Shown here: piece by piece, positions 1 through 64,000 of the stretch
Layout: every line of letters begins with the position of its first letter
Position numbering within the stretch: the stretch's first letter is position 1
NCBI RefSeq assembly: GCF_011682065.1
Contig: NZ_VUYU01000007.1
Location: 248,001 to 312,000 of the forward strand
Source of the DNA: Massilia rubra
GTDB taxonomy: Bacteria > Pseudomonadota > Gammaproteobacteria > Burkholderiales > Burkholderiaceae_D
Direction of reading: 5' to 3'
DNA: 64,000 nt
Translations under genes and position numbers: made by a program
The notes under the pieces: model-generated
What the model was told of the DNA's origin: nothing
The model's database searches: none
What the model saw: the letters and a program-made list of their open reading frames with translations, nothing else

Positions 1-2315
1 ATGTCGATATTCCCGCCCGACAGTTTGATATAGGCGCCGCCGCTGGTGAGCGTGATGTGCTTCTCGGCCGCCATCAGGATGTGCTCCTTGGTCGAGAGCA
101 CGGTGACGCTCTTGTCGGCCGTGATCTCGATGGCGTTGTGCTGGGCTTGCTGGATCAGCTTGCCCTTGTTGGCGATGCTGCGGATGTCGCCGTCGAGCGC
201 GAACTGTTCGATATCCTTGCCGGCCGTGTGCAGGATCGACTGGCCGGCGTAGTGCTGCTGGTTGTGGCGCGCCACCGTGTCCATGTTCTTGCCGGCGAAG
301 TGGGTCTGGTCCATCGGCGTGGCGCTGGCGATGCCGGCCGCGGCCGTGATCGCGATGACCGGCGCCCCGCCCGGCATGCGGCCTTTGGCGGCGCTTTCGT
401 CGCCGCTGCCGTGGCCGAGCGCGCTTACCGCCTCGGTCAGCGACTCTTGCGGCTTGGAATCGCGCGCGCCGCCTTCATGTTGCTCGGCGGCCTCGCCCAA
501 GCTCCTGGCCAGGTCGAGCGCCTGCTCCAGGCAACGCACCAGCTCGTCGCGGCTCAAGGTGCCGCCGACGGCGCGCGTGCGCCCGTCGGTCGAGAGCAGC
601 AGGCCGCGCGAGGCGCGCAGGGCGCCGGCGCCGTTGGTTTCCAGCGCGAAGCCTTCGCCACGACTGTCCTTGCGGCCCAGGTTGTCTTCGATGCGGGTGA
701 TATGGCCGAGCGACAGCTGGCTATGCTGATGGTCGCTTTTGAGCTGGGCCTGGATCTGCCCGCCCGAGTCGTCCAGCACCAGATGGTTGCTGCGCCCGCC
801 GGCCGTATTGCCGCCGCCTGGCGTCAGTTCGCGGCTGCGGATGCCCATCAGGGCTTTCTGGTCCGCCACCTTCCACGGCGGCATATTGTTTTCGTTGTAG
901 ACCGCGCCCGAAATGATGGGCCGGTCGGGGTTGCCGTCGAGCCAGACCACCACCACTTCCTGGCCTTTGCGCGGAATCGCATGCGCGCCCAGTTCGGCGC
1001 CGGCCCAGGGGCTCGACACCCGCAGCCAGGCCGAGCTGCGTTCATCGTTGCCGCCCACGCGGTCCCAGTGGAACTGCACCCGCACGCGGCCGTAGGCATC
1101 GGTAAACACATCGTCGCCGCCCGGGGTGACCACGGTGGCCGTCTGCGGCGCCAGGATGCGCGTGGCGCGGCTGTTGTAGCCGCGTCCCGGACGCCAGGCA
1201 ATACGCTTGCGGATGCAGGTGAAGCGGTTGCTGTACTCGGCCGGCGTATCGACCTGCTGCAGATAATTGTTGCTGATCGAATGATGCACGCCGACGATCA
1301 GGAATTCGTTCTGGCCGGCGCCGTCGGCGTCGTCGTGGAAATGTCCGTCCAGGCGGAAGCTGCGGCCCGGCATGCTGAAGCGGTTGTTCCCGCGCGCGGA
1401 AAAATGCTTGCCGCTCGCTTCGGTTTCTTCCATGCGCAGGCGGGCCTGGTCGGCGCCGGCGGCGCTGTCGGGAAAACCGTAGGCGCCGGTGTACTCGTAG
1501 GATTCGATCTTGAGCACGGTGCCCTGCAGGTTCACGGTCGGGACGTCGACATGGGCCGGATGGGGATGCTTGAAGTCGAAGCTCGACAGCGCGATGCTGG
1601 CCGCGACCAGGTCGCGCACGGGCGACCATTCGCCGATCGCATCTTCTTCCAGCGCGCCGCCGTGGCGCTGGAAGCGCACTTCCGGCTTGCCGTCGATCGG
1701 CGCGGCCTGGGGCGAGTCGTCCGACAGCACCAGCTTGTGCCCGCTGGCGCTGTGTTCGTACCAGTAATGCCAGCCGGCCGCTTCCCAGCGCCGGTGCAGG
1801 TAATTGTGGTCGTCTTCGGCGAACTGGCACGCCATGGTCATGCGCGGCTCGGGCGCGCGCAGGCGGCAATCCCAGTCGGGATGGGTGCCGTAATCGTCGA
1901 AGATGCTGGTGGTCTGCTCGCGCAGCGTGGTGTCGTGGAAAACGTAGTTGTCGCGGCGCAGCTTGAGGTAGGCCAGCCAGGGTTTCAGGACCATCGAGTA
2001 AAACGCCACGCTGCCGTCGGTGCGGCTGAGCTGGAAGGCGAACACGTAGCCGTTGAAGTAGCGCAGGGTGCCGTCGCCGCGCACCAGTTCGATGGTGACC
2101 ATCTTGCCCTGCACGTCCTTGAGGGCGATGCTGGCGTTATCGGACAGCACTTCGACGGTGTACTCGAAGTCGCGCGAAAGTTCCTCGCGCGCCTCGAGGC
2201 GGTTGGCCAGCAGCACATCGTCCGGCCCGTCCGCGTGCGGAAAGGTCAGGCGCATGAGGCGATTGTGTTGCCGGCTGAGCGCCATTGCCGCTACCGCCGC
2301 AGAAATACTACCCAT
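1..2315 (-). CDS. vgrG: Type VI secretion system tip protein VgrG (3' end beyond window)
   Basis: About 771 codons are visible and the frame is still open at base 1, so the C-terminus is missing. Read on the minus strand, the protein begins MGSISAAVAAMALSRQHN and continues with the gp27-like N-terminal half of VgrG. A gp5/OB-fold segment follows, with DAYGRVRVQFHWDR and SSAWLRVSSPWAGAELG. The visible C-terminal part ends in the DUF2345-type beta-helix with GGAYIKLSGGNID. The family forms the trimeric needle tip of the type VI secretion apparatus and often carries or recruits effectors. The start at 2315 has GAGGA ten bases upstream; a second ATG at 2285 is also possible. No other T6SS gene lies in the window, so this looks like an orphan or edge-of-cluster vgrG. 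Any effector would be to the left of base 1. Confidence 0.93.
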   Translation of the reverse strand, partial: MGSISAAVAAMALSRQHNRLMRLTFPHADGPDDVLLANRLEAREELSRDFEYTVEVLSDNASIALKDVQGKMVTIELVRGDGTLRYFNGYVFAFQLSRTDGSVAFYSMVLKPWLAYLKLRRDNYVFHDTTLREQTTSIFDDYGTHPDWDCRLRAPEPRMTMACQFAEDDHNYLHRRWEAAGWHYWYEHSASGHKLVLSDDSPQAAPIDGKPEVRFQRHGGALEEDAIGEWSPVRDLVAASIALSSFDFKHPHPAHVDVPTVNLQGTVLKIESYEYTGAYGFPDSAAGADQARLRMEETEASGKHFSARGNNRFSMPGRSFRLDGHFHDDADGAGQNEFLIVGVHHSISNNYLQQVDTPAEYSNRFTCIRKRIAWRPGRGYNSRATRILAPQTATVVTPGGDDVFTDAYGRVRVQFHWDRVGGNDERSSAWLRVSSPWAGAELGAHAIPRKGQEVVVVWLDGNPDRPIISGAVYNENNMPPWKVADQKALMGIRSRELTPGGGNTAGGRSNHLVLDDSGGQIQAQLKSDHQHSQLSLGHITRIEDNLGRKDSRGEGFALETNGAGALRASRGLLLSTDGRTRAVGGTLSRDELVRCLEQALDLARSLGEAAEQHEGGARDSKPQESLTEAVSALGHGSGDESAAKGRMPGGAPVIAITAAAGIASATPMDQTHFAGKNMDTVARHNQQHYAGQSILHTAGKDIEQFALDGDIRSIANKGKLIQQAQHNAIEITADKSVTVLSTKEHILMAAEKHITLTSGGAYIKLSGGNID

Positions 2316-2782
2316 AAGAATTGCATCCTCAATCAGGCGTTATATAACCACAAACCATAGTAACTGAACAACGCGTTGACTGTCAGTTTTATTGCTGAAA
2401 AATAATTGGTGTGTATTTACGTGCAAGTAGGCGCTGCCGGGTGCACGCCCCTGCCGGCGCCCGGGATGGGCCGATGCTGCAAAACAACAGATGAGTCTGT
2501 TTGTGTGGGATCGCGCCGCAAGCATCGGGAATTCGCCGCGCTTGCGTGTTCGGCACATGAATGTGCAGGCGACGACGCCAAACTTGCACTATGCCGCCAT
2601 CGACGACGACATATCCAGATTGAGCGGTTCGCCTGGGACAGTGCCGGAGATGGGCGAGATTGCGCGTCTGATGTTGCGCCGCCACGTCGATCATCTGGAA
2701 AGTCCTAATTAATGTTTACTATTCGACAATTCCATCATATTCTCTATTTGCTTTCCTGAGATTAACTCCTGGAGGGACACCT
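2316..2782. other. Intergenic region between divergent vgrG and lodA-like operon
   Basis: These 467 bases should hold the divergent control signals of vgrG and the lodA-like operon. The right end (about 2710-2760) is clearly AT-rich compared with its surroundings, as expected of a promoter, but I cannot name a clean -35/-10 pair. An open frame at 2491-2712 (plus, 73 codons) exists. It has no ribosome binding site and resembles nothing I know, so it is not called a gene. Confidence 0.5.
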
Positions 2783-5548
2783 ATGCTGCGAAGAGAATTC
2801 ATCGCCACTGTCGCCGCCTTGGGCGCAGTGAGCGCATGTGCGGTGACGCCGCCCCGGCCTGATCTGGAACTGCCCGATGTCGGCCCGGCGTTGGCAGCAC
2901 AGATGGATGCGCTGCTTATTTGGCTCGACAGCGCCACGCCCTGGCGCTCCTTCTTGTCGACGTCGCTCAATATCCTCATCCCCGCCAGGCTGGACGACGC
3001 TGCCCCGAGCTTGCTGCGCATCTATTCTGGAAAAGAACTGGCAAAGATCCGCTCGGTCGCGGGTTTCGAAGACTTTGGTGGCAAGCGCCTGATCGAACCC
3101 GGCAAACCAGCTCTGAGCTTGCTGTACTTTGCGCTAGCCAGTCCGCGCGTCAGGCTGCCCTCGGGTACGCCCAAGGATCATTATGCATCCCTGGCGCAGC
3201 TGGAAGACCTTGAAAATTACATCGTCGTCGCCGCGCCGCTGGATGACAGCATCCTTGACCTCGACAAGTATGCAATCGCCGTGTTCGCCTACGAATTCCG
3301 GCCGGGTGCAAAGACGCCGCACAGGCATCACGCCGACATGGTGTACTCGCGCACCGGGGTCAGCCGGGTCGGCACGACGCGCCACCATTGGGACAGGCAG
3401 CATCGCCGCTTCAGCAATATCCCCGCGCCGGAAGAGCCTGGCCTGAGCGGGACCCAGAACGCGTCTGTGACGCCCGCCCGCTTCGCGCTGTTCCTGGCGC
3501 AGGTAGTCGAGCAGGACAAGGCCCATTTTATTGGCGAGCACTTGCGCGACTGGAGCTATCAGTTCCTGCTGCCGGTGCGCAAAATCGTCACCGGCGATCC
3601 GCTGTTGCAAGGCCGCCAAGTGATTTTCAAGCAGTACCACCGCGACGAGAAACTGGCACGCCTGCTCAGCATGCGGGTAATCGGTGATGAACCTCTGGTG
3701 CTACCCGCGACCGTGGCATTCCAGGGAACCCAGCCCCCGTTTCTGCGTGTTACCTGCAGCACGACCGCAAGCACATCCCCGCTCCAGCGCGACAATACCT
3801 TCGGCACCGACCAGCAACTCGTATCGCTGGTGCCCGTTGCCTCGTCGGTATTGCTGGAACCTTTCCCGGCGCCGATGGTGCGCGAAGCCGCCCAGCGTAT
3901 CAACGGCAAGCGCGAACGCCTGCGTTTTCGCGTGCCCGCATTCTACGGTGAGTACAACAACAAGATCAGCAACCGGCGCTACACCACGCTCAAGGTGATC
4001 GAAAATCCGGTGCGGGAAGCCGTGGGCTTTGGCGTGGACGACATCGTGTTTAGCGGCATCCGCACCAACACCAGCTTCGTCGCGCCGCGCAACGGGCCGA
4101 CCTTCGTGAACATCCGCTACCAGGTATCCGAATCCGATGGCGAATCGGTGACCTACCTGGGACCCGGCTGCGGCGTAGCGGACTGGGAAGGGAAGATCAA
4201 AACAGGGAATTACTGGGCCGCACTGTTCCAGGATAATCTGTGCGACGGCTGCGTCAGCGCGGACCTGTCGCCGGCGCAGTGCATGCCGAATGCCGCTGCG
4301 CTCAACTTCGAGCAACTGCTGGCCCGGCCGTTCCTGCCCGCCTTTTCACTCGTCTCGGCCCCCGATTTCCTGCAGTCGGTTGATGGCATCGACCTCAACA
4401 AATACGATGATCATTTCCTGGAGGGTGGCACCGAAACGGTCAGCGGCGCCCGGGTCCGGGCCAACCCGCACCTGCTGCTCCCCGGGACGATGGGACGCGC
4501 GTTTCCACTGCGCTTCCCGAAAGGCGAGACGATCCGCCCCGATACGGCGTTAACGGTGACGGCGGTGGTATCGGCGGCAGCGGTGGCTCCCAAGCTGCAC
4601 GTGTTGCGCGACTACGAGAGCACCAACTCCCTGCCCGACACGGCATCGAATGTGTTTGCGCCTGGATGGGACATCACGTATTCGAATACGGGCACCAACA
4701 ACCAGTTCTATTTCGCGTCCTTCGGTCTGGGCTCGCCTTTTCCGGAAGATATGAAACTGTGCGCTGCGGCCAATGGCATGTGGCCGGCCTCTTCACCCGA
4801 TGCCGCACGCACCTTTTCGCCCAGCCTGGAAGGCGTGTACACGCTGGCGCCGTCAGCGGTCACCAGGACGTTTACCCGTCGACCGCCGACCGCGGTTCCC
4901 CTGCTCGACAGCGAGCTGGGAATACACAGCACAAGTCCGGCCGTACAAGACCAGCTCTTGCCGGCCTCGACCGGGTGGGATGGCGAGTGCGGCCCGTTTC
5001 TCATTGTCGACAATGGCGTACTGGAAGTCAATTTCACCGATATTGGCCGTGCAGACTATGTTCGCAATTTTTTCAGCGAACACAATACGATGCGCATGGA
5101 TGCGCTGCAAAACATCAAGGCCGAGGAGCTGATCGGCCGCATGGGCGCGCTGCGCACATGTATTCGCTACTTGCCACCCTACGTGCCCTTGAAGCAGGTC
5201 CGGCTGTCGGAGTTGTGGCTGGTCAGTGCCGAGCTTGTGCCGGACTGGAACCTCGGCGCCCTCGGCCATGGCATCCCGAAGCAGATGGTCGGGAACGACA
5301 AGCTCTGGGCAACCACGTCGCGGCTCGGCCCCGTGTCCGGCCGCGGGATGCTCTTCGTCTTTGCGGAGGGCGCCAGCGCTTGCAGAGACGCTGCCGGCAA
5401 AGCGAGTACGCGCCGCATCGCCAGTTGCAAGAGGGTATTCGTTTGCCAACTGGCGCAAACAAGTGCGAATCCGGATGACTGGAAGCTGGCGTGGACCGCC
5501 ATCCAGGCGCCCGGCGGCCCTGGGCCTTCCTCCTGGCATGTGCCTTGA
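2783..5548 (+). CDS. LodA/GoxA-like CTQ-dependent oxidase, predicted Tat lipoprotein
   Basis: The protein has 921 residues; LodA itself has about 726. LodA/GoxA enzymes oxidise amino acids with a self-processed cysteine tryptophylquinone and release hydrogen peroxide. The C-terminal third carries the family marks: LCAAANGMWPASSPDAARTF, PLLDSELG and GWDGECGPF. The probable cofactor residues are Cys660 and Trp732, 72 apart, similar to the LodA spacing. The N-terminus MLRREFIATVAALGAVSAC has a twin-arginine RRxF motif and a lipobox ending at about Cys19, so a Tat-exported lipoprotein is inferred. The segment between the signal and about residue 430 matches no LodA feature I recognise. GGAGG lies six bases before the ATG. 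The stop overlaps the start of the lodB-like gene (TGATG). Substrate is unknown. The family assignment rests on these motifs plus the LodB-like neighbour. Confidence 0.75.
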   Translation: MLRREFIATVAALGAVSACAVTPPRPDLELPDVGPALAAQMDALLIWLDSATPWRSFLSTSLNILIPARLDDAAPSLLRIYSGKELAKIRSVAGFEDFGGKRLIEPGKPALSLLYFALASPRVRLPSGTPKDHYASLAQLEDLENYIVVAAPLDDSILDLDKYAIAVFAYEFRPGAKTPHRHHADMVYSRTGVSRVGTTRHHWDRQHRRFSNIPAPEEPGLSGTQNASVTPARFALFLAQVVEQDKAHFIGEHLRDWSYQFLLPVRKIVTGDPLLQGRQVIFKQYHRDEKLARLLSMRVIGDEPLVLPATVAFQGTQPPFLRVTCSTTASTSPLQRDNTFGTDQQLVSLVPVASSVLLEPFPAPMVREAAQRINGKRERLRFRVPAFYGEYNNKISNRRYTTLKVIENPVREAVGFGVDDIVFSGIRTNTSFVAPRNGPTFVNIRYQVSESDGESVTYLGPGCGVADWEGKIKTGNYWAALFQDNLCDGCVSADLSPAQCMPNAAALNFEQLLARPFLPAFSLVSAPDFLQSVDGIDLNKYDDHFLEGGTETVSGARVRANPHLLLPGTMGRAFPLRFPKGETIRPDTALTVTAVVSAAAVAPKLHVLRDYESTNSLPDTASNVFAPGWDITYSNTGTNNQFYFASFGLGSPFPEDMKLCAAANGMWPASSPDAARTFSPSLEGVYTLAPSAVTRTFTRRPPTAVPLLDSELGIHSTSPAVQDQLLPASTGWDGECGPFLIVDNGVLEVNFTDIGRADYVRNFFSEHNTMRMDALQNIKAEELIGRMGALRTCIRYLPPYVPLKQVRLSELWLVSAELVPDWNLGALGHGIPKQMVGNDKLWATTSRLGPVSGRGMLFVFAEGASACRDAAGKASTRRIASCKRVFVCQLAQTSANPDDWKLAWTAIQAPGGPGPSSWHVP

Positions 5549-6600
5549 TGGCGGCGCTGCGCGCCTGCGACGTCGTGATTGCGGGCGCCGGTCCGGCCGG
5601 CTTGGCTGCTGCCATCACATGCGTGCAAGGGGGACTGCAAGCTTGCATCGTGACCAGGTCGCCACTGCCGGCGCGCACCCGACCCAGCCCGATGCAAAGC
5701 CTGCACCCGAAAGCCATGCCACTACTGGCACAGCTGGGCGCCGCGCCGGTACTTGACGCCTGCACCGAGGCCCTGTTCGACCGGATTGCGTCAGGCTCGG
5801 CCACCCACACGTTTTCCGCCTACGGGCCGCTGCCGGTCTACGGCTACCACGTCAAGCGCGAAAAATTCGACCAAGAGTTGTTGAACATCGCGATGCAAGC
5901 TGGAATTCCAGTCTACTTCGACCCGGTCGGCGATGTCATTGTCGACGATGGCCATGTGGTGGGCGTGATTACCAGGAGTGGCGCGCAACTGCATGCGCGC
6001 GCGGTCATCGACGCGACCGGCTATGCGCGGGTGCTGGCGCGCCGGCTGGGCCACGTGTCGAGGCCGTGTTCGCCGGCGTTCGTGGTGCATACCGGCCTCA
6101 TCGATGCCGACGCGGCCTTTCCCATGCGCGGCGCAACCCGCTTCGAAGGCCGTGCCGATGGCTGGTCCTGGTTCGCCACTGCCGCAAGTGGCGCGGTGAC
6201 GTGGACCAGCTTGCATGTTCGCGCAGCGCCGCACGACACCACGACGCAGCTTGCACGCTGCTCGGTTCCTGGCTCGGTGAGCGCCTTCGACGCCAGCTGG
6301 AAGCTGACCCGTCCGCTGGCCGCGCGCGGTATCCTGATGGCCGGCGAAGCCGCCGGCCGGCTCGACCCTGCGTGGGGGCAAGGAATCGTCAACGCGCTCG
6401 AATCCGGGATCGCGGCTGCCGCGACAGTGCTCGACAGTGCAGCGTCGCCCGCTCTCGCAGCATGGCTGTGGGCCGACTACGACGCTTGGTTTGTGGCGCG
6501 CCACGAAGAAGCATGCGGCGAACTGGGCAGCTACTACGCCCGTCAGGGAATTGCCATCCTGGACGGGCGATTCGTTTCTTCACCGTCAGGAGGCCTATGA
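5548..6600 (+). CDS. LodB-like FAD-dependent maturase of the CTQ enzyme
   Basis: The protein has 350 residues. Its N-terminal Rossmann dinucleotide-binding motif is VVIAGAGPAGLAAAI, and a second FAD-contact region near the C-terminus reads AGEAAGRLDPAWGQG. This is the arrangement of the halogenase/LodB-type flavoproteins. LodB proteins are needed in the cytoplasm to form the cysteine tryptophylquinone of their LodA partner, and lodA-lodB pairs are normally adjacent. Here the start codon shares a base with the lodA-like stop, indicating translational coupling. No signal peptide is present, so it should stay in the cytoplasm while its partner is exported. The last bases overlap the next gene (ATGA). 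The general flavoprotein call is firm; the maturase role is inferred from context. Confidence 0.78.
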   Translation: MAALRACDVVIAGAGPAGLAAAITCVQGGLQACIVTRSPLPARTRPSPMQSLHPKAMPLLAQLGAAPVLDACTEALFDRIASGSATHTFSAYGPLPVYGYHVKREKFDQELLNIAMQAGIPVYFDPVGDVIVDDGHVVGVITRSGAQLHARAVIDATGYARVLARRLGHVSRPCSPAFVVHTGLIDADAAFPMRGATRFEGRADGWSWFATAASGAVTWTSLHVRAAPHDTTTQLARCSVPGSVSAFDASWKLTRPLAARGILMAGEAAGRLDPAWGQGIVNALESGIAAAATVLDSAASPALAAWLWADYDAWFVARHEEACGELGSYYARQGIAILDGRFVSSPSGGL

Positions 6601-8342
6601 AAATCCGTGCCAGCGCCAAGCGCCGTCTGTTGCTGAAAACCTCGTTCGGGGCGATGTTTCCCTTAGCCGGCTGTAGTTGCCCCCTACCGGGCCGGCCAGC
6701 GGTCGCTCTCCAGCCGAGCGGGCAGTTTCCGTTCAAGCCGGCGCGGATTGCGCCCAAGTCGATCCCGCTGCTGTTCGACGTGCACGCCCATTTCTTCAAT
6801 GCAACCGATGTCCCGGTCAAGGGCTACCTGGCAGGTCCGATTGCGCACGAATTTCCGGAAGCCCTGCAGGCCGCTGTCAGGGCGGCGGCGCCGGTAGTGG
6901 AAGCGCTTGCGAACCGCCTCGCCATTTCGTGCGCCGACGAAATGGACAAGATCGCCACGCTGTTGGCACATGCACATGCGCTTGGCCTTGCGCCAGGCGC
7001 GGCCCAGCAAGCGCTGGTCGGCCTGATCGATGCCGATATCACACAGCACCAGCAGCGCATCGTGGCCGGGATTGTCAGCGCCGCCAGGGACAGCGATTTC
7101 GGGCGCTCGCTCGACGAAGCCGATGTGCGCTACCGGAGCCGACGGCTGGGGGGGCACGCCAACAAGCTGACCGGACCGCCGATTTCGCGCGACCTGGACC
7201 GGCTGTCAAGAGCGGTTGACCGCGAGTTCGGCAGTCCGCTCGATGGCCTGGTCGACCCGGACCTGGAGCGCGACGATCCAGGAAGCATCATCGCATTCAT
7301 TGGCGTCATGCTATCGCCGCGCCACCACAACTTGCGCAAGTTCCAGCGTGGCTATTCGGTTGATGACAGCGCCGCCGGCGTCGACGCTTGTTTCCCGTCG
7401 ATGGTCGATTTCGACCACTGGCTCGGCTGCCCGGACACGATCTCGTCCAAGCGCGACCAGATGCTGCTGCACGAACAGCTGGCGGTCCTCTCGGGCGGCT
7501 ACGTGCTGCCGATCGTCTGCTACAACCCATGGACCGATATCCTGAACAATAATGCGTCGCTGACGCTGGTGGAAGAAGCCATTCGCGATCGCGGGTTCGT
7601 GGGGGTCAAGGTGTATCCGCCGATGGGTTTCCTGCCGCTGGGCGGCGATCCGAAGATTTGTGGCGACTTCAAATTCCCCGACGGCGAGGAAGTCCGCAAG
7701 CGGATGGCCGCACTGTTTGCGCTGTGCGAAAAATACGGCGTCCCCGTCATGTCCCATACCTCGCACTCGATGGGCCGCGACAGGCAACACGATGCCTTGC
7801 CGGGCCCGGTCAACTGGGGCGCAGTGGCCAGGGCATTTCCGAATCTATCGATCCATGCGGCGCATTTCGGCGGCAACCACTATGCCGGGGAAGATCGCTG
7901 GCCGGATCAATTCGTCGCGTTGATGGGCAGGGATGAAGGGAAAAACGTGTACGCCGACCTGGCCTATCGGACCGAGTTGATGGGAACCGGCGACGATGTC
8001 GAGCGCGCACGCAAGCTGCTCAGCGGTCCGCTAAGCAAGAGCGGTACGGAGTTGACGTATCGGCGCCTGATGTACGGCACCGACTGGCACATGATGGCCA
8101 AGATGCGCGGCTGGGCCGGCTATCCGCACGCGCTGGCTCGCTTCGTGGAGTCGTTCGATGCGGACCCGGCGAAACCGGCCCGGCACGCGGTGTTTTATGA
8201 CACGGCGGTGCGCTGCTTCAAACTGCGAAAGACGGCGCCGGCGCCCGGGCAAGTGAGCACGACACGGCAGCGGCTGGAGGCATTTTATGCGCGCTGGCAG
8301 GTGCCGACGCCGCCATGGATGCAGACGCTGGACCGTCTTTGA
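6597..8342 (+). CDS. Metal-dependent amidohydrolase (amidohydrolase-2 type), predicted Tat lipoprotein
   Basis: The protein has 581 residues with a TIM-barrel amidohydrolase core. The metal site looks complete: FDVHAH gives His63 and His65, GVKVYPP gives Lys338, VMSHTSH gives His387, SIHAAHFGG gives His420/His423, and MYGTDWH gives Asp496. The N-terminus has KRRLLLKTSFG, a good twin-arginine motif, followed by the lipobox-like PLAGC, so a Tat-exported lipoprotein is inferred. AGGAGG stands just before the ATG, which overlaps the lodB-like stop as ATGA; the three genes are therefore one operon. Amidohydrolase-2 members hydrolyse or decarboxylate carboxylate and amide substrates. Which substrate applies here, and whether it acts before or after the CTQ enzyme, cannot be read from sequence. 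Confidence 0.85.
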   Translation: MKIRASAKRRLLLKTSFGAMFPLAGCSCPLPGRPAVALQPSGQFPFKPARIAPKSIPLLFDVHAHFFNATDVPVKGYLAGPIAHEFPEALQAAVRAAAPVVEALANRLAISCADEMDKIATLLAHAHALGLAPGAAQQALVGLIDADITQHQQRIVAGIVSAARDSDFGRSLDEADVRYRSRRLGGHANKLTGPPISRDLDRLSRAVDREFGSPLDGLVDPDLERDDPGSIIAFIGVMLSPRHHNLRKFQRGYSVDDSAAGVDACFPSMVDFDHWLGCPDTISSKRDQMLLHEQLAVLSGGYVLPIVCYNPWTDILNNNASLTLVEEAIRDRGFVGVKVYPPMGFLPLGGDPKICGDFKFPDGEEVRKRMAALFALCEKYGVPVMSHTSHSMGRDRQHDALPGPVNWGAVARAFPNLSIHAAHFGGNHYAGEDRWPDQFVALMGRDEGKNVYADLAYRTELMGTGDDVERARKLLSGPLSKSGTELTYRRLMYGTDWHMMAKMRGWAGYPHALARFVESFDADPAKPARHAVFYDTAVRCFKLRKTAPAPGQVSTTRQRLEAFYARWQVPTPPWMQTLDRL

Positions 8343-8400
8343 CGCCCGGCCTGATACAGGATGGGACTGCGATACTGGCCAGACGCGCGTTGGCGTGCGC

Positions 8401-10035
8401 TTACATCCGGTCCAGCAACTGCTGTCCGGCCCGCTCGCTGAGCACCAGTACCAGCTTGAGCCTGGCGCGCGTCATGCCCACGAACAGCTTGCGCAGGACC
8501 AGTTCGTCGATCTGTTCGAAGTCGATCTCGGTGAAAATCACCGCCGGCGCCGACTGGCCCTTGAAGCGGTACACCGATTCGGCCAGCAAGCCGCCCTCGC
8601 GGTAGATCGGGGTGCCGAACAGGTCGTATTGGCCGGTGAAGGACCTGAGCGTGTGCGCCTCGCTGAGCTTGTCGAGGCGCAGGATGGCCGACTTGTCGCG
8701 GCCGCGGAACGAGGCGATGGCGATATCGTGGCGCGCGAAGCCGGCGCCCAGGCACAGGGTGACAGCGCGCCGCGTCTGCGCCAGCATGGCCTCGGTGTCG
8801 CCTTCCGGATACATCAGCTCCTCGATCTCGGCGCCCTTGAAGGGACTACCGGCCTGGACCGGCGGATGGACGGCGCCGATCGAGGCCAGCATGTCGATAA
8901 TCTGGCGCGGGCTGCGGAAGTTGGTGTCCGAATGCAAGGTGACCCAGCCCGGCAGCGGCACCGTGGGACGGCCGTACAGGTTCTGGTTGGGGTCTTCCAG
9001 CCAGATGGCGCGGCCCTCGTCCTTGAGCATGCGCAGCAGGATATCGCGCCAGGCCAGCGAAAAATCCTGGCCCTCGTCGACGATCAGCACATCGTATTTC
9101 CAGCTCTCCGGCAGGGCGGCGCCGGCCATGCGCGCTTCGATCTGGTCCCACACGCCGGGCGCGGCGTAGTCGGGGATGTGGCCCTGGGCGCGCAGGAAGG
9201 CGTCGCTGAGCATGTGGAAGGTCGCCACCCGTCCGCCGGCGGGAACGACTTGCCCGATATGGTCGGCCAGCGGCCGGTTGTAGCACACGTACAGGGGCGA
9301 CAGGCCGGCGTCGATGGCCCCCGCGTATTCGGCCAGCGCCAGCTGGGTCTTGCCGCTGCCGGCGGTGCCGGACACGCGCAGGCGGAACGGGGTAAATTCC
9401 AGCTTGCGCGCCCAGGTCGCCAGCCCACCGGACAGGCGCGTAACCATGGCCGCCGCATTGCCGATCATGGCGCTCGGATCGGGCCGCAGGCTGAGCATGT
9501 TGCCGAGAAAGCGCGTCACTTTCTCGAACTGCTCGCCCGGCTTGCTGTCGGTGATCGGCAGGATCTCGCGGATCACCCGCGCCAGGCGGTCTTTATTGGT
9601 GGCGTCGATGATGTGGCGCGGGTCGATCCCCGCCAGCTGCGGACTACGCACCAGGTAGTCGGGGCAGTACAGCAGGTAGTCGATCGACAGCTCGCCGCCG
9701 AAGCGCTCGGTCAGGCCTTTGATGGAGCGCATCAGGTGATTGGCGACCTTGCGCGGCTTGCCCTCGTAGTGCTTGACCAGGCCATCGGCCGTTTCGTTGA
9801 GCAAGCCCGATTTCTGCTCGATCAGCAGCAGGCGCCCGCTCGGCGCGACGACGATGAAGTCGATCTCGCCGAAGGCGGAAAAGCCATTCTCGACATTGGT
9901 CCAGTGCACGCCGTGGTAGATGCGGTAGGGGGCATCGCCCAGGGTGCGTTCGAGATAGCCCAGCGTGTCGACCTCGCGCACGGCGCTGCCGGTGACCGCC
10001 ATTTCTTGCCAGCCGGTGGGATGAATGTGGGCCAT
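8401..10035 (-). CDS. NERD nuclease-like domain fused to UvrD/SF1-type helicase
   Basis: The protein has 544 residues. Residues about 25-130 form a NERD (nuclease-related) domain with the GEIDF and IEQKSG elements (Asp59, Glu73, Lys75). From about residue 215 an SF1 ATPase follows: GTAGSGKT (223-230) is Walker A, VDEGQDF (Asp320-Glu321) is Walker B, NFRSP is a motif-IV-like element, and VYRFKGQSAPAV and FVGMTRAR are the late UvrD motifs. The 544 residues are short for UvrD, and accessory subdomains appear reduced. Related NERD-helicases are thought to act on DNA in repair or phage defence; no specific role is shown here. It is transcribed alone, convergent with the amidohydrolase operon and divergent from the signalling operon. 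Confidence 0.88.
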   Translation of the reverse strand: MAHIHPTGWQEMAVTGSAVREVDTLGYLERTLGDAPYRIYHGVHWTNVENGFSAFGEIDFIVVAPSGRLLLIEQKSGLLNETADGLVKHYEGKPRKVANHLMRSIKGLTERFGGELSIDYLLYCPDYLVRSPQLAGIDPRHIIDATNKDRLARVIREILPITDSKPGEQFEKVTRFLGNMLSLRPDPSAMIGNAAAMVTRLSGGLATWARKLEFTPFRLRVSGTAGSGKTQLALAEYAGAIDAGLSPLYVCYNRPLADHIGQVVPAGGRVATFHMLSDAFLRAQGHIPDYAAPGVWDQIEARMAGAALPESWKYDVLIVDEGQDFSLAWRDILLRMLKDEGRAIWLEDPNQNLYGRPTVPLPGWVTLHSDTNFRSPRQIIDMLASIGAVHPPVQAGSPFKGAEIEELMYPEGDTEAMLAQTRRAVTLCLGAGFARHDIAIASFRGRDKSAILRLDKLSEAHTLRSFTGQYDLFGTPIYREGGLLAESVYRFKGQSAPAVIFTEIDFEQIDELVLRKLFVGMTRARLKLVLVLSERAGQQLLDRM

Positions 10036-10242
10036 GGAAGCGCGTTGTTGTGGTGGTGCCTCCCATCATATTGCAAGAACGCGGCGGGGGGCGGAACGCA
10101 GGCGTGCGCGCGCGCGGCCGCTCCGGCGCCTGTTGCCCTTTCATGCAATATTGTGACAAATATCAACAAATGGCTTCGTCAGGCTTGCAAATTATGATTG
10201 AATGGGGATCCGCCGCACTTCCTCCCCGACTGGAATTTGCCG

Positions 10243-12429
10243 ATGCGCCTCGCCATGCATGCCGACCTTTCGAACGCGCCCGGGGTGCGGGTGCGGCTGG
10301 CGGCGCTGGTGCTCGGCTCGGTGTTGCCGCTGGCGGCGATCGGGGTGTTCCTGATCGAAAATCTGTATGCCACCGAACGCCGCCAGCTGATCGAGGACAC
10401 GCGCGCGCGGGTGCGCGCCATCACCGCCGCGCTCGACCGCGAATTCGACAGCACCATCGTGGCGCTGCAGGCACTTGGCACTTCGCGCATGCTGGAAGCG
10501 GGCGACCTGGCCGGCTTTCATTCGCGCGCCCGCAGCGCCCTGGTCAATATGCGCGCCGACAGCATCGTGCTGGTCGGCGCCGACGGCGCGCTGCTGATGT
10601 CGACCCGGCGCCCGTTCGGCCAGGCCTTGCCCAAGCTGCGCAGCACGCCGTTGCTGCGCAGCATCCTTGCCAGCGGCCAGCCGGGGGTGTCGGACCTGTT
10701 CATCGGCCCGCTCAGCGGCGACTATATCTATTCCATGGGCGTGCCCATCCGGCAGGGCGGCAGCATCGTGATGACGCTCAATGCCACCGCCACCCATGCC
10801 CAGCTGGCGCAAGTGCTGAAGGTGCAAGGCTTGCCCGGCAACTGGCGCGCGGCGCTGGTCGACCGCAACGGCCTGGTGGCGGCGCGCAGCCATGCCATCG
10901 AGAAATTCCTGGCCAAGGAAATCCCGCCCGCGCTCAAGGCGCGCCTGGCCGCGCACAGGGAAGATGCGGTCGAATCGCAGACCCTGGACGGCATCCGCGT
11001 ATATACCGTGTTCAGCCGCTCCGCGTCGTCCGGCTGGACCGCCATCGTCGGCATTCCGCTCGATGAATTGACGCAGGGCTTGTACCGCTCGCTGCGCTGG
11101 CTGATCGCCGCCACCGTGGGCGCGCTCGGCATCGGCCTGGCGCTGGCCTGGCGCATCGGCGGCCAGATCGCCAGTTCGGTCCAGGCCCTGGTCGAACCGG
11201 CGCATGCGCTCGGCCAGCAAGCGCGCCAGGCGATTCCCCCCTTGTATTTCCGGGAAGCTAACGAGCTGGGCACGGCGCTGACGCGCGCCGGCCAGGATCT
11301 GCACGGCGCCCGCGCGGCGCGCCGCGAAAGCGAGGAACGCCTGGCCCTGGCCGCCAGCGCGGCGCGGCTGGGGATCTGGGTACGCGACCTCGACAGCGGC
11401 GCGCTGTGGACCTCGCCCGACTGGCGCGTCCTGTTCGCCTTCGACCCCACGCACGAGGTCGGCATCGACGACTTTATGCGGCGCATCCATCCGGACGACC
11501 GCGCCGGGGTGCAGGCCACCCTGGCGCAGGCGCTGGCCGCGCGCCAGCGCTACGAGACCGAGTACCGCATCGAACTGCCGGACGGCAGCTTGCGCTGGAT
11601 CGGCTCGCAGGGCAATGTGGAGGCCGACGCGAGCGGCAAGGCGCGCCTGCTGCGCGGGGTCTCGTTCGACATCAGCACGCGCCGCCGCGCCGAACTCGAC
11701 ATCGAGCAGATGCGCAAGGAAGTGACCCACCTGGCGCGCGTGGCCCTGATGGGCGAGCTGACCGGGGCCATGGCGCATGAACTGAACCAGCCGCTCACGT
11801 CCATCCTCAGCAATGCCCAGGCGGCCCTGCGCTACCTGCGCCAGCAGCCGCCGCGCCTCGACCAGGTGCACGCCATCCTGGCCGACATCGTCTCGGAAGA
11901 CGAGCGCGCCGGCCAGATCATCGAACGCCTGCGGCGCCTGTTCGACAAGCGCGAAACGCTGCCGCAGCCGGTCGCCATCGACACCCTGGTGGCGGAAGTG
12001 GCGCACCTGCTGCGCAACGACCTGATCAACCATGGGGTGATCCTGGCGCTCGACCTGGGCGCGGGCGCGGCCGTGGTCGACGCCGACAAGGTGCAGCTCC
12101 AGCAAGTGCTGATCAATCTGCTGATCAATGCCTGCGACGCCATGGCCGAGCGCGGCAAGGACGACAGCCTGGTGCTGCTGCGCAGCGCCTTGGGGCCGGA
12201 GCGCACGGTGCTGCTGAGCGTGTGCGACAGCGGCGCCGGCATCGCCCCGGCCGCGATGGCGCAGCTGTTTACGCCCTTCTTCACCACCAAGACGAGCGGC
12301 ATGGGCCTGGGACTGTCGATTTGCCGCAACATCGCGCAGGCCCATGGCGGGCGCCTGTGGGCCGAGAACAACGCCGGCCCGGGCGCCACCTTTTACCTGT
12401 CCCTGCCGCTGCGCGCGCCACTGCCATGA
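10243..12429 (+). CDS. Membrane PAS sensor histidine kinase, FixL-like
   Basis: The protein has 728 residues from the ATG at 10243; an in-frame TTG 15 codons upstream is less likely. A first membrane helix lies at about residues 18-37, a periplasmic sensor region of about 245 residues follows, and a second helix lies at about 286-308. A PAS domain spans about 364-483 (IHPDDRAG, WIGSQGNVEAD). The dimerisation domain has AHELNQPL with phospho-acceptor His512, and an HATPase_c domain with NLLINACDAM and MGLGLSICRN completes it. The arrangement matches FixL/DctB-like kinases. Its stop overlaps the start of a FixJ-like regulator (ATGA), which is its probable partner. The ligand is unknown. It is the first gene of an eight-gene signalling operon. 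Confidence 0.9.
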   Translation: MRLAMHADLSNAPGVRVRLAALVLGSVLPLAAIGVFLIENLYATERRQLIEDTRARVRAITAALDREFDSTIVALQALGTSRMLEAGDLAGFHSRARSALVNMRADSIVLVGADGALLMSTRRPFGQALPKLRSTPLLRSILASGQPGVSDLFIGPLSGDYIYSMGVPIRQGGSIVMTLNATATHAQLAQVLKVQGLPGNWRAALVDRNGLVAARSHAIEKFLAKEIPPALKARLAAHREDAVESQTLDGIRVYTVFSRSASSGWTAIVGIPLDELTQGLYRSLRWLIAATVGALGIGLALAWRIGGQIASSVQALVEPAHALGQQARQAIPPLYFREANELGTALTRAGQDLHGARAARRESEERLALAASAARLGIWVRDLDSGALWTSPDWRVLFAFDPTHEVGIDDFMRRIHPDDRAGVQATLAQALAARQRYETEYRIELPDGSLRWIGSQGNVEADASGKARLLRGVSFDISTRRRAELDIEQMRKEVTHLARVALMGELTGAMAHELNQPLTSILSNAQAALRYLRQQPPRLDQVHAILADIVSEDERAGQIIERLRRLFDKRETLPQPVAIDTLVAEVAHLLRNDLINHGVILALDLGAGAAVVDADKVQLQQVLINLLINACDAMAERGKDDSLVLLRSALGPERTVLLSVCDSGAGIAPAAMAQLFTPFFTTKTSGMGLGLSICRNIAQAHGGRLWAENNAGPGATFYLSLPLRAPLP

Positions 12430-13049
12430 CGCCGGCCCAGACCGTCTTCCTGGTGGACGACCAGGCGCTGGTGCTGACCGCCCTGACGCGCTTGCTCGAT
12501 GCGGCCGGCTATGCGGTGCGGGCGTTTTCCTGCCCGCACGCCTTCCTCGACAGCGGCGCCGCCCTGCAAGCGGGCTGCCTGGTGCTCGACCTGGACATGC
12601 CGCAGATGGGCGGCCTGGCCCTGCAGCAGCAACTGGCGGCGCGCGCCAGCATGCTGCCGGTGATCTTTCTCACAGGCCATGGCGACCTCGACAGTGGAAT
12701 CCGCGCCATGAAGCTCGGCGCCGCCGATTTCCTGACCAAGCCGGTCGACGACGAGCGCCTGATCGCCGCCATCGAACTCGCTTTCGCGCGCAACCGCGAG
12801 GCGCAGCGGCGCGGCGCCGAGCGCGCCGCCATCCTGGCGCGCCTGGCGAGCCTGACGGCGCGCGAGCGCGACGTCCTGGAGCTGGTGGTCGAAGGCGCGC
12901 TCAACAAGCAGATTGCCGCCGCCCTCGGCACCGCCGAAAAGACGGTCAAGGTGCATCGCGGGCGCGTCATGGCAAAAATGCAAGTGCGCTCGGTCTCGGC
13001 CCTGGTGCGCCAGATCGATTGCGTGCGCGCCGGCGCGGCCGGCGAGTAA
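12426..13049 (+). CDS. FixJ-family response regulator (REC + LuxR HTH)
   Basis: The protein has 207 residues. The receiver domain (about 1-120) has FLVDDQ, the phospho-acceptor Asp55 in VLDLDMPQMGG, FLTGHGD and the FLTKPVDD lysine motif. The C-terminal LuxR-type helix-turn-helix (about 146-200) contains LTARERDVLELVVEG and TAEKTVKVHRGRVM. It is translationally coupled to the upstream FixL-like kinase and should be the DNA-binding output of that pair. No binding site can be assigned. This is the only protein in the operon with an obvious DNA-binding domain, so the downstream kinases may converge on it; that is inference. Confidence 0.93.
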   Translation: MTPAQTVFLVDDQALVLTALTRLLDAAGYAVRAFSCPHAFLDSGAALQAGCLVLDLDMPQMGGLALQQQLAARASMLPVIFLTGHGDLDSGIRAMKLGAADFLTKPVDDERLIAAIELAFARNREAQRRGAERAAILARLASLTARERDVLELVVEGALNKQIAAALGTAEKTVKVHRGRVMAKMQVRSVSALVRQIDCVRAGAAGE

Positions 13050-13098
13050 GACCAAGGTCCCATAGCGGCGCCACGGCTTTGGCCTTACTGTGGCAAGC

Positions 13099-13503
13099 AT
13101 GGATACCACGACACCCTGGATTGCCATCGTCGACGACGAAGAAACCATTCGCTGCGCGCTGCTGCGCCTGCTCGACTCGGCCGGGCTGGCGGCCCGCGCC
13201 TACGCCGGCGGCGCCGAACTGCTCGAGGCCATGCGCGAGCCGTGGCCGTGCGCCGTCATCCTCGACCTGCACATGCCGGACATCGACGGCCACCAGTTGC
13301 AGGCGCGCCTGGCGCAACTGGCCCCGCAGCTGTGCGTGATCGCGATGACCGGCCAGCATTCGGCCGCGGCCCGGGCGCGCGTGCTGGCTTACCCGCGCGC
13401 GACCTATCTGAGCAAACCGATGGCCGAGCAGGTGCTGCTCGACGCCCTCGGGCGGGCGCGCGCGGACTGGCTCGCCGCGCCGCCGGCCGGAGCGCGGCCA
13501 TGA
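13099..13503 (+). CDS. Single-domain response regulator (REC only)
   Basis: The protein has 134 residues from ATG 13099; an in-frame GTG three codons upstream (13090) is an alternative. It is a lone receiver domain: IVDDEET, phospho-acceptor Asp56 in [19 protein letters not shown], and YLSKPMAE with the conserved lysine. There is no output domain, so it should act as a phosphate shuttle, phosphate sink or CheY-like interaction partner in this operon. Its end overlaps the next gene by four bases (ATGA), so it is co-translated with the REC-GGDEF-EAL-REC protein. Confidence 0.88.
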
Positions 13504-15698
13504 TCGCCGCCGGCGCACTGCTCGGCGCGCGCATCCTGGTGGTGGACGACCACCGCGCCAATCTCGAGCTGCTCGAGGTCCTGCTGGGCTCCGCCGGCTA
13601 CACCAGCGTCACCACCTGCAGCGATGCGCGCGCGGTCTGCGCGCTGCACCAGGCCCACGATTACGACTTGATCATCCTCGACCTCAACATGCCGATGATG
13701 AGCGGTTTCGAAGTGCTGGCGCGCCTGAAGCTGATCGACAGCGACGGCTACTTGCCGGTGCTGGTGCTGTCCTGCGAAAGCGACTACAAGCTGGCGGCGC
13801 TGCAGGCCGGCGCGCGCGACTTCATCTGCAAGCCCTTCAATCACCCCGAGCTGCTCACGCGCGTGCATAACCTGCTCGACGTGCGCCTGCTGTATGCCGA
13901 AGCGCGCGAACGCGGCCAGCGCCTGGCCTGCTACGACATGCTCACCGGCCTGCCCAACCGCAGCCTGTTCGAGCGCTCGCTGGAACGCGCCCTGCAGGCT
14001 GGCTGCGGGCCGCTGGCGGCGGTCATGCTGGTCGGCCTGGATGGCCTCAAGCGCCTCAACGATACCCTGGGCTACGTGGCTGGCGACGCCGTGCTGCGCC
14101 AGTGCGCGCAGCGCTTGGCGCAGTGCGCCCCGCCCGGCAGCCTGATCGCGCGCGTCGGCAACAATGAATTCGCCCTGCTGCTGACCGGCCTGGCCACGGC
14201 GCGCGACGCGCTGGCGCCGGTGCGGCGGGTGCGCGCCGCGCTGGACCAGCCGTTCCACCTGCCGCACGGCAGCACCAGCCTGGCGGCCGCCATCGGGGTG
14301 GCGGTCGGCCCGGGCCAGGCCGGCCCGGACGACCCTGCCAGCACCCTGGTCAAGGATGCCGGCACGGCCCTGCATCAGGGCGCCCAGGACGGCCAGGATG
14401 GCTGCTGCTTCTTCACCGACGCCATGAATGCCCGCACCCAGGCCCGCTTCGCCCTTGAAAACGCCTTGCGCCAGGCCCTCGAGCAAGGCCAGTTCGAGCT
14501 GTACTACCAGCCCAAAGTGCAGATCAGCAGCGGTCGCGTGCGCGGCGCCGAAGCGTTGCTGCGCTGGAACCGTCCCGGCCATGGCATGGTGGCGCCGTCC
14601 GAGTTCATCCCGCTGCTCGAGGAAACCGGCCTGATCGTGCCGGTGGGCACCTGGGTGATCGACCAGGCTTGCCGCCAGCTGGCCGAGTGGGGCCGGCGCA
14701 GCCACGGCGCGCTGCCGGTGGCGGTCAACGTGGCGGGGGCCCAGTTCGCCGGCGGCGCCGTCGAGGCCGTGGTGGCGGCCGCCCTCGCGCGCCACGGCGT
14801 CGAGGCCGGCCTGCTGGCGCTGGAGGTGACCGAGAGCTCGCTGATGGGCGACACCGCCGGCACCGTGCGCACCCTGGCCGCCCTGCGCGCGATGGGCGTG
14901 CGCATCGCGATCGACGACTTCGGCACCGGCTATTCGAGCCTGGCCTATCTCAAACATTTTCCGGTCGACGCGCTCAAGATCGATATCGCCTTCATCCGCG
15001 AGGTGACCAGCAACCCGAGCGACGCCGCCCTGGTCGACGCCATCATCGCCCTGGGCCATGGCCTCGGCCTGGAAGTGATCGCCGAAGGGGTGGAAACCGA
15101 CAGCCAGCTGCACCATCTGGGCCGGCGCCGCTGCGACCAGATCCAGGGTTACCTGTTCAGCCCTCCCCTGAATGCCGACGGCTTCGCCCGCCTGCTCGAC
15201 GAGCGCAGCGGCCTGGCGCTGCCGGCGGCCGCGCCCGCCACCGAGCCGACCCTGCTGCTGGTGGACGACGAGACTTGCGTGCTGTCGGCGCTGGTGCGCC
15301 TGCTGCGCCCGGACGGCTACCGCATCCTGAGCGCCACCAGCGCCGCCGATGCGCTCAAATTACTGGCCGTCAATACGGTGCAGGTGATCCTGTGCGACCA
15401 GCGCATGGATGCCATGAGCGGCACCGAGTTTTTCGACATCGTCAAGGATATCTACCCGGACAGCCTGCGCATCATCCTGTCCGGGCATACCGAGCTCGAC
15501 TCCATCCTGGGCGCCGTCAACCAGGGCGCCTTGTACCGCTTCTACCTCAAGCCCTGGGATAACGACACCCTGCGCGAGCACATCCGTTGCGCATTCCGCC
15601 ACTACTGGCAGCTGCACGGACTGGCCGACGCCAGTCCCGCCGCGCCGCCGGTCTTCCCCCTTCCTCCAGGAGAGCACCATGTTCGCCATGTTTCATGA
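13500..15698 (+). CDS. REC - degenerate GGDEF - EAL - REC cyclic-di-GMP phosphodiesterase
   Basis: The protein has 732 residues. The first receiver domain has its acceptor at Asp61 ([11 protein letters not shown]). A diguanylate-cyclase fold follows at about 131-300, but the catalytic GGDEF is replaced by VGNNEF (219-224), so cyclase activity is unlikely. The EAL domain (about 315-570) keeps the expected catalytic elements: [52 protein letters not shown] and QGYLFSP. A second receiver lies at the C-terminus with [10 protein letters not shown] (Asp633). It should hydrolyse cyclic-di-GMP under control of two phosphorylation sites, with the GGDEF fold perhaps sensing GTP. It overlaps the genes on both sides. 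Confidence 0.92.
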
Positions 15699-16629
15699 CA
15701 GCGCGCCGCCGCGCGAAGCCGGCCGCGCGCAGGACGCGGGCATGCCCGCGCCGCCGCGCCGCGACGAGGAAGTGGCGGCCTTGCGCTGCGAACTGGCCGA
15801 GGTGCGCGCACAGCTGCGCCAGGTCGACAAGCTGGCCACGGTCGGCCATCTGAGCGCCAGCGCGGCGCACGAGATCGGCAATCCGCTCGGCTGCGTGTTC
15901 TCCAACTTCATCGTCATGCAGGGCTATGTCGAGGCGCTGCTGGGGATCGTGCAGCAGCGCGGCCAGAACCCATACGAGCCCTGCGGCGCCGAGCACGACA
16001 CGCGCCTGGCGATCCTGCGCCGCGAAGCGACGCTGGCCGGCCTGCGCCATGACTTGCCGGCGCTGATGGAAGAAACCTGCGGCGGCCTGGGGCGGGTGCG
16101 CGCCATCTTGCGCAACATGCAAGACTTTGCGCGCACCGACGGCGGCGCCGGCTGGCGCTGGGTCGACCTGCACCATGGCATCGACGCCACCCTGGCCGTG
16201 GCCGGCACCCTGGTGCGCCAGCGCGCCGACGTGGTGCGCGAGTTCGGCGCACTGCCCCCGGTGTACTGCTCGCCGGAACAGATGAACCAGGTGGTGATGA
16301 ACCTGGTCATCAATGCCACCCACGCCATGGGCGCCCGGCGCGGCACCCTGACCGTGCGCACCGGCGTGCAGGGCGAGCGCGCCTGGCTGTCGGTGAGCGA
16401 TACCGGCGCCGGCATCGCGGCGGAACACCTGCCGCGCATTTTCGAGCCCTTTTTCACCACCAAGCCGGCCGGCGTCGGCACCGGCCTGGGCCTGGCGCTG
16501 GCGCGCGACATCGTGCAGGAACACCACGGCCGGATCGAGGTCGAGACCAGCCTGGGCCAGGGCAGCACCTTCCGCGTGCTGCTGCCGCTGCGCGTGGCGG
16601 GCGGCGCGCCAGCCGGCCCCGCGTGCTGA
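15679..16629 (+). CDS. Soluble sensor histidine kinase
   Basis: The protein has 316 residues and no membrane segment or recognisable sensor domain. A short N-terminal coiled-coil-like stretch precedes the H-box [11 protein letters not shown] with His64. The catalytic part has [25 protein letters not shown] and [11 protein letters not shown]. The kinase starts inside the preceding gene (20-base overlap) with an AGGAG-type site just before ATG 15679. Without its own input domain, it probably takes a signal through a partner protein or works back on the receiver domains encoded next to it. The di-heme peroxidase gene follows after the stop. Confidence 0.88.
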
Positions 16630-16675
16630 GATGGGCGCCCCCCTGGTTCGCCTCCCTTCGGTGCGCGCTTGCTCG

Positions 16676-17617
16676 ATGCGCACGCTCGCCCTGCTCGCGG
16701 CGGCCGCGCTGGCGCTGGCGCCGCGCGCCGCGGCCGGCCCGGCGCTGGGCGAGGAGCCGATCAAGCCCTTGCCGCTGTCGCTGCACCAGGATCCGGCGCG
16801 CGCGGCCATCGGCCAGCGCCTGTTCGCCGATACGCGCCTGTCGGGCAATCGCCAGCTGGCCTGCGCCAGCTGCCACGACCTGGCGCGCAACGGCGCCGAC
16901 ACGCGCGCGCGCTCGGCCGGCATCAAGGGACGCCTGACCTCCCTCAATACCCCGACGGTGTTCAATGCCGCCTTCAATTTCAAGCAGTTCTGGGACGGGC
17001 GCGCCGATACCCTGGAACACCAGATCGAGATCGTGGTGGCCGATCCGGTCGAGATGGGCGGACACTGGCCGGAGGTGGTGGCGCGCATCGGCGCCGACCC
17101 GGCCTACCGGCGCGCGTTCGGCGCCGCCTACCGCGCCGGCGTGACCCAGGCCACCATCGTCGATGCCCTGGCCAGCTTCGAACGCACCCTGATCACGCCC
17201 GCCTCGCGCTTCGACCGTTATCTGCGCGGCGACGCGCGCGCCATCAGCAGCGCCGAAAAGGCCGGCTACGCCAAGTTCAAGCAGTATGGCTGCGTCGCCT
17301 GCCACCAGGGTGTGAATGTGGGCGGCAACATGTTCCAGAAATTCGGTGTGATGGGCGCACTGCCGCCGGGCGCGGGCGCGCCGGGGCGCTTCGGCGTGAC
17401 CGGCCTGGCCGAGGACCGCCAGGTGTTCAAGGTGCCGAGTCTGCGCAATGTGGCCGAGACCGCGCCGTATTTTCACGATGCCTCGGCGCCGACCCTGGAC
17501 GCGGCGGTCGACGCCATGTTTACCTACCAGCTGGGACGGCGCGGCTCGAAGGACGACAAGGCCGCCATCATCCTGTTCCTGCGCACCCTGAGCGGCAAGC
17601 CGGGGACGGCGCCATGA
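16676..17617 (+). CDS. Periplasmic di-heme cytochrome c peroxidase / MauG-family protein
   Basis: The protein has 313 residues from ATG 16676, which gives a clean signal peptide MRTLALLAAAALALAPRAAA; an earlier in-frame ATG at 16631 adds 15 residues. Two c-type heme motifs are present: CASCH (from about Cys63) and CVACH (from about Cys206). KVPSLRNVAETAPYFHDAS is the conserved C-terminal block of the bacterial cytochrome c peroxidase/MauG family, which reduces peroxide or does protein-oxidising chemistry in the periplasm. Its place inside an operon of histidine kinases is unusual. The stop overlaps the start of a membrane kinase (ATGA). It might generate or remove the oxidative signal that the kinase senses; that is inference. 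Confidence 0.9.
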   Translation: MRTLALLAAAALALAPRAAAGPALGEEPIKPLPLSLHQDPARAAIGQRLFADTRLSGNRQLACASCHDLARNGADTRARSAGIKGRLTSLNTPTVFNAAFNFKQFWDGRADTLEHQIEIVVADPVEMGGHWPEVVARIGADPAYRRAFGAAYRAGVTQATIVDALASFERTLITPASRFDRYLRGDARAISSAEKAGYAKFKQYGCVACHQGVNVGGNMFQKFGVMGALPPGAGAPGRFGVTGLAEDRQVFKVPSLRNVAETAPYFHDASAPTLDAAVDAMFTYQLGRRGSKDDKAAIILFLRTLSGKPGTAP

Positions 17618-19428
17618 GCGCGGCGCGCCGCCCGCGCCTGGCCTGGGCGCCGCTGGCCGGCGTGGCGCTGGGGCTGGCCGCGGCGCTGCTGTTCTTCCAG
17701 TTCAAGACGCGCAGCGTCGACCTGGCGGCGTATGCCGACGACCTGTCCCTGCTGAGCCAGATCAAGCAGCTCGACGCCCACTGGGAGCTCAGCGCCATGA
17801 AATCGCGAATCGGCCTGAACCAGACCTACGACCCGCTGGTCGACCCGGTGCATGCGCTGCGCGCACTGCCGCAGCAGTTGCGCATGCTGGCGGCGCGGCC
17901 CGAGATGGGCGGGGCGCAGCGCGCCGCCAGCATCGCCGCCTACCAGCGCGCGCTGCAGGCCAAGATCGGCCTGGTCGAGTCCTTCAAGTCGCACAATGCG
18001 GTGCTGCACAATTCGGTGGCCTTCCTGCCGCAGGCGGCGCGCGACATCGGCAGCGCCGGTGCCCGGCAGCGGCGCGCCGCGGCGCTGGCCTTCGAGATCC
18101 TGCTCGCGACCCTGATCCACCAGCAGGGCGGCAGCGCGGCGCCGGCCGCCGCCATCGAGGAAGCGCTGCTGCGCCTGGCGCGCATGCGCCCCCGGCTGGC
18201 GCCGGACAGCGCCCAGAGCATCGACCTGTTCGCCATGCATGTGCGCACCGTCTTGCGCGAACACGCGCTGGTCGGTGCGCTGCTCGAGCGCATCGTGCGC
18301 GCCCCGACCGCGCAGCGGGTCGACGCCATCGGCGCCGTCCTCGGCGCCGGCCAGGAGCGCGCGGTGCAGCAACTGCAGCAGTACCGCTTCTACCTGCTGC
18401 TGTTTGCCGCCGCCCTGGTGGCGCTGCTGCTGTACGCGACCCTGCGCCTGCTGCTCAGCCACGCAACCATACGGCGCGGCAACGAGGCACTCCAGCATGC
18501 CAACGACCATCTCGAATCGCGCGTCAAGCTGCGCACGGCCGAACTGGCCGAGGCGCAGCAGCGCCTGATCGAGGCGGCGCGCAAGGCCGGCATGGCCGAG
18601 GTGGCGACCAATGTGCTGCACAATGTCGGCAATGTGCTCAACAGCGTGTGCGTGTCGGCCGGCCTGGTCAGCCAGCAATTGCGCCATTCGCGCGGCGCCG
18701 GCCTGGACAAGGCGGTGGCCCTGATCCAGGCCCAGGGCGCGGGGCTGGGCGCGTTTCTCGAGCACGATGCCAAGGGGCGCTGCCTGCCGGCCTACCTGGC
18801 CAGCCTGGCCGACGCCATCGGCGCCGAGCGCCGCGCCTTGCTGGAGGAGCTCGACAGCATGGTGCGCTGGCTCGAGCACGTCAAGGAAATCGTCGCCACC
18901 CAGCAATCGTATGCCGGGGCGTCCTGCCTGGTCGAACTGTGCCGCCCGGCCGAGCTGATCGACGAGGCGATCGGCATGAGCGCCGCCGCGCTGGCGCACG
19001 ACCAGGTGGCGCTGGGCACCGACTTCGAGGAGGTGCCGGCTGCCTTGCTGGACCGGCACCGGGTCTTGCAGATCCTGCTGAACCTGCTCAGCAACGCGCG
19101 CCAGGCGATGGCGGCGACGCCGCGGCCGCCGCGGCCCGGCCGCGCCGCCATCGCCGTGCGCCTGGGTGCGGCCGGTGCGCGCGCCCTGCGCATCGAGGTG
19201 GCCGACCACGGCACGGGCATTGCGGCGGCCGACCTGACGCGCATCTTCGCCCATGGATTTACCACACGCAAGGACGGCCATGGCTTCGGCCTGCACAGCT
19301 GCGCCCTGGCCGCGCGCGAGATGGGCGGCCGTTTAAGCGTTCATAGCGCCGGCCTGGGCTGCGGCGCCACTTTCACCCTGTTCCTGCCGACCGACGGCCA
19401 AGCCCTGCCCGAGGAGGCCAGTACATGA
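17614..19428 (+). CDS. Membrane histidine kinase with DAHL-like helical sensor domain
   Basis: The protein has 604 residues. A membrane helix lies near residues 12-30, followed by an almost entirely helical periplasmic region of about 220 residues that resembles the DAHL (double all-helical ligand-binding) domain, with NQTYDPLVDPV. A second membrane helix lies near 250-275, then a coiled coil. The phospho-acceptor region is the non-standard VLHNVGNVLNS with His336 instead of the usual HE box. The ATPase domain has NLLSNARQAM, DHGTGI and GFGLHSCALAAREMGG. Kinases with the HNVGN-type H-box are known in proteobacteria. It is coupled to the peroxidase gene before it and the REC-kinase after it. 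Confidence 0.88.
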   Translation: MSAARRPRLAWAPLAGVALGLAAALLFFQFKTRSVDLAAYADDLSLLSQIKQLDAHWELSAMKSRIGLNQTYDPLVDPVHALRALPQQLRMLAARPEMGGAQRAASIAAYQRALQAKIGLVESFKSHNAVLHNSVAFLPQAARDIGSAGARQRRAAALAFEILLATLIHQQGGSAAPAAAIEEALLRLARMRPRLAPDSAQSIDLFAMHVRTVLREHALVGALLERIVRAPTAQRVDAIGAVLGAGQERAVQQLQQYRFYLLLFAAALVALLLYATLRLLLSHATIRRGNEALQHANDHLESRVKLRTAELAEAQQRLIEAARKAGMAEVATNVLHNVGNVLNSVCVSAGLVSQQLRHSRGAGLDKAVALIQAQGAGLGAFLEHDAKGRCLPAYLASLADAIGAERRALLEELDSMVRWLEHVKEIVATQQSYAGASCLVELCRPAELIDEAIGMSAAALAHDQVALGTDFEEVPAALLDRHRVLQILLNLLSNARQAMAATPRPPRPGRAAIAVRLGAAGARALRIEVADHGTGIAAADLTRIFAHGFTTRKDGHGFGLHSCALAAREMGGRLSVHSAGLGCGATFTLFLPTDGQALPEEAST

Positions 19429-20756
19429 GTTACGCGAATCGCCGCATCCTGTTGATCGACGACATGCCCTCGATCCATGAGGATTTCCGCAAGATCCTGG
19501 CGGCGCGCCCGGCCCTGTCCGAGCTGGACGCCATGGAAACGCAGCTGTTCGGCAGCAGCAGCATGCCGGCGGCCGGCTTCGTGCTCGACTCGGCCTACCA
19601 GGGCGAGGAAGGGGTGGCGCTGGCGCGGCGCGCCTGCGCCGACGGCCTGCCGTATGCGCTGGCCTTCGTCGACATGCGCATGCCGCCCGGAATCGACGGC
19701 GCCGAAACCATTGCGCGCCTGTGGCGGCACGACCCGCAACTGCAGGTGGTCCTGTGCACCGCGTATTCCGACCACGAATGGGACGCCCTGCTGGCGCGGC
19801 TGGACGTGCGCGATCGCCTGCTGGTCCTGAAAAAGCCGTTCGACGCCATCGAAGTGGTGCAACTGGCGGCCATGCTGACGGCAAAATGGTCGGCCACGCA
19901 GGCGGCGGCGTGCGAATTGCGGCGGCTCGACGAGGCGGTGCGCGAGCGCACGGCGGCGCTCGACCGCGAAGTGGCCGCCCGCGCGCAGCTCGAAGCACGC
20001 CTGGCGCAAGCCGAAAAGCTGGCCAGCGTCGGCCGCCTGGCCGCCGGGGTGGCGCACGAGATCAATAATCCGCTCGGCTTCCTGAGCTCGAACCTGCAAA
20101 CGCTCGAGAGCTACGTGGGCGCCCTGCTGGCGCGCTTCGAGGGCGCTCCCGGCGCCGCCGATGGCGCCGAACTGGGCTACATGAAAGACGACTTGCCCGC
20201 CCTGATGGCCGAGTCGCGCGCCGGGCTGGCGCGGGTGGCCAGGATCGTCAAAGGCTTGCGCGACTTTGCGCCCGAGGATACGGGGCAGGAATGGACGCGC
20301 GCCGACGTGCGCGTCTGCCTGGAGGCGACCTTGACGGTGCTGGGGGCGCGCATTGGCCAGGGCATCGCCGTCGAGCGCAGCTACGGGGTGCTGCCCGACA
20401 TCGACTGCCGTCCGGCGCAGCTCAACCAGGTGTTCATGAGCCTGTTGACCAATGCGCTCGATGCGATCGGCGCGGTCGCCGGCACGCTGGCCGTCCGCGC
20501 CGGCAGCGCGGACGGCCAGGTCTGGATCGAAGTCGAGGACAGCGGCTGTGGCATCGGGGCGCAGCACCTGCCGCTCATTTTCGACCCCTTTTTCACCACC
20601 AAGCGCATCGGCCAGGGCATGGGACTGGGCTTGTCGCAGGTGTACGGCATCGTCCAGGCGCACCAGGGGAGCATTGCGGCCAGCTCGGGCGAGGGGCGCG
20701 GCGCCATGGTGCGCGTGGTGCTACCGGTGCGCCAGGCCGCGGCGCAGCGCGCATGA
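19425..20756 (+). CDS. Hybrid protein: N-terminal receiver plus histidine kinase
   Basis: The protein has 443 residues. The N-terminal receiver domain has LLIDDMPSIHEDF and acceptor Asp83 in FVDMRMPPGIDG, and its end has VLKKPFDAIEV. A coiled coil links it to a kinase core with AHEINNPLGFLSS (His211), SLLTNALDAIG, EDSGCGIG, DPFFTTKRIGQGMGLGLSQ. A receiver in front of a kinase is the design of a relay protein that is switched on by another kinase. The kinase translated just before it (start/stop overlap ATGA) is the natural donor. This is the last gene of the signalling operon; 89 bases separate it from the PEP-CTERM genes. Confidence 0.9.
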   Translation: MSYANRRILLIDDMPSIHEDFRKILAARPALSELDAMETQLFGSSSMPAAGFVLDSAYQGEEGVALARRACADGLPYALAFVDMRMPPGIDGAETIARLWRHDPQLQVVLCTAYSDHEWDALLARLDVRDRLLVLKKPFDAIEVVQLAAMLTAKWSATQAAACELRRLDEAVRERTAALDREVAARAQLEARLAQAEKLASVGRLAAGVAHEINNPLGFLSSNLQTLESYVGALLARFEGAPGAADGAELGYMKDDLPALMAESRAGLARVARIVKGLRDFAPEDTGQEWTRADVRVCLEATLTVLGARIGQGIAVERSYGVLPDIDCRPAQLNQVFMSLLTNALDAIGAVAGTLAVRAGSADGQVWIEVEDSGCGIGAQHLPLIFDPFFTTKRIGQGMGLGLSQVYGIVQAHQGSIAASSGEGRGAMVRVVLPVRQAAAQRA

Positions 20757-20845
20757 GGGCTGCCCTGTTTTACCGGCATGCGGCGTTTACGCGACATTCT
20801 GCTCATGTTTTTTTGTTAAGCTGATGGTTCTATCAGGAGACCATC

Positions 20846-21448
20846 ATGCTCAAACCCTCGTTACTGATTGCCGCCGCCTTGCTGGCGGGCAGCGCCCAGG
20901 CCGGATCGACCCTCAGTCAGTTTACCTATACCGGTTTCTTCCACGAAGAAGCGGGGCAGTTCCTGCCGAACGCGCAGATATACGGCTATTTTGAAACCGA
21001 GGATCTGAACGGCAATGGGGTCCTGGAACGCAACGAGGTGACTTCCTTCGTGCTCAACGGCCAGCAATATGCCGCCGGGTGCGGCCCGGAAGTATTCATG
21101 TGCGGGCTGTTCGAATTTTCCTATGCCCCCGGCGCGGCCCTCAGTTTCAGTACCTCCTGGAGCACCGATCCATGGGGCGAGTTCGGCGTGGCGGGCGGCC
21201 AGGCGGTGAGTGGGATCGAGGTCAAGGAATATTCTTACTGGATGGGCAATTCGGCGTCCTACACCTTGCGCTGGACCGAGGACACCCTGTTCGAGATTTC
21301 GCCGGTGCCAGAGCCGGCGACCTACGGCATGCTGGCGCTGGGGCTGGGCGTGCTGGCCTGGCGCAGCCGGCGCCTGGCCCGGTCCGGGACGCGCGAGCAT
21401 GTCAATCACCCTCGTTTGGCTGTTGTTGCCGGAGCTCATCATGCTTAA
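20846..21448 (+). CDS. PEP-CTERM sorted protein with EF-hand-like loop (copy 1)
   Basis: The protein has 200 residues. It has a signal peptide (MLKPSLLIAAALLAGSAQA) and near its C-terminus the PEP-CTERM sorting signal: VPEPATYGMLALGLGVLAW followed by a basic RSRR. Exosortase recognises this signal and sends the protein to the cell surface or matrix. DLNGNGVLERNE fits an EF-hand calcium-binding loop. Two cysteines in GCGPEVFMCG may pair. AGGAG precedes the ATG. The 25-residue tail after the sorting signal is unusual: it reads through the ribosome binding site of the next gene and ends eight bases inside it. A paralogue follows directly. Confidence 0.88.
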   Translation: MLKPSLLIAAALLAGSAQAGSTLSQFTYTGFFHEEAGQFLPNAQIYGYFETEDLNGNGVLERNEVTSFVLNGQQYAAGCGPEVFMCGLFEFSYAPGAALSFSTSWSTDPWGEFGVAGGQAVSGIEVKEYSYWMGNSASYTLRWTEDTLFEISPVPEPATYGMLALGLGVLAWRSRRLARSGTREHVNHPRLAVVAGAHHA

Positions 21449-21980
21449 ACCATCGTTATTGATTGCCGCCGCCGTGCTGGCGGGCAGCGCCCAGGCCGGA
21501 TCGACCTTCCGTGAATTTACCTATACCGGCTTGTTCCACGAAGAAGCCGGGCAGTTCCTGCCGAATGCGCGTATTTCCGGCAATTTCGACAGCGAAGATA
21601 CGAACCGCGATGGGCTGCTGGAGCTGAGCGAGGTGACTTCCTTTGTGCTCAATGGCCAGCAATATGTCGGCGGGTGCGGGCCGGAAGTGTTTCTCTGCGG
21701 GCTGTTTGATTTTTCCTATACCCCGGGTGGCGCCCTCAATTTCAATACCGCCTGGACCACCGATCCATGGAACGAGAACGGCGTCGCAGGCGGCGAGGTG
21801 ATCAGCGGGTCCCAGGCACAGGAATACGCTTTCTGGAACGGCAACGCGACCTCGACCACCTTGCGCTGGACCGAGGACACCCTGTTCGAGATTTCGCCGG
21901 TACCCGAGCCGGCCACCTACGGCATGCTGGCGCTGGGACTGGGCGTGCTGGCCTTGCGCGCCCGCCACGCGCACACCTGA
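21441..21980 (+). CDS. PEP-CTERM sorted protein with EF-hand-like loop (copy 2)
   Basis: The protein has 179 residues and is clearly a tandem duplicate of the preceding gene. It has the same signal peptide apart from one residue, the same FTYTG.FHEEAGQFLPNA block, an EF-hand-like DTNRDGLLELSE, the paired cysteines in GCGPEVFLCG, and the same VPEPATYGMLALGLGVLA sorting signal. Unlike copy 1 it stops soon after the basic residues, as PEP-CTERM proteins usually do. Its start overlaps the end of copy 1 by eight bases, with GGAG upstream. The function is unknown; surface display is inferred from the sorting signal. The divergence between the copies lies mostly in the middle region. Confidence 0.88.
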   Translation: MLKPSLLIAAAVLAGSAQAGSTFREFTYTGLFHEEAGQFLPNARISGNFDSEDTNRDGLLELSEVTSFVLNGQQYVGGCGPEVFLCGLFDFSYTPGGALNFNTAWTTDPWNENGVAGGEVISGSQAQEYAFWNGNATSTTLRWTEDTLFEISPVPEPATYGMLALGLGVLALRARHAHT

Positions 21981-22008
21981 AGCGCCCGCCGGGCCGCTGG
22001 CGCGCGCC

Positions 22009-24075
22009 TCAGGCGGCGACCAGCTTGCGCAGCCACCCCAGCAAGACGGTGGGCAGCAATTGCGCACGCGGCAGCAAGGCGTACGCGCATTCGCCGAACA
22101 CGGCCGGAAGATAGCTGGCGGCCTGGCGGTCGATGGTCAGGCAAAACGGTGAAATTCCCTGCAGGCGCGCTTCGGTGACGGCCTGGCGCAGGTCTTCCAC
22201 GCCGTAGCGTCCATCGTACTGGTCGACATCGTTGGGCCGGCCGTCGGAGAGCAGGATCAGCAGCCTGTGCCCGGCTGCCTGGGTCATCAATTCGGCGCTG
22301 GCGTGGCGCACGGCGGCGCCAGCGCGGGTGTAGCGTTCCGGTTCCAGGCCGGCGATGCGCAGGGCGACCCGCTTGTCGTAGCCTTGCCCGAAGCGCTTGA
22401 TAGGGCGCACGATGACGCCGCCCGGACCTTCGCCCGAAAAGCCGAGCACGCTGAACGGCTCACCCAGGCCGTCCAGCGCCACGCACACCATCAGCAGCGC
22501 CTCGCGCTCGACGTCGATCACCCTGCATTGTCCCGACACCCAGCCATCGGTCGAGCCGCTCAGGTCGACCAGCAGGGTGACGGCCAGGTCGCGTCGTCCG
22601 CGCCGCTCGGCCTGGTACAGGCGCTGTTCCGGCGGCCCGCCCGCCTTGCGCTGGGCCTGGTCATCGATCCAGCCCTGCAGGTCGATGTCGTCGCCATCGA
22701 GTTGCCGGCGCAGCCGGGTACGCTGGGCCCGCAACAGTTCGAAATTGCGGCGCACGCCCGGCAGCGCCGCCGCATGCCGGCGCATGATGGCGTCGAGCAC
22801 CGCTTGCTCGCCCTCGGCCGCGCCGCACACCGTGACGGTGGCGCCGGGACCGGCGTAGGACGCCGTCTTCCAGTCCCATTCCGGATAGGTGCTGCGCTCG
22901 CCGTCGGCCGAGGCCAGCGCCAGCGACGGGTTGTTGGCGTGGCGGTCGGGCGGGTCGTCCGATAACAGCACTTCGCGCGCGGCGCCGGGGGACCACAGCA
23001 GGCGCGCTTCGGCCAGTTCGGACAGGGAGTCGCCAAAGTCGTCGGCGGCGCTGTCGGTATCGCGGTCGGTGGGCCGCTGCAGGCCCATGGCGTCTTCGGC
23101 CTGCTCGTGCGGCTGGGCGGTCTGGACCATCATCGGACCCGGCGCGGCCGGCTCGTCTTCGCCCTCGAGCGCGGCGCGCACGCGCGGGCGGCGCGCCAGC
23201 CTGGCGCTGCGCACCGCGCCGGGGCTGTTCGCGGCGTCCTCCTTGCCGTGGCCGGGCACGGCGTGCAGCAGGACCGGTGCGGGCAGGAACTCGCCCAGCC
23301 AGTCATCCTTGACCAGCAGGCGCGCCGCCAGGCCTTGCAGTCCGGACGCCGCGGCCAGCCGCCGCGCCTGCGCCAGCACCGCCGCGGCGCCCGGGGGCGC
23401 AGGCGCCGCGCCAGGCGACGCGCCAGGCGACGCGCCAGGCGGCACGTTAAGCGAGGCGCCGCTGTCTTGCCGCGCCAGCACGGCCTGCAGCATGGTTTCG
23501 ATGGGGCGCAGCCGGGCCGGCAGGGCGCCCGGCTGCGGCCGCGCCGCCAGCGCTTGCCGGCGCCAGCCTTGCAGCGCCGGCTGCATGCCGGGCAGGAGCA
23601 GCGCGAGCGCGTCGTCCGCCGCGCGCGCTTCGAGCACATGGTAGAACGCTTGCAGCGCGCCGTCCTGGCCGAACGGGTAGTGGCTGGCGCTGCCGCGCAC
23701 GGCGCGCATGGCCTGTTGCAGCAACAGCAGGCGGTAGCGCGCGAGCGCGCCGTCGGCGCCGCCGCCATCGAATGCGATGCTGCGCGGCAGCCAGATGCTG
23801 GTGCCATCGGTGGCGGGAAGGGCGTGCAGGGGCGGCGCCGCCTCATCGCGCCGGATCAGCTTATCGAGCCAGGTGCGCGGCGCCGGCGCTTGCGCCGGGC
23901 GCAGGCGGAAGCGGCGTGCAAAGACGGCCTCGGCCAGCAGGTCCAGGCGCGCGGCGACCTCGGCCAGTTCGAGCCGGAGCGGCGTGGGCGTCCGCCGCTG
24001 GCGCCGCCAGAGGCCCTGGATATACACCGTGGCGTGGCGCGCGACATCGGTGATCACGTCTTCGGCTTCTGCCAT
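22009..24075 (-). CDS. norD: Nitric oxide reductase activation protein NorD
   Basis: The protein has 688 residues, close to the usual NorD length. The C-terminal von Willebrand factor A domain carries the metal-ion adhesion motif LLVDLSGSTDG near residue 500, and later LLILLSDGRPND. The central region is alanine-rich and poorly conserved. NorD works with the AAA+ protein NorQ to assemble or insert the metal centres of NorB. It is the last gene of the nor operon, with the norQ stop only 11 bases before its start. A run of near-identical 12-base units (about 23406-23445) encodes a short PGASPGA-type repeat in the linker. Confidence 0.93.
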   Translation of the reverse strand: MAEAEDVITDVARHATVYIQGLWRRQRRTPTPLRLELAEVAARLDLLAEAVFARRFRLRPAQAPAPRTWLDKLIRRDEAAPPLHALPATDGTSIWLPRSIAFDGGGADGALARYRLLLLQQAMRAVRGSASHYPFGQDGALQAFYHVLEARAADDALALLLPGMQPALQGWRRQALAARPQPGALPARLRPIETMLQAVLARQDSGASLNVPPGASPGASPGAAPAPPGAAAVLAQARRLAAASGLQGLAARLLVKDDWLGEFLPAPVLLHAVPGHGKEDAANSPGAVRSARLARRPRVRAALEGEDEPAAPGPMMVQTAQPHEQAEDAMGLQRPTDRDTDSAADDFGDSLSELAEARLLWSPGAAREVLLSDDPPDRHANNPSLALASADGERSTYPEWDWKTASYAGPGATVTVCGAAEGEQAVLDAIMRRHAAALPGVRRNFELLRAQRTRLRRQLDGDDIDLQGWIDDQAQRKAGGPPEQRLYQAERRGRRDLAVTLLVDLSGSTDGWVSGQCRVIDVEREALLMVCVALDGLGEPFSVLGFSGEGPGGVIVRPIKRFGQGYDKRVALRIAGLEPERYTRAGAAVRHASAELMTQAAGHRLLILLSDGRPNDVDQYDGRYGVEDLRQAVTEARLQGISPFCLTIDRQAASYLPAVFGECAYALLPRAQLLPTVLLGWLRKLVAA

Positions 24076-24086
24076 GGCCGCCAGAT

Positions 24087-24893
24087 CTAGATAAAACTGG
24101 CCTTGACCAGGTCGCGCATGGCGCCGACCAGGGCAGGCTCGTCCGACAGGGGCGACACGATGGCGGCATTGCAGGCATCCTGGACCGCAATCCCGCCGGC
24201 GATCAGGCGCGCGGCGGCGATCAGCAGGCGGGTGCTGGGCACCTCGGCCAGGCCGCGGTCGCGCAACTGGCGCAGGCGGTTTCCCAGGGTTACCAGGGCA
24301 TGCGCCAGGCTGGCGGTGACCGCGCCCTCGTGCTCGACAATGGCCGCTTCGCGCTCGGGCGGCGGAAAGTCGAAATCGAAGGCGACAAAGCGCTGGCGCG
24401 TGCTTGGCTTCATGTCCTTCTGCATGCGCTGGTAGCCAGGGTTGTACGACACCACCAGTTGAAAGCCGGCGGCGGCGGCGACGGTCTCGCCAGTCTTGTC
24501 GATCGGCAGCATGCGCCGGTGATCGGTCAGCGGGTGCAGCACCACCACAGTGTCCTGGCGCGCCTCGACCACTTCGTCCAGGTAGCAGATGGCGCCCTCG
24601 CGCACGGCCCGGGTCAGCGGGCCGTCATGCCAGGCGGTGCCGGCGGCGCCGATCAGGAAGCGCCCGACCAGGTCGGCGGTGCTCAGGTCGTCGTGGCAGG
24701 AAATCGTCACCAGCGGGCGTTGCAGGCGCCAGGCCATGTATTCGACGAAGCGGGTCTTGCCGCAGCCGGTCGGGCCCTTGAGCATGACGGCCAGCTGGCG
24801 CTGGTGGCATTGTTCGAACAGCGCCACTTCGCCCGCATGGGGCAGGTAGTAGGGGGCGCTGTCGGCGGGGGCGGGCAAGTCAGCTCTCCGCAT
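24087..24893 (-). CDS. norQ: Nitric oxide reductase activation AAA+ ATPase NorQ
   Basis: The protein has 268 residues, typical for NorQ/CbbQ proteins. Walker A is GPTGCGKT (40-47), Walker B is ICYLDEVVEA, and later blocks include VVSYNPGYQ and KPSTRQRFVAFDFDFP, all characteristic of this MoxR-like AAA+ group. NorQ with NorD activates the NorBC complex by remodelling it during cofactor insertion. The start at 24893 overlaps the norB end by 14 bases, so the two are translationally coupled. The neighbours norB and norD make the assignment to NorQ rather than CbbQ secure. Confidence 0.95.
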   Translation of the reverse strand: MRRADLPAPADSAPYYLPHAGEVALFEQCHQRQLAVMLKGPTGCGKTRFVEYMAWRLQRPLVTISCHDDLSTADLVGRFLIGAAGTAWHDGPLTRAVREGAICYLDEVVEARQDTVVVLHPLTDHRRMLPIDKTGETVAAAAGFQLVVSYNPGYQRMQKDMKPSTRQRFVAFDFDFPPPEREAAIVEHEGAVTASLAHALVTLGNRLRQLRDRGLAEVPSTRLLIAAARLIAGGIAVQDACNAAIVSPLSDEPALVGAMRDLVKASFI

Positions 24894-26250
24894 GGGCTTG
24901 CAAGCCGGCGGCGTCGCCGGGAGCGTCCAGCTGCGCGCCGAAGCGTGGGGCGTAGCGGAAGAAGTCGATGATGAACAGTGCCACGCCAATGGCGAACAGC
25001 GAGCCGGTCGCCAGCAGCATCACGAAGTGGATCTGGATTTTCAGCTGGGCGTCGAGAAAGCCCAGGCCCATGATGCGTTCCAGATAAACCTGGCCGATGC
25101 CGGCCGTGGCGAACGACAAGGTCATGCCGAACATGCCGCCGAGCTGCATCCAGAACGACCAGTAGCCCATCGCGCTGCCTTCTTCGGGACGGCGGGTCAG
25201 GCTTGGTGCGGCATAGGTGATCATGGCCAGCACGATCATGACATAGGCGCCATAAAAGGCGGCATGGCCGTGCATGGCCGTGATCAGGGTGCCGTGGGTC
25301 CATTTGTTGACGGAGGGGAAGGTGTGCGCCAGCCCCAGCAGTCCCGCGCCGAACAGGGTGAACACGGCGCTGCCCACGGTCCAGTGCAGGGCCAGCTTGT
25401 TGGGATGGGACATGCCGGAGCGCTTGATGGTCGAGTAGGCGTAGATGGCCATGCCGACCAGCGCCACCGGTTCGAGCGCGCTGAACACGCCGCCGATCGG
25501 CAGCCAGTAGGCCGGCACCCCGACCCAGTAATAGTGGTGGGCGGTGCCCAGAATGCCGGCGATAAACACCAGGCCGACGATCACGTACAGCCATTTCTCC
25601 ATCACTTCGCGGTCGGCGCCGGACAGGCGGATCAAGAGGTAAGCCAGGAAGCCGCCCTGGATCATTTCCCAGACGCCCTCCACCCACAGGTGGATGGTCC
25701 ACCAGCGGTAGAAAATCGATACCGTATAGTTTTCGTAGTGCAGCAGCGCCGGCAGGTAGAGCAGGGCGGCCAGCCCCAGGCCGCCCAGCAGCACGCCTTC
25801 GGTGGTGGTCAGGCGGCCCGATTTCTTGATGGTCATGCCCACGTTGTACAGAAACATCAGCATCACGATCACGATGACGATCTTGTGCGGCAAGGGCTGT
25901 TCCAGCAGCTTGTTGCCGGTCCCCCAGCGAAACAGGTAGCCGATGATGGCGGTGACCCCCATCAGCACCCACAGGACCAGCTGGACGTAGGCCAGCTTGG
26001 TGCTGTGCAGTTCGGTTCTCGATTCGTCCGGCACCATCCAGTAAGTCGCTCCCATGAAGCCGCAGATGACCCAGACGATCAGCAGGTTGGTGTGGATCAC
26101 CTTGGTGACGTCGAAGGGCAGGATGTAGAGCAGGGGATCCGGTCCCAGGTACTTGGTGGCGGACAGCAAGCCGAACACCAGTTGCAGGCCGAACAGGGCC
26201 AGGGAGACGGCAAAGTACCAATAGGCGACAGACTGCGACTTATATCTCAT
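24880..26250 (-). CDS. norB: Nitric oxide reductase catalytic subunit NorB
   Basis: The protein has 456 residues and about twelve predicted membrane helices. It belongs to the heme-copper oxidase superfamily and reduces two NO to N2O at a heme b3/non-heme iron centre. Visible ligand-bearing stretches are HTNLLIVWV, HLWVEGVWEMIQGG (His and the NorB-specific glutamates), TAHHYYWVGVP and MHGHAAFYG. The N-terminus starts directly at the first helix without the extension of quinol-type qNor, so electrons must come from the cytochrome NorC encoded upstream. It is the central gene of the norCBQD operon. Confidence 0.95.
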   Translation of the reverse strand: MRYKSQSVAYWYFAVSLALFGLQLVFGLLSATKYLGPDPLLYILPFDVTKVIHTNLLIVWVICGFMGATYWMVPDESRTELHSTKLAYVQLVLWVLMGVTAIIGYLFRWGTGNKLLEQPLPHKIVIVIVMLMFLYNVGMTIKKSGRLTTTEGVLLGGLGLAALLYLPALLHYENYTVSIFYRWWTIHLWVEGVWEMIQGGFLAYLLIRLSGADREVMEKWLYVIVGLVFIAGILGTAHHYYWVGVPAYWLPIGGVFSALEPVALVGMAIYAYSTIKRSGMSHPNKLALHWTVGSAVFTLFGAGLLGLAHTFPSVNKWTHGTLITAMHGHAAFYGAYVMIVLAMITYAAPSLTRRPEEGSAMGYWSFWMQLGGMFGMTLSFATAGIGQVYLERIMGLGFLDAQLKIQIHFVMLLATGSLFAIGVALFIIDFFRYAPRFGAQLDAPGDAAGLQAHAES

Positions 26251-26303
26251 GACGATAGCTCCGGCGAAAAATACGATCCAGGCGCGTGATGCGGGCGCGC
26301 CGC

Positions 26304-27134
26304 CTACTTCAGCGAGGACAGGTAGGCGACCAGTTGGGTGAGTTGTTCCGGGCTCAGGTCCTTGGCGTAGGTGGTCGGCATGAAGGACTGGCCGTCGGCC
26401 GAATACATGGGGCCGGGAACCACGTGGGCGCTCGGAGCGAGCACCGATTCGCGGATGTAGCCATCGACATCGGTGGCCTTGCCACGGTAGCTGGCGCCGG
26501 CCAGCAAGGCCGCGCTGCGCCCGACCAGGCCGGCCAGCGAGGGACCGGCCATGTTGACCCCGGGCGCGGTCGAGTGGCAGGCGGTGCAGGCCGGCGTGGC
26601 GCTGCGGAACAGGCGCTCGCCGAGGGCGATCGGGTTGTCGCCGCTGGTGGCGGCGCGCGCCGCCGGCGGCGTGGCGGCGGGGGCGTCGGTGCCAGGAAAG
26701 GTCGCGCCGGTGACCAGCAGGGGGCGCGGCGGCCAGCCCTGGTTGTCGACATTCGAGACCCAGTCGAGGAAGGCGATCAGGGCGGCGATGTCGGTATCGC
26801 TGATGTCTTGCTTGGGCATCAGGCGGCGGTGCCGTGTTTCGTCGTAAAACTTGGAAGGGTCTTTCATGTACGCGGTCAGGTAGGCCTGGCCGCGTAGCTT
26901 GGTGATCTTGGTCAGGTCGGGGGCGTAGTAGGCGCCCTCGCCGAACAGGGTATGGCAATTGATGCAGTTGTTGGCGTGCCAGACATCCTTGCCGCGCGTG
27001 ACCTGGGCGGTGATTTTGTCGCCGTTGGTGAGGCGGTTGAACTGGCGGTGGCTGTCGAGGGTGAGGCCAAGGAAGGCGATGGTGGCGACCACGGTCGAAC
27101 CGATGGCGAAATGGCGTGCCTGTCGTTTATTCAC
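26304..27134 (-). CDS. norC: NorC cytochrome c subunit with an additional C-terminal cytochrome c domain
   Basis: The protein has 276 residues; standard NorC has about 150. Residues 1-26 form the membrane anchor. The first heme motif CINCH (57-61), with LFGEGAYYAPDL and a candidate methionine ligand in LMPKQDIS, is canonical NorC. After a Pro/Ala-rich linker (about 147-165) a second cytochrome c domain begins, with CTACH (183-187), GPSLAGLVGR and a candidate ligand in SFMPTTYAKDLS. NorC feeds electrons to NorB. The fused second heme domain could replace a soluble donor or form an electron wire from the periplasmic pool. The heme motifs and fusion are seen directly; the role is inferred. Confidence 0.92.
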   Translation of the reverse strand: MNKRQARHFAIGSTVVATIAFLGLTLDSHRQFNRLTNGDKITAQVTRGKDVWHANNCINCHTLFGEGAYYAPDLTKITKLRGQAYLTAYMKDPSKFYDETRHRRLMPKQDISDTDIAALIAFLDWVSNVDNQGWPPRPLLVTGATFPGTDAPAATPPAARAATSGDNPIALGERLFRSATPACTACHSTAPGVNMAGPSLAGLVGRSAALLAGASYRGKATDVDGYIRESVLAPSAHVVPGPMYSADGQSFMPTTYAKDLSPEQLTQLVAYLSSLK

Positions 27135-27143
27135 GTCCGCCCC

Positions 27144-27263
27144 CTAGACCGAAATGGCCGGCCAGTAGCGGATCGTGATGACCGTGGCGTAGGCGATGGC
27201 CAGCGCCATGAGCCCGATGACGAGGTAGGCGAACAGTTTCAGGGGAAGAATCCAAGCGTGCAT
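27144..27263 (-). CDS. 39-residue single-span membrane protein leading the nor operon
   Basis: On the minus strand an ATG at 27263, preceded by GGAGG eight bases upstream, opens a 39-codon frame ending in TAG, nine bases before norC. The product starts MHAWILPLKLFAYLVIGLMA and ends IRYWPAISV, with one strong hydrophobic helix covering about residues 8-31. Its good ribosome binding site, tight spacing to norC and membrane character argue that it is translated and may be a small accessory subunit of the reductase. I do not recognise a named family. Confidence 0.7.
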   Translation of the reverse strand: MHAWILPLKLFAYLVIGLMALAIAYATVITIRYWPAISV

Positions 27264-27605
27264 GACTGCCTCCGGACCGTGAATGTGCGGTTAGCTTAAC
27301 AGGCTTGCATGCTTGTACAAAAAATACGGACGTGTGCGCGGGGAAAAACGCTCGGTGTTGTTTTGGGGGGCGGCTGCCGCAGCGGCAGGCGGGCGCGGCA
27401 TGCCGGATGCCAGCAGACTGCGCGTTTGGCTTGAAAGGGAAATTCATGCAAAAGCATATCGCTTGCCTGGCTGTCCGCTCTGGCAGCTGTGCTTTAATGT
27501 AGTAATACGTGCCGCCCCAGTACGCAAGCTTGCAGGTGCGCCAGTTAAGCCCATGCGGATCATCGATCTGATTCATCAGTTGCCCCCTGCGGGAACCGAT
27601 GTGGC
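27264..27605. other. Region upstream of the nor operon
   Basis: These 342 bases separate the nor operon from the truncated corA gene, both on the minus strand. The segment should contain the nor promoter. I looked for a symmetrical FNR-type TTGAT-N4-ATCAA or NNR-type box and found none that is convincing. No frame continues the lost corA C-terminus. The base composition around 27300-27370 and 27430-27520 is more AT-rich than the surroundings. Confidence 0.4.
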
Positions 27606-28328
27606 CTACCTGACGGAGGCACTCGCCCCGCAGGGATCGAGAATGTGCCGGTAGTAGATTCGGTTTTCTTTTGGAATAACGTCCCCGTGAAAGCGCAGCA
27701 GCTGGGTACACACATCGGCCAGCGGCCCGGCGGCGGCCTGCAACGACAGCAGTTCGTTTTTCAGATTGTAAAACTCTTCCAGCTTAGCCGCCGGAGGATT
27801 AAGCTGGAACAAGTCCTTTTCCACTTGCCGGAAACGGTGCTGCAGCGTATCCATGCAGGGCTGGTAATGGTCGACAATGAAGTCGATGATCGCGTACAGG
27901 ACGTAGCCCGGCCCCGTGGCCAGCCTGGCCGGGGTATTTTCGTTTTTTTCGCGCACGCTGCCGTACCCGTTCGACTTTCCATGCCTGACGGTGATGACGA
28001 AACGACGACCGACAAAGACATGTGTTTCGCCGAAGTGGATCGTTTGTCCGGCCAGTGTCACCGTGTGCAAGACCACGAACAAGGTCTCGCCGTATTCTTC
28101 GATCTTGGGGCGCTGATGGGCCTTCTGGGCATCTTCGAGCGCCAGTTCGTGCAAGTCGAATTCTTCCTGGACCCGCTCCATCAATTCATTATCCGGTTCA
28201 ACCAGGCCGAGCCAGACAAACGTATCCTGCTGTTCCAGCGCGGCGCCGATCTCGTCGATCGTGATCTCGCCGCGCTTGACGCCCTGCTGGTATACCGAAC
28301 AATTTACCCTTGCCAAGCCCTCGTTCAT
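27606..28328 (-). pseudogene. corA: Truncated CorA-type magnesium transporter lacking its membrane domain
   Basis: The protein has 240 residues. The cytoplasmic part of CorA is well preserved: FDLHELALEDAQKAHQRPKI, GETLFVVLHTV, and helices up to IYYRHILD. It then diverges into PCGASASVR and stops. Intact CorA continues for about 80 more residues with two membrane helices and the GMNF selectivity motif, which are absent here and not found in any frame of the next 340 bases. Transport is therefore not expected. Its start overlaps the RimK-like stop (ATGA), so it would be translated as the third gene of that operon. The alternative is a deliberately soluble CorA-like regulator, which I consider less likely. 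Confidence 0.65.
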
Positions 28329-29956
28329 GTACCGGACTCGGTCTGCACACGCATGAGGCCGTGGGCAATATCGAGCCGGCGCACCAGGTCGCGCAGCACG
28401 ATGCGGTACATGTCGTCGCCCAGCACGCTGTCTTCATTGCCGGCATCGATATTCGGGTTGTCATTGACTTCGATGACCACGGGACCGCGCGCGGTCATTT
28501 TCATGTCCACCCCGTACAGCCCGTCGCCGATCAGATTGGCCGCAGCGACCGCATACGCCAGCAGGTCGGGCGGGACTTCGTCCAGCGCCACTGCGCGCGC
28601 GGCGCCAAACTTGGCCTGTCCGCCGGCATCGCGCTTGGCGATCTGCCAGTGATTCTTGGACATGAAGTACTTGCTCGCGAAAATCGCCTTACGGTTCAAC
28701 ACGCCGATGCGCCAGTCGAAATCGGTGTACATGTATTCCTGCACCAGGATTAATGCCGATTGCGTCAGCAGGGCCTGGGCGGTTTCCTGGAATTGTTCGG
28801 CGTTGGCCACCTTGGTCACGCCGCGTGAAAAGGCGCCGTCCGGAATTTTCATGACCATCGGGTAACCGATTTCACGTTCGATGGCACCGATGTCGGCAAT
28901 ATCCGCGCGTTGCAGCGCGTAGGTGTGCGGAGTCGGTATTTTGTTCAGGCGCATCAGGTCCGCCAGATACACCTTGTTGGTGCAGCGCAGGATTGACATC
29001 GAATCGTCGATCACCACCATCCCCTCGCTTTCCGCCTTTTTCGCAAACAGGTAGGTGTGGTGATTGATGGCGGTGGTTGCACGGATGAACAGGGCATCGA
29101 ATTCAGCCAGCCGAGAAAAATCCTTTTTCTCGACCAGGGTGATATCCATGGCCAGTTCGCGGCCCACGTCGACAAAGCGCTCCAGCGCTGCTTCGTTGCT
29201 CGGCGGCAGCTCTTCGTCCGGATCGTGCAAAATGGCGATATGGTAGCGGTACGGTTTGACGGGCGCCGGGGCCGGCATCGGTGCACGCTCGATGGCGCGC
29301 AGGGCGGCGCGGCCGCAGGTGAGCTGGGCATCGCTGAGGGTGCTCACATTGTGCACCCGGATGGCGCCAATCTTCCAGTCCTCGTCGCGTTCGAACTCGA
29401 CCCGCATCAGCGGGGTCGGGAAGGTTTCGAAAATCTGGCGCGCCAGGGCGACTAGCGGGGTGTATTCGGTAGTGCCGAAATAGATATCCATGGAAAATTC
29501 GACGGGCATCGGACGCTCGCCCGTGTGCTCGAGCGACTGGTTCAACGCATAGTCCAGCTCGTCCGTGTCGAGCCCGTAAATCGCTTTGCGCGACAAGTCG
29601 TTGATGGTTTTCACCGACGGCAGCACGGCTTGGCCGCGGGCCTCGGCCAGCAGCGAGCAGTAGTAACCGACTGACAAATATTTGTAGCTTCGGCACAGAT
29701 TGATGACGGTGCTTCCCGGCGCGCCGCCCTGGTCCGCCGAGCCCAGGAACTGGGCCGCGGTGACGATGGTGTACGGGGTGGCCGTATCGGGCCAATCCTT
29801 GAGCTGTTCGACCACGATGATCAGGCCCGACGCCGTGCTGCGTGCGCGCAGCAGGGCGATGCTCGCCGTGGCGGGAGGTTTCTTGGGATCGTCGTCGGCG
29901 CCAGCGGCAAACTGGGCAATCGTAGGGCGGGATAACTTGGTGCGCATGGGGTCCAT
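28325..29956 (-). CDS. RimK-like ATP-grasp ligase with N-terminal RLAN-type extension
   Basis: The protein has 543 residues. The C-terminal half is an ATP-grasp ligase of the RimK type: MVMKIPDGAFSRGVTKV (nucleotide-binding lysines), ILVQEYMYTDFDWRIGVLNR, and the metal-binding VVIEVNDNPNIDAG. The N-terminal about 250 residues resemble the extension found in long RimK-like proteins. ATP-grasp ligases of this kind join an amino acid, often glutamate, to a carboxylate, for example on a ribosomal protein or peptide. The gene lies six bases after a GNAT-C39 peptidase fusion, a pairing I recall from other proteobacteria. This suggests a shared substrate. Target unknown. Confidence 0.85.
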   Translation of the reverse strand: MDPMRTKLSRPTIAQFAAGADDDPKKPPATASIALLRARSTASGLIIVVEQLKDWPDTATPYTIVTAAQFLGSADQGGAPGSTVINLCRSYKYLSVGYYCSLLAEARGQAVLPSVKTINDLSRKAIYGLDTDELDYALNQSLEHTGERPMPVEFSMDIYFGTTEYTPLVALARQIFETFPTPLMRVEFERDEDWKIGAIRVHNVSTLSDAQLTCGRAALRAIERAPMPAPAPVKPYRYHIAILHDPDEELPPSNEAALERFVDVGRELAMDITLVEKKDFSRLAEFDALFIRATTAINHHTYLFAKKAESEGMVVIDDSMSILRCTNKVYLADLMRLNKIPTPHTYALQRADIADIGAIEREIGYPMVMKIPDGAFSRGVTKVANAEQFQETAQALLTQSALILVQEYMYTDFDWRIGVLNRKAIFASKYFMSKNHWQIAKRDAGGQAKFGAARAVALDEVPPDLLAYAVAAANLIGDGLYGVDMKMTARGPVVIEVNDNPNIDAGNEDSVLGDDMYRIVLRDLVRRLDIAHGLMRVQTESGT

Positions 29957-29962
29957 GATGAG

Positions 29963-31165
29963 TCAGAAGGTGGGTTGAGCGCCCGCGCGACCGGGCGTGG
30001 GAGGGTTGGAAGGGGGATAGATCACCACCACCGCCTTGGTGGCGTTGCGGCCATAGCGCGCCATGCGCTCGAAGTCTTTCTTCAGAATCGCCATGTTGAT
30101 GCGCTCGTCCGCAGCCCGTCCGCTGGCATTGTCGGGATCGTGGATGAAAAAATAGCGCTCATCGCATCCGGTGAGCACCACCCAGTGCGGCGCACGCTCG
30201 CGCGTGAGCCTGTAGGTCGAGATCAGTACCATCGGGATGCCGCCATCGACATAGCAGCGGGTCAGTTCGGCCGTGCCGGCAACCCGGTGGTGAACCGCGA
30301 TGCCGGCCTCGCGCGCCTGGCGCACGAAATCGTCGTGCACCAGGGTGATGACGTCGCGCTTTTCTTCGCTGCGCACCGACTCGCGAAACAGCACGCCATC
30401 GCCATTGACGTAGATCTCGGTCGGGTAGCCGCGCCGGCGCGCCGCCAGGGCCAGTCCGTAGGGCCCGCAGCCGCCGTGGCCGGCCGTCATGAAAATCGTT
30501 GTCGCTTCGCGCCAGAGCTGCAGTTCCAGCGTACGGTCCAGCACCAGTGCATGATCGAACGCTTTCATGGCCATCATCAGGCACGACGCACCGCAGGTAA
30601 AACCCAGGGTCTGGCGGTAATAGGTGGTCCGGGCCAGCTCGGGGCGCAGACGCGCGGTGAGCGACTTTTCGAACCGCAGTGCGTCCATGCCGTCCTCGTA
30701 GTAAGCGCCATGTTCGCCGAACACGGCATACCCATGACCAAGAAACAGCCGCTGCGACGCCAGGTTATCCTTGCGGATTTCCAGGCGCATGGCCACGCAG
30801 TTGCGCGCCAGTGCCAGTTCTTCGGCGGCGCGCAGCAGTGCCGAACCGACACCCTGGCCCAGCCAGTCGGGCGCGGTGGCGATCGAGTACACGCGCGCCA
30901 GCGACACGTCTGCCCGGAACAACAGGGTGATATAGCCGCGCGCCTGTCCATCGGCTTCGTCGATCAAGGTCACGGAGTTGCCTTCGGTAAGCAAATGGCG
31001 AAAGCTGCGGCGGCTGAGACGGTCGGACTCGAAACTGGCCTCTTCGATGTCCAGCAAGGTCGCGATGTCTTGCGGGCCAGCCTGGCGGATCCGGCACGAT
31101 GCGACGCTGCGCCGCAAGGGCGCCTCGTCGCGTTGCGCGGCCCGTTGATCAATTACAGCACTCAT
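29963..31165 (-). CDS. GNAT acetyltransferase fused to C39-like cysteine peptidase domain
   Basis: The protein has 400 residues from ATG 31165, which has GGAAGAGG upstream. The N-terminal GNAT domain (about 20-170) is RimI-like, with ATAPDWLGQGVGSALLRAAEE binding acetyl-CoA split over that motif and ASQRLFLGHGYAVFGEH. From about residue 190 a C39-family peptidase-like domain follows, with catalytic candidates Cys in GFTCGASCLMMA, His in RAPHWVVLTGCDE and Asp in FIHDPDNASG. C39 peptidases cleave leader peptides at double-glycine sites; here no transporter domain is attached. Together with the RimK-like ligase six bases downstream, it suggests acetylation, trimming and ligation of one peptide or protein. 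Confidence 0.88.
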   Translation of the reverse strand: MSAVIDQRAAQRDEAPLRRSVASCRIRQAGPQDIATLLDIEEASFESDRLSRRSFRHLLTEGNSVTLIDEADGQARGYITLLFRADVSLARVYSIATAPDWLGQGVGSALLRAAEELALARNCVAMRLEIRKDNLASQRLFLGHGYAVFGEHGAYYEDGMDALRFEKSLTARLRPELARTTYYRQTLGFTCGASCLMMAMKAFDHALVLDRTLELQLWREATTIFMTAGHGGCGPYGLALAARRRGYPTEIYVNGDGVLFRESVRSEEKRDVITLVHDDFVRQAREAGIAVHHRVAGTAELTRCYVDGGIPMVLISTYRLTRERAPHWVVLTGCDERYFFIHDPDNASGRAADERINMAILKKDFERMARYGRNATKAVVVIYPPSNPPTPGRAGAQPTF

Positions 31166-31252
31166 ATCTGCCTCTTCCTTGTGGTTTGCTGGTTGGCAGC
31201 GGCAATCGTACACAGCGCCATATAAAAACGGCGTCAAGAACACTGATCGAAG

Positions 31253-31316
31253 CGTAAACAAACCGTAAACAGCGCCTCGGCGTGCCAGGCGCCAGTGGTT
31301 TTTACGCTGCGTTTAC
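31253..31316. promoter_or_regulatory. Cluster of GTAAAC boxes in a divergent promoter region
   Basis: Two direct CGTAAAC boxes (31253-31259, 31264-31270), 11 bases apart, face an inverted GTTTAC (31311-31316), with a related TTTTTACGC between. They lie in the 236-base divergent interval between the GNAT-C39 gene and the small gene at 31402. This is a plausible operator, but the cognate regulator is unknown. Confidence 0.35.
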
Positions 31317-31401
31317 AGCCGCTGGGGAACTTTTTAGAACATATTTACTGCTTGCTTGATACGCTGCTTCCTGTCAATCACGTACCACTGGCGAAGGCAC
31401 C

Positions 31402-31713
31402 ATGAACTCGTTTGCAAACCTGTATCCCTCATCCCGGCGCATCCCTGTCCGATCGGCGACGCACCTGCACACCTGCACCATTCGCATGTCGGTCGATGCG
31501 GAATCGGTCACGACCTTGCGCCAGCTGGCGATGCGAGTGTGCGGCGACGCGCTGGAATTCATGCGCATCGCCATCTGCGCCGGCGGCGCCCGGATCGAAG
31601 TCTGGCTGTGCGTGCGCCAGTCCTGTGTGACGGTGCTCAGTGAAACCATTGCGCGCCAGTTGCCCGGCGCCCGGTTCAAGGAAACGCCGTATCAAGCGGG
31701 AGCGGCGGCATGA
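31402..31713 (+). CDS. Hypothetical 103-residue protein upstream of ParA-like gene
   Basis: No family was recognised. The product is a mixed alpha/beta protein of 103 residues with a possible fold core RMSVDAESVTTLRQLAMRV and several cysteines; there is no signal peptide or membrane helix. An AAGG-type site precedes the ATG. The stop overlaps the start of the ParA-like gene (ATGA), so the two products are made together and probably work together. Confidence 0.6.
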   Translation: MNSFANLYPSSRRIPVRSATHLHTCTIRMSVDAESVTTLRQLAMRVCGDALEFMRIAICAGGARIEVWLCVRQSCVTVLSETIARQLPGARFKETPYQAGAAA

Positions 31714-32348
31714 TCGTCGCGATCGCAAGTATCCAGGGGCAAGCCCTCAAGGCCCTGCTGGCGGCGAATCTGGCGGTGTTGCGGGCCCTTAGCGGGCGCA
31801 CGATCTGCCTGATCGATGTCGATCCCCGCCACAGCGCCTACAGCTGGAGTTGCGAGCGCAGCGTAGTCGGCCAGGGTCCCTCGGTTCCCGCCCGCCTGCT
31901 TGGCGCGCGCTCGCTGGTGCGCGAGATTGAAGAGTTGACCGCCGGCTTCAGCGACCTGCTGATCAATACAGGCGAGGTGGAAACCCAGGAAGCCCGTTCG
32001 GCGCTCATCGCCGCGCGCGTGGTGCTGGTGCCGATACAGGTCGGGAATGTCGATCTTGATTCCCAGTATCCGCTCATTGCGCGGCTTAATTCGGCCCGCA
32101 TGTTCAATCCGTCCTTGAAGGTGCTGTTCGTGATCGTAGCGGACGGGGCGGTACCGTCGCCGGAGCAGATGGCGGCGGTGCGGCTGTATGTTGCTCATGT
32201 CATGTCGGCGACCCTGGCGGCGACGGTGCTGCATGTAGCGTGCAGCCGTGACTACGGCCAGGGGCGCTGCGCAAGCGACGCGCAAACGTGCGATCCGGAT
32301 GCCGCCGCCGAACTGCATTCCTTGTATCGCGAAGTCTATATGCATTGA
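31710..32348 (+). CDS. ParA/MinD-like protein with degenerate P-loop
   Basis: The protein has 212 residues. The overall order of ParA/MinD ATPases is recognisable: an N-terminal beta strand and loop followed by LLAANLAVLRALSGRTICLI, then DVDPRHSAYSW, then the switch-like LLINTGEVET and VLVPIQVGNVDLDS. However, the deviant Walker A (normally KGGxGKT) reads SIQGQALKA, without the glycines and lysines needed to bind ATP. It is therefore probably a non-hydrolysing relative, perhaps a structural or regulatory partner. It is translationally coupled to the small gene before it. The assignment rests on overall pattern and is moderately secure. Confidence 0.6.
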   Translation: MIVAIASIQGQALKALLAANLAVLRALSGRTICLIDVDPRHSAYSWSCERSVVGQGPSVPARLLGARSLVREIEELTAGFSDLLINTGEVETQEARSALIAARVVLVPIQVGNVDLDSQYPLIARLNSARMFNPSLKVLFVIVADGAVPSPEQMAAVRLYVAHVMSATLAATVLHVACSRDYGQGRCASDAQTCDPDAAAELHSLYREVYMH

Positions 32349-32393
32349 GCGCGACTTCGCACGCCCTCTCACTCCCATTGCCTGCCACCGATC

Positions 32394-32606
32394 ATGACTT
32401 TTTTCAGCGACGCCCTGACCATGAACGATCACCCCGCTTGCCGTTGCGGTCGTCGAACTGTTCGAAGGATTACTTGCGGCAAGAAGCCGCTGGCAGACCA
32501 GCATGGGCATATGGCGTATTCGCTTTTCTGGATCACGCTCATTGCCTCGATCGCTGTGCTGGTGTTCTATATCGTGCGGACCATCATCGCCGAAGGTGTT
32601 GCATGA
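32394..32606 (+). CDS. Small protein with C-terminal membrane helix
   Basis: The frame has 70 codons. The first half is basic and cysteine-containing (CRCGRRTVRR), and the C-terminus is one hydrophobic span, SLFWITLIASIAVLVFYIV. A shorter version beginning at the ATG near 32511 would be just the membrane helix. The stop overlaps the next gene (ATGA), which supports translation. There is no clear ribosome binding site and no recognised family, so the call is tentative. Confidence 0.4.
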   Translation: MTFFSDALTMNDHPACRCGRRTVRRITCGKKPLADQHGHMAYSLFWITLIASIAVLVFYIVRTIIAEGVA

Positions 32607-33223
32607 ATGGTGGCAAGGGCAAGCCGGCTGTGCTCATCGGCAAGCGGGTCAGGCTACGGTTGATCGAAGAGCGCGATGCGCCTGGGTTGTTCGAGCTCTA
32701 CTCGGATCAGGAGGTCATGCGCTATTGGAACCACGCGCCATGGACAACGCCGGAGCAGGCCGGCAGGGCGGTTGAAGAAGCGCGCTCCGAGCACGCGAGT
32801 GGCATCAGCCTGCATTATGTCATCGAGCATTTGTCCACAAAAAAGCTCATCGGCAGCTGCGCCCTGTATGCAGTCGACCAGGAAAACCGCTGTGCGGCGC
32901 TCGGCTACCTGCTGGCCAAGTCGTGCTGGGGCCAGGGCTACCTGTCGGAAGCAATGCAGCGCTTTCTTGCTTACGCATTCACGCAACTGGCACTCGACAG
33001 TATCCATGCCGATATCCATCCCGGCAATGCCGCCTCTGCCAAGGCGTTGACCAGGCTCGGATTCCGGCAAGACCGGGACAGGCGCGCAAGCTGGCTCGTC
33101 GGCGGCGCACGATGCGCCACCGCGTCGTATCGTCTCACGCGGCGCGACTGGCAGCTAGAGCGTGCAGCGCATGCCAACGTGCTCACAGACGCGTTGCTTG
33201 ATCAAAGCCAGGCACAACGATAA
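32603..33223 (+). CDS. GNAT acetyltransferase (RimJ/RimL-like)
   Basis: The protein has 206 residues. It starts with the typical RimJ/RimL segment IGKRVRLRLIEERDAPGLFE, continues with MRYWNHAPWTT, and has the acetyl-CoA region ALGYLLAKSCWGQGYLSEAM and the late DSIHADIHPGNAASAKALTR / LGFRQD block. Family members acetylate protein N-termini, small amines or antibiotics; the substrate here is unknown. It starts in the stop of the small membrane ORF and is followed by a corA fragment. Confidence 0.88.
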   Translation: MNGGKGKPAVLIGKRVRLRLIEERDAPGLFELYSDQEVMRYWNHAPWTTPEQAGRAVEEARSEHASGISLHYVIEHLSTKKLIGSCALYAVDQENRCAALGYLLAKSCWGQGYLSEAMQRFLAYAFTQLALDSIHADIHPGNAASAKALTRLGFRQDRDRRASWLVGGARCATASYRLTRRDWQLERAAHANVLTDALLDQSQAQR

Positions 33224-33334
33224 GTCTTGTCGCCGCCTGCCGCCGCATGGACGCCATGACCCGCCATGGAGCCGGAGCGATTGCGTGTAAGCCGCGCGCA
33301 ATCGTCAGAATGTGCCTCTGCCAGGGAAAGATCC

Positions 33335-33532
33335 ATGCTCATCAATTGCCTTGCCTGCCAGGACGGTAAAAAGCTCTCCGATATCCCTGCCGCGGACGTC
33401 AGCGAATTCATCGTTCTGCCGGACGAATTCGTGTGGGTTGCGCTAAACGATGCCGGACAGGCTGAACCTTGGATCAATTTCTGCCGACAATGGCACATTG
33501 TTATTCAGGCGGAACAACGAAGGCAAACTTGA
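33335..33532 (+). pseudogene. corA: CorA N-terminal fragment
   Basis: The first about 42 residues, MLINCLACQDGKKLSDIP and then FIVLPDEFVWVALNDAG, match the start of CorA-type magnesium transporters, in which VWVAL is strongly conserved. The sequence then leaves the family, ends after 65 residues, and contains none of the long-helix or membrane region. This is a decayed remnant. It is distinct from the C-terminally truncated corA at 27606-28328, whose own N-terminus is intact and different. Confidence 0.6.
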
Positions 33533-33557
33533 CGGAGTGAAACCATCGGTCTATATT
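33529..33557 (+). promoter_or_regulatory. Sigma-70 promoter of the TetR-family gene
   Basis: TTGACG (33529-33534), a 17-base spacer and TATATT (33552-33557) form a near-consensus promoter 34 bases before the TetR start codon. GTAAGTTAC, a small palindrome, lies between the -10 and the ATG at about 33571-33579 and is a candidate autoregulatory operator. Confidence 0.65.
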
Positions 33558-33590
33558 AATGACTCGCAAGTAAGTTACGGAATAGACCCC

Positions 33591-34232
33591 ATGCAATGTC
33601 CCCTTGAGATGAAGCCGCGCTGGGAGCGCCGTAAAGACGCGCGCCCCCAGGAGTTGCTCGCCGCCGCCCTCGACCTGTTCGTCGAGCGCGGCTTCGCGTC
33701 CACGCGGCTGGAAGACGTGGCCAAGCGCGCCGGCGTGTCCAAGGGCACCCTGTACCTGTATTTCACCAACAAGGAAGAGCTGTTCAAGGCCGTGGTGCGC
33801 GACACCATCGTGCCCGCCCTGGGCGCGGCCGAAGACATGATCGCCAGTTTCGACGGCAACAGCGCCGACCTGTTGCGCGCCGTCATGATGGCCTGGTGGG
33901 AAAACGCCGGCGCCACCAAGTCGTCCGGCATGATCAAGCTGGTCATGGCTGAATCGAACAACTTCCCCGATATCGCCGTCTTCTACCGCGAAGAAGTCAT
34001 CCTGCGCGGCAGCAGCATGATCAGCGGCCTGCTCGAGCGCGCCGTCGAACGGGGAGAATTCCGCCCGCTCGACGTGTTCCTCACCACCCAGATCCTGATC
34101 GCCCCCATGCTCATGCTGATGCTGTGGAAGCACTCGGTCGGCCCCTGCGAAATGTCCGAACTCGACCCGGTCGCCTTCATCGATTCCTTCCTCACCATGA
34201 CGCTGCACGGCCTGCTGCCGCGCGCGCCGTGA
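33591..34232 (+). CDS. TetR/AcrR-family transcriptional regulator
   Basis: The protein has 213 residues. The N-terminal helix-turn-helix is typical: LLAAALDLFVERGFASTRLE, then VAKRAGVSKGTLYLYFTNKE. The C-terminal half is the ligand-binding and dimerisation domain. The start was chosen at ATG 33591, just downstream of a strong promoter; ATG 33609 is possible. TetR regulators near tolC often control efflux genes. Here tolC lies about 1.3 kb downstream on the same strand with two genes between, so control of tolC is possible but not shown. Confidence 0.9.
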   Translation: MQCPLEMKPRWERRKDARPQELLAAALDLFVERGFASTRLEDVAKRAGVSKGTLYLYFTNKEELFKAVVRDTIVPALGAAEDMIASFDGNSADLLRAVMMAWWENAGATKSSGMIKLVMAESNNFPDIAVFYREEVILRGSSMISGLLERAVERGEFRPLDVFLTTQILIAPMLMLMLWKHSVGPCEMSELDPVAFIDSFLTMTLHGLLPRAP

Positions 34233-34277
34233 GGGCGTCCCGTAGGGCGTCCCGTAGGGCGCCCCGTAGGGCGCCCA
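34229..34277 (+). repeat. 12-base tandem repeat, four copies
   Basis: The units are GTGAGGGCGTCCC, GTAGGGCGTCCC, GTAGGGCGCCCC and GTAGGGCGCCCA, starting over the TetR stop codon. Each unit contains a GGGCG/CGCCC palindromic core, so the transcript can fold into hairpins and may slow or end transcription. Confidence 0.75.
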
Positions 34278-34429
34278 GCGCCCGGGCGCCGATTCGGGAG
34301 CTTCATTCCCTCTAAACTGCAGACTGTCGCAATTTCTCGCGATTGGGGGCGTCGGATCGTTAAGATGTGTGTTCCGAGGCCGTTCAACGATAAAATATCG
34401 GATTATTACTTTTCCTCACCGAGCACAAG

Positions 34430-35083
34430 ATGAATATCGAACAAGCCCGTTTTAACATGATTGAACAGCAGATCCGCCCCTGGAACGTGCTGGACCAGGA
34501 CGTGCTCGATCTGCTGGTGGTGGTCAAGCGCGAGGATTTCGTGCCGGCCACTTACAAGACGCTGGCCTTTGTCGATACCGAAATCCCCCTGCCGGGCGGC
34601 GAGGCGATGTTCACGCCGAAGATCGAAGCGCGCATCTTGCAAGAGGTAGCGGTCAAGAAGCACGAAAATGTGCTCGAAGTCGGCGCCGGCTCCGGCTACA
34701 TGGCGGCCCTGCTGGCGCACAAGGCGCGCCACGTCACCACCGTCGAGATCAATCCGGAACTGAAGGAACTGGCCAGCAAGAACCTGGCCAACGCCGGCGT
34801 GAGCAACGTCACGGTCGAACTGGGCAATGGCGCCGAAGGCTGGGACAAGGGCGCGCCGTTCGACGTCATCGTCATCTCGGGCGCGCTGGAATCCCTGCCG
34901 GAAGTGTTCTTGAAGCAGGTTAAGGTCGGCGGGCGCATCGCCGCGATCATTGGCCAGGCTCCGGTCATGTCGGCGCAGGTGATCACGCGGGTCTCCGAGA
35001 CCGCGTACGACACGGTCAAGGTCTTCGAAACCAACGTCAAGATGCTGTCGACGTCGGTCAAGTCCTCGCATTTCACGTTTTAA
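34430..35083 (+). CDS. Protein-L-isoaspartate O-methyltransferase-like protein
   Basis: The protein has 217 residues, near the usual Pcm length. The start is MNIEQARFNMIEQQIRPWNV, seen in the betaproteobacterial Pcm-like group encoded before tolC. The S-adenosylmethionine motif is VLEVGAGSGYMAALLA, followed by VTTVEINPELKEL and FDVIVISGALES. True Pcm enzymes have conserved residues around the substrate site that I cannot confirm here, so repair activity on isoaspartate is plausible rather than certain. The rhodanese gene starts 12 bases downstream, with tolC after it. Confidence 0.85.
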   Translation: MNIEQARFNMIEQQIRPWNVLDQDVLDLLVVVKREDFVPATYKTLAFVDTEIPLPGGEAMFTPKIEARILQEVAVKKHENVLEVGAGSGYMAALLAHKARHVTTVEINPELKELASKNLANAGVSNVTVELGNGAEGWDKGAPFDVIVISGALESLPEVFLKQVKVGGRIAAIIGQAPVMSAQVITRVSETAYDTVKVFETNVKMLSTSVKSSHFTF

Positions 35084-35095
35084 GGCGGGGCCGGC

Positions 35096-35419
35096 ATGCA
35101 GCAACTGACCGCCCCCGAGTTGGCCGCCTGGCTGGCCGACCCAGCGCGCCCGCGTCCGCTGTTGCTGGACGTGCGCGAAAACTGGGAATTTGAAACCTGC
35201 AAGATCGAGGGATCGACCCAGATCGTGATGAACACGATTCCCGCGCGTATCGAGGAACTCGACGAGGATGCCGAGATCGTCTGCATCTGCCACCACGGCG
35301 CGCGCAGCATGCAGGTCGCGGCCTTTTTGGAGCGCAACGGTTTTACCCGTGTGAGCAACCTGAGCGGCGGCATCCACGCCTGGGCGTTGCAGGTCGACGG
35401 CACGATGCCGCGCTATTGA
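35096..35419 (+). CDS. Rhodanese-like sulfurtransferase, single domain
   Basis: The protein has 107 residues. The fold marks are LLLDVRENWEFETCKIEGS, IPARIEEL and the active-site loop CICHHGARSM, where the second cysteine is the persulfide carrier expected before HHGARS, and finally LSGGIHAWA. Such small rhodaneses transfer sulfane sulfur in the cytoplasm. The conserved position between the methyltransferase-like gene and tolC is familiar from related bacteria. Confidence 0.92.
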   Translation: MQQLTAPELAAWLADPARPRPLLLDVRENWEFETCKIEGSTQIVMNTIPARIEELDEDAEIVCICHHGARSMQVAAFLERNGFTRVSNLSGGIHAWALQVDGTMPRY

Positions 35420-35520
35420 CGACGACGGATCGCAATACGCGATCACGCGCGGCGGCGGTGTCGGCCACCACCGGGCTGCAAGTTTTTTTAACTTTTTTGA
35501 TGACTCCAATGGAGAATGCA

Positions 35521-36879
35521 ATGCAGAAACCCCTCATGGCCGTGCTGATCGCCAGCGCATTTTTTTCCTTGAATGCACAGGCGGCGGACCTGATCCAGGT
35601 CTACCAGCAAGCGCTGGCCAATGACGCCGCGTTCGCCAGCGCGCGTGCGGCCCTGGCCGCCGGCATGGAACGGGTTCCGCAAGGCCGTTCGACGCTCCTG
35701 CCCACCGTGGGCTTGAACGGCAGCATCGTCAAGAACGATGGCGAATCGACGCCGTGGAATATCGGCCAGACCGTCACCCGTCCCGATGGCGGCAAGACGC
35801 TGGTCACCACCGGCGGCGCCAACGAGCGCACCACCACCCACACGCTGTCGCTGACCCAGCCGCTGTTTCGCTGGGCTAACTGGCAAACCTACCAGCAAAG
35901 CAAGCTGCAGCAGGCCCAGGCCGAAGCGCAGTTCGCCCAGGCCCAGCAAGACCTGATCACGCGCGTCTCGCAAGCCTACTTCGACGTGCTGGCGGCGCAA
36001 GATACGCTGGAACTGAGCCGCGCCCAGAAAACCGCGACCACCGAGCAGCTCGCCTCGGCCAAGCGCAATTTCGAGGTCGGCACCCAGACCATCACCGACA
36101 CCCACGAAGCCCAGGCCGCCTACGACCTGGTGGTGGCGCAGGAGTTTGCCGCCATCAACGACCTGGAAAACAAGCGCAGCGCGTTGCAGGCGATCATCGG
36201 CAGCGCGCCGACCGGCCTGGCCACGCTCAAGCCGGGCGTGCTGCTGGCCGCTCCCGAGCCGGCCGTGATCGATCCGTGGGTGGCCTCGGCCGAAACCCAG
36301 AACTATGGCGTTGTCGGCGCCCAGCTCGGCTACGAATTGTCCAAGCGCGAAATCGAGCGCACCCGCGCCGGCCATTATCCGACCCTGGACCTGACCGCCA
36401 ACATCAGCCGCCAGAACGTGACGGGCCAGACCCAGCAGTCGGGCAGGAGCGACAACAAGGGCATCGGCATCGCCTACAACGTGCCGATCTTCAACGGCTT
36501 TGCCGTCACCAGCCGCGTGCGCGAAACCATCGCGCTCGAAGACAAGGCCCGCAACGACCTCGAAGCGACCCGCCGCAACGCCGCCAACGTCGCGCGCCAG
36601 GCCTTTTTGGGCGTCAACAGCGGGCTGGCGCAGGTCAGGGCGCTGCAGGCGGCGGAAGTGTCGGGCAATTCGGCGCTCGAATCGAACAAGCTCGGCTACC
36701 AGGTTGGCGTGCGCATCAATATCGACGTGCTCAATGCCCAGCGCCAGCTGTATTCGACCCGGCGCGACCTGTCGCGTGCGCGTTACGACACCATCCTCAA
36801 CGGCCTGCGCCTGAAGTCGGCGGCCGGTTCGCTGCGCGAAGCGGACCTGGTGCCGGTCAACGACTTGCTGGTCAAGTAA
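35521..36879 (+). CDS. tolC: TolC-family outer membrane efflux channel protein
   Basis: The protein has 452 residues, typical for TolC. The signal peptide is MQKPLMAVLIASAFFSLNAQA. Two repeated halves form the outer-membrane beta barrel and periplasmic alpha tunnel: DLIQVYQQALANDAAFASAR with LPTVGLN in the first, and a second block with RAGHYPTLDLTANISRQN and IAYNVPIFNGF. TolC is the exit duct of type I secretion and RND or MFS efflux pumps. No inner-membrane partner is encoded nearby, so it probably serves several systems. GGAG precedes the ATG; an in-frame ATG at 35509 is an alternative. Confidence 0.94.
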   Translation: MQKPLMAVLIASAFFSLNAQAADLIQVYQQALANDAAFASARAALAAGMERVPQGRSTLLPTVGLNGSIVKNDGESTPWNIGQTVTRPDGGKTLVTTGGANERTTTHTLSLTQPLFRWANWQTYQQSKLQQAQAEAQFAQAQQDLITRVSQAYFDVLAAQDTLELSRAQKTATTEQLASAKRNFEVGTQTITDTHEAQAAYDLVVAQEFAAINDLENKRSALQAIIGSAPTGLATLKPGVLLAAPEPAVIDPWVASAETQNYGVVGAQLGYELSKREIERTRAGHYPTLDLTANISRQNVTGQTQQSGRSDNKGIGIAYNVPIFNGFAVTSRVRETIALEDKARNDLEATRRNAANVARQAFLGVNSGLAQVRALQAAEVSGNSALESNKLGYQVGVRINIDVLNAQRQLYSTRRDLSRARYDTILNGLRLKSAAGSLREADLVPVNDLLVK

Positions 36880-36945
36880 GCGCGCCGCAGGGCGCGCCAG
36901 CGGGGCGGAACGTCGTTCCGCACCCGCCTTTCGCACAGGACACGC

Positions 36946-38493
36946 ATGACCGCACTTGATGTACACGCGCAGCGCCGCGTCGACAACTACGCCGCCCTGG
37001 TGCACAGCATCGATACGCGCTTCAACGCCCTGGCCGGTCCCGTCTTCCGGACCGATGCCGGCGGCCTGTACGAGGCTTACCTGGCCTCCTTCACCGATCC
37101 CGACGTACGCCAGCAGCACAGCTGCAGCTGCTGCCGCACCTTTATCGAGCGTTTCGGCGGCCTGGCGACGGTGGGCGACGACGGCGCGCTGGTGCCGGCC
37201 CTGTGGGACCCGGCTACGGCGCCGGCGCCTTACCGCGCCATGGTGGTCGCCTTGCAGCAACGCGTGAGCCAGGCGCGCATCACGATGCTGTTCCTGTCGC
37301 AACAGACCATGTATGGCAAGCCGGCCAGCGGTCCCTGGCAGCACCTGGCCATTACCCCGGCCACGGTGTTCGAGAGCAGCGGCCTGCACAACGCCTGGCA
37401 GACGGCCTGCGCCAGGCGCGAAGCGTTCGCCTCGGTGCGGCGCGCCTTGCGCCAGTACAGCGCGCCGGTCTGTGCGACGGCGCTGCAGTTGCTCAAGGAG
37501 ACTCTTCTGGACAACCCGGCGGCAGTGCTCGGCCAGGCCCAATTCCTGGTCGACCTGCATGCCGCGCGCGCCGCCGCTACCGGCCAGCAGCAGGACAACC
37601 TGCGCTACCGCATGGTGGCACGGGCGCCGATGGGTTTTTGCCATCCGCGCTCGAGCATGATCGCCACTTTGCTCGACGATATCGTCGCCGGCAAGCCGGT
37701 CGGGGAGGCCGCCGCCAGCTGGAACGCGAAGATGGATGGCTTGCGCTATCAGCGCCCGCAGGTGGCGCCGACACCGGGGGCCATCAAGGCGGCCAGGATT
37801 GCCTTTGCGAAGCTGGGCGCGTTTCCCGCGCTGCAACGCCGCTTCGCCACCATGGACGACATCCAGGAAGCCGTATGGCGGCCGCACCCGCACTACGCCG
37901 CCCGAGGCCGCGCCAGCGCCGCGCCGCACGGGCCTCACAGCATGACGCTCGACACCTTCCGCCGCACCGTGTTGCCGACGGCCGAGCGCATCGAAATGGC
38001 GGCGCTGGAAGGCCGGCAACCGTTCGTCGCGCTCACCTCGGCAGTGCATGCGGATGCCCGCCCGATCATGCAGTGGGATACGCTTGATCAGCGCAATCCG
38101 GTTGCCTGGTATTGCTACAACCGGTGCTCGCTGGCCAGCGAATTCAACCTCACGGGCAGCTTTTACGAGGTCATGGCCGTCATCCTGCCGCCTTGGGCAT
38201 GGGGAGGGCGCAGCCATCCGCAGTATGGCGAACACCTGGCGTTCCTGCTCGAGGATGCGCGCGACCTGTGCGGATGCGAGGGCCATTCCGCGCTGTTTCC
38301 GGTGAACCTGAAAAGCGAGCTGCGCGAATTCCGCTCCACCATCGAAGCGTACAGCCAGGAGAACGCACTGGCAGGCCTGGGAAAAAATAGCGTGGCCGGC
38401 CTGGCGCTGACCAAGGGCCATCCGTGCAAGTTCGACCTGCGCGTGACAATCGACGGGCAGGTCGGCACGTACCGGATCGAGCGCTGGGACTGA
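36946..38493 (+). CDS. Conserved protein of unknown function with HSCSCCR motif
   Basis: The protein has 515 residues without signal peptide or membrane helix. A cysteine cluster QQHSCSCCRTFIERFGGLAT sits near residues 51-70 and looks like a metal-binding site; a second pair is LCGCEGH near residue 445. The pattern of a histidine-cysteine motif followed by FIxxxGGL reminds me of proteins annotated as hypothetical in phages and prophages, but no phage genes surround it. It faces a second unknown gene whose stop is 29 bases away. Confidence 0.75.
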   Translation: MTALDVHAQRRVDNYAALVHSIDTRFNALAGPVFRTDAGGLYEAYLASFTDPDVRQQHSCSCCRTFIERFGGLATVGDDGALVPALWDPATAPAPYRAMVVALQQRVSQARITMLFLSQQTMYGKPASGPWQHLAITPATVFESSGLHNAWQTACARREAFASVRRALRQYSAPVCATALQLLKETLLDNPAAVLGQAQFLVDLHAARAAATGQQQDNLRYRMVARAPMGFCHPRSSMIATLLDDIVAGKPVGEAAASWNAKMDGLRYQRPQVAPTPGAIKAARIAFAKLGAFPALQRRFATMDDIQEAVWRPHPHYAARGRASAAPHGPHSMTLDTFRRTVLPTAERIEMAALEGRQPFVALTSAVHADARPIMQWDTLDQRNPVAWYCYNRCSLASEFNLTGSFYEVMAVILPPWAWGGRSHPQYGEHLAFLLEDARDLCGCEGHSALFPVNLKSELREFRSTIEAYSQENALAGLGKNSVAGLALTKGHPCKFDLRVTIDGQVGTYRIERWD

Positions 38494-38521
38494 GCCGGCG
38501 CCAACGCGCCGGCCGGCCGCC

Positions 38522-38980
38522 TCAGGCCTCGCTCTGCGGCAGCGGAAACTCGAAGCAGATCGACCTGACCGGCATGCAGGCGCGCGCCGCCGTATCCCAT
38601 TTTTTGCTGTAATCGGCCGTGTCCGCCAGGCCGTCGACGATGATCGTGATGTCGGACGCGTGCCCGCCCTTGAACATGTCCAGCAGCGAGCAGAAGCGCT
38701 CGGGCGACTGATGGATGTCGATCACGCACAGCGACTTGCCACCGAGCGCCGTGTACTTGACCCAGCCGGGAGGCTCGGCCGGAGGCACGTTGGCCGGGTT
38801 GTGGCGGCGGATCGTCATGCTCCAGGCCGCATGGTTGATCATGAAGGAATCCGAGGCATACATGGTGGGGCCGCCCGTCAGCTCCAGTTGCAGCGTAATG
38901 ACAGGATCGAGCTCGACGATGCCCTCCTGGCGCAGCACGTGGTAGCTCAGTCTGCTCTCAAACACTAACTCGGCCGTCAT
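38522..38980 (-). CDS. Conserved protein of unknown function
   Basis: The protein has 152 residues, probably mostly beta strands, with no signal peptide. Recognisable stretches such as HQSPERFCSLLDMFKGGHAS and DITIIVDGLADTADYSKKWD fit no family I can name. GAGGGGAA lies just before the ATG, so translation is likely. It is convergent with the HSCSCCR protein gene. Confidence 0.7.
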   Translation of the reverse strand: MTAELVFESRLSYHVLRQEGIVELDPVITLQLELTGGPTMYASDSFMINHAAWSMTIRRHNPANVPPAEPPGWVKYTALGGKSLCVIDIHQSPERFCSLLDMFKGGHASDITIIVDGLADTADYSKKWDTAARACMPVRSICFEFPLPQSEA

Positions 38981-39148
38981 TGCTTCCCCTCGTCAACATG
39001 CATCCGGCCATCTTACTCGTTCCTGTTCCCAGGTGTTAGCTGGCTTGCGGATATGCCATGCGAGGCGGCCTGGCCCTGGCGAGCCGTACGGCGACCACTG
39101 GAACAGCGTAGACTGGCGGAATGCTTTTTCCCGCCTCACCAGGATGCC

Positions 39149-40309
39149 ATGCGCCTTTCCAAATTTATCAGCGACAATATCGAAGTCATCTTGCAGGAGT
39201 GGGAAGATTTCGCCGGCACGCTGCATGCGCTCGATTCCGCCACCAAAGTCCAGTTGCGCGACCATGCCAAAGCCATCCTCGCGGTGATTTGCCTGGACCT
39301 CGATTCGCAACAGAGCGTCCAGCAAGGCATCGACAAATCGCAGGGCAACGCCCCGCAAGTGGCTGACGAAACGGCGGCCGAGGCGCATGCCGTCGATCGC
39401 CTGCAGGCTGGTTTTACCGTCGAGGAACTGATGGCGGAATTTCGCGCCTTGCGCGCCAGCGTGCTGCGGCTGTGGCAAGCCACGGTGAAAACAGCGGATG
39501 AATCCGACCTGCAAGACATGCTGCGCTTTAACGAGGCAATCGATCAATCCCTGACGGAATCGCTGGCCCACTTTTCCGCCATGCTGCGCGATTCACAGAA
39601 TGTCTTTCTCGCCATTCTCGGCCACGATGTGCGCAATCCGCTGGGGGCGATCAGCATGGGAACCCAGATGATCCTGGAGGACACCACCCTGGCGCCGCGC
39701 CACCTGAAGGTGGCGGCGCAGGTCCTGCACAGTACGCAAAGGGTGGCGGAGATTGTCGCCGACCTGCTGGACTATTCCACCAGCCACCTGGGCGGCGGCA
39801 TTCCGGTCACGCTGGCGCAATACGATCTATCGGTGGAATGCCGATCTGTTGTTCAGGAAATGAAACTGTTTCATCCTGAACGCGATTTCAAGGTCGACGT
39901 CGAGGACGGCATCACCGTTTCCTGGGATCGCACACGGATGAGCCAGGCGCTCTCGAACCTGATGGCCAACGCGGTCCAGCACGGAGCGGCAAGCAGTCCG
40001 GTCTGGGTGACGGTCGGTCGCCAGGGCGATGATGTGGTGCTGGTGGTGCAGAACGAAGGCGAGGTCATCTCCCCAAGCCGGCTGCGGGTCATGTTCGATC
40101 CCGGAAAAAGCTTCGTCATGAAGAGCACCAGCGAACGCAGTGCCAGCCAGACCAGCAATCTTGGCCTGGGTCTCTACATCACTCACGAGATCGTCCTGGC
40201 CCATGGCGGCAAGATCTGGGTCAGTTCCACCGAGCTTGAAGGGACCACCGTCAAGGTGCGGATGCCCGCGATCGCTACGGGCACGTCAAATCATCCGGCG
40301 CACCAATAA
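39149..40309 (+). CDS. Soluble histidine kinase with N-terminal RsbRD-like sensor domain
   Basis: The protein has 386 residues. The N-terminal about 150 residues are helical and match the RsbRD-type domain seen on many proteobacterial kinases: MRLSKFISDNIEVILQEWEDF at the start and LVAEFRALRASVLRLW-like text in FTVEELMAEFRALRASV. The H-box is LGHDVRNPLGAIS, and the ATPase domain has NLMANAVQHGA and LGLGLYITHEIVLAHGG. There is no membrane segment, so a cytoplasmic cue is likely. No response regulator lies next to it; it is an orphan kinase. ATG 39149 has AGGA upstream. Confidence 0.9.
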   Translation: MRLSKFISDNIEVILQEWEDFAGTLHALDSATKVQLRDHAKAILAVICLDLDSQQSVQQGIDKSQGNAPQVADETAAEAHAVDRLQAGFTVEELMAEFRALRASVLRLWQATVKTADESDLQDMLRFNEAIDQSLTESLAHFSAMLRDSQNVFLAILGHDVRNPLGAISMGTQMILEDTTLAPRHLKVAAQVLHSTQRVAEIVADLLDYSTSHLGGGIPVTLAQYDLSVECRSVVQEMKLFHPERDFKVDVEDGITVSWDRTRMSQALSNLMANAVQHGAASSPVWVTVGRQGDDVVLVVQNEGEVISPSRLRVMFDPGKSFVMKSTSERSASQTSNLGLGLYITHEIVLAHGGKIWVSSTELEGTTVKVRMPAIATGTSNHPAHQ

Positions 40310-40310
40310 A

Positions 40311-40330
40311 AACGCCTCTTGCGAGGCGTT
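40311..40330 (-). terminator. Intrinsic terminator of gloA
   Basis: AACGCCTC, a four-base loop and GAGGCGTT form a perfect 8-bp stem. On the minus strand it is followed by TTTATT. It can also stop the convergent kinase transcript. Confidence 0.8.
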
Positions 40331-40360
40331 GGTTGGTCCATGCCGGCGTGGTGCCGGAAT

Positions 40361-40774
40361 TTACTCGTTCAAGCCGTTCGCGCGCACGCCACCCTTGCGT
40401 TCGATCAGTTCGATCTTGTAGCCGTCCGGATCGGTCACGAAGGCGATCACGGTGCTGCCGCCCTTGACCGGGCCCGGTTCGCGCGTGACGTTGCCGCCGT
40501 TGGCGCGCGCCGCCTCGCAGGCGGCCACGATGTCGTCGGCCGAAATGGCGATGTGGCCGTAGGCGTTGCCCAGCTCATACTTGTCAACGCCCCAGTTGTA
40601 GGTCAGTTCCAGCTCCGCATGCTCCGGATTGCTGCCATAGCCGACGAACGCCAGCGTGTACTTGTACTCCGCGTTCTCGCTGGTGCGCAGCAAGCTCATG
40701 CCCAGCACCTTGGTGTAAAAATCGATCGAGCGCTGCAGGTCGCCGACCCGTAACATGGTGTGCAAAATCCGCAT
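40361..40774 (-). CDS. gloA: Lactoylglutathione lyase (glyoxalase I)
   Basis: The protein has 137 residues, typical for proteobacterial GloA. It isomerises the hemithioacetal of methylglyoxal and glutathione to S-lactoylglutathione in the cytoplasm. Visible marks are [20 protein letters not shown] (first metal His), ELELTYNWG (metal Glu), [11 protein letters not shown] (second metal His) and [12 protein letters not shown] (second Glu). The presence of all four metal ligands indicates an active, probably nickel-type enzyme. AAGGA lies before the ATG, and the gene is transcribed alone. Confidence 0.96.
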
Positions 40775-40872
40775 CGTAGTCCTTGGTAATCGAATCAAGC
40801 CACGATTTTAAGCGCTCCACCGATTCTCTGCCGGCCGCGTCCGCAAGATGCGGCGCGGCCGGCCCTGCCTGC

Positions 40873-43572
40873 TTACGAACCGAAGTGGTAATTGAACTCC
40901 AGCCAGATCTGGCGTCCGACCGGGCTGAAATTGCCGGTTGGGTAGTTCGGCCAGCCGTCGGTGCTGTCGCGCTTGATGCGGTTGTTGACGTTGTTGATCG
41001 CCACCGAGACCGTCGCGCGCGGGGTCACCTTGTACACGCTCGACAGGTTGACCAGGGTGGTCGGGGACAGGAACGCGGTCTGCCCCGCATTCGGCACCTT
41101 GCCAAAGCGCTGGGCGAACACGGTGTTCGACCAGTTGCCCAGGTTCCAGTTCAGGCTGACGTTGAGCTTGTCGCGCCAGTCGGAGTTGCTCATTTCGTCC
41201 AACTCGTCGACCAGCTCGTCGCCGGCAAACTGGCGTGAATTCTTGCTCAGGGCCTTGGAGTAATTGCCCTTGAGCGTGAACTTGCCCCAGCTCTCAGTGC
41301 GCAGGGCGTAGCGCGCGCTCAGGTCGATCCCGTCGGCGTCCTGGTAGGCGGCGTTGATCGGGTTGACCCGGATTTCGCGGATCTCGCCTGGCTTGTTGAG
41401 CGCCGTCAATGGATTACGCGTGATGCGGTTGATGGTGTCAAGGCAGCTCGGCGACGTCAGGTCGCCCTTGACGCGGCAGGCCGCTTCGTCGCGCAGCAAG
41501 TTATCGGCGCTCAGGTTGGTGACCAGGTCGTCGATCTTGATGTTCCAGTAGTCGACCGAGACGTCGAAGTCCGCGCTCGGCGACCAGACCGCGCCCAGGC
41601 CATACGATTTGCCTTTTTCGGAACGCAGGTCCTTGCTGCCGGTCTGCACGTAATCGCTGCCCGGCGACACGCCGGCGAACTCGCAGGTCTCGATCGGCTG
41701 GCCGGCCTGGGCGCAGCGGTAGTGATCGGTGGTCGAGGAGTAGTAGCCGACGCCGCGCGCCTTGAAGATGTAGTTCATGTCGGGCGCGCGGAAGCTGGTG
41801 GCGTAATTGCCGCGCACCAGCAGCGCCTTGGCCGGACGCCATTCGGCGCCCACGTTGTAGGTCAGCTTGCCTTCGTTGCGGCCGGCGTAGTTGTAGCGGT
41901 CGTAGCGGCCGGCCAGGGTCGAGTTCAGGTCGGCCAGCAGCGGCACGCTCGCTTCCACGCCCAGCGCGTAGCGGCGGCGCGAGCCTTCGGTGATATCGCT
42001 CTTGGCCAGGGTGTTGAAGACGCCCTGGTTGATGCGCGCATCCGGCTTGTTGGCGAAGCGCTGGTGGCCGGCTTCGGCAATCGTGGCCAGCTTGACCGGG
42101 CCGGCCGGCAACTGGAACAGCTCGCCCGTGGCGACCAGGCTCAGGGTCTGGTTGCGCGAGGTGTCGTTGCTGTCGGCCTGGCCGGTGATGCTGTTGAACT
42201 CCTCTGGCGTGAGGCGCTGGGTCAGGCGCGCCTGGTTCGGTGCGTAGATGGCGATGCCGTCCTCATCCACGCCCAGTTTCGGTCCCAGGAAAAAGCTGTC
42301 GATGTTCCCCAGCGCGCGCTGCACATGGTTTTCGCTCTTGTAGAACGAGGCGCTGTAGCCGGCTTCATAGCGCCAGCCGGTCGCGCCGATGTCGCCCTTG
42401 GCGCCCAGGCTGACCGAGCTGGCCAGGTCGTCCCAGGTGCGGTTGTAGCGCTTCACGCCGCCCATTTCCTCGGGCGAGATGTACTTGGTCCAGGCTTCGT
42501 ATACGCCGCTATTTTTGTTGAAGAAGTAGCTGTTGTCGGCCGAGGACGAGGTCCAGGTCGGGCCGCGCGTGTTGTTGGCGGTCTTGTTCTGGCCCACCAG
42601 GAATTCGGCGAACAGCTCGGTCGTCGGCGAGAGCGCATAGTTCGCGCTGCCGAACAGATTGGTGCTGCGGTTCTTGGTCTGGGTGGTCCAGTAGGTCGGG
42701 CTGACCTTGTTGCTGGCGCAGTAGCTGCCTTTGGCGACGGTGTTCTTGAACTGGCTGCCGCCGAACAGGTCGCCCAGCGCGCTGCAGGTGTCGCCCAGGT
42801 CAACATATTTGCCGTTGTTGACGTTCTTGCGCGACAAGGTATTGGTCGGCGTGCCCTGGCGCACGGCCATGAAGTCGCGTTGGTTGCTCCACAGCGGTTC
42901 GCGGTCCAGCACTTCGAGGCTGAACACAGTGTTGAGCTGGTCGAAACTCTGTCCGCCGCTCACTTGCAGGCGACTGTCGCCACCGCCGCCGCGCGAGGTG
43001 GTGCCGCGCTTGAGATTGACGTCGATGCCCTCGGCACGCTTTTTGAGGATGATGTTGACGACGCCTGCGATCGCATCCGAGCCGTACACGGCGGAGGCGC
43101 CGCCGCTCAGGATTTCCACCCGTTCCACAATGCTCGACGGAATATTGGCCAGGTTGGTGAAGTTGACCGCGCCTTCGTACGCGGTCGGGAAGTCGGCCAG
43201 GCGGCGGCCGTTGAGCAAGATCAATGTGTGGTTCGGGCCCAGGCCACGCAGGCTGATGGTATTGGCCGACGGCGTGAAGGTGTTGCCGGAGTCGGCGCCG
43301 GTGGTGACGCCGCTGTTCTGGGCCTGGTTGTTGAGGGCGTCGAACAGGTTTTTATAACCTTGCTTGGTGATTTCTTCACCGGTGATGACCACCACGGCAG
43401 ACGGGCCTTCGAGGCTGGCGCGTGGAATGCGCGAGCCGGTGACCACGACCGAGGTGGGCGGGGACTGGGCGCCGGCCGTTGCGGTTTGCGCATGGGCTTG
43501 CTGCACCGGGCCGCAGAGCAAGGTGATCGCCGCCGCCGCCAGGGGCGTCAATGTCAAATTCGTGATTTTCAT
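40873..43572 (-). CDS. TonB-dependent outer membrane receptor
   Basis: The protein has 899 residues. It has a signal peptide ending AHAQ, then the plug domain with VVVTGSRIPRASLEGPSAVV, SLRGLGPNHTLILLNGRRLA and VERVEILSGGASAVYGSDA / IAGVVNIILKK, and a large beta barrel ending in the typical aromatic terminus WLEFNYHFGS. Such receptors bring large or scarce nutrients across the outer membrane. The plug sequence is of the broad subfamily common in oligosaccharide- and peptide-using proteobacteria rather than a classic siderophore receptor. No substrate-specific neighbour is present, so the ligand is unknown. Confidence 0.94.
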   Translation of the reverse strand: MKITNLTLTPLAAAAITLLCGPVQQAHAQTATAGAQSPPTSVVVTGSRIPRASLEGPSAVVVITGEEITKQGYKNLFDALNNQAQNSGVTTGADSGNTFTPSANTISLRGLGPNHTLILLNGRRLADFPTAYEGAVNFTNLANIPSSIVERVEILSGGASAVYGSDAIAGVVNIILKKRAEGIDVNLKRGTTSRGGGGDSRLQVSGGQSFDQLNTVFSLEVLDREPLWSNQRDFMAVRQGTPTNTLSRKNVNNGKYVDLGDTCSALGDLFGGSQFKNTVAKGSYCASNKVSPTYWTTQTKNRSTNLFGSANYALSPTTELFAEFLVGQNKTANNTRGPTWTSSSADNSYFFNKNSGVYEAWTKYISPEEMGGVKRYNRTWDDLASSVSLGAKGDIGATGWRYEAGYSASFYKSENHVQRALGNIDSFFLGPKLGVDEDGIAIYAPNQARLTQRLTPEEFNSITGQADSNDTSRNQTLSLVATGELFQLPAGPVKLATIAEAGHQRFANKPDARINQGVFNTLAKSDITEGSRRRYALGVEASVPLLADLNSTLAGRYDRYNYAGRNEGKLTYNVGAEWRPAKALLVRGNYATSFRAPDMNYIFKARGVGYYSSTTDHYRCAQAGQPIETCEFAGVSPGSDYVQTGSKDLRSEKGKSYGLGAVWSPSADFDVSVDYWNIKIDDLVTNLSADNLLRDEAACRVKGDLTSPSCLDTINRITRNPLTALNKPGEIREIRVNPINAAYQDADGIDLSARYALRTESWGKFTLKGNYSKALSKNSRQFAGDELVDELDEMSNSDWRDKLNVSLNWNLGNWSNTVFAQRFGKVPNAGQTAFLSPTTLVNLSSVYKVTPRATVSVAINNVNNRIKRDSTDGWPNYPTGNFSPVGRQIWLEFNYHFGS

Positions 43573-43722
43573 TGAGGTGCTTTATGGTAGTTAAAAATCA
43601 ATGATACCAAGAAGCAAGCATGCGAAGAACGATTGTTTTTGTGTTTGTATATGCGCAAATGCACAACGATGGTGCAGGCAGTGCGCAGGGGGAAGAAGGC
43701 GAGGCGGGGGAGTGATGCGGCG

Positions 43723-43764
43723 CCGTCATTCCCGCCGGGATTCGCCCTGGCGCGGGAATGACGG
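43723..43764. repeat. Dispersed palindromic repeat, short variant
   Basis: CCGTCATTCCCGC is answered by GCGGGAATGACGG around a 16-base centre. It shares its arms with the longer elements at 46027, 48959 and 60874, but lacks the GCAGGC core. It lies downstream of osmC-like gene's stop. Confidence 0.7.
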
Positions 43765-43772
43765 GAATGACC

Positions 43773-44201
43773 TTATTCTTCCAGGCGCGCGTCGAGCGTG
43801 ATCGTCGCGTTCAGCAGCTTCGATACGGGGCAGTTGTTTTTCGCGCGCAGGACCGCCGCTTCAAACGCTTCCTGGTTGGCGCCCGGAATGGTCGCCACCA
43901 GATTCAGGTGCACGGCCGAAATGGTGAAGCCGTCATCGGTCTTGTCCAGGGTTACGGTTGCCGTGGTCGCCAGTTTTTGCGCGGTCATGCCCGCTTCGCC
44001 CAGCTGGCCCGACAAGGCCATGGTGAAGCAGCCCGCGTGCGCGGCGCCGATCAGCTCTTCCGGATTGGTGCCCGGACCATTCTCGAAACGCGTGTTGAAC
44101 CCGTACTGGGTATTGTCGAGCGCGCCGCTCTGGGTGGAAATATTGCCTTTGCCATCTTTGATGCCGCCACTCCAGACAGCACTTCCTGAACGTTTGATCA
44201 T
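43773..44201 (-). CDS. OsmC-family peroxiredoxin
   Basis: The protein has 142 residues. The two redox cysteines of the OsmC/Ohr family are visible in AAHAGCFTMALS and NNCPVSKLL, and the start IKRSGSAVWSGGIKDGKG with SGALDNTQYGFNTRF is that of OsmC proper rather than Ohr. These enzymes reduce organic hydroperoxides in the cytoplasm and are often induced by osmotic or oxidative stress. It is a single-gene unit. Confidence 0.93.
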   Translation of the reverse strand: MIKRSGSAVWSGGIKDGKGNISTQSGALDNTQYGFNTRFENGPGTNPEELIGAAHAGCFTMALSGQLGEAGMTAQKLATTATVTLDKTDDGFTISAVHLNLVATIPGANQEAFEAAVLRAKNNCPVSKLLNATITLDARLEE

Positions 44202-44310
44202 GGTGGTTCTCCTTCAATCTGTTTAAATTCAATCAAGCCATCATGCGCTGCCGGCCACGGTCCATCTGTTCGCCAGCGCACGATGCGGATGCGGAAATGC
44301 TGCGCCGCAG

Positions 44311-45624
44311 CTATTTGCCGGTCGGCGTGATGCGCCAGACCGTGTTGCCGACATCGTCGGCGACCAGGATGCCGCCGCCCTGATCCACCGCCACGCCCAC
44401 CGGACGCCCGTAAGCGTGGCCGTCGGCGCTTAAAAAGCCGGTCAGCACGTCTTGCGGCGGTCCGTTCGGCTTGCCGTCGGTGAAGGGCACGTAGATCAGC
44501 TTGTAGCCGGAAAAAGGCTTGCGGTTCCACGAGCCATGCTGGCCGATCAGCGCGCCGTTCTTGAACGCCGGCATCAGGTCGGCGTTGTAGAACGCCAGCC
44601 CGAGCGAGGCCGTGTGCGCGCCCAGCGCGTAATCGGGCGTGAGCGCCTTGGCCACCAGGTCGGGACGCGCCGGTTCGACCCGCGCATCGACATGCTGGCC
44701 GTAGTAACTGTATGGCCAGCCGTAGAAGCCGCCATCTTTCACCGAGGTCATGTAATCCGGCACGAGCTCGTTGCCGAGTTCGTCGCGTTCATTGACGCTG
44801 GTCCACAGCGCCCCGCTTTGCGGCTGGAAGCCCATGCCGACCGGATTGCGCAAGCCGCTCGCGAACACGCGCGACTTGCCGTCGGCCGGGGTGAATTCCC
44901 GGATCGCGGCGCGGCCTTCCTCCTTGTCGAGCCCGTTTTCACCGGCGTTGCTGTTCGAACCGACCGAGATATACAGGCGGGCGCCGTCGGGACTGGCCAC
45001 GACGTTCTTGGTCCAGTGATGATTGATCCCTGCCGGCAAGTCCATCACCTTCACGCCACGGGCGGCGATGTGGGTTTGCCCTTCCTGGTAAGGGAAGCGC
45101 AGCAGCGCGTCGGCGTTGGCGACGTATAAGTCGTTGCCCACCAGCGCCATCCCGAAGGGCGAGAACAAGCCGTCGAGAAACACCGAGCGGCTCGCTGCCT
45201 CGCCGTTGGGACCGGCGCCGCGCAGCAGGGTGATGCGATTGGCCGACGGCACCGCCGCACCGGCCTTTTTCATCTCGTGCTTCATCACCATGCCGCGCAG
45301 GCTGAAGCCTTCGTCGGGCTTGGGCGGTTTATTCGTTTCGGCCACCAGCACGTCGCCGTTGGGCAGCACGTACAGCCAGCGCGGATGTTCCAGCCCGCTG
45401 GCGTAGGCCGCCACCGCCAGGCCCTGCGCCACGGCCGGTTTCGCGCCCTTGGGCCAGGGGTCGGCCGGGGCGATGTTCATGGTCGGCAGCATCGAGCGCG
45501 AGGGCGCCGGCAAGGCCGGATTCGGGCCGAAGCCCGCTGGCATGGCCTGGCCACGGGCGCTCAGGGCGGCGCCGGAAAGGCCGATGGCCAGGCCGACTGG
45601 CAGGAGCAGGCGCGCACGCCTCAT
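44311..45624 (-). CDS. Periplasmic sorbosone dehydrogenase-like beta-propeller protein
   Basis: The protein has 437 residues. A signal peptide at the N-terminus is followed by a six-bladed propeller resembling PQQ-dependent soluble glucose/sorbosone dehydrogenases: [88 protein letters not shown] and [15 protein letters not shown]. The family oxidises sugars or related alcohols in the periplasm, but many members have no tested activity. Its start overlaps the stop of the small hydrophilic gene upstream (ATGA). Confidence 0.88.
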
Positions 45625-45947
45625 GCCTGCCCCTTGCCCTCGTTCTCGTCCTTGCCCTTGCCCAGGTCGGACGGTTCGTGATGGCGCATGCCGCTGCCGG
45701 CGTCGGCCTTGGGCCGGGCCTGGCCGGAACCGCTGGTGGGGGCGACTTCCTCGACGCCGCGCATGCCGTGCATGTCGGTATCGACCAGGCCCTGGGCCAG
45801 GTCGTCGGCGGCCTGCTTCATGACGCCGCGCGGTTCCTTGTCGTGGCCGTCCGGCGACTCGTCGCGCTCGTGCGGCAGGCGCTTGGCGTCGTCATCGTGG
45901 ATCTTGGCGTCGGTGTTGATTTTGCGGTCGTGTGTTTCGGCTACCAT
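45621..45947 (-). CDS. Small highly charged, probably disordered protein
   Basis: The protein has 108 residues, rich in Asp, Glu, Lys, His and Gly, with almost no hydrophobic core except the short helix [17 protein letters not shown]. There is no signal peptide. GGGAG precedes the ATG. It is translationally coupled to the sorbosone-dehydrogenase-like gene. The composition resembles stress-related disordered proteins. I recognise no named family. Confidence 0.75.
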
Positions 45948-46026
45948 GGTGCGGCTCCCTGTGGGTGAACTCATTGTGCAAATGGTATCGCTTCGCAGGG
46001 GAAGCGGCCGTTCAATTGACTACTCT

Positions 46027-46115
46027 CGTCGCTCCCGCGCAGGCGGGAGCCCAAGTTGCTCGCGTTGACAGAGGCTTAACAGCGGACTTGGGCTCCCGCC
46101 TGCGCGGGAGCGACG
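46027..46115. repeat. Dispersed palindromic repeat, full-length
   Basis: Arms of about 30 bases, CGTCGCTCCCGCGCAGGCGG and its continuation, face their reverse complement across a 29-base centre. Each arm itself contains the CCCGCGCAGGCGGG palindrome. Located between the small hydrophilic gene and nadK. Confidence 0.9.
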
Positions 46116-46310
46116 GTAGTGGTGCGGTGCCATGTTTTGGAGAAAGCCAGCTTGCACTTCCCTGCACGCGCGACTTGCCCGCGCGCCAAGTCGCACTTAT
46201 ACTGCGCCACTGTGAATGCATACAGTGGTGCCGCCGATGGCCCTTGTATGGCATCAGCAGGCATTATGGGGTAATCTCCTGCGTGTCGCCCCTCAACCGC
46301 CGAGAAGTCT

Positions 46311-47213
46311 ATGCCCGCTACGCCTCAATTGCAAAAAACCATCGCGCTGGTCGTGCGGCCGAACACGGTCGGCATCGACGAGCCGGTCGGCCGCCTGCTG
46401 GCCTTTTTGCAGGGCGCCGGCTACCGCGTGGTGCTGGAAAGCGAAACCGCGGCCCATCTCGGCCTGCCCGGCATCGAGGCGATGAGCGTGGGCGGCATCG
46501 GCGCGGCGGCCTGCGCCGTCATCGTCATGGGCGGCGACGGCACCATGCTCGGCATCGCGCGCCAGCTTGCGCCCTTCGATGTGCCGCTGATCGGCATCAA
46601 CCAGGGACGCCTCGGCTTCATGACCGATATTCCCATCGAGCGCATGATCCCGGTCGTCGGCGACATTCTCAGCGGCAAGGCGCGCGCCGAAAAACGCACC
46701 CTGCTCGAGGGGCGCGTCCTGCGCGACGGCGCCATGATCGCCTGCGGGCTGGCGGTCAATGATGTGGTGGTGGCGCGCGGTGCCGGCGCCGGCATGGTCG
46801 AGCTGAAAGTGGCGGTGGACGGCAATTTCATGTACAACCAGCGCTCCGACGGCCTGATCATCTCCACCCCGACCGGATCAAGCGCGTACGCGCTCTCGGC
46901 CGGCGGCCCGCTGCTGCATCCGAGCCTGGGCGGCATCGTGCTGGTGCCGATTGCCCCGCACGCCTTGTCGAACCGGCCGATCGTGGTGCCCGACAGCAGC
47001 GAAATCGTGATCGAGATCGTCGGCGGGCGCGACACCAGCGTCAACTTCGACATGCAGACCTTCGCCAGCCTCGCGCATGGCGACCGGATCGTCATCTCGC
47101 GTTCGCCCAACCACATCACCTTCCTGCATCCGGAAGGCTGGAGCTATTACGACACCCTGCGCGAAAAATTGCACTGGCACGAATATCCGTCGGGCGAGGG
47201 CAAGCTGCGCTAA
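46311..47213 (+). CDS. nadK: NAD kinase
   Basis: The protein has 300 residues. It phosphorylates NAD to NADP in the cytoplasm. Family marks are IVMGGDGTMLGIAR (the GGDG ATP/NAD loop), GINQGRLGFMTD, LAVNDVVVARG, RSDGLIISTPTGSSAYALSA (split motif around the conserved TPTGS) and APHALSNRPIVV. Length and motifs are those of the proteobacterial NadK. recN follows 52 bases downstream on the same strand, the standard Burkholderiales order; hrcA, often the divergent neighbour, is not seen here. Confidence 0.96.
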   Translation: MPATPQLQKTIALVVRPNTVGIDEPVGRLLAFLQGAGYRVVLESETAAHLGLPGIEAMSVGGIGAAACAVIVMGGDGTMLGIARQLAPFDVPLIGINQGRLGFMTDIPIERMIPVVGDILSGKARAEKRTLLEGRVLRDGAMIACGLAVNDVVVARGAGAGMVELKVAVDGNFMYNQRSDGLIISTPTGSSAYALSAGGPLLHPSLGGIVLVPIAPHALSNRPIVVPDSSEIVIEIVGGRDTSVNFDMQTFASLAHGDRIVISRSPNHITFLHPEGWSYYDTLREKLHWHEYPSGEGKLR

Positions 47214-47265
47214 GGCGCTGTCCCGCACGCCATTCCCCATTCGAATACTGGACTGACACACCTTC

Positions 47266-48936
47266 ATGCTGCGTACCCTTACCATCCGTGATTTCGTCAT
47301 TGTCGATACCATCGAACTTGAATTTTCCAGCGGTTTTTCCGTCTTCACCGGCGAAACCGGGGCCGGCAAGTCGATCCTGATCGACGCGCTGCAACTGGCG
47401 CTGGGCGGGCGCGGCGACGCCAGCGTGGTGCGCGAGGGCGCGCCCAAAGCCGACATCACGGCCGATTTTTCGGTCAGCGCCGCCGCACCAGCTCGTGAAT
47501 GGCTGGAGCACAACGAATTTGCCGTCGAGGAGGGCGGGGCCCTGCTGCGCCGTGTGATCGACAACGCCGGCCGCTCCAAGGCATTTATCAACGGCATCGC
47601 CGCCACCGCCGCCCAGTTGCGCGACCTGGGCGACATGCTGGTCGATATCCACGGCCAGCACGCGCACCAGTCGCTGCTCAAAAGCGACGCCCAGCGCGCG
47701 CTGCTCGATAACCAGGCCGCCTTCAAGGATGCCGGCGCCGACGCCGATGCGCGCGCCGTGGCGGCTTCCCACAAGGCCTGGCGCGCCCTGGCCCGCCAGC
47801 GCGAGGAATTCGAAACCAACGCCAAGAACGTGCTGATCGAGCGCGAACGGCTCGAATGGCAGGTGGCCGAGCTGCAAAAGCTGGCCGTCAAACCGGGTGA
47901 ATGGAGCGAGATCACCAACGAGCACAGCCGCCTGTCGCACGCCGCCAGCCTGCTCGAAGGCGCGCAGGAAGCGCTGGCCGCGATTTCCGAATCGGACCAT
48001 CCGATCCTGTCGCAATTGTCGTCGCTTAACCAGAAGCTGGGCAAGCTGGTCGCGGTCGATGCGCAGTTGCAGACCGTGCTCGACTGCATGGAACCGGCCC
48101 GCATCCAGTTGCAGGAAGCGGTGTACGCGCTCAATAACTACCTGGACAAGGTCGACCTCGATCCCGAGCGCCTGCGCACGGTGGACGCGCGCATGGAAGC
48201 GATCCATACCACGGCGCGCAAGTTCCGCGTGACCCCGGATGCGTTGCCGGAGGAGTTTGCCAGCCTGTCGGAGCGCCTAAAGCAACTGGCCGACGCCAGC
48301 GACCTGGATGGCCTGCGCCAGCAGGAAGAGAAGATCAAGGACAGCTATATGGCGGCGGCGGCGCGTCTGTCGGCCACGCGCGCCAAGGCGGCGCGGCTGC
48401 TCGGTACGCAGGTGACGGCGGCCATGCAGGAGCTGAACATGACCGGCGGCAGTTTTGTGGTGGGATTGAATGCCTGCGAGCCGACCAGCAATGGGGTGGA
48501 GCAGGTGGAGTTTCTGGTGGCCGGTCACGCCGGCGTGGCGCCGCGTCCGCTGGCCAAGGTGGCCTCGGGCGGCGAGCTGGCGCGCATTGCGCTGGCCATT
48601 TCGGTGATTACCTCGAACGCCACGACCACGCCGACCCTGATTTTCGACGAGGTCGACAGCGGGATCGGCGGCGCCGTGGCCGAAGTGGTGGGGCGTTTGC
48701 TCAAGCGGCTGGGGCAGGAACGGCAAGTGCTGTGCGTGACCCACTTGCCGCAGGTGGCCAGCCAGGCCAACCAGCATTTCCAGGTGGCCAAGGGGACCAC
48801 GGGGGAGGGCAAGACCGTGTCGCACATCGACGTACTGGACAACAAGGCGCGGGTGGAGGAAGTGGCGCGCATGCTCGGTGGGGTGGAGATTACCGCGACC
48901 ACGCGCAAGCATGCGCGCGAGTTGCTGGCGTTGTAA
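47266..48936 (+). CDS. recN: DNA repair protein RecN
   Basis: The protein has 556 residues, the usual RecN length. It is an SMC-like ATPase in double-strand break repair. The N-terminal Walker A is VFTGETGAGKSILIDAL, followed by LVDIHGQHAHQSLL, a central coiled coil interrupted by the hinge, and the C-terminal ABC signature VASGGELARIALAI, Walker B TLIFDEVDSGIGG and VTHLPQVAS. A full-length dispersed palindrome follows 22 bases after the stop and may end the transcript. Confidence 0.97.
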   Translation: MLRTLTIRDFVIVDTIELEFSSGFSVFTGETGAGKSILIDALQLALGGRGDASVVREGAPKADITADFSVSAAAPAREWLEHNEFAVEEGGALLRRVIDNAGRSKAFINGIAATAAQLRDLGDMLVDIHGQHAHQSLLKSDAQRALLDNQAAFKDAGADADARAVAASHKAWRALARQREEFETNAKNVLIERERLEWQVAELQKLAVKPGEWSEITNEHSRLSHAASLLEGAQEALAAISESDHPILSQLSSLNQKLGKLVAVDAQLQTVLDCMEPARIQLQEAVYALNNYLDKVDLDPERLRTVDARMEAIHTTARKFRVTPDALPEEFASLSERLKQLADASDLDGLRQQEEKIKDSYMAAAARLSATRAKAARLLGTQVTAAMQELNMTGGSFVVGLNACEPTSNGVEQVEFLVAGHAGVAPRPLAKVASGGELARIALAISVITSNATTTPTLIFDEVDSGIGGAVAEVVGRLLKRLGQERQVLCVTHLPQVASQANQHFQVAKGTTGEGKTVSHIDVLDNKARVEEVARMLGGVEITATTRKHARELLAL

Positions 48937-48958
48937 GGTCGTTCGCTACGCTCGAGAC

Positions 48959-49045
48959 CGTCGTTCCCGCGCAGGCGGGAACCCAAGTTTCTTGCGTTAC
49001 CTACTGCGCTACGGAATTGGATTCCCGCCTGCGCGGGAAAGACGG
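48959..49045. repeat. Dispersed palindromic repeat, full-length
   Basis: CCGTCGTTCCCGCGCAGGCG with its continuation faces an imperfect reverse complement ending in GCGGGAAAGACGG, then TTTTT. Directly after recN; the hairpin and T-run could act as its terminator. Confidence 0.9.
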
Positions 49046-49202
49046 TTTTTGGGACTGAGGTGACGGTCCTGCTTCGCTTGCTTATTGGACGGGTTGGCAC
49101 CGGGTCATTCCATCTTAAAACCGGTTCAAAACACGTAAATAGTGCTGGGTTTTAACCCGCAACCCTATAATATCGTCTCTCCCGCTCACGATCGCCGAAC
49201 CC

Positions 49203-50309
49203 ATGTCCTTCCGCAAAGAACCCCCCTTCACCCACGGCACGCCGACCCGCAACGCCGTGGTGCTGGTCAACCTGGGCACGCCGGACGCCCCGACCACCCC
49301 GGCCGTGCGGCGTTATCTGAAGGAATTCCTGTCCGACCCGCGCGTGGTCGAAATTCCGCGCGCTATCTGGTGGATGATCTTGCACCTCATCATACTGCCA
49401 TTTCGCTCCAGCAAATCGGCCGCGAAATACGCCTCGATCTGGACCAAGGAAGGTTCCCCCCTCAAAGTCCACACCGGGAAGCAAGCCATCCTGCTGCGCG
49501 GCCTGCTGGGCGAGCGCGGCCATGATTCGGTGAAAGTGGTGATGGCGATGCGCTACGGCTCGCCCTCGCTGCCGGAAGTGCTGGACCAGCTCAAGGCCGA
49601 GAACTGCGAGCGCGTCGCCATCCTGCCGGCCTACCCGCAGTACTCGGGCACCACCACCGGCTCGATCAGCGACGCCGTGTTCGCCCACTACGCGGGAGTG
49701 CGCAACGTGCCGGAACTGCGCATGATCAAGCACTACCACGACCACGATGGCTACATCGACGCCCTGCGCGATAGCGTGCTGGCGCACTGGAAAATCAACG
49801 GCCGTGGCGACAAGCTGGTGATGAGCTTCCACGGCGTGCCGAAACGCACCCTGATGCTGGGCGACCCTTACCACTGCGAATGCTACAAGACGGCGCGCCT
49901 GCTGGCGACCAAGCTGGGTCTGTCGTCCGAACAATACCTGGTCACGTTCCAGTCGCGCTTCGGCAAGGCCGAGTGGCTGCAGCCGTACACGGCGCCGACC
50001 CTGGTGCAGATGGCGAAAGAAGGCCTCAAGCGCGTCGACCTGATCTGCCCGGGTTTTACCAGCGACTGCCTGGAAACGCTGGAAGAGATCGCCATGGAAG
50101 CGAAGCACGACTTCGAAACCGCCGGCGGGCGCGAATTTCACTACATCCCCTGCCTGAACGAATCGCCCAAGTGGATCGCCGGCCTGGCCGACATCGCCGA
50201 GCAGCACCTGCTGGGCTGGGATACCAAGACCACGCCGGCCCAGCGCGAGGCTGAAAAGCAGGATAAGGAAACGGGCCGCCGCAACGCCGTCAAACTGGGC
50301 GCAAGCTAA
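49203..50309 (+). CDS. hemH: Ferrochelatase
   Basis: The protein has 368 residues. It inserts ferrous iron into protoporphyrin IX, the last step of heme synthesis, at the inner membrane. Family marks are VLVNLGTPDAPTTPAVRRYL, LPAYPQYSGTTTGSISDAV, MSFHGVPKRTLMLGDPYHCE with the catalytic histidine, TFQSRFGKAEWLQPYTAPTL split over the conserved QSRFG, and CPGFTSDCLETLEEI. The gene lies between recN and grpE in the usual Burkholderiales order. Confidence 0.97.
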   Translation: MSFRKEPPFTHGTPTRNAVVLVNLGTPDAPTTPAVRRYLKEFLSDPRVVEIPRAIWWMILHLIILPFRSSKSAAKYASIWTKEGSPLKVHTGKQAILLRGLLGERGHDSVKVVMAMRYGSPSLPEVLDQLKAENCERVAILPAYPQYSGTTTGSISDAVFAHYAGVRNVPELRMIKHYHDHDGYIDALRDSVLAHWKINGRGDKLVMSFHGVPKRTLMLGDPYHCECYKTARLLATKLGLSSEQYLVTFQSRFGKAEWLQPYTAPTLVQMAKEGLKRVDLICPGFTSDCLETLEEIAMEAKHDFETAGGREFHYIPCLNESPKWIAGLADIAEQHLLGWDTKTTPAQREAEKQDKETGRRNAVKLGAS

Positions 50310-50339
50310 CCTTCCGCCAGCCTGCCGCCGTGCGGATTG

Positions 50340-50361
50340 ACAGGCGGTATTTGCCGCCTGT
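50340..50361 (+). terminator. Hairpin downstream of hemH
   Basis: ACAGGCGG and CCGCCTGT pair around a six-base loop. The stem lies 31 bases after the hemH stop and touches the stop codon of the small minus-strand ORF. The T-run is weak, so termination efficiency is uncertain. Confidence 0.55.
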
Positions 50362-50462
50362 TAAAATAGCGTTCCGTGCACACTCAGCTCTGCGTAGCAG
50401 ATCCAGGCCAGCGCGAGCACGGTGTAGGCAACAACGCTGACGGCAATCAACGGCAACTTCAT
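50361..50462 (-). CDS. 33-residue single-span membrane protein
   Basis: An ATG at 50462 on the minus strand, with GGGAG seven bases upstream, opens a 33-codon frame ending in TAA. The product starts MKLPLIAVSVVAYTVLALAW and continues ICYAELSVHGTLF: one membrane helix with few polar residues. It lies alone, divergent from grpE. The ribosome binding site and helix make it a credible small protein, though I know no family. Confidence 0.55.
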   Translation of the reverse strand: MKLPLIAVSVVAYTVLALAWICYAELSVHGTLF

Positions 50463-50609
50463 GTCGAACTCCCTGAAACAGCCCGCGCGCGGGCGATGCA
50501 CGCGCATGCAAGCTGGATGTCTTCATGGTAGTCCGGGCCGTCATGAAAAGAATCTCCTCATTGGTAAGATTTGTAACATTGCACAAAAAAGCAACGCTGT
50601 AGGATTCCC

Positions 50610-50637
50610 CTTGAAAATGTAGGTTATAGCCCCATCT
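50610..50637 (+). promoter_or_regulatory. Sigma-32 heat-shock promoter of grpE
   Basis: CTTGAAA (50610-50616), a 13-base spacer and CCCCATCT (50630-50637) match the heat-shock consensus almost perfectly. The grpE start codon is 69 bases downstream. Confidence 0.85.
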
Positions 50638-50705
50638 GGGTCCCTATGTGGCTCGCAAGACACGTCAAACAATTAGTTAAGTCATTGATTCCAGGAGCTT
50701 TTCCG

Positions 50706-51242
50706 ATGCAAGAGCAAGAAAATCCAGAAGTCTCGCAACCGTCCGACGATTCGGTCCAGGCGTCCGCGCCCGCCAATGGCGAGCGCAGCCTCGAAGAGCA
50801 GCTCAGCGCCACCGAAGCCAAGCTGGCCGAGATGCATGACGCCTTCATGCGCGCCAAGGCCGAAGGCGAGAACATCCGCCGCCGCGCCCAGGAAGACGTC
50901 AACAAGGCGCATAAATTCGCCATCGAAAGCTTCGCCGAGGCCATGGTGCCGGTGCGCGACAGCCTCGAAATGGCGCTCAAGGTCGAGTCGCCATCGCTCG
51001 AGTCGCTGAAAGAAGGCGTCGAAATGACCCTCAAGCAGCTCACCTCGGCGTTCGAGAAGAACAAGCTGGTCGAGGTGATGCCGGCCCAGGGCGACAAGCT
51101 CGACCCGATGAAGCACCAGGCCGTCGCCGTGGTGCCGGCCGAGCAGGAAGCGAACACCGTGGTCAGCGTGCTGCAAAAAGGCTATATGATCGCCGACCGC
51201 TTGTTGCGTCCCGCCATCGTTACCGCAGCGCAAGCAAAATAA
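50706..51242 (+). CDS. grpE: Nucleotide exchange factor GrpE
   Basis: The protein has 178 residues. GrpE releases ADP from DnaK. The acidic N-terminal tail is followed by a long helix ([20 protein letters not shown], then [14 protein letters not shown]) and the C-terminal beta domain with [20 protein letters not shown] and [20 protein letters not shown]. The start at 50706 has AGGAGC upstream; an upstream in-frame ATG at 50646 is not favoured because it lies too near the promoter. dnaK follows. Confidence 0.96.
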
Positions 51243-51266
51243 ATACGGTGTGCTCTCTTGCAAGGT

Positions 51267-51294
51267 CTTGAAAGCACGCAGTTTTTCCACATAT
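51267..51294 (+). promoter_or_regulatory. Possible second sigma-32 promoter before dnaK
   Basis: CTTGAAA (51267-51273), a 13-base spacer and CCACATAT (51287-51294) differ from the heat-shock consensus only in the -10 half. It lies in the 91-base grpE-dnaK gap, 40 bases before the dnaK start. Confidence 0.55.
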
Positions 51295-51333
51295 TCAAGT
51301 CATCTGAAACTAAGTAATTAAAAGGAAAAAATC

Positions 51334-53274
<1,941 letters not shown>

Positions 53275-53344
53275 TCAGTGCCGGTGCAAGGTGCGGGCTG
53301 CTGCAGAGCGGCCCGCACCAAATCGAGCCAAGGCGACGACAAGC

Positions 53345-53371
53345 CGAGCCCTCCCGCGGCTCGGTTTTTTG
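53345..53371 (+). terminator. Intrinsic terminator between dnaK and dnaJ
   Basis: CCGAGCC and GGCTCGG pair around a seven-base loop and are followed by six T. A second hairpin (53290-53319, GGTGCGGGC with GCCCGCACC) precedes it. Much of the dnaK transcript probably ends here, leaving dnaJ at a lower level. Confidence 0.8.
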
Positions 53372-53413
53372 CATAAACAGTAGCGTAGTAGCTAGACAGC
53401 AAGGTGCCGACAA

Positions 53414-54550
53414 ATGGCAAAGCGTGATTTTTACCAGATCCTCGGGGTCGCCAAGAATGCTTCTGAAGAAGAAATCAAGAAGTCGTATCGCAAGCTTGCG
53501 ATGAAATACCATCCGGACCGCAATCCGGACAGTAAGGAATCGGAAGAGAAGTTCAAGGAAGTCAAAGAAGCGTACGAAATGCTGACCAATCCGGAGAAGC
53601 GCGAAGCGTACGACCGTTATGGTCACGCCGGCGTCGATCCGAACATGGGTGGCGGCGGCGGTGGCGGCTTCGGCGGCGGCGCCGGCGGCTTCCCGGACAG
53701 CTTCGGCGATATCTTCGGCGACATTTTCGGCGGCGGCGGTCGCGGGCGTAGTTCCGGCCCGCAGGTGTACCGTGGCGCCGACATGCGCATGGGCTTCGAG
53801 ATCACGCTGGAACAGGCGGCGCATGGCCACACCCAGGAATTGCGCATCCCGAGCTGGGACAAGTGCGAAACCTGCCACGGCAGCGGCGCCAAGCCGGGCA
53901 CCTCGCCGGTCACCTGCACCCAGTGCGGCGGACACGGCCAGACGCGCGTGCAGCAAGGCTTCTTCAGCATCCAGCAGACCTGCTCGCGTTGCCAGGGCAG
54001 CGGCAAGATCATTGCCGAACCGTGCGCTCCGTGCGGCGGCGAAGGCATGATCAAGCGCCAGAAGATCCAGGAAGTGAGTATTCCGGCCGGTATCGAAAGC
54101 GGCGTGAGCATCCGTTACAAGGGGCTCGGCCAACCGGGCACCAACGGCGGGCCGCCGGGCGACCTGTTGATCGAAGTGCGGGTCAAGCCGCACTCGGTGT
54201 TCAATCGCGAAGGCGACGACCTGCATTGCGAAATGCCGATCTCGTTCGTGAAGGCCACCCTGGGCGGCGAGATCGAAGTGCCTACCCTGTCCGGCAAGGT
54301 CTCGTTCACGATTCCTGAAGGCACCCAATCGGGCCGCACTTTCCGCCTGAAAGCGAAGGGCATCAAGGGCATGCGTTCCGGCTATCCGGGCGACCTGTTC
54401 TGCCACGTGGCGGTCGAAACGCCGGTCAAGCTGACCGACAAGCAAAAAGACCTGCTGCGCGAATTCGAGCGCCTGACGGTCGAAGGCGGCGGCAAGCACA
54501 GCCCGCAGAGTAAGGGCTGGATGGACAAGGTGAAAGATTTTTTCGAATAA
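53414..54550 (+). CDS. dnaJ: Co-chaperone DnaJ (Hsp40)
   Basis: The protein has 378 residues, class A DnaJ. The J domain has [19 protein letters not shown] with the HPD triad that stimulates DnaK. A Gly/Phe-rich linker (about 78-110) follows, then four CxxCxGxG zinc repeats: [24 protein letters not shown] and CAPCGGEG. The C-terminal substrate-binding domains are complete. AAGGTG lies before the ATG. Confidence 0.97.
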
Positions 54551-54578
54551 GGCGGGCCTAGTTGCGCCTATTCATCCG

Positions 54579-54620
54579 AACCGCTGAACTTGGCCCATGG
54601 CTCTGTCAGCGGTTTTTTTT
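54579..54620 (+). terminator. Intrinsic terminator of dnaJ
   Basis: AACCGCTGA (54579-54587) and TCAGCGGTT (54606-54614) form a 9-bp stem with an 18-base loop, and the run of T continues to 54620. It closes the heat-shock block. Confidence 0.8.
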
Positions 54621-54638
54621 CGAACAGACAGGACTGAC

Positions 54639-55298
54639 ATGACTCAAGCACAATACGATATCGACGCGCTCTTCAAACGCAACCGTGACTGGGCTGCGGC
54701 GATGGTTGCCAAGGATGAGAACTTCTTCAAGGCATTGACCGCCCAGCAGTCGCCCGAGTATCTGTGGATCGGCTGTTCCGACAGCCGGGTGCCCGCCAAC
54801 GAGTTACTGGGACTGGCGCCGGGCGAGTTGTTCGTCCACCGCAATATCGCCAACGTGGTGGTGCATTCGGACTTGAACTGCCTGACCGTCTTGCAGTTCG
54901 CCATTGACGTGCTCAAGGTCAAGCACGTCATCATTTGCGGGCACTATGGCTGCTCGGGTGTGCACGCGGCCATGATCAACAAGCGCGTGGGCCTGGCCGA
55001 CAACTGGCTGCGCCACGTACAGGATGTGCAGCAAAAGCACGAGAAATACCTGGGCGATGTATTGCCGTCGCGCGCGCGCGCGGATCGCTTGTGCGAGCTG
55101 AACGTGACCGAGCAGGTGGTCAACACGGCGCAGACCACGGTGGTGCAGGATGCATGGGAACGCGGCCAGCCGCTCACGGTGCATGGCTGGGTGTACGGCC
55201 TGCACGACGGCTTGCTGCGCGATTTGGGAATGAGTGTCAGCGGCGCCGATGAGTTGGCGCCGAAACTGGCGGCGCGCTTGCTGGAGTATCAGGAGTAA
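54639..55298 (+). CDS. can: Beta-class carbonic anhydrase
   Basis: The protein has 219 residues. It hydrates CO2 in the cytoplasm. The zinc site is complete: Cys46, Asp48 and Arg50 in IGCSDSR, then His102 and Cys105 in CGHYGCSG. The rest matches E. coli Can: VPANELLGLAPGELFVHRNI and a C-terminal VHGWVYGLHDGLL. No signal peptide. The start at 54639 has AGGA upstream. A second, unrelated carbonic anhydrase of the alpha class is encoded about 2 kb downstream for the periplasm. Confidence 0.96.
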   Translation: MTQAQYDIDALFKRNRDWAAAMVAKDENFFKALTAQQSPEYLWIGCSDSRVPANELLGLAPGELFVHRNIANVVVHSDLNCLTVLQFAIDVLKVKHVIICGHYGCSGVHAAMINKRVGLADNWLRHVQDVQQKHEKYLGDVLPSRARADRLCELNVTEQVVNTAQTTVVQDAWERGQPLTVHGWVYGLHDGLLRDLGMSVSGADELAPKLAARLLEYQE

Positions 55299-55355
55299 AC
55301 GCAGCCGGGGCGCACGCCGGCGCGGAAACGCCCGCCGGCGTGCTGCCCCTCCTGC

Positions 55356-56162
55356 TCAGGGTGTCTGGCCGGGCGCCAGGCACATATGGAATTTGCCGTC
55401 GCTTCGCGTCACTTTGAGACCGGCGAACTTGCCTTCCGCCACGACGATATCGACACTGTGGTCCTCGCGCGTCCTGGCGTTATAGGTAAATTTCTTCGAC
55501 CCATACTCCCCCATGTGAAACATGATCATTTCGGTATTGCCCTTGTTCAAGTCATATGACTGATCGAACACGCGCAGCACGCCCTGTTGCACGCGGTAGG
55601 TAAAAGGAAGTTTCTTTTTCTTGTCGCCATTCGTCACGCAGGTGAGTTTCGCTTCGACATCGAGCACATGGCCGTACAGCGAGAAAAGCGTGGGCGCTTG
55701 CAGTGGTTTGGGCACCGGTACGGTACACTGGACCGCTTGCTGATCGTCTATGACGGCAATGTAGATGTTCCCATTCTCGCTCCCGGCAATGGAAAGGTAA
55801 ACGTCGTTGTCGTTTGCGTTTATCTCAATTTTGAGCGCGCCGTCCGCCGCAATGCTGCGCAGCAGGGAGACATCGTCCCGTACGACGCCTTTCATCTTCC
55901 CGGATGAGAACGTTCCATCCTCCGCAATGCGAATCGATCCTCCCGGGCGCTTGCTGTTCGGCTCCTTGACCTTTTCCTGTGCACAGTCGACGCTGTAGGT
56001 CCCCGCGAGCAGCTTGAGCAAGGGTGCCGAACCGTACCACACCGGTGCCGCTGGCGCCGCGGCAGCCACGGCCGTGGAACTGAACAGGAGGGCGGCGCAC
56101 CCGCCCACGACAGCCGCGACGCATCGTGTCGTCATCGGAACAACATTAAATTGAACAGCCAT
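55356..56162 (-). CDS. Secreted protein of unknown function
   Basis: The protein has 268 residues from ATG 56162. A hydrophobic, alanine-rich segment (VAAVVGGCAALLFSSTAVAA) near the N-terminus looks like a signal peptide; an internal ATG at 56135 would place it right at the start. The mature part is mostly beta and contains CAQEKVKEPNSKRPGGSIRI, AVIDDQQAVQCTVPVP, and cysteines that may pair. I recognise no family. It is transcribed alone. Confidence 0.7.
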   Translation of the reverse strand: MAVQFNVVPMTTRCVAAVVGGCAALLFSSTAVAAAAPAAPVWYGSAPLLKLLAGTYSVDCAQEKVKEPNSKRPGGSIRIAEDGTFSSGKMKGVVRDDVSLLRSIAADGALKIEINANDNDVYLSIAGSENGNIYIAVIDDQQAVQCTVPVPKPLQAPTLFSLYGHVLDVEAKLTCVTNGDKKKKLPFTYRVQQGVLRVFDQSYDLNKGNTEMIMFHMGEYGSKKFTYNARTREDHSVDIVVAEGKFAGLKVTRSDGKFHMCLAPGQTP

Positions 56163-56360
56163 GGCTTGGGATTCCATTCTTGATGAAGAAGTCAGGGCAA
56201 AACGGCGCGTGTCCTGCGCGCCGGGACACGCAGGAGTCGGATTGCCGAATCGGCCATTTTGGTTGGTAAGTAACTTTTTGTCAACGAATGAGGAGTCAGC
56301 TATCCCGGGCGGAGGCCTGACAATTGCCCGCCAGGGAAAGCCCGGCGGGAGCGGGGGTTG

Positions 56361-56519
56361 AAGTAAGTGCGCATAAATTCTTGTCATTTCTAGCTTCCAT
56401 AAGCGGCGCCTTGCTGTGTTGCCCACCGCTAGCAGTGCTCGCACTGCGTCGCGGCGTGCGCCTTGCCAGGCATCCGCTTCTGTTCGCTATAAATGACAAT
56501 AATTTCTGCACACTTACTT
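56361..56519. mobile_element. MITE-like inverted-repeat element, 159 bp
   Basis: The 34-base ends AAGTAAGTGCGCATAAATTC.. (56361-56394) and ..CACTTACTT (56486-56519) are inverted copies with 30 of 34 positions identical. The similarity continues inward (AAGCGG). The arms are AT-rich while the centre is GC-rich and holds its own hairpin GCAGTG-CTCG-CACTGC. No coding frame lies inside. The right end reaches the last two bases of the TAA stop codon of the alpha-carbonic anhydrase. No target-site duplication is obvious. A MITE or a large RNA hairpin are both possible. Confidence 0.65.
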
Positions 56520-57339
56520 AGTTGCTTTCCTTGATCACACGTCCGTTCAAGTGTTGCACCGGACGGGCGTTGTGCTTGTACAGCTTGTGAAACTGGGCCA
56601 GCTGCGCCTTCGACATTTCCACCGGCGTTTTCAGCACGAACCAGTTCGCTTCTTCGCTGCATGGCGGCGTGGTCAAGGAGCCCGGGAAGTTGTAGTAACC
56701 CTGGGTCGGCGGCAAAATCCCCGTCATGTCGATCGTCACGCCATCGACCGCCTGCTCGACTTCGGCTTCCTTCGGCAGATTGTTAAAAATATTGGTCAGC
56801 GCCGGGTTTTCCTTGCCCAGCTTGAACAAGACCGCCACCACGGCCAGCTTGTTGTCGGCATTCTTGTGTACCAGGTGCAATCCCAAGGGATACTGCTTGC
56901 CGTTGATGCGCTCTTCGCTCGGCGTATGGAAATGGAATTGCAGCAATTCATGGCGCACGCCACCGATCGACATCCCGCTGCCCGGCGCATAATTGACCTG
57001 CACCGTGTGCCCGTTATCGATGATTTTCAGCGGCGACGGCTGGTACTCGAACACAATCGGATCGAGCTGGGACTTGGTGGTGGCGTTGGTGCGGATATCG
57101 ATCGGCGACTGCGCGTGGCCGGTCTTGCAGATAACATAGTCGGACTTGAGGCCGCCCCATTTGGCCGGCCCGGTGGCGCCGTTGTACGTCCACTCATGTT
57201 GGGCATGCTTGGCATGCGCGGCTGGCGCCGCTGTTGGCGCGGCTGCTGGCGCTTGCGCCCCGGCCGGCGCCTGGGCGTGTGCCGACAGCGGCAGGATGGC
57301 GGCCAGCGCCAGCGAAACGACGGTCATACGTGAAAACAT
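56518..57339 (-). CDS. Periplasmic alpha-class carbonic anhydrase
   Basis: The protein has 273 residues. A signal peptide ends at AHAQ, and an Ala/Pro-rich linker precedes the catalytic domain. The alpha-class signature is clear: GHAQSPIDIR, the three zinc histidines in LLQFHFHTPSEERING and LGLHLVHKN, then YNFPGSLTTPPCSEEANWFV. It hydrates CO2 in the periplasm. The start at 57339 has AAGGA upstream. The stop codon lies at the edge of the inverted-repeat element that follows. Confidence 0.96.
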   Translation of the reverse strand: MFSRMTVVSLALAAILPLSAHAQAPAGAQAPAAAPTAAPAAHAKHAQHEWTYNGATGPAKWGGLKSDYVICKTGHAQSPIDIRTNATTKSQLDPIVFEYQPSPLKIIDNGHTVQVNYAPGSGMSIGGVRHELLQFHFHTPSEERINGKQYPLGLHLVHKNADNKLAVVAVLFKLGKENPALTNIFNNLPKEAEVEQAVDGVTIDMTGILPPTQGYYNFPGSLTTPPCSEEANWFVLKTPVEMSKAQLAQFHKLYKHNARPVQHLNGRVIKESN

Positions 57340-57564
57340 GTGAGTTCCTTTGATCGAATGGGGTACCGTATGGAGTGGCGTCGCGGCGGGGGCATGGCCG
57401 CCCAACTGCACAGGAACGCGTCGTGGCGCTCGCTCTGTCCGGCAATAATATCTTGTCTTAGCACAAGTAAATACAGCAAAGCTTGCACCTGCTGCAAAGA
57501 CGCAACACAAATGCTGGCGCGGTCCCGTTGACCCAAGTGTGGAAAATACTAATGGAGTAAAAAT

Positions 57565-57933
57565 TTGAATCAGGAAAATAATCGGCTGGAAACTATTCGC
57601 ACCCTGGCGCGCACCTTCGTCGAGGAGCGCGACTGGGGCCAGTTCCACACGCCCAAGAATTTATCGTCGGCGTTGTCGGTGGAAGCGGCCGAGCTGCTGG
57701 AACATTTCCAGTGGCTCAAGACCGGAACGCAGGAAGAATTGGGGGCGGACAAACTTGTGCAGGTACGCCACGAAATGGCCGACGTGCTGGTCTACCTGGT
57801 CTTGTTGGCGGACCAGCTCGATATCGACCTGGGCGCGGCGGTGCAGGAAAAGATGGTGCTCAACCGGGCCAAATACCCGGCCGACAAGGTGCGCGGCGAT
57901 GCGCGCAAATACCACGAATACCCGCCGGACTGA
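57565..57933 (+). CDS. MazG-like nucleotide pyrophosphohydrolase
   Basis: The protein has 122 residues. The all-alpha NTP-PPase fold shows in FVEERDWGQFHTPKNLSSAL, SVEAAELLEHFQWLK (the EExxE-type metal site), VRHEMADVLVYLVLLADQL and KMVLNRAKYPADKVRG. These enzymes cleave nucleoside triphosphates to monophosphates and often clear abnormal nucleotides. The frame begins with TTG at 57565, seven bases after GGAG; there is no earlier in-frame ATG close by, so the TTG start is likely genuine. Confidence 0.9.
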   Translation: MNQENNRLETIRTLARTFVEERDWGQFHTPKNLSSALSVEAAELLEHFQWLKTGTQEELGADKLVQVRHEMADVLVYLVLLADQLDIDLGAAVQEKMVLNRAKYPADKVRGDARKYHEYPPD

Positions 57934-57963
57934 GCCGGCGGGCTTGCTTGACCAGGCCCTGAG

Positions 57964-59418
57964 TTACAGCCCGCCCATGCAGATGTACTTGATCACCAGA
58001 TAGTCGTCGATGCCGTAGCGCGAGCCTTCGCGTCCCAGTCCCGACTGCTTGACGCCGCCGAACGGCGCCACCTCGGTCGAAATCAGGCCGGTGTTGACCC
58101 CGACCATGCCTGTTTCCAGGGCATCGGCCACGCGCCACACGCGCCCGATGTCGCGCGAGTAAAAGTACGCCGCCAGCCCGAATTCGGTGTCGTTGGCCAT
58201 GGCGATGACATCTTCCTCGGTATCGAAGCGGAACAGGGGCGCGAGCGGGCCGAAGGTTTCTTCGGTGGCCACCTGCATCTTCGACGTCACGTCGGCCAGC
58301 ACGGTCGGCTCGAAAAAGCTGTGTCCCAGGGCGTGGCGCTTGCCGCCGGTCAGCAGGCGCGCGCCTTTCGCGAGCGCGTCGGCGATGTGCTCCTCGACCT
58401 TGACGACGGCCTTTTCCTCGATCAGCGGGCCTTGCGTCACGCCCACATCCTGGCCGTTGCCGACTTTCAGCTTGGCCACCGCCGCCACCAGTTTTTCGGC
58501 GAAGCGCTCGTACACCCCATCCTGCACATACAGGCGGTTGGCGCACACGCAGGTCTGGCCGGCGTTGCGGTACTTGGACGCGATCGCCCCTTCCACCGCC
58601 GCATCGAGGTCGGCGTCGTCGAACACGATGAATGGCGCGTTGCCGCCCAACTCCAGCGACAGCTTCTTGATGGTCGGCGCGCACTGCTCCATCAGCACGC
58701 GGCCGACCTGGGTGGAGCCGGTGAAGGTGAGTTTGCGCACCAGCGGATTGCCGGTCATTTCGGCGCCGATCGCTTTCGAATCGCCCGTGATCACGCTGAA
58801 CACGCCCTTGGGCACGCCCGCGCGCTCGGCCAGTTCGGCCAACGCCAGGGCCGAGAACGGGGTCAGCTCGGCCGGCTTGACCACCATCGGGCAGCCGGCC
58901 GCCAGCGCGGGGCCGACCTTGCGCGTGATCATCGCCGCCGGAAAATTCCACGGCGTAATCGCCGCGCACACGCCGATCGGCTCCTTGGTCACCACCAGGC
59001 GCCGGTCGGGCCAGGGCGACTGCAGGGTGTCGCCTTCGATCCGCTTGCCTTCCTCGGCGAACCACTCGATGAACGACGCCGCGTAGGCGATTTCGCCCTT
59101 CGATTCGGAGAGCGGCTTGCCTTGTTCGGCGGTCATGATCAGGGCCAGGTCGTCGGCGTTCTCGATCATCAGGTCGTTCCATTTGCGCAGAATGACGCTG
59201 CGTTCGCGCGCGCTCTTCTTGCGCCAGGCGGGCCAGGCCGCGTTGGCCGCCGAGATGGCGCGCGCGGCGTCATCCTTGCCCATGCGCGGCACCGTGCCGA
59301 GGGTTTCGCCGGTGGCCGGATTGGTCACGGTGATGGTGGCCGCGTCGCCCGCATCGCACCATTCGCCGTCGATAAAACATTGCTGCCGCAGCAGCGCAGG
59401 GTCTTTGAGATTCAACAT
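57964..59418 (-). CDS. gabD: NAD(P)-dependent succinate-semialdehyde dehydrogenase
   Basis: The protein has 484 residues, the usual GabD length. It oxidises succinate semialdehyde to succinate. Marks are CFIDGEWCDAG at the start, EPIGVCAAITPWNFPAAMI, KKLSLELGGNAPFIVFDDAD with the general-base glutamate, and NAGQTCVCANRLYVQ with the catalytic cysteine; the end VIKYICMGGL is typical. It lies divergent from, and 2 kb before, the puuD-puuA-aminotransferase genes and would complete their route from putrescine through GABA to succinate. Confidence 0.94.
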   Translation of the reverse strand: MLNLKDPALLRQQCFIDGEWCDAGDAATITVTNPATGETLGTVPRMGKDDAARAISAANAAWPAWRKKSARERSVILRKWNDLMIENADDLALIMTAEQGKPLSESKGEIAYAASFIEWFAEEGKRIEGDTLQSPWPDRRLVVTKEPIGVCAAITPWNFPAAMITRKVGPALAAGCPMVVKPAELTPFSALALAELAERAGVPKGVFSVITGDSKAIGAEMTGNPLVRKLTFTGSTQVGRVLMEQCAPTIKKLSLELGGNAPFIVFDDADLDAAVEGAIASKYRNAGQTCVCANRLYVQDGVYERFAEKLVAAVAKLKVGNGQDVGVTQGPLIEEKAVVKVEEHIADALAKGARLLTGGKRHALGHSFFEPTVLADVTSKMQVATEETFGPLAPLFRFDTEEDVIAMANDTEFGLAAYFYSRDIGRVWRVADALETGMVGVNTGLISTEVAPFGGVKQSGLGREGSRYGIDDYLVIKYICMGGL

Positions 59419-59705
59419 AACAGGGCTTTCGTGATCGGGCTTGGCGCGAGGCCGGGCAATCATCTTAGCGTTTTTTGCAACTGGTTGCCGGGCAGCGGAG
59501 CGCGCGTGCTGCGATGCTTGCCACCAAGCAGCATTCGGTCGCTGCCGTCTTGATCGCGCGCAGGCCGTCTGCATTCTGCGGGGAACTTCTTGTGACGGCA
59601 CAAACCCGGACGCCGCGCCGCGACCATCCTGAACGGTGACGGCGCCGCTTCCGGCGTTGCCCGGTATCCCTGCGGGAACCGTCACCGCTCACGATGAGGT
59701 GCCTT

Positions 59706-60953
59706 ATGCGTCAAGCTGCCCGCTTTCTTCCCACATTGGTGCTGTGCGCCGCCTGCCTGCCGGCGCTGGCCGCGCCGGCGCCGCGCTACAGCATCACCAC
59801 CATCCTGGCCGGCCAGTTCGACTATGTTGAAGCGACCGGCATCAACAACCGCGGCGACGTGGTCGGCGGTACCTACGTGACCGGGCAGGAGTGGCGCGGC
59901 TACCTGTTCGCCGACGGGCGCACGACGCAGCTGGGCAGCCTGGGCGGCCAGTACACGCGCGTGCAGGCGATCAACGAGGCGCGCCAGATCGTGGGCGAAT
60001 CGCGCACGCTCGACGGCATCAGCCACGCCGTCATGTTCAGCGGCGCCACGGTGACCAACCTGACGCCGTGGGCGCTCAGGGACAGCGCCGCCTCCGCCAT
60101 CAACAACGCCGGCACGGCGGTCGGCGCGATTCCCTGCGACTGCCTGGAGTTCCACGCCACCCGCTTCACGCGCGGCGGCGGCGTGTCCGACCTGGGCACG
60201 CTGGGCGGCAAGTCGAGTAACGCCGACGGCATCAACAACGCCGGACAGATCGTCGGCTGGGCCGCGCTGGCCGGTCCCTATACCCCGCGCGCCTTCCTGT
60301 ACGAGAAGGGCAAGATGCGCGACCTCGGCACCCTGGGCGGTGAATGGTCGAGCGCGAGCGCGATCAACGAGGCGGGGCATGTCGCCGGCAGCTCTGCGCT
60401 GGGCGGGCAAGCGGGCGACCACGCCTTTTTGTACGTGAACGGCGTGATGAGCGACCTGGGCGCCTTGTCCGGCATGGACAGCGCGGCGCGCGGCATGAAC
60501 AATGCGGGGCAGGTGGTGGGGCTGTCCTACCAGGGCTGGGACATCAACGAGGCGGTCTTGTGGGAGGGCGGGGCGCTGTTCAATCTGAACAGCCTGATCG
60601 ACCCGGCGTCCGGCTGGCACCTGACCGATGCCGGCGCGATCAATGACCTCGGGCAGATTGCGGCCAGCGGCTGTCATCAGGGGCTGGGCATATGCGGCAT
60701 GCTGCGGCTCGATCCGGCCAGCATGGCGCCGGTACCGGAACCGTCGACCTGGGCCATGCTGCTGGCCGGGCTGGCGCTGGTGGGTGTGCGCATCCGGCGC
60801 CGCAAAGTCCGTCATTCCCGCGCAGGCGGCTGTCTCAAAACGCTAAAATCACCGCTAGGCGGTAGACTCTTATCCGTCATTCCCGCGCAGGCGGGAATCC
60901 AAGGCACTGTCGCTCAGCTAAGATGCCTTGGATTCCCGCCTGCGCGGGAATGA
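59706..60953 (+). CDS. HAF-repeat PEP-CTERM surface protein with repeat-derived tail
   Basis: The protein has 415 residues. After a signal peptide, at least six repeats of the HAF type are visible: GINNRGDVVG, AINEARQIVG, AINNAGTAVG, GINNAGQIVG, AINEAGHVAG and GMNNAGQVVG. The PEP-CTERM sorting signal is VPEPSTWAMLLAGLALVGV followed by RIRRRK. Normally translation would stop here, but the frame runs about 45 residues further through a partial and a full dispersed palindrome, ending SVIPAQAGIQ and then LGFPPARE. The start at 59706 has GAGG upstream; an ATG at 59694 is possible. Confidence 0.88.
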   Translation: MRQAARFLPTLVLCAACLPALAAPAPRYSITTILAGQFDYVEATGINNRGDVVGGTYVTGQEWRGYLFADGRTTQLGSLGGQYTRVQAINEARQIVGESRTLDGISHAVMFSGATVTNLTPWALRDSAASAINNAGTAVGAIPCDCLEFHATRFTRGGGVSDLGTLGGKSSNADGINNAGQIVGWAALAGPYTPRAFLYEKGKMRDLGTLGGEWSSASAINEAGHVAGSSALGGQAGDHAFLYVNGVMSDLGALSGMDSAARGMNNAGQVVGLSYQGWDINEAVLWEGGALFNLNSLIDPASGWHLTDAGAINDLGQIAASGCHQGLGICGMLRLDPASMAPVPEPSTWAMLLAGLALVGVRIRRRKVRHSRAGGCLKTLKSPLGGRLLSVIPAQAGIQGTVAQLRCLGFPPARE

Positions 60954-60956
60954 CGG
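60809..60956. repeat. Half copy plus full copy of the dispersed palindromic repeat
   Basis: A half copy, CCGTCATTCCCGCGCAGGCG (60809-60829), is followed 44 bases later by a full palindrome (60874-60956) with CCGTCATTCCCGCGCAGGCG and its exact reverse complement at the end. Both lie within the reading frame of the PEP-CTERM gene. Confidence 0.92.
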
Positions 60957-61194
60957 AACGGCATCGGGGTCTGACCTCAATTAAGAAATTAGTTGTACTT
61001 TTGCAATATCACGGTCGGCGGCGGTTCGTGTTGGCATGTTTGACAACTTGCCGGTAAGCTCTAACCATGGCTTGGCGCATTGATCTGCGCCAAACCTATG
61101 TTGTCCATTTGAAATGGATCAAGCAGCGCTCGCCATCAGGCCGATTAGCCATTATGATGAACCGGGTGCGTCATTCGTTCCTATACCGACAATC

Positions 61195-61950
61195 ATGCGC
61201 CGTCCTATCGTCCTTGTTCCCGCTTGCACGCGCCAGATCGGCCCTCATCCGTATCACGCCGCGCAGCTAAAATATGTCGACGCCGTCGTCCTCGGCGCCG
61301 ACTGCGCTCCCATGGTCCTGCCCGCGCTCGGCGCCGCGCTCGACCTCGAAGCATCGCTCTCCGTATGCGACGGCATCATGCTGACCGGCTCGGCCTCGAA
61401 CGTGCATCCGAGCTACTACGACCAGGACGTGCGCGACCCGAGCCTGCCGCAGGACCCGGCGCGCGACGCCACCACCTTGCCGCTGATCCGCGCCGCCCTC
61501 GAGCGCGGCATTCCCATCATCGCGGTGTGCCGCGGTTTCCAGGAGATGAACGTGGCCCTCGGCGGCAGCCTGTACCAGGCGGTGCAGGAAGTCGAAGGCA
61601 AGATGGACCACCGCGAAGACCCGGACGCCTCCATCGAAGACCAGTACGGCCCGGCCCACGATGTGACCGTCACACCCGGCGGCGCCTTCCAGCGCATGCT
61701 CGGCGGCTTGACGCGCATCGCCGTCAATTCGCTGCACGGGCAGGGCGTCGATCGGCTCGCGCCCGGCATCGCCATCGAAGCGGTCTCGCACGACGGCTTG
61801 GTGGAAGCATTCTCGGTGCCGTCCGCGCCTGGCTTTACCCTGGCCGTGCAGTGGCATCCCGAGTGGCTGATTCTTGAAAACCCGGCCTCGATGGCCATGT
61901 TCGGCGCCTTCGGCCAGGCCTGCCGCGCTTTCCAGGCGAGGCGCGCATGA
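61195..61950 (+). CDS. puuD: Class I glutamine amidotransferase, gamma-glutamyl-GABA hydrolase-like
   Basis: The protein has 251 residues. The catalytic cysteine is Cys112 in IIAVCRGFQEMNVALGG, and the His-Glu pair is in AVQWHPEWLI. HREDPDASIEDQYGPAHDV is typical of PuuD-type hydrolases, which release GABA from gamma-glutamyl-GABA. The start at 61195 gives the expected N-terminus MRRPIVLVPACTRQIG but has no clear ribosome binding site; ATG 61114 is an alternative. The puuA-like synthetase gene lies downstream. Confidence 0.9.
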   Translation: MRRPIVLVPACTRQIGPHPYHAAQLKYVDAVVLGADCAPMVLPALGAALDLEASLSVCDGIMLTGSASNVHPSYYDQDVRDPSLPQDPARDATTLPLIRAALERGIPIIAVCRGFQEMNVALGGSLYQAVQEVEGKMDHREDPDASIEDQYGPAHDVTVTPGGAFQRMLGGLTRIAVNSLHGQGVDRLAPGIAIEAVSHDGLVEAFSVPSAPGFTLAVQWHPEWLILENPASMAMFGAFGQACRAFQARRA

Positions 61951-62112
61951 ACATCCGCAGCGCCAGCCGCTACGAAAAGTGGGCCCTCTGCTGCGTGCCT
62001 TAGCGCCGCTTGCCATCCTCGGTTCCACAGCACGCCCGCGGCAACTGCCCGCGCGCGCAATGAGCAAACTACAGAGCGCAAATTACAGAGCGCAAACTAC
62101 AGAGAGAACATC

Positions 62113-63483
62113 ATGGCAATTCGCGAAAACTTTACCTACACCGACATGGACCTGTGGCTCAACGAGAAACGGGTCACCGAAATCGAATGCCTGATTCCCG
62201 ACTTGACCGGGGTCGCGCGCGGCAAAATCCTCCCGCGCGGTAAATTCACGCAGGAGCGCGGCATGCGCATCCCCGAGGCGGTGCTGGGCATGACCGTGAC
62301 CGGCAATTACCCGGTCGACGACGAAGCCTACGACCGCGCCATCTCGGCCACCGACCGCGACATGATCCTGAAAGCCGATCCGACCACCATCACCATGGTG
62401 CCGTGGGCGGTCGATCCGACCGCGCAGGTGATCCACGACTGCTATTTCGCCGACGGCAAACTGGTCGACTTCGCGCCGCGCACGGTGCTGCGCCGCGTCT
62501 TGAAGCTGTACGCCGACAAGGGCTGGAAGCCGGTGGTCGCGCCCGAACTCGAGTTCTACCTGACCGCCAAGAACATCGATCCCGACCTGCCCCTGAAACC
62601 GCCGATCGGCCGCAGCGGCCGCGCCGAAACCAGCCGCCAGGTCTACAGCATCGACGCCGTCAACGAGTTCGATCCCCTGTTCGAAGACATCTACGACTAC
62701 TGCGAACTGATGAACCTCGACGTCGACACCCTGATCCACGAGATCGGCGCCGGCCAGATGGAGATCAACTTCCTGCACGGCGATCCGCTCGGTCTCGCCG
62801 ACAAGGTGTTCTTCTTCAAGCGCACCCTGCGCGAAGCGGCCCTCAAGCACGATATGTACGCCACCTTCATGGCCAAGCCGATGGCCGGCGAACCCGGTTC
62901 GGCCATGCACGTGCACCAGAGCGTGGTCGATACCAAGACCGGGCTGAATATCTTCAGCAGCGAAGACGGCTCGGCATCGCCCCTGTTCAAGCAGTACATC
63001 GGCGGCCTGCAGCGCTACATGCCCTCGGCCATGGCGATCGTCGCGCCGTACGTCAATTCGTACCGCCGCATCGTGCGCCACACCGCCGCCCCGATCAACA
63101 TCCAGTGGGGCCTGGACAACCGCACGGTGGGCTTTCGCGTGCCGGAGTCCGGCGTGCAGGACCGCCGCGTGGAAAACCGCATCATCGGCGCCGACGCCAA
63201 TCCCTACCTGGCGCTGGCCGTCACCCTGGCCTGCGGCTACCTCGGCATGACCGAGCAGTTGGAACCGACCGCGATGATGAACGGCAGCGCCTACGAAATG
63301 CCGTTCGAACTGCCGCAAGGCCTGCCCGAAGCGCTGCACCTGCTGCGCGCCGAGGACAAGCTGCGCACGGTGCTGGGCGAGCGCTTCATCGATGTGTATG
63401 CGGCCATCAAGGACCTCGAACACCAGGAATTCATGACCGTCATCAGCCCGTGGGAACGCGAACACCTGCTGTTGCACGTGTAA
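62113..63483 (+). CDS. puuA: Glutamine synthetase-family gamma-glutamylputrescine synthetase
   Basis: The protein has 456 residues. It is a glutamine-synthetase fold ligase: ECLIPDLTGVARGKILPR, GAGQMEINFLHGDPL (metal glutamates), SAMHVHQSVVD, the IVRHTAAPINIQWGLDNRTV region and VENRIIGADANPYLALA. The PuuA subgroup joins glutamate to putrescine as the first step of the Puu route; other members act on related polyamines or amines. The flanking puuD-like gene and class III aminotransferase support this reading. An 18-codon frame at 61947-62003 just upstream is probably a remnant. Confidence 0.92.
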   Translation: MAIRENFTYTDMDLWLNEKRVTEIECLIPDLTGVARGKILPRGKFTQERGMRIPEAVLGMTVTGNYPVDDEAYDRAISATDRDMILKADPTTITMVPWAVDPTAQVIHDCYFADGKLVDFAPRTVLRRVLKLYADKGWKPVVAPELEFYLTAKNIDPDLPLKPPIGRSGRAETSRQVYSIDAVNEFDPLFEDIYDYCELMNLDVDTLIHEIGAGQMEINFLHGDPLGLADKVFFFKRTLREAALKHDMYATFMAKPMAGEPGSAMHVHQSVVDTKTGLNIFSSEDGSASPLFKQYIGGLQRYMPSAMAIVAPYVNSYRRIVRHTAAPINIQWGLDNRTVGFRVPESGVQDRRVENRIIGADANPYLALAVTLACGYLGMTEQLEPTAMMNGSAYEMPFELPQGLPEALHLLRAEDKLRTVLGERFIDVYAAIKDLEHQEFMTVISPWEREHLLLHV

Positions 63484-63500
63484 GCATCGCGCAGCACCGA

Positions 63501-63531
63501 CAACAACGATAACAATAACGATAACGATAAA
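63501..63531 (+). repeat. AACGAT/AACAAT microsatellite in a leader
   Basis: CAACAACGATAACAATAACG and its continuation are about five 6-base units between puuA and the aminotransferase, ending three bases before the ribosome binding site (GAGG). Confidence 0.7.
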
Positions 63532-63542
63532 CGAGGTCCATC

Positions 63543-64000
63543 ATGACAGCCAACCCCATGGTCCCGAGCGCCGCGCTGGTCGCGTCGGTCAAGGCCGCCA
63601 CGCACAACGTCTACGACACCGCCGAAATCCAGCGCCAGGACGCGGCGCACTATATGCATCCCTTCACCGACCACAAGGCGCTGGGCGAACGCGGCGCGCG
63701 CGTGATGGTGCGCGGCGACGGCATCTACCTGTGGGATTCCGAGGGCAACAAGATCCTCGACGGCATGTCCGGCCTGTGGTGCGTGAATGTCGGCTACGGG
63801 CGCACCAGCATCTCGGACGCGGTCTACCGCCAGATGCAGACGCTGCCCTTCTATAACAGCTTCTTCAACACCACCAACGTGCCGGCCACGCGCCTGGCCG
63901 CGCTGCTGGTGGAGATTTCGCCGCCCCAGTTCAACCACGTGTTCTTCACCGGTTCCGGCTCGGAAGCGAACGACACCAACCTGCGCATGGTGCGCCGCTA
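63543..64000 (+). CDS. Class III pyridoxal-phosphate aminotransferase, SpuC-like (3' end beyond window)
   Basis: Only 152 codons are visible. The start MTANPMVPSAALVASVKAAT is followed by HYMHPFTDHKALGE, DGIYLWDSEGNKILDGMSGL and FFTGSGSEANDTNLRMV, the N-terminal signature of omega-aminotransferases such as putrescine-pyruvate aminotransferase. The pyridoxal-binding lysine is beyond the window. GAGG precedes the ATG. With puuA, puuD and gabD it would convert putrescine, or its glutamylated form, to an aldehyde. Exact substrate cannot be settled from this fragment. Confidence 0.9.
   Translation, partial: MTANPMVPSAALVASVKAATHNVYDTAEIQRQDAAHYMHPFTDHKALGERGARVMVRGDGIYLWDSEGNKILDGMSGLWCVNVGYGRTSISDAVYRQMQTLPFYNSFFNTTNVPATRLAALLVEISPPQFNHVFFTGSGSEANDTNLRMVRR

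Follow-up and report, generated by a model that had tools for sequence, protein, structure and literature searches.

A three-gene locus in Massilia rubra

Does Massilia rubra make and export an enzyme with a protein-derived tryptophylquinone that standard family models overlook, and do the two genes that follow belong to the same system? The question is raised by three overlapping open reading frames (ORFs), all on the plus strand, in the 64,000-nucleotide stretch of its genome that we analyzed as a whole (the window). A sequence-only reading had described them as encoding a Tat-exported lipoprotein of the LodA/GoxA type, a LodB-like maturase, and an amidohydrolase, and the overlapping gene arrangement that it claimed proved to be real. 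Gene 1 (2783..5548; 921 aa), with a GGAGG motif at 2771-2775, encodes a putative tryptophylquinone enzyme of a divergent LodA-like family with a Tat-like RRxF signal and a lipobox at Cys19. Gene 2 (5548..6600; 350 aa) encodes a putative FAD monooxygenase-like maturase of the QhpG/GoxB/LodB type without a signal peptide, and gene 3 (6597..8342; 581 aa) a predicted Tat-lipoprotein of the amidohydrolase superfamily (Amidohydro_2). The start of gene 2 is most likely ATG 5548, downstream of the in-frame GTG 5491 that was called mechanically; this ATG has one base in common with the TGA of gene 1, genes 2 and 3 meet in an ATGA overlap, and these overlaps suggest translational coupling of the three genes. 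An Rfam search gave no match, and scans for promoter-like sites (4 vs 1.6 expected) and terminator-like sites (4 vs 5.0 expected) were uninformative. We also weighed a link to type VI secretion through a divergent VgrG but dropped it, since the likely cargo and adapter of this VgrG (Tle3 and Tla3) lie on its opposite side.

Distribution and family assignment of gene 1

Eight further gene 1 loci were found beside the window: in Pedobacter (L007), a Flammeovirgaceae MAG (L008), a Bacteroidia MAG (L009), and Chryseobacterium (L010); on plasmid records of Acaryochloris (L019), Burkholderia stagnalis (L020), and Cupriavidus (L021); and in one genome (G662) of the window's own bacterial family (L022). 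In Chryseobacterium and Cupriavidus the gene 1 copy is broken across two frames, and its pieces were treated individually. Two more plasmid searches, started from other family members, brought up these three plasmid records again. Within the samples covered, the family is rare, with homologues in the own genome plus one of 392 in the same-family sample, in the own genome only among 399 of the same order (profile search), and in the search centre only among 345 from the phylum of Pedobacter. No homologue was found in phages, and none of 61 pattern matches in viral contigs was confirmed as one. At class level, the ORFs of one weak match (G303) failed the gene 1 profile, and G327 was a second weak match.

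Gene 1 found no match among Pfam families, NCBIfam enzyme families, or PDB sequences, and a PDB profile search with the gene 1 family returned nothing. Its six aligned homologues did no better: Pfam gave two families, each in one member only (one a Tat-signal family, at E 0.015, the other clearly spurious), and NCBIfam gave a sub-threshold Tat-signal model in two members and otherwise none. The LodA_N (PF17990) and LodA_C (PF18417) models, which match 8/8 LodA-family controls at E <= 0.01, matched 0/7 members of the gene 1 family at E <= 10, so the profile search put forward as a check on the earlier assignment went against it. Thus, current models do not make gene 1 a member of the LodA/GoxA family, and we place it outside that family as Pfam defines it, as an apparent remote relative only. 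Elsewhere, on contig 74, the same genome also encodes a genuine LodA, which matches both models, together with a LodB-type partner. Two AlphaFold models of gene 1 (pLDDT 41.5 for the whole protein and 29.2 for residues 425-765) were too poor for a fold search.

Remote kinship to the LodA family

To look beyond single-model thresholds, the seven-row gene 1 alignment was compared by hhalign with eight LodA-family proteins, the LodA-like protein of Hymenobacter (L039) being left out. The best block covered gene 1 residues 481-535 (probability 46.9%, E 2e-4), and its score of 46.6 over occupied columns compares with 26.5 at most among 300 column shuffles and with 19.1 for the reversed profile. With a second LodA subset (five of the eight) and more gene 1 rows, the corresponding values were 45.1 and at most 29.5 in 200 shuffles. 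In the 300-shuffle run, the second hit (25.1) exceeded every second-best shuffle score (<=23.0) but fell below the top score in 4/300 shuffles. By column shuffles, remote homology between gene 1 and the LodA family is therefore beyond chance, although a forced global alignment of their profiles was meaningless.

Three blocks carry this similarity. Block 1 (YSRTGVSRVGTTRHHW, 3344..3391, plus strand) aligned to LodA PaiGIaRvGns as the fifth alternative, with RTGVSRVG on SIGVGRVG, or as the second with the other LodA subset. Block 2 (DNLCDGCVSAD...PAFSLVSAPDF, 4223..4384, plus strand) aligned to LodA W.DDtSDGPV...P.YAP and was the best alignment in each of five comparisons. Block 3 (VFAPGWDITY...SPFPEDMKLCAAANGMWPASSP, 4628..4807, plus strand) aligned to LodA FxPGIExTW...PWQxDxxxC...WWPxxxP; it was recovered whole in one comparison only (second alternative, E 0.09), joining VFAPGWDITY to FxPGIExTW and SPFPEDMKLC660...GMW667PASSP to PWQADFFDC...YWWPPQSP, whereas three others reached the PGWDITY part only. 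With the second subset, the three best alternatives were these same blocks in the same order and the fourth was not collinear; non-collinear alternatives also ranked third and fourth in the comparison that recovered block 3 whole and third in the 300-shuffle run. These profiles point to gene 1 being a remote relative of the LodA family through three collinear blocks, and the evidence for this kinship is stronger than that for the exact cofactor register, since the register was reached in one comparison only. The claim that gene 1 is a LodA/GoxA enzyme survives as remote kinship with a matching cysteine (Cys660), but not as Pfam membership, and its pairing of that cysteine with Trp732 is probably wrong.

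Candidate cofactor residues

In the alignment that reaches the cofactor region (second alternative, E 0.09), Cys660 (4760..4762) falls on LodA Cys516, Asp656 (4748..4750) on Asp512, and Trp667 (4781..4783; all on the plus strand) on Trp581, with LodA numbering counted along PDB 3weu, where C516 ends PWQADFFNC and W581 is the second W of YYSYWWPPQSP. Asp656 thereby aligns with the conserved cofactor aspartate of LodA (D512) and QhpC (D33), both in a D-x3-C arrangement. Excerpts of a previous report give D33, C37, and W43 for QhpC, describe the D-x3-C aspartate as conserved in tryptophylquinone enzymes, and state that GoxA still forms CTQ when this residue is mutated (PMC7876137). An ED.KLCA motif is present in 9/9 gene 1 homologues, and the comparison supports Cys660 as the putative cofactor cysteine, equivalent to LodA Cys516.

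The sequence-only reading had chosen the right cysteine by this measure, but its tryptophan, Trp732 of GWDGECGP (4976..4978, plus strand), lies off Trp581 in the one alignment reaching it, and Trp667 takes that place. Trp732 is invariant in the seven-row alignment, with WDG in 9/9 sequences, and may be in the active site; its distance from the cysteine varies from 52 to 74 across the nine sequences, whereas that of Trp667 is fixed at 7 in all nine. Among LodA-family proteins themselves the spacing between cysteine and tryptophan ranges from 5 (L037) to 65 (LodA), and the short-loop L037 shows a weak match, below cut-off, to the QHNDH gamma model (E 0.0068). Given the alignment of Trp667 with Trp581, its fixed spacing, and the variable spacing within the LodA family, Trp667 appears more likely than Trp732 to be the partner of Cys660.

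The putative flavoprotein maturase

Gene 2 matches the NCBIfam models of QhpG (1.5e-28), GoxB (1.7e-16), and LodB (2.2e-8), in each case below the equivalog cut-off (99.9 of 240, 60.2 of 400, and 33.6 of 400 bits, respectively). These models match all 14 flavoproteins compared and also catch other flavoproteins, the QhpG model having matches in 14/14 control genomes. The closest PDB relatives were CmlS (8e-13, the best) and QhpG (7ctq, 1.3e-4); according to excerpts of PMC7876137, QhpG and GoxB are themselves structurally most like CmlS. No signal peptide was seen by eye. We regard gene 2 as a flavoprotein of the QhpG/GoxB/LodB type, and its earlier description as a LodB-like protein without a signal holds, with matches below cut-off.

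Kin of gene 2 lie directly downstream of the gene 1 homologue in 7/8 other loci (E-values from a small local set), Acaryochloris (L019) being without such a neighbour. Against the plasmid collection gene 2 found nothing at 1e-5, which makes its relationship to the Burkholderia and Cupriavidus copies a weak one. In a tree built without L021 (frame breaks) and L010 (split in two), in which several branches are long, the window's gene 2 and five intact kin fall on one side of a 100/100 branch that separates them from seven LodB/GoxB types.

The glutamate of the GE motif is replaced by glutamine in the window's gene 2 and L009 but kept in L007, L008, L020, L021, L022, all seven LodB/GoxB types, and CmlS; the window's gene 2 also has GEAA in place of GDAA. 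The GE-motif glutamate is taken to be Glu42 of QhpG, matched via CmlS, QhpG itself lying outside the alignment. Excerpts of PMC7876137 describe Glu42 as shared with CmlS and as one of the residues at which mutation all but abolished activity and/or lowered the affinity for the substrate. The glutamine in gene 2 may indicate either an adjusted chemistry or a lower activity.

Export signals

The N-terminal signal of gene 1 (MLRREFIATVAALGAVSAC, 2783..2839, plus strand) reads MLRREF...AVSAC19, and both motifs of the earlier reading, the twin arginines (R3R4) and the lipobox (V16-S17-A18-C19), are present by eye, while the NCBIfam TAT_signal_seq model scored 7.4 bits, below its cut-off of 16.7. 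Across the homologues this pattern was borne out in part: twin arginines occur at 4/9 loci (the window, L007, L009, and L022), but a clear lipobox is found in the window only. Of the others, L010 has RK, L008 has none, L019 and L020 lack a signal at the start positions read, and L021, whose start is unclear, is within the nine counted.

The sequence-only reading knew of no LodA enzyme with this export route and partner. However, a twin-arginine signal and Tat export were published in 2013 for GoxA of Marinomonas mediterranea, as excerpts of that report state (PMC3948610), and GoxA of Martelella starts with MKRRDFLSS (N-terminus MKRRDFLSSVGVGLGLSV). With these precedents, the Tat route is not new for the LodA family. 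No report of lipidation of a LodA/GoxA-type enzyme appeared among the open-access papers listed.

Gene 3 and its relatives

Gene 3 matches Pfam Amidohydro_2 (E 5.5e-16; 59.6 bits vs a cut-off of 26.4) and found no relative among PDB sequences. Inspection by eye agrees with the earlier description of an amidohydrolase with a complete metal site and export motifs: HxH (H63, H65), the lysine of GVKVYPP, the histidines of SHTS and HAAH, and the aspartate of GTDW are all present, and the N-terminus (RRLLLK...LAGC26) combines twin arginines, in the RRxLLK motif, with an L-A-G-C lipobox at Cys26.

The conserved neighbourhood does not extend to this gene. A search for the three-gene set recovered gene 2 kin, as above, but a gene 3 homologue at 0/8 of the other gene 1 loci and in 0/8 of the other genomes or records that carry gene 1 (three of them single replicons). 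Relatives of gene 3 occur instead in 26 plasmid records, mostly rhizobial, and in 11/294 same-family genomes, the window's included. Twin arginines with a lipobox were present at 4/4 rhizobial-type loci (L029-L032) and, among six loci from the window's family, at L057, L058, and L061; L060 has twin arginines and no clear lipobox, and the starts of L056 and L059 were not settled. No gene 1, gene 2, or LodA neighbour was seen at any of these ten loci (two on short contigs), and L058 gave one LodB query match (E 0.004) covering 38 residues of a 559-aa frame. Since its kin carry their own Tat and lipobox signals and lack such neighbours, gene 3 appears to be a Tat-lipoprotein in its own right, from an independent amidohydrolase family, that was recruited to this operon, and the proposed functional pairing with the oxidase found no support at either set of loci. 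An M19-type hydrolase upstream of the Pedobacter (L007) gene 1 homologue was ruled out as a gene 3 homologue by blastp.

Weighing the explanations

Gene arrangement, motif conservation, maturase kinship, and signal motifs can be read from the letters themselves. Taking them together, we think it probable that gene 1 represents a remote, unrecognized LodA/GoxA-type branch whose cofactor is formed from Cys660 and Trp667 with the help of gene 2 and whose product is Tat-exported, lipid-anchored, and oxidizes an amine or amino acid, gene 3 lying outside the conserved module; our confidence is reduced by the fact that only one comparison recovered the Cys/Trp register. Mechanistically, the gene 2 flavoprotein would hydroxylate Trp667 of the folded or folding gene 1 protein in the cytoplasm and a thioether would form at Cys660, giving a cofactor of Cys660 and Trp667 with Asp656 alongside. 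Tat would then carry the finished, folded enzyme out, where in Massilia rubra it would be lipid-anchored and would deaminate or oxidize some amine or amino acid, and gene 3 would be a metal-dependent hydrolase on the same Tat-lipoprotein route, co-translated here. Quinone formation, export, lipidation, and amine oxidation by the gene 1 product are thus what we infer.

A cofactor of Cys660 and Trp732 would explain why Trp732 and its WDG motif are invariant, and its spacing of 72 resembles the 65 of LodA. We nevertheless find this pairing improbable: length is no guide where the LodA family itself runs from 5 to 65, the distance to Trp732 drifts while that to Trp667 is fixed, and the one profile alignment reaching the cofactor part sets Trp667, in a shared WPxxxP, on Trp581. 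A more sweeping objection, unlikely in our view yet deserving some weight, is that gene 1 encodes a secreted protein without kinship to these enzymes, its Cys/Trp motif having another purpose, and that gene 2, as an ordinary flavoprotein hydroxylase or halogenase, acts on another substrate. Such a reading would fit the lack of an enzyme-family match for gene 1, the halogenase-like CmlS as best PDB match of gene 2, and the change from glutamate to glutamine. It sits poorly with the shuffle-tested similarity of gene 1 to the LodA family in collinear blocks and with the association between gene 1 and a distinct gene 2 clade, and CmlS is also the closest structural relative reported for QhpG and GoxB themselves in the excerpts of PMC7876137.

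We likewise doubt that genes 1-3 encode a single pathway at the membrane surface, with one nitrogen compound as the substrate of both a CTQ oxidase and an amidohydrolase. In its favour are the ATGA overlap between genes 2 and 3 and the matching Tat and lipobox motifs of genes 1 and 3, but gene 3 is absent from the other gene 1 loci and genomes (0/8 each), its kin live apart from gene 1, gene 2, and LodA in 10/10 inspected loci, and Amidohydro_2 spans many chemistries, beyond nitrogen compounds. The two-enzyme pathway rests on a single operon. Genes 1 and 2 represent a divergent offshoot of an already known type of system. It is possible, although we put it forward only tentatively, that gene 1 founds a third tryptophylquinone branch beside LodA/GoxA and QHNDH gamma, marked by a short Cys-x6-Trp in a large LodA-like protein and by its own maturase clade, in which some members are exported, at least one is lipid-anchored, and others (Acaryochloris and Burkholderia; no signal at the starts read) are intracellular.

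Comparison with known systems and implications

Like the LodA/GoxA CTQ oxidases, gene 1 has the three collinear blocks, a putative D-x3-C...WPxxxP cofactor motif, and a flavoprotein maturase gene directly downstream, and its family resembles theirs in that some members (such as GoxA) carry a Tat-like signal. It differs in finding no LodA_N/LodA_C match, in its own long N-terminal region, in its short Cys-Trp spacing fixed at 7, and in the lipobox of the window member. The GoxA-GoxB pairs of Martelella and Marinomonas come close to genes 1 and 2, with a Tat-like signal on the oxidase and the maturase downstream; unlike gene 1, however, Martelella GoxA is matched by the LodA models and has no lipobox in its first 40 residues, and there is no amidohydrolase among its annotated neighbours. 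The gamma subunit QhpC of quinohemoprotein amine dehydrogenase (QHNDH), with its partner QhpG, shares the short D-x3-C-x(n)-W with gene 1, and QhpG is the top NCBIfam match of gene 2, but gene 1 at 921 aa is not a small subunit, and none of genes 1-3 is a radical SAM enzyme, protease, or haem subunit. Gene 3 finds its likeness in the Amidohydro_2 Tat-lipoproteins of rhizobia and the window's bacterial family, which have the same N-terminal signals and Pfam match, whereas their loci as read have no CTQ or maturase neighbour.

To our knowledge, only a small number of enzyme types with protein-derived quinones have been described, and the branch that gene 1 would represent was missed completely by the Pfam and NCBIfam models used. 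The fixed Cys-x6-Trp motif pinpoints the residues on which a test should focus, and setting gene 2 beside the QhpG and GoxB maturases could reveal what decides between direct and remote tryptophan hydroxylation. If the cofactor is confirmed, the family would be widened across Bacteroidota, Proteobacteria, and a cyanobacterial plasmid.

Genomic surroundings of the three genes and their relatives

Divergent to gene 1, the putative tryptophylquinone enzyme, lies a type VI secretion operon in which the VgrG gene precedes those for a phospholipase effector of the Tle3 type and for a Tla3 adapter (window 3-2315, reverse strand, running on leftward; 6190-12315 in locus L043). On contig 74 (L024, 5207-8504), the window's own genome also encodes a genuine LodA, accompanied by a partner of LodB type. 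At a LodA-family comparison locus in Paraburkholderia (L037, 2435-5842), an iron-containing redox domain (Haem_oxygenas_2) is fused to a LodA-like protein whose Cys-Trp loop is very short and which matched the QHNDH gamma model weakly. Gene 1 homologues and gene 2 kin have split or broken frames in Chryseobacterium (L010, 7857-11610) and on a Cupriavidus plasmid record (L021, 5575-9134), reflecting either gene decay or sequencing errors.

Convergent to gene 3, the amidohydrolase gene, is a NERD-domain UvrD-like helicase gene (window 8401-10035, reverse strand). Two genomes from the window's bacterial family (L058, 3824-7889; L059, 7825-11747) carry gene 3 kin followed by two genes alike in size across both, which are perhaps the usual partners of gene 3.
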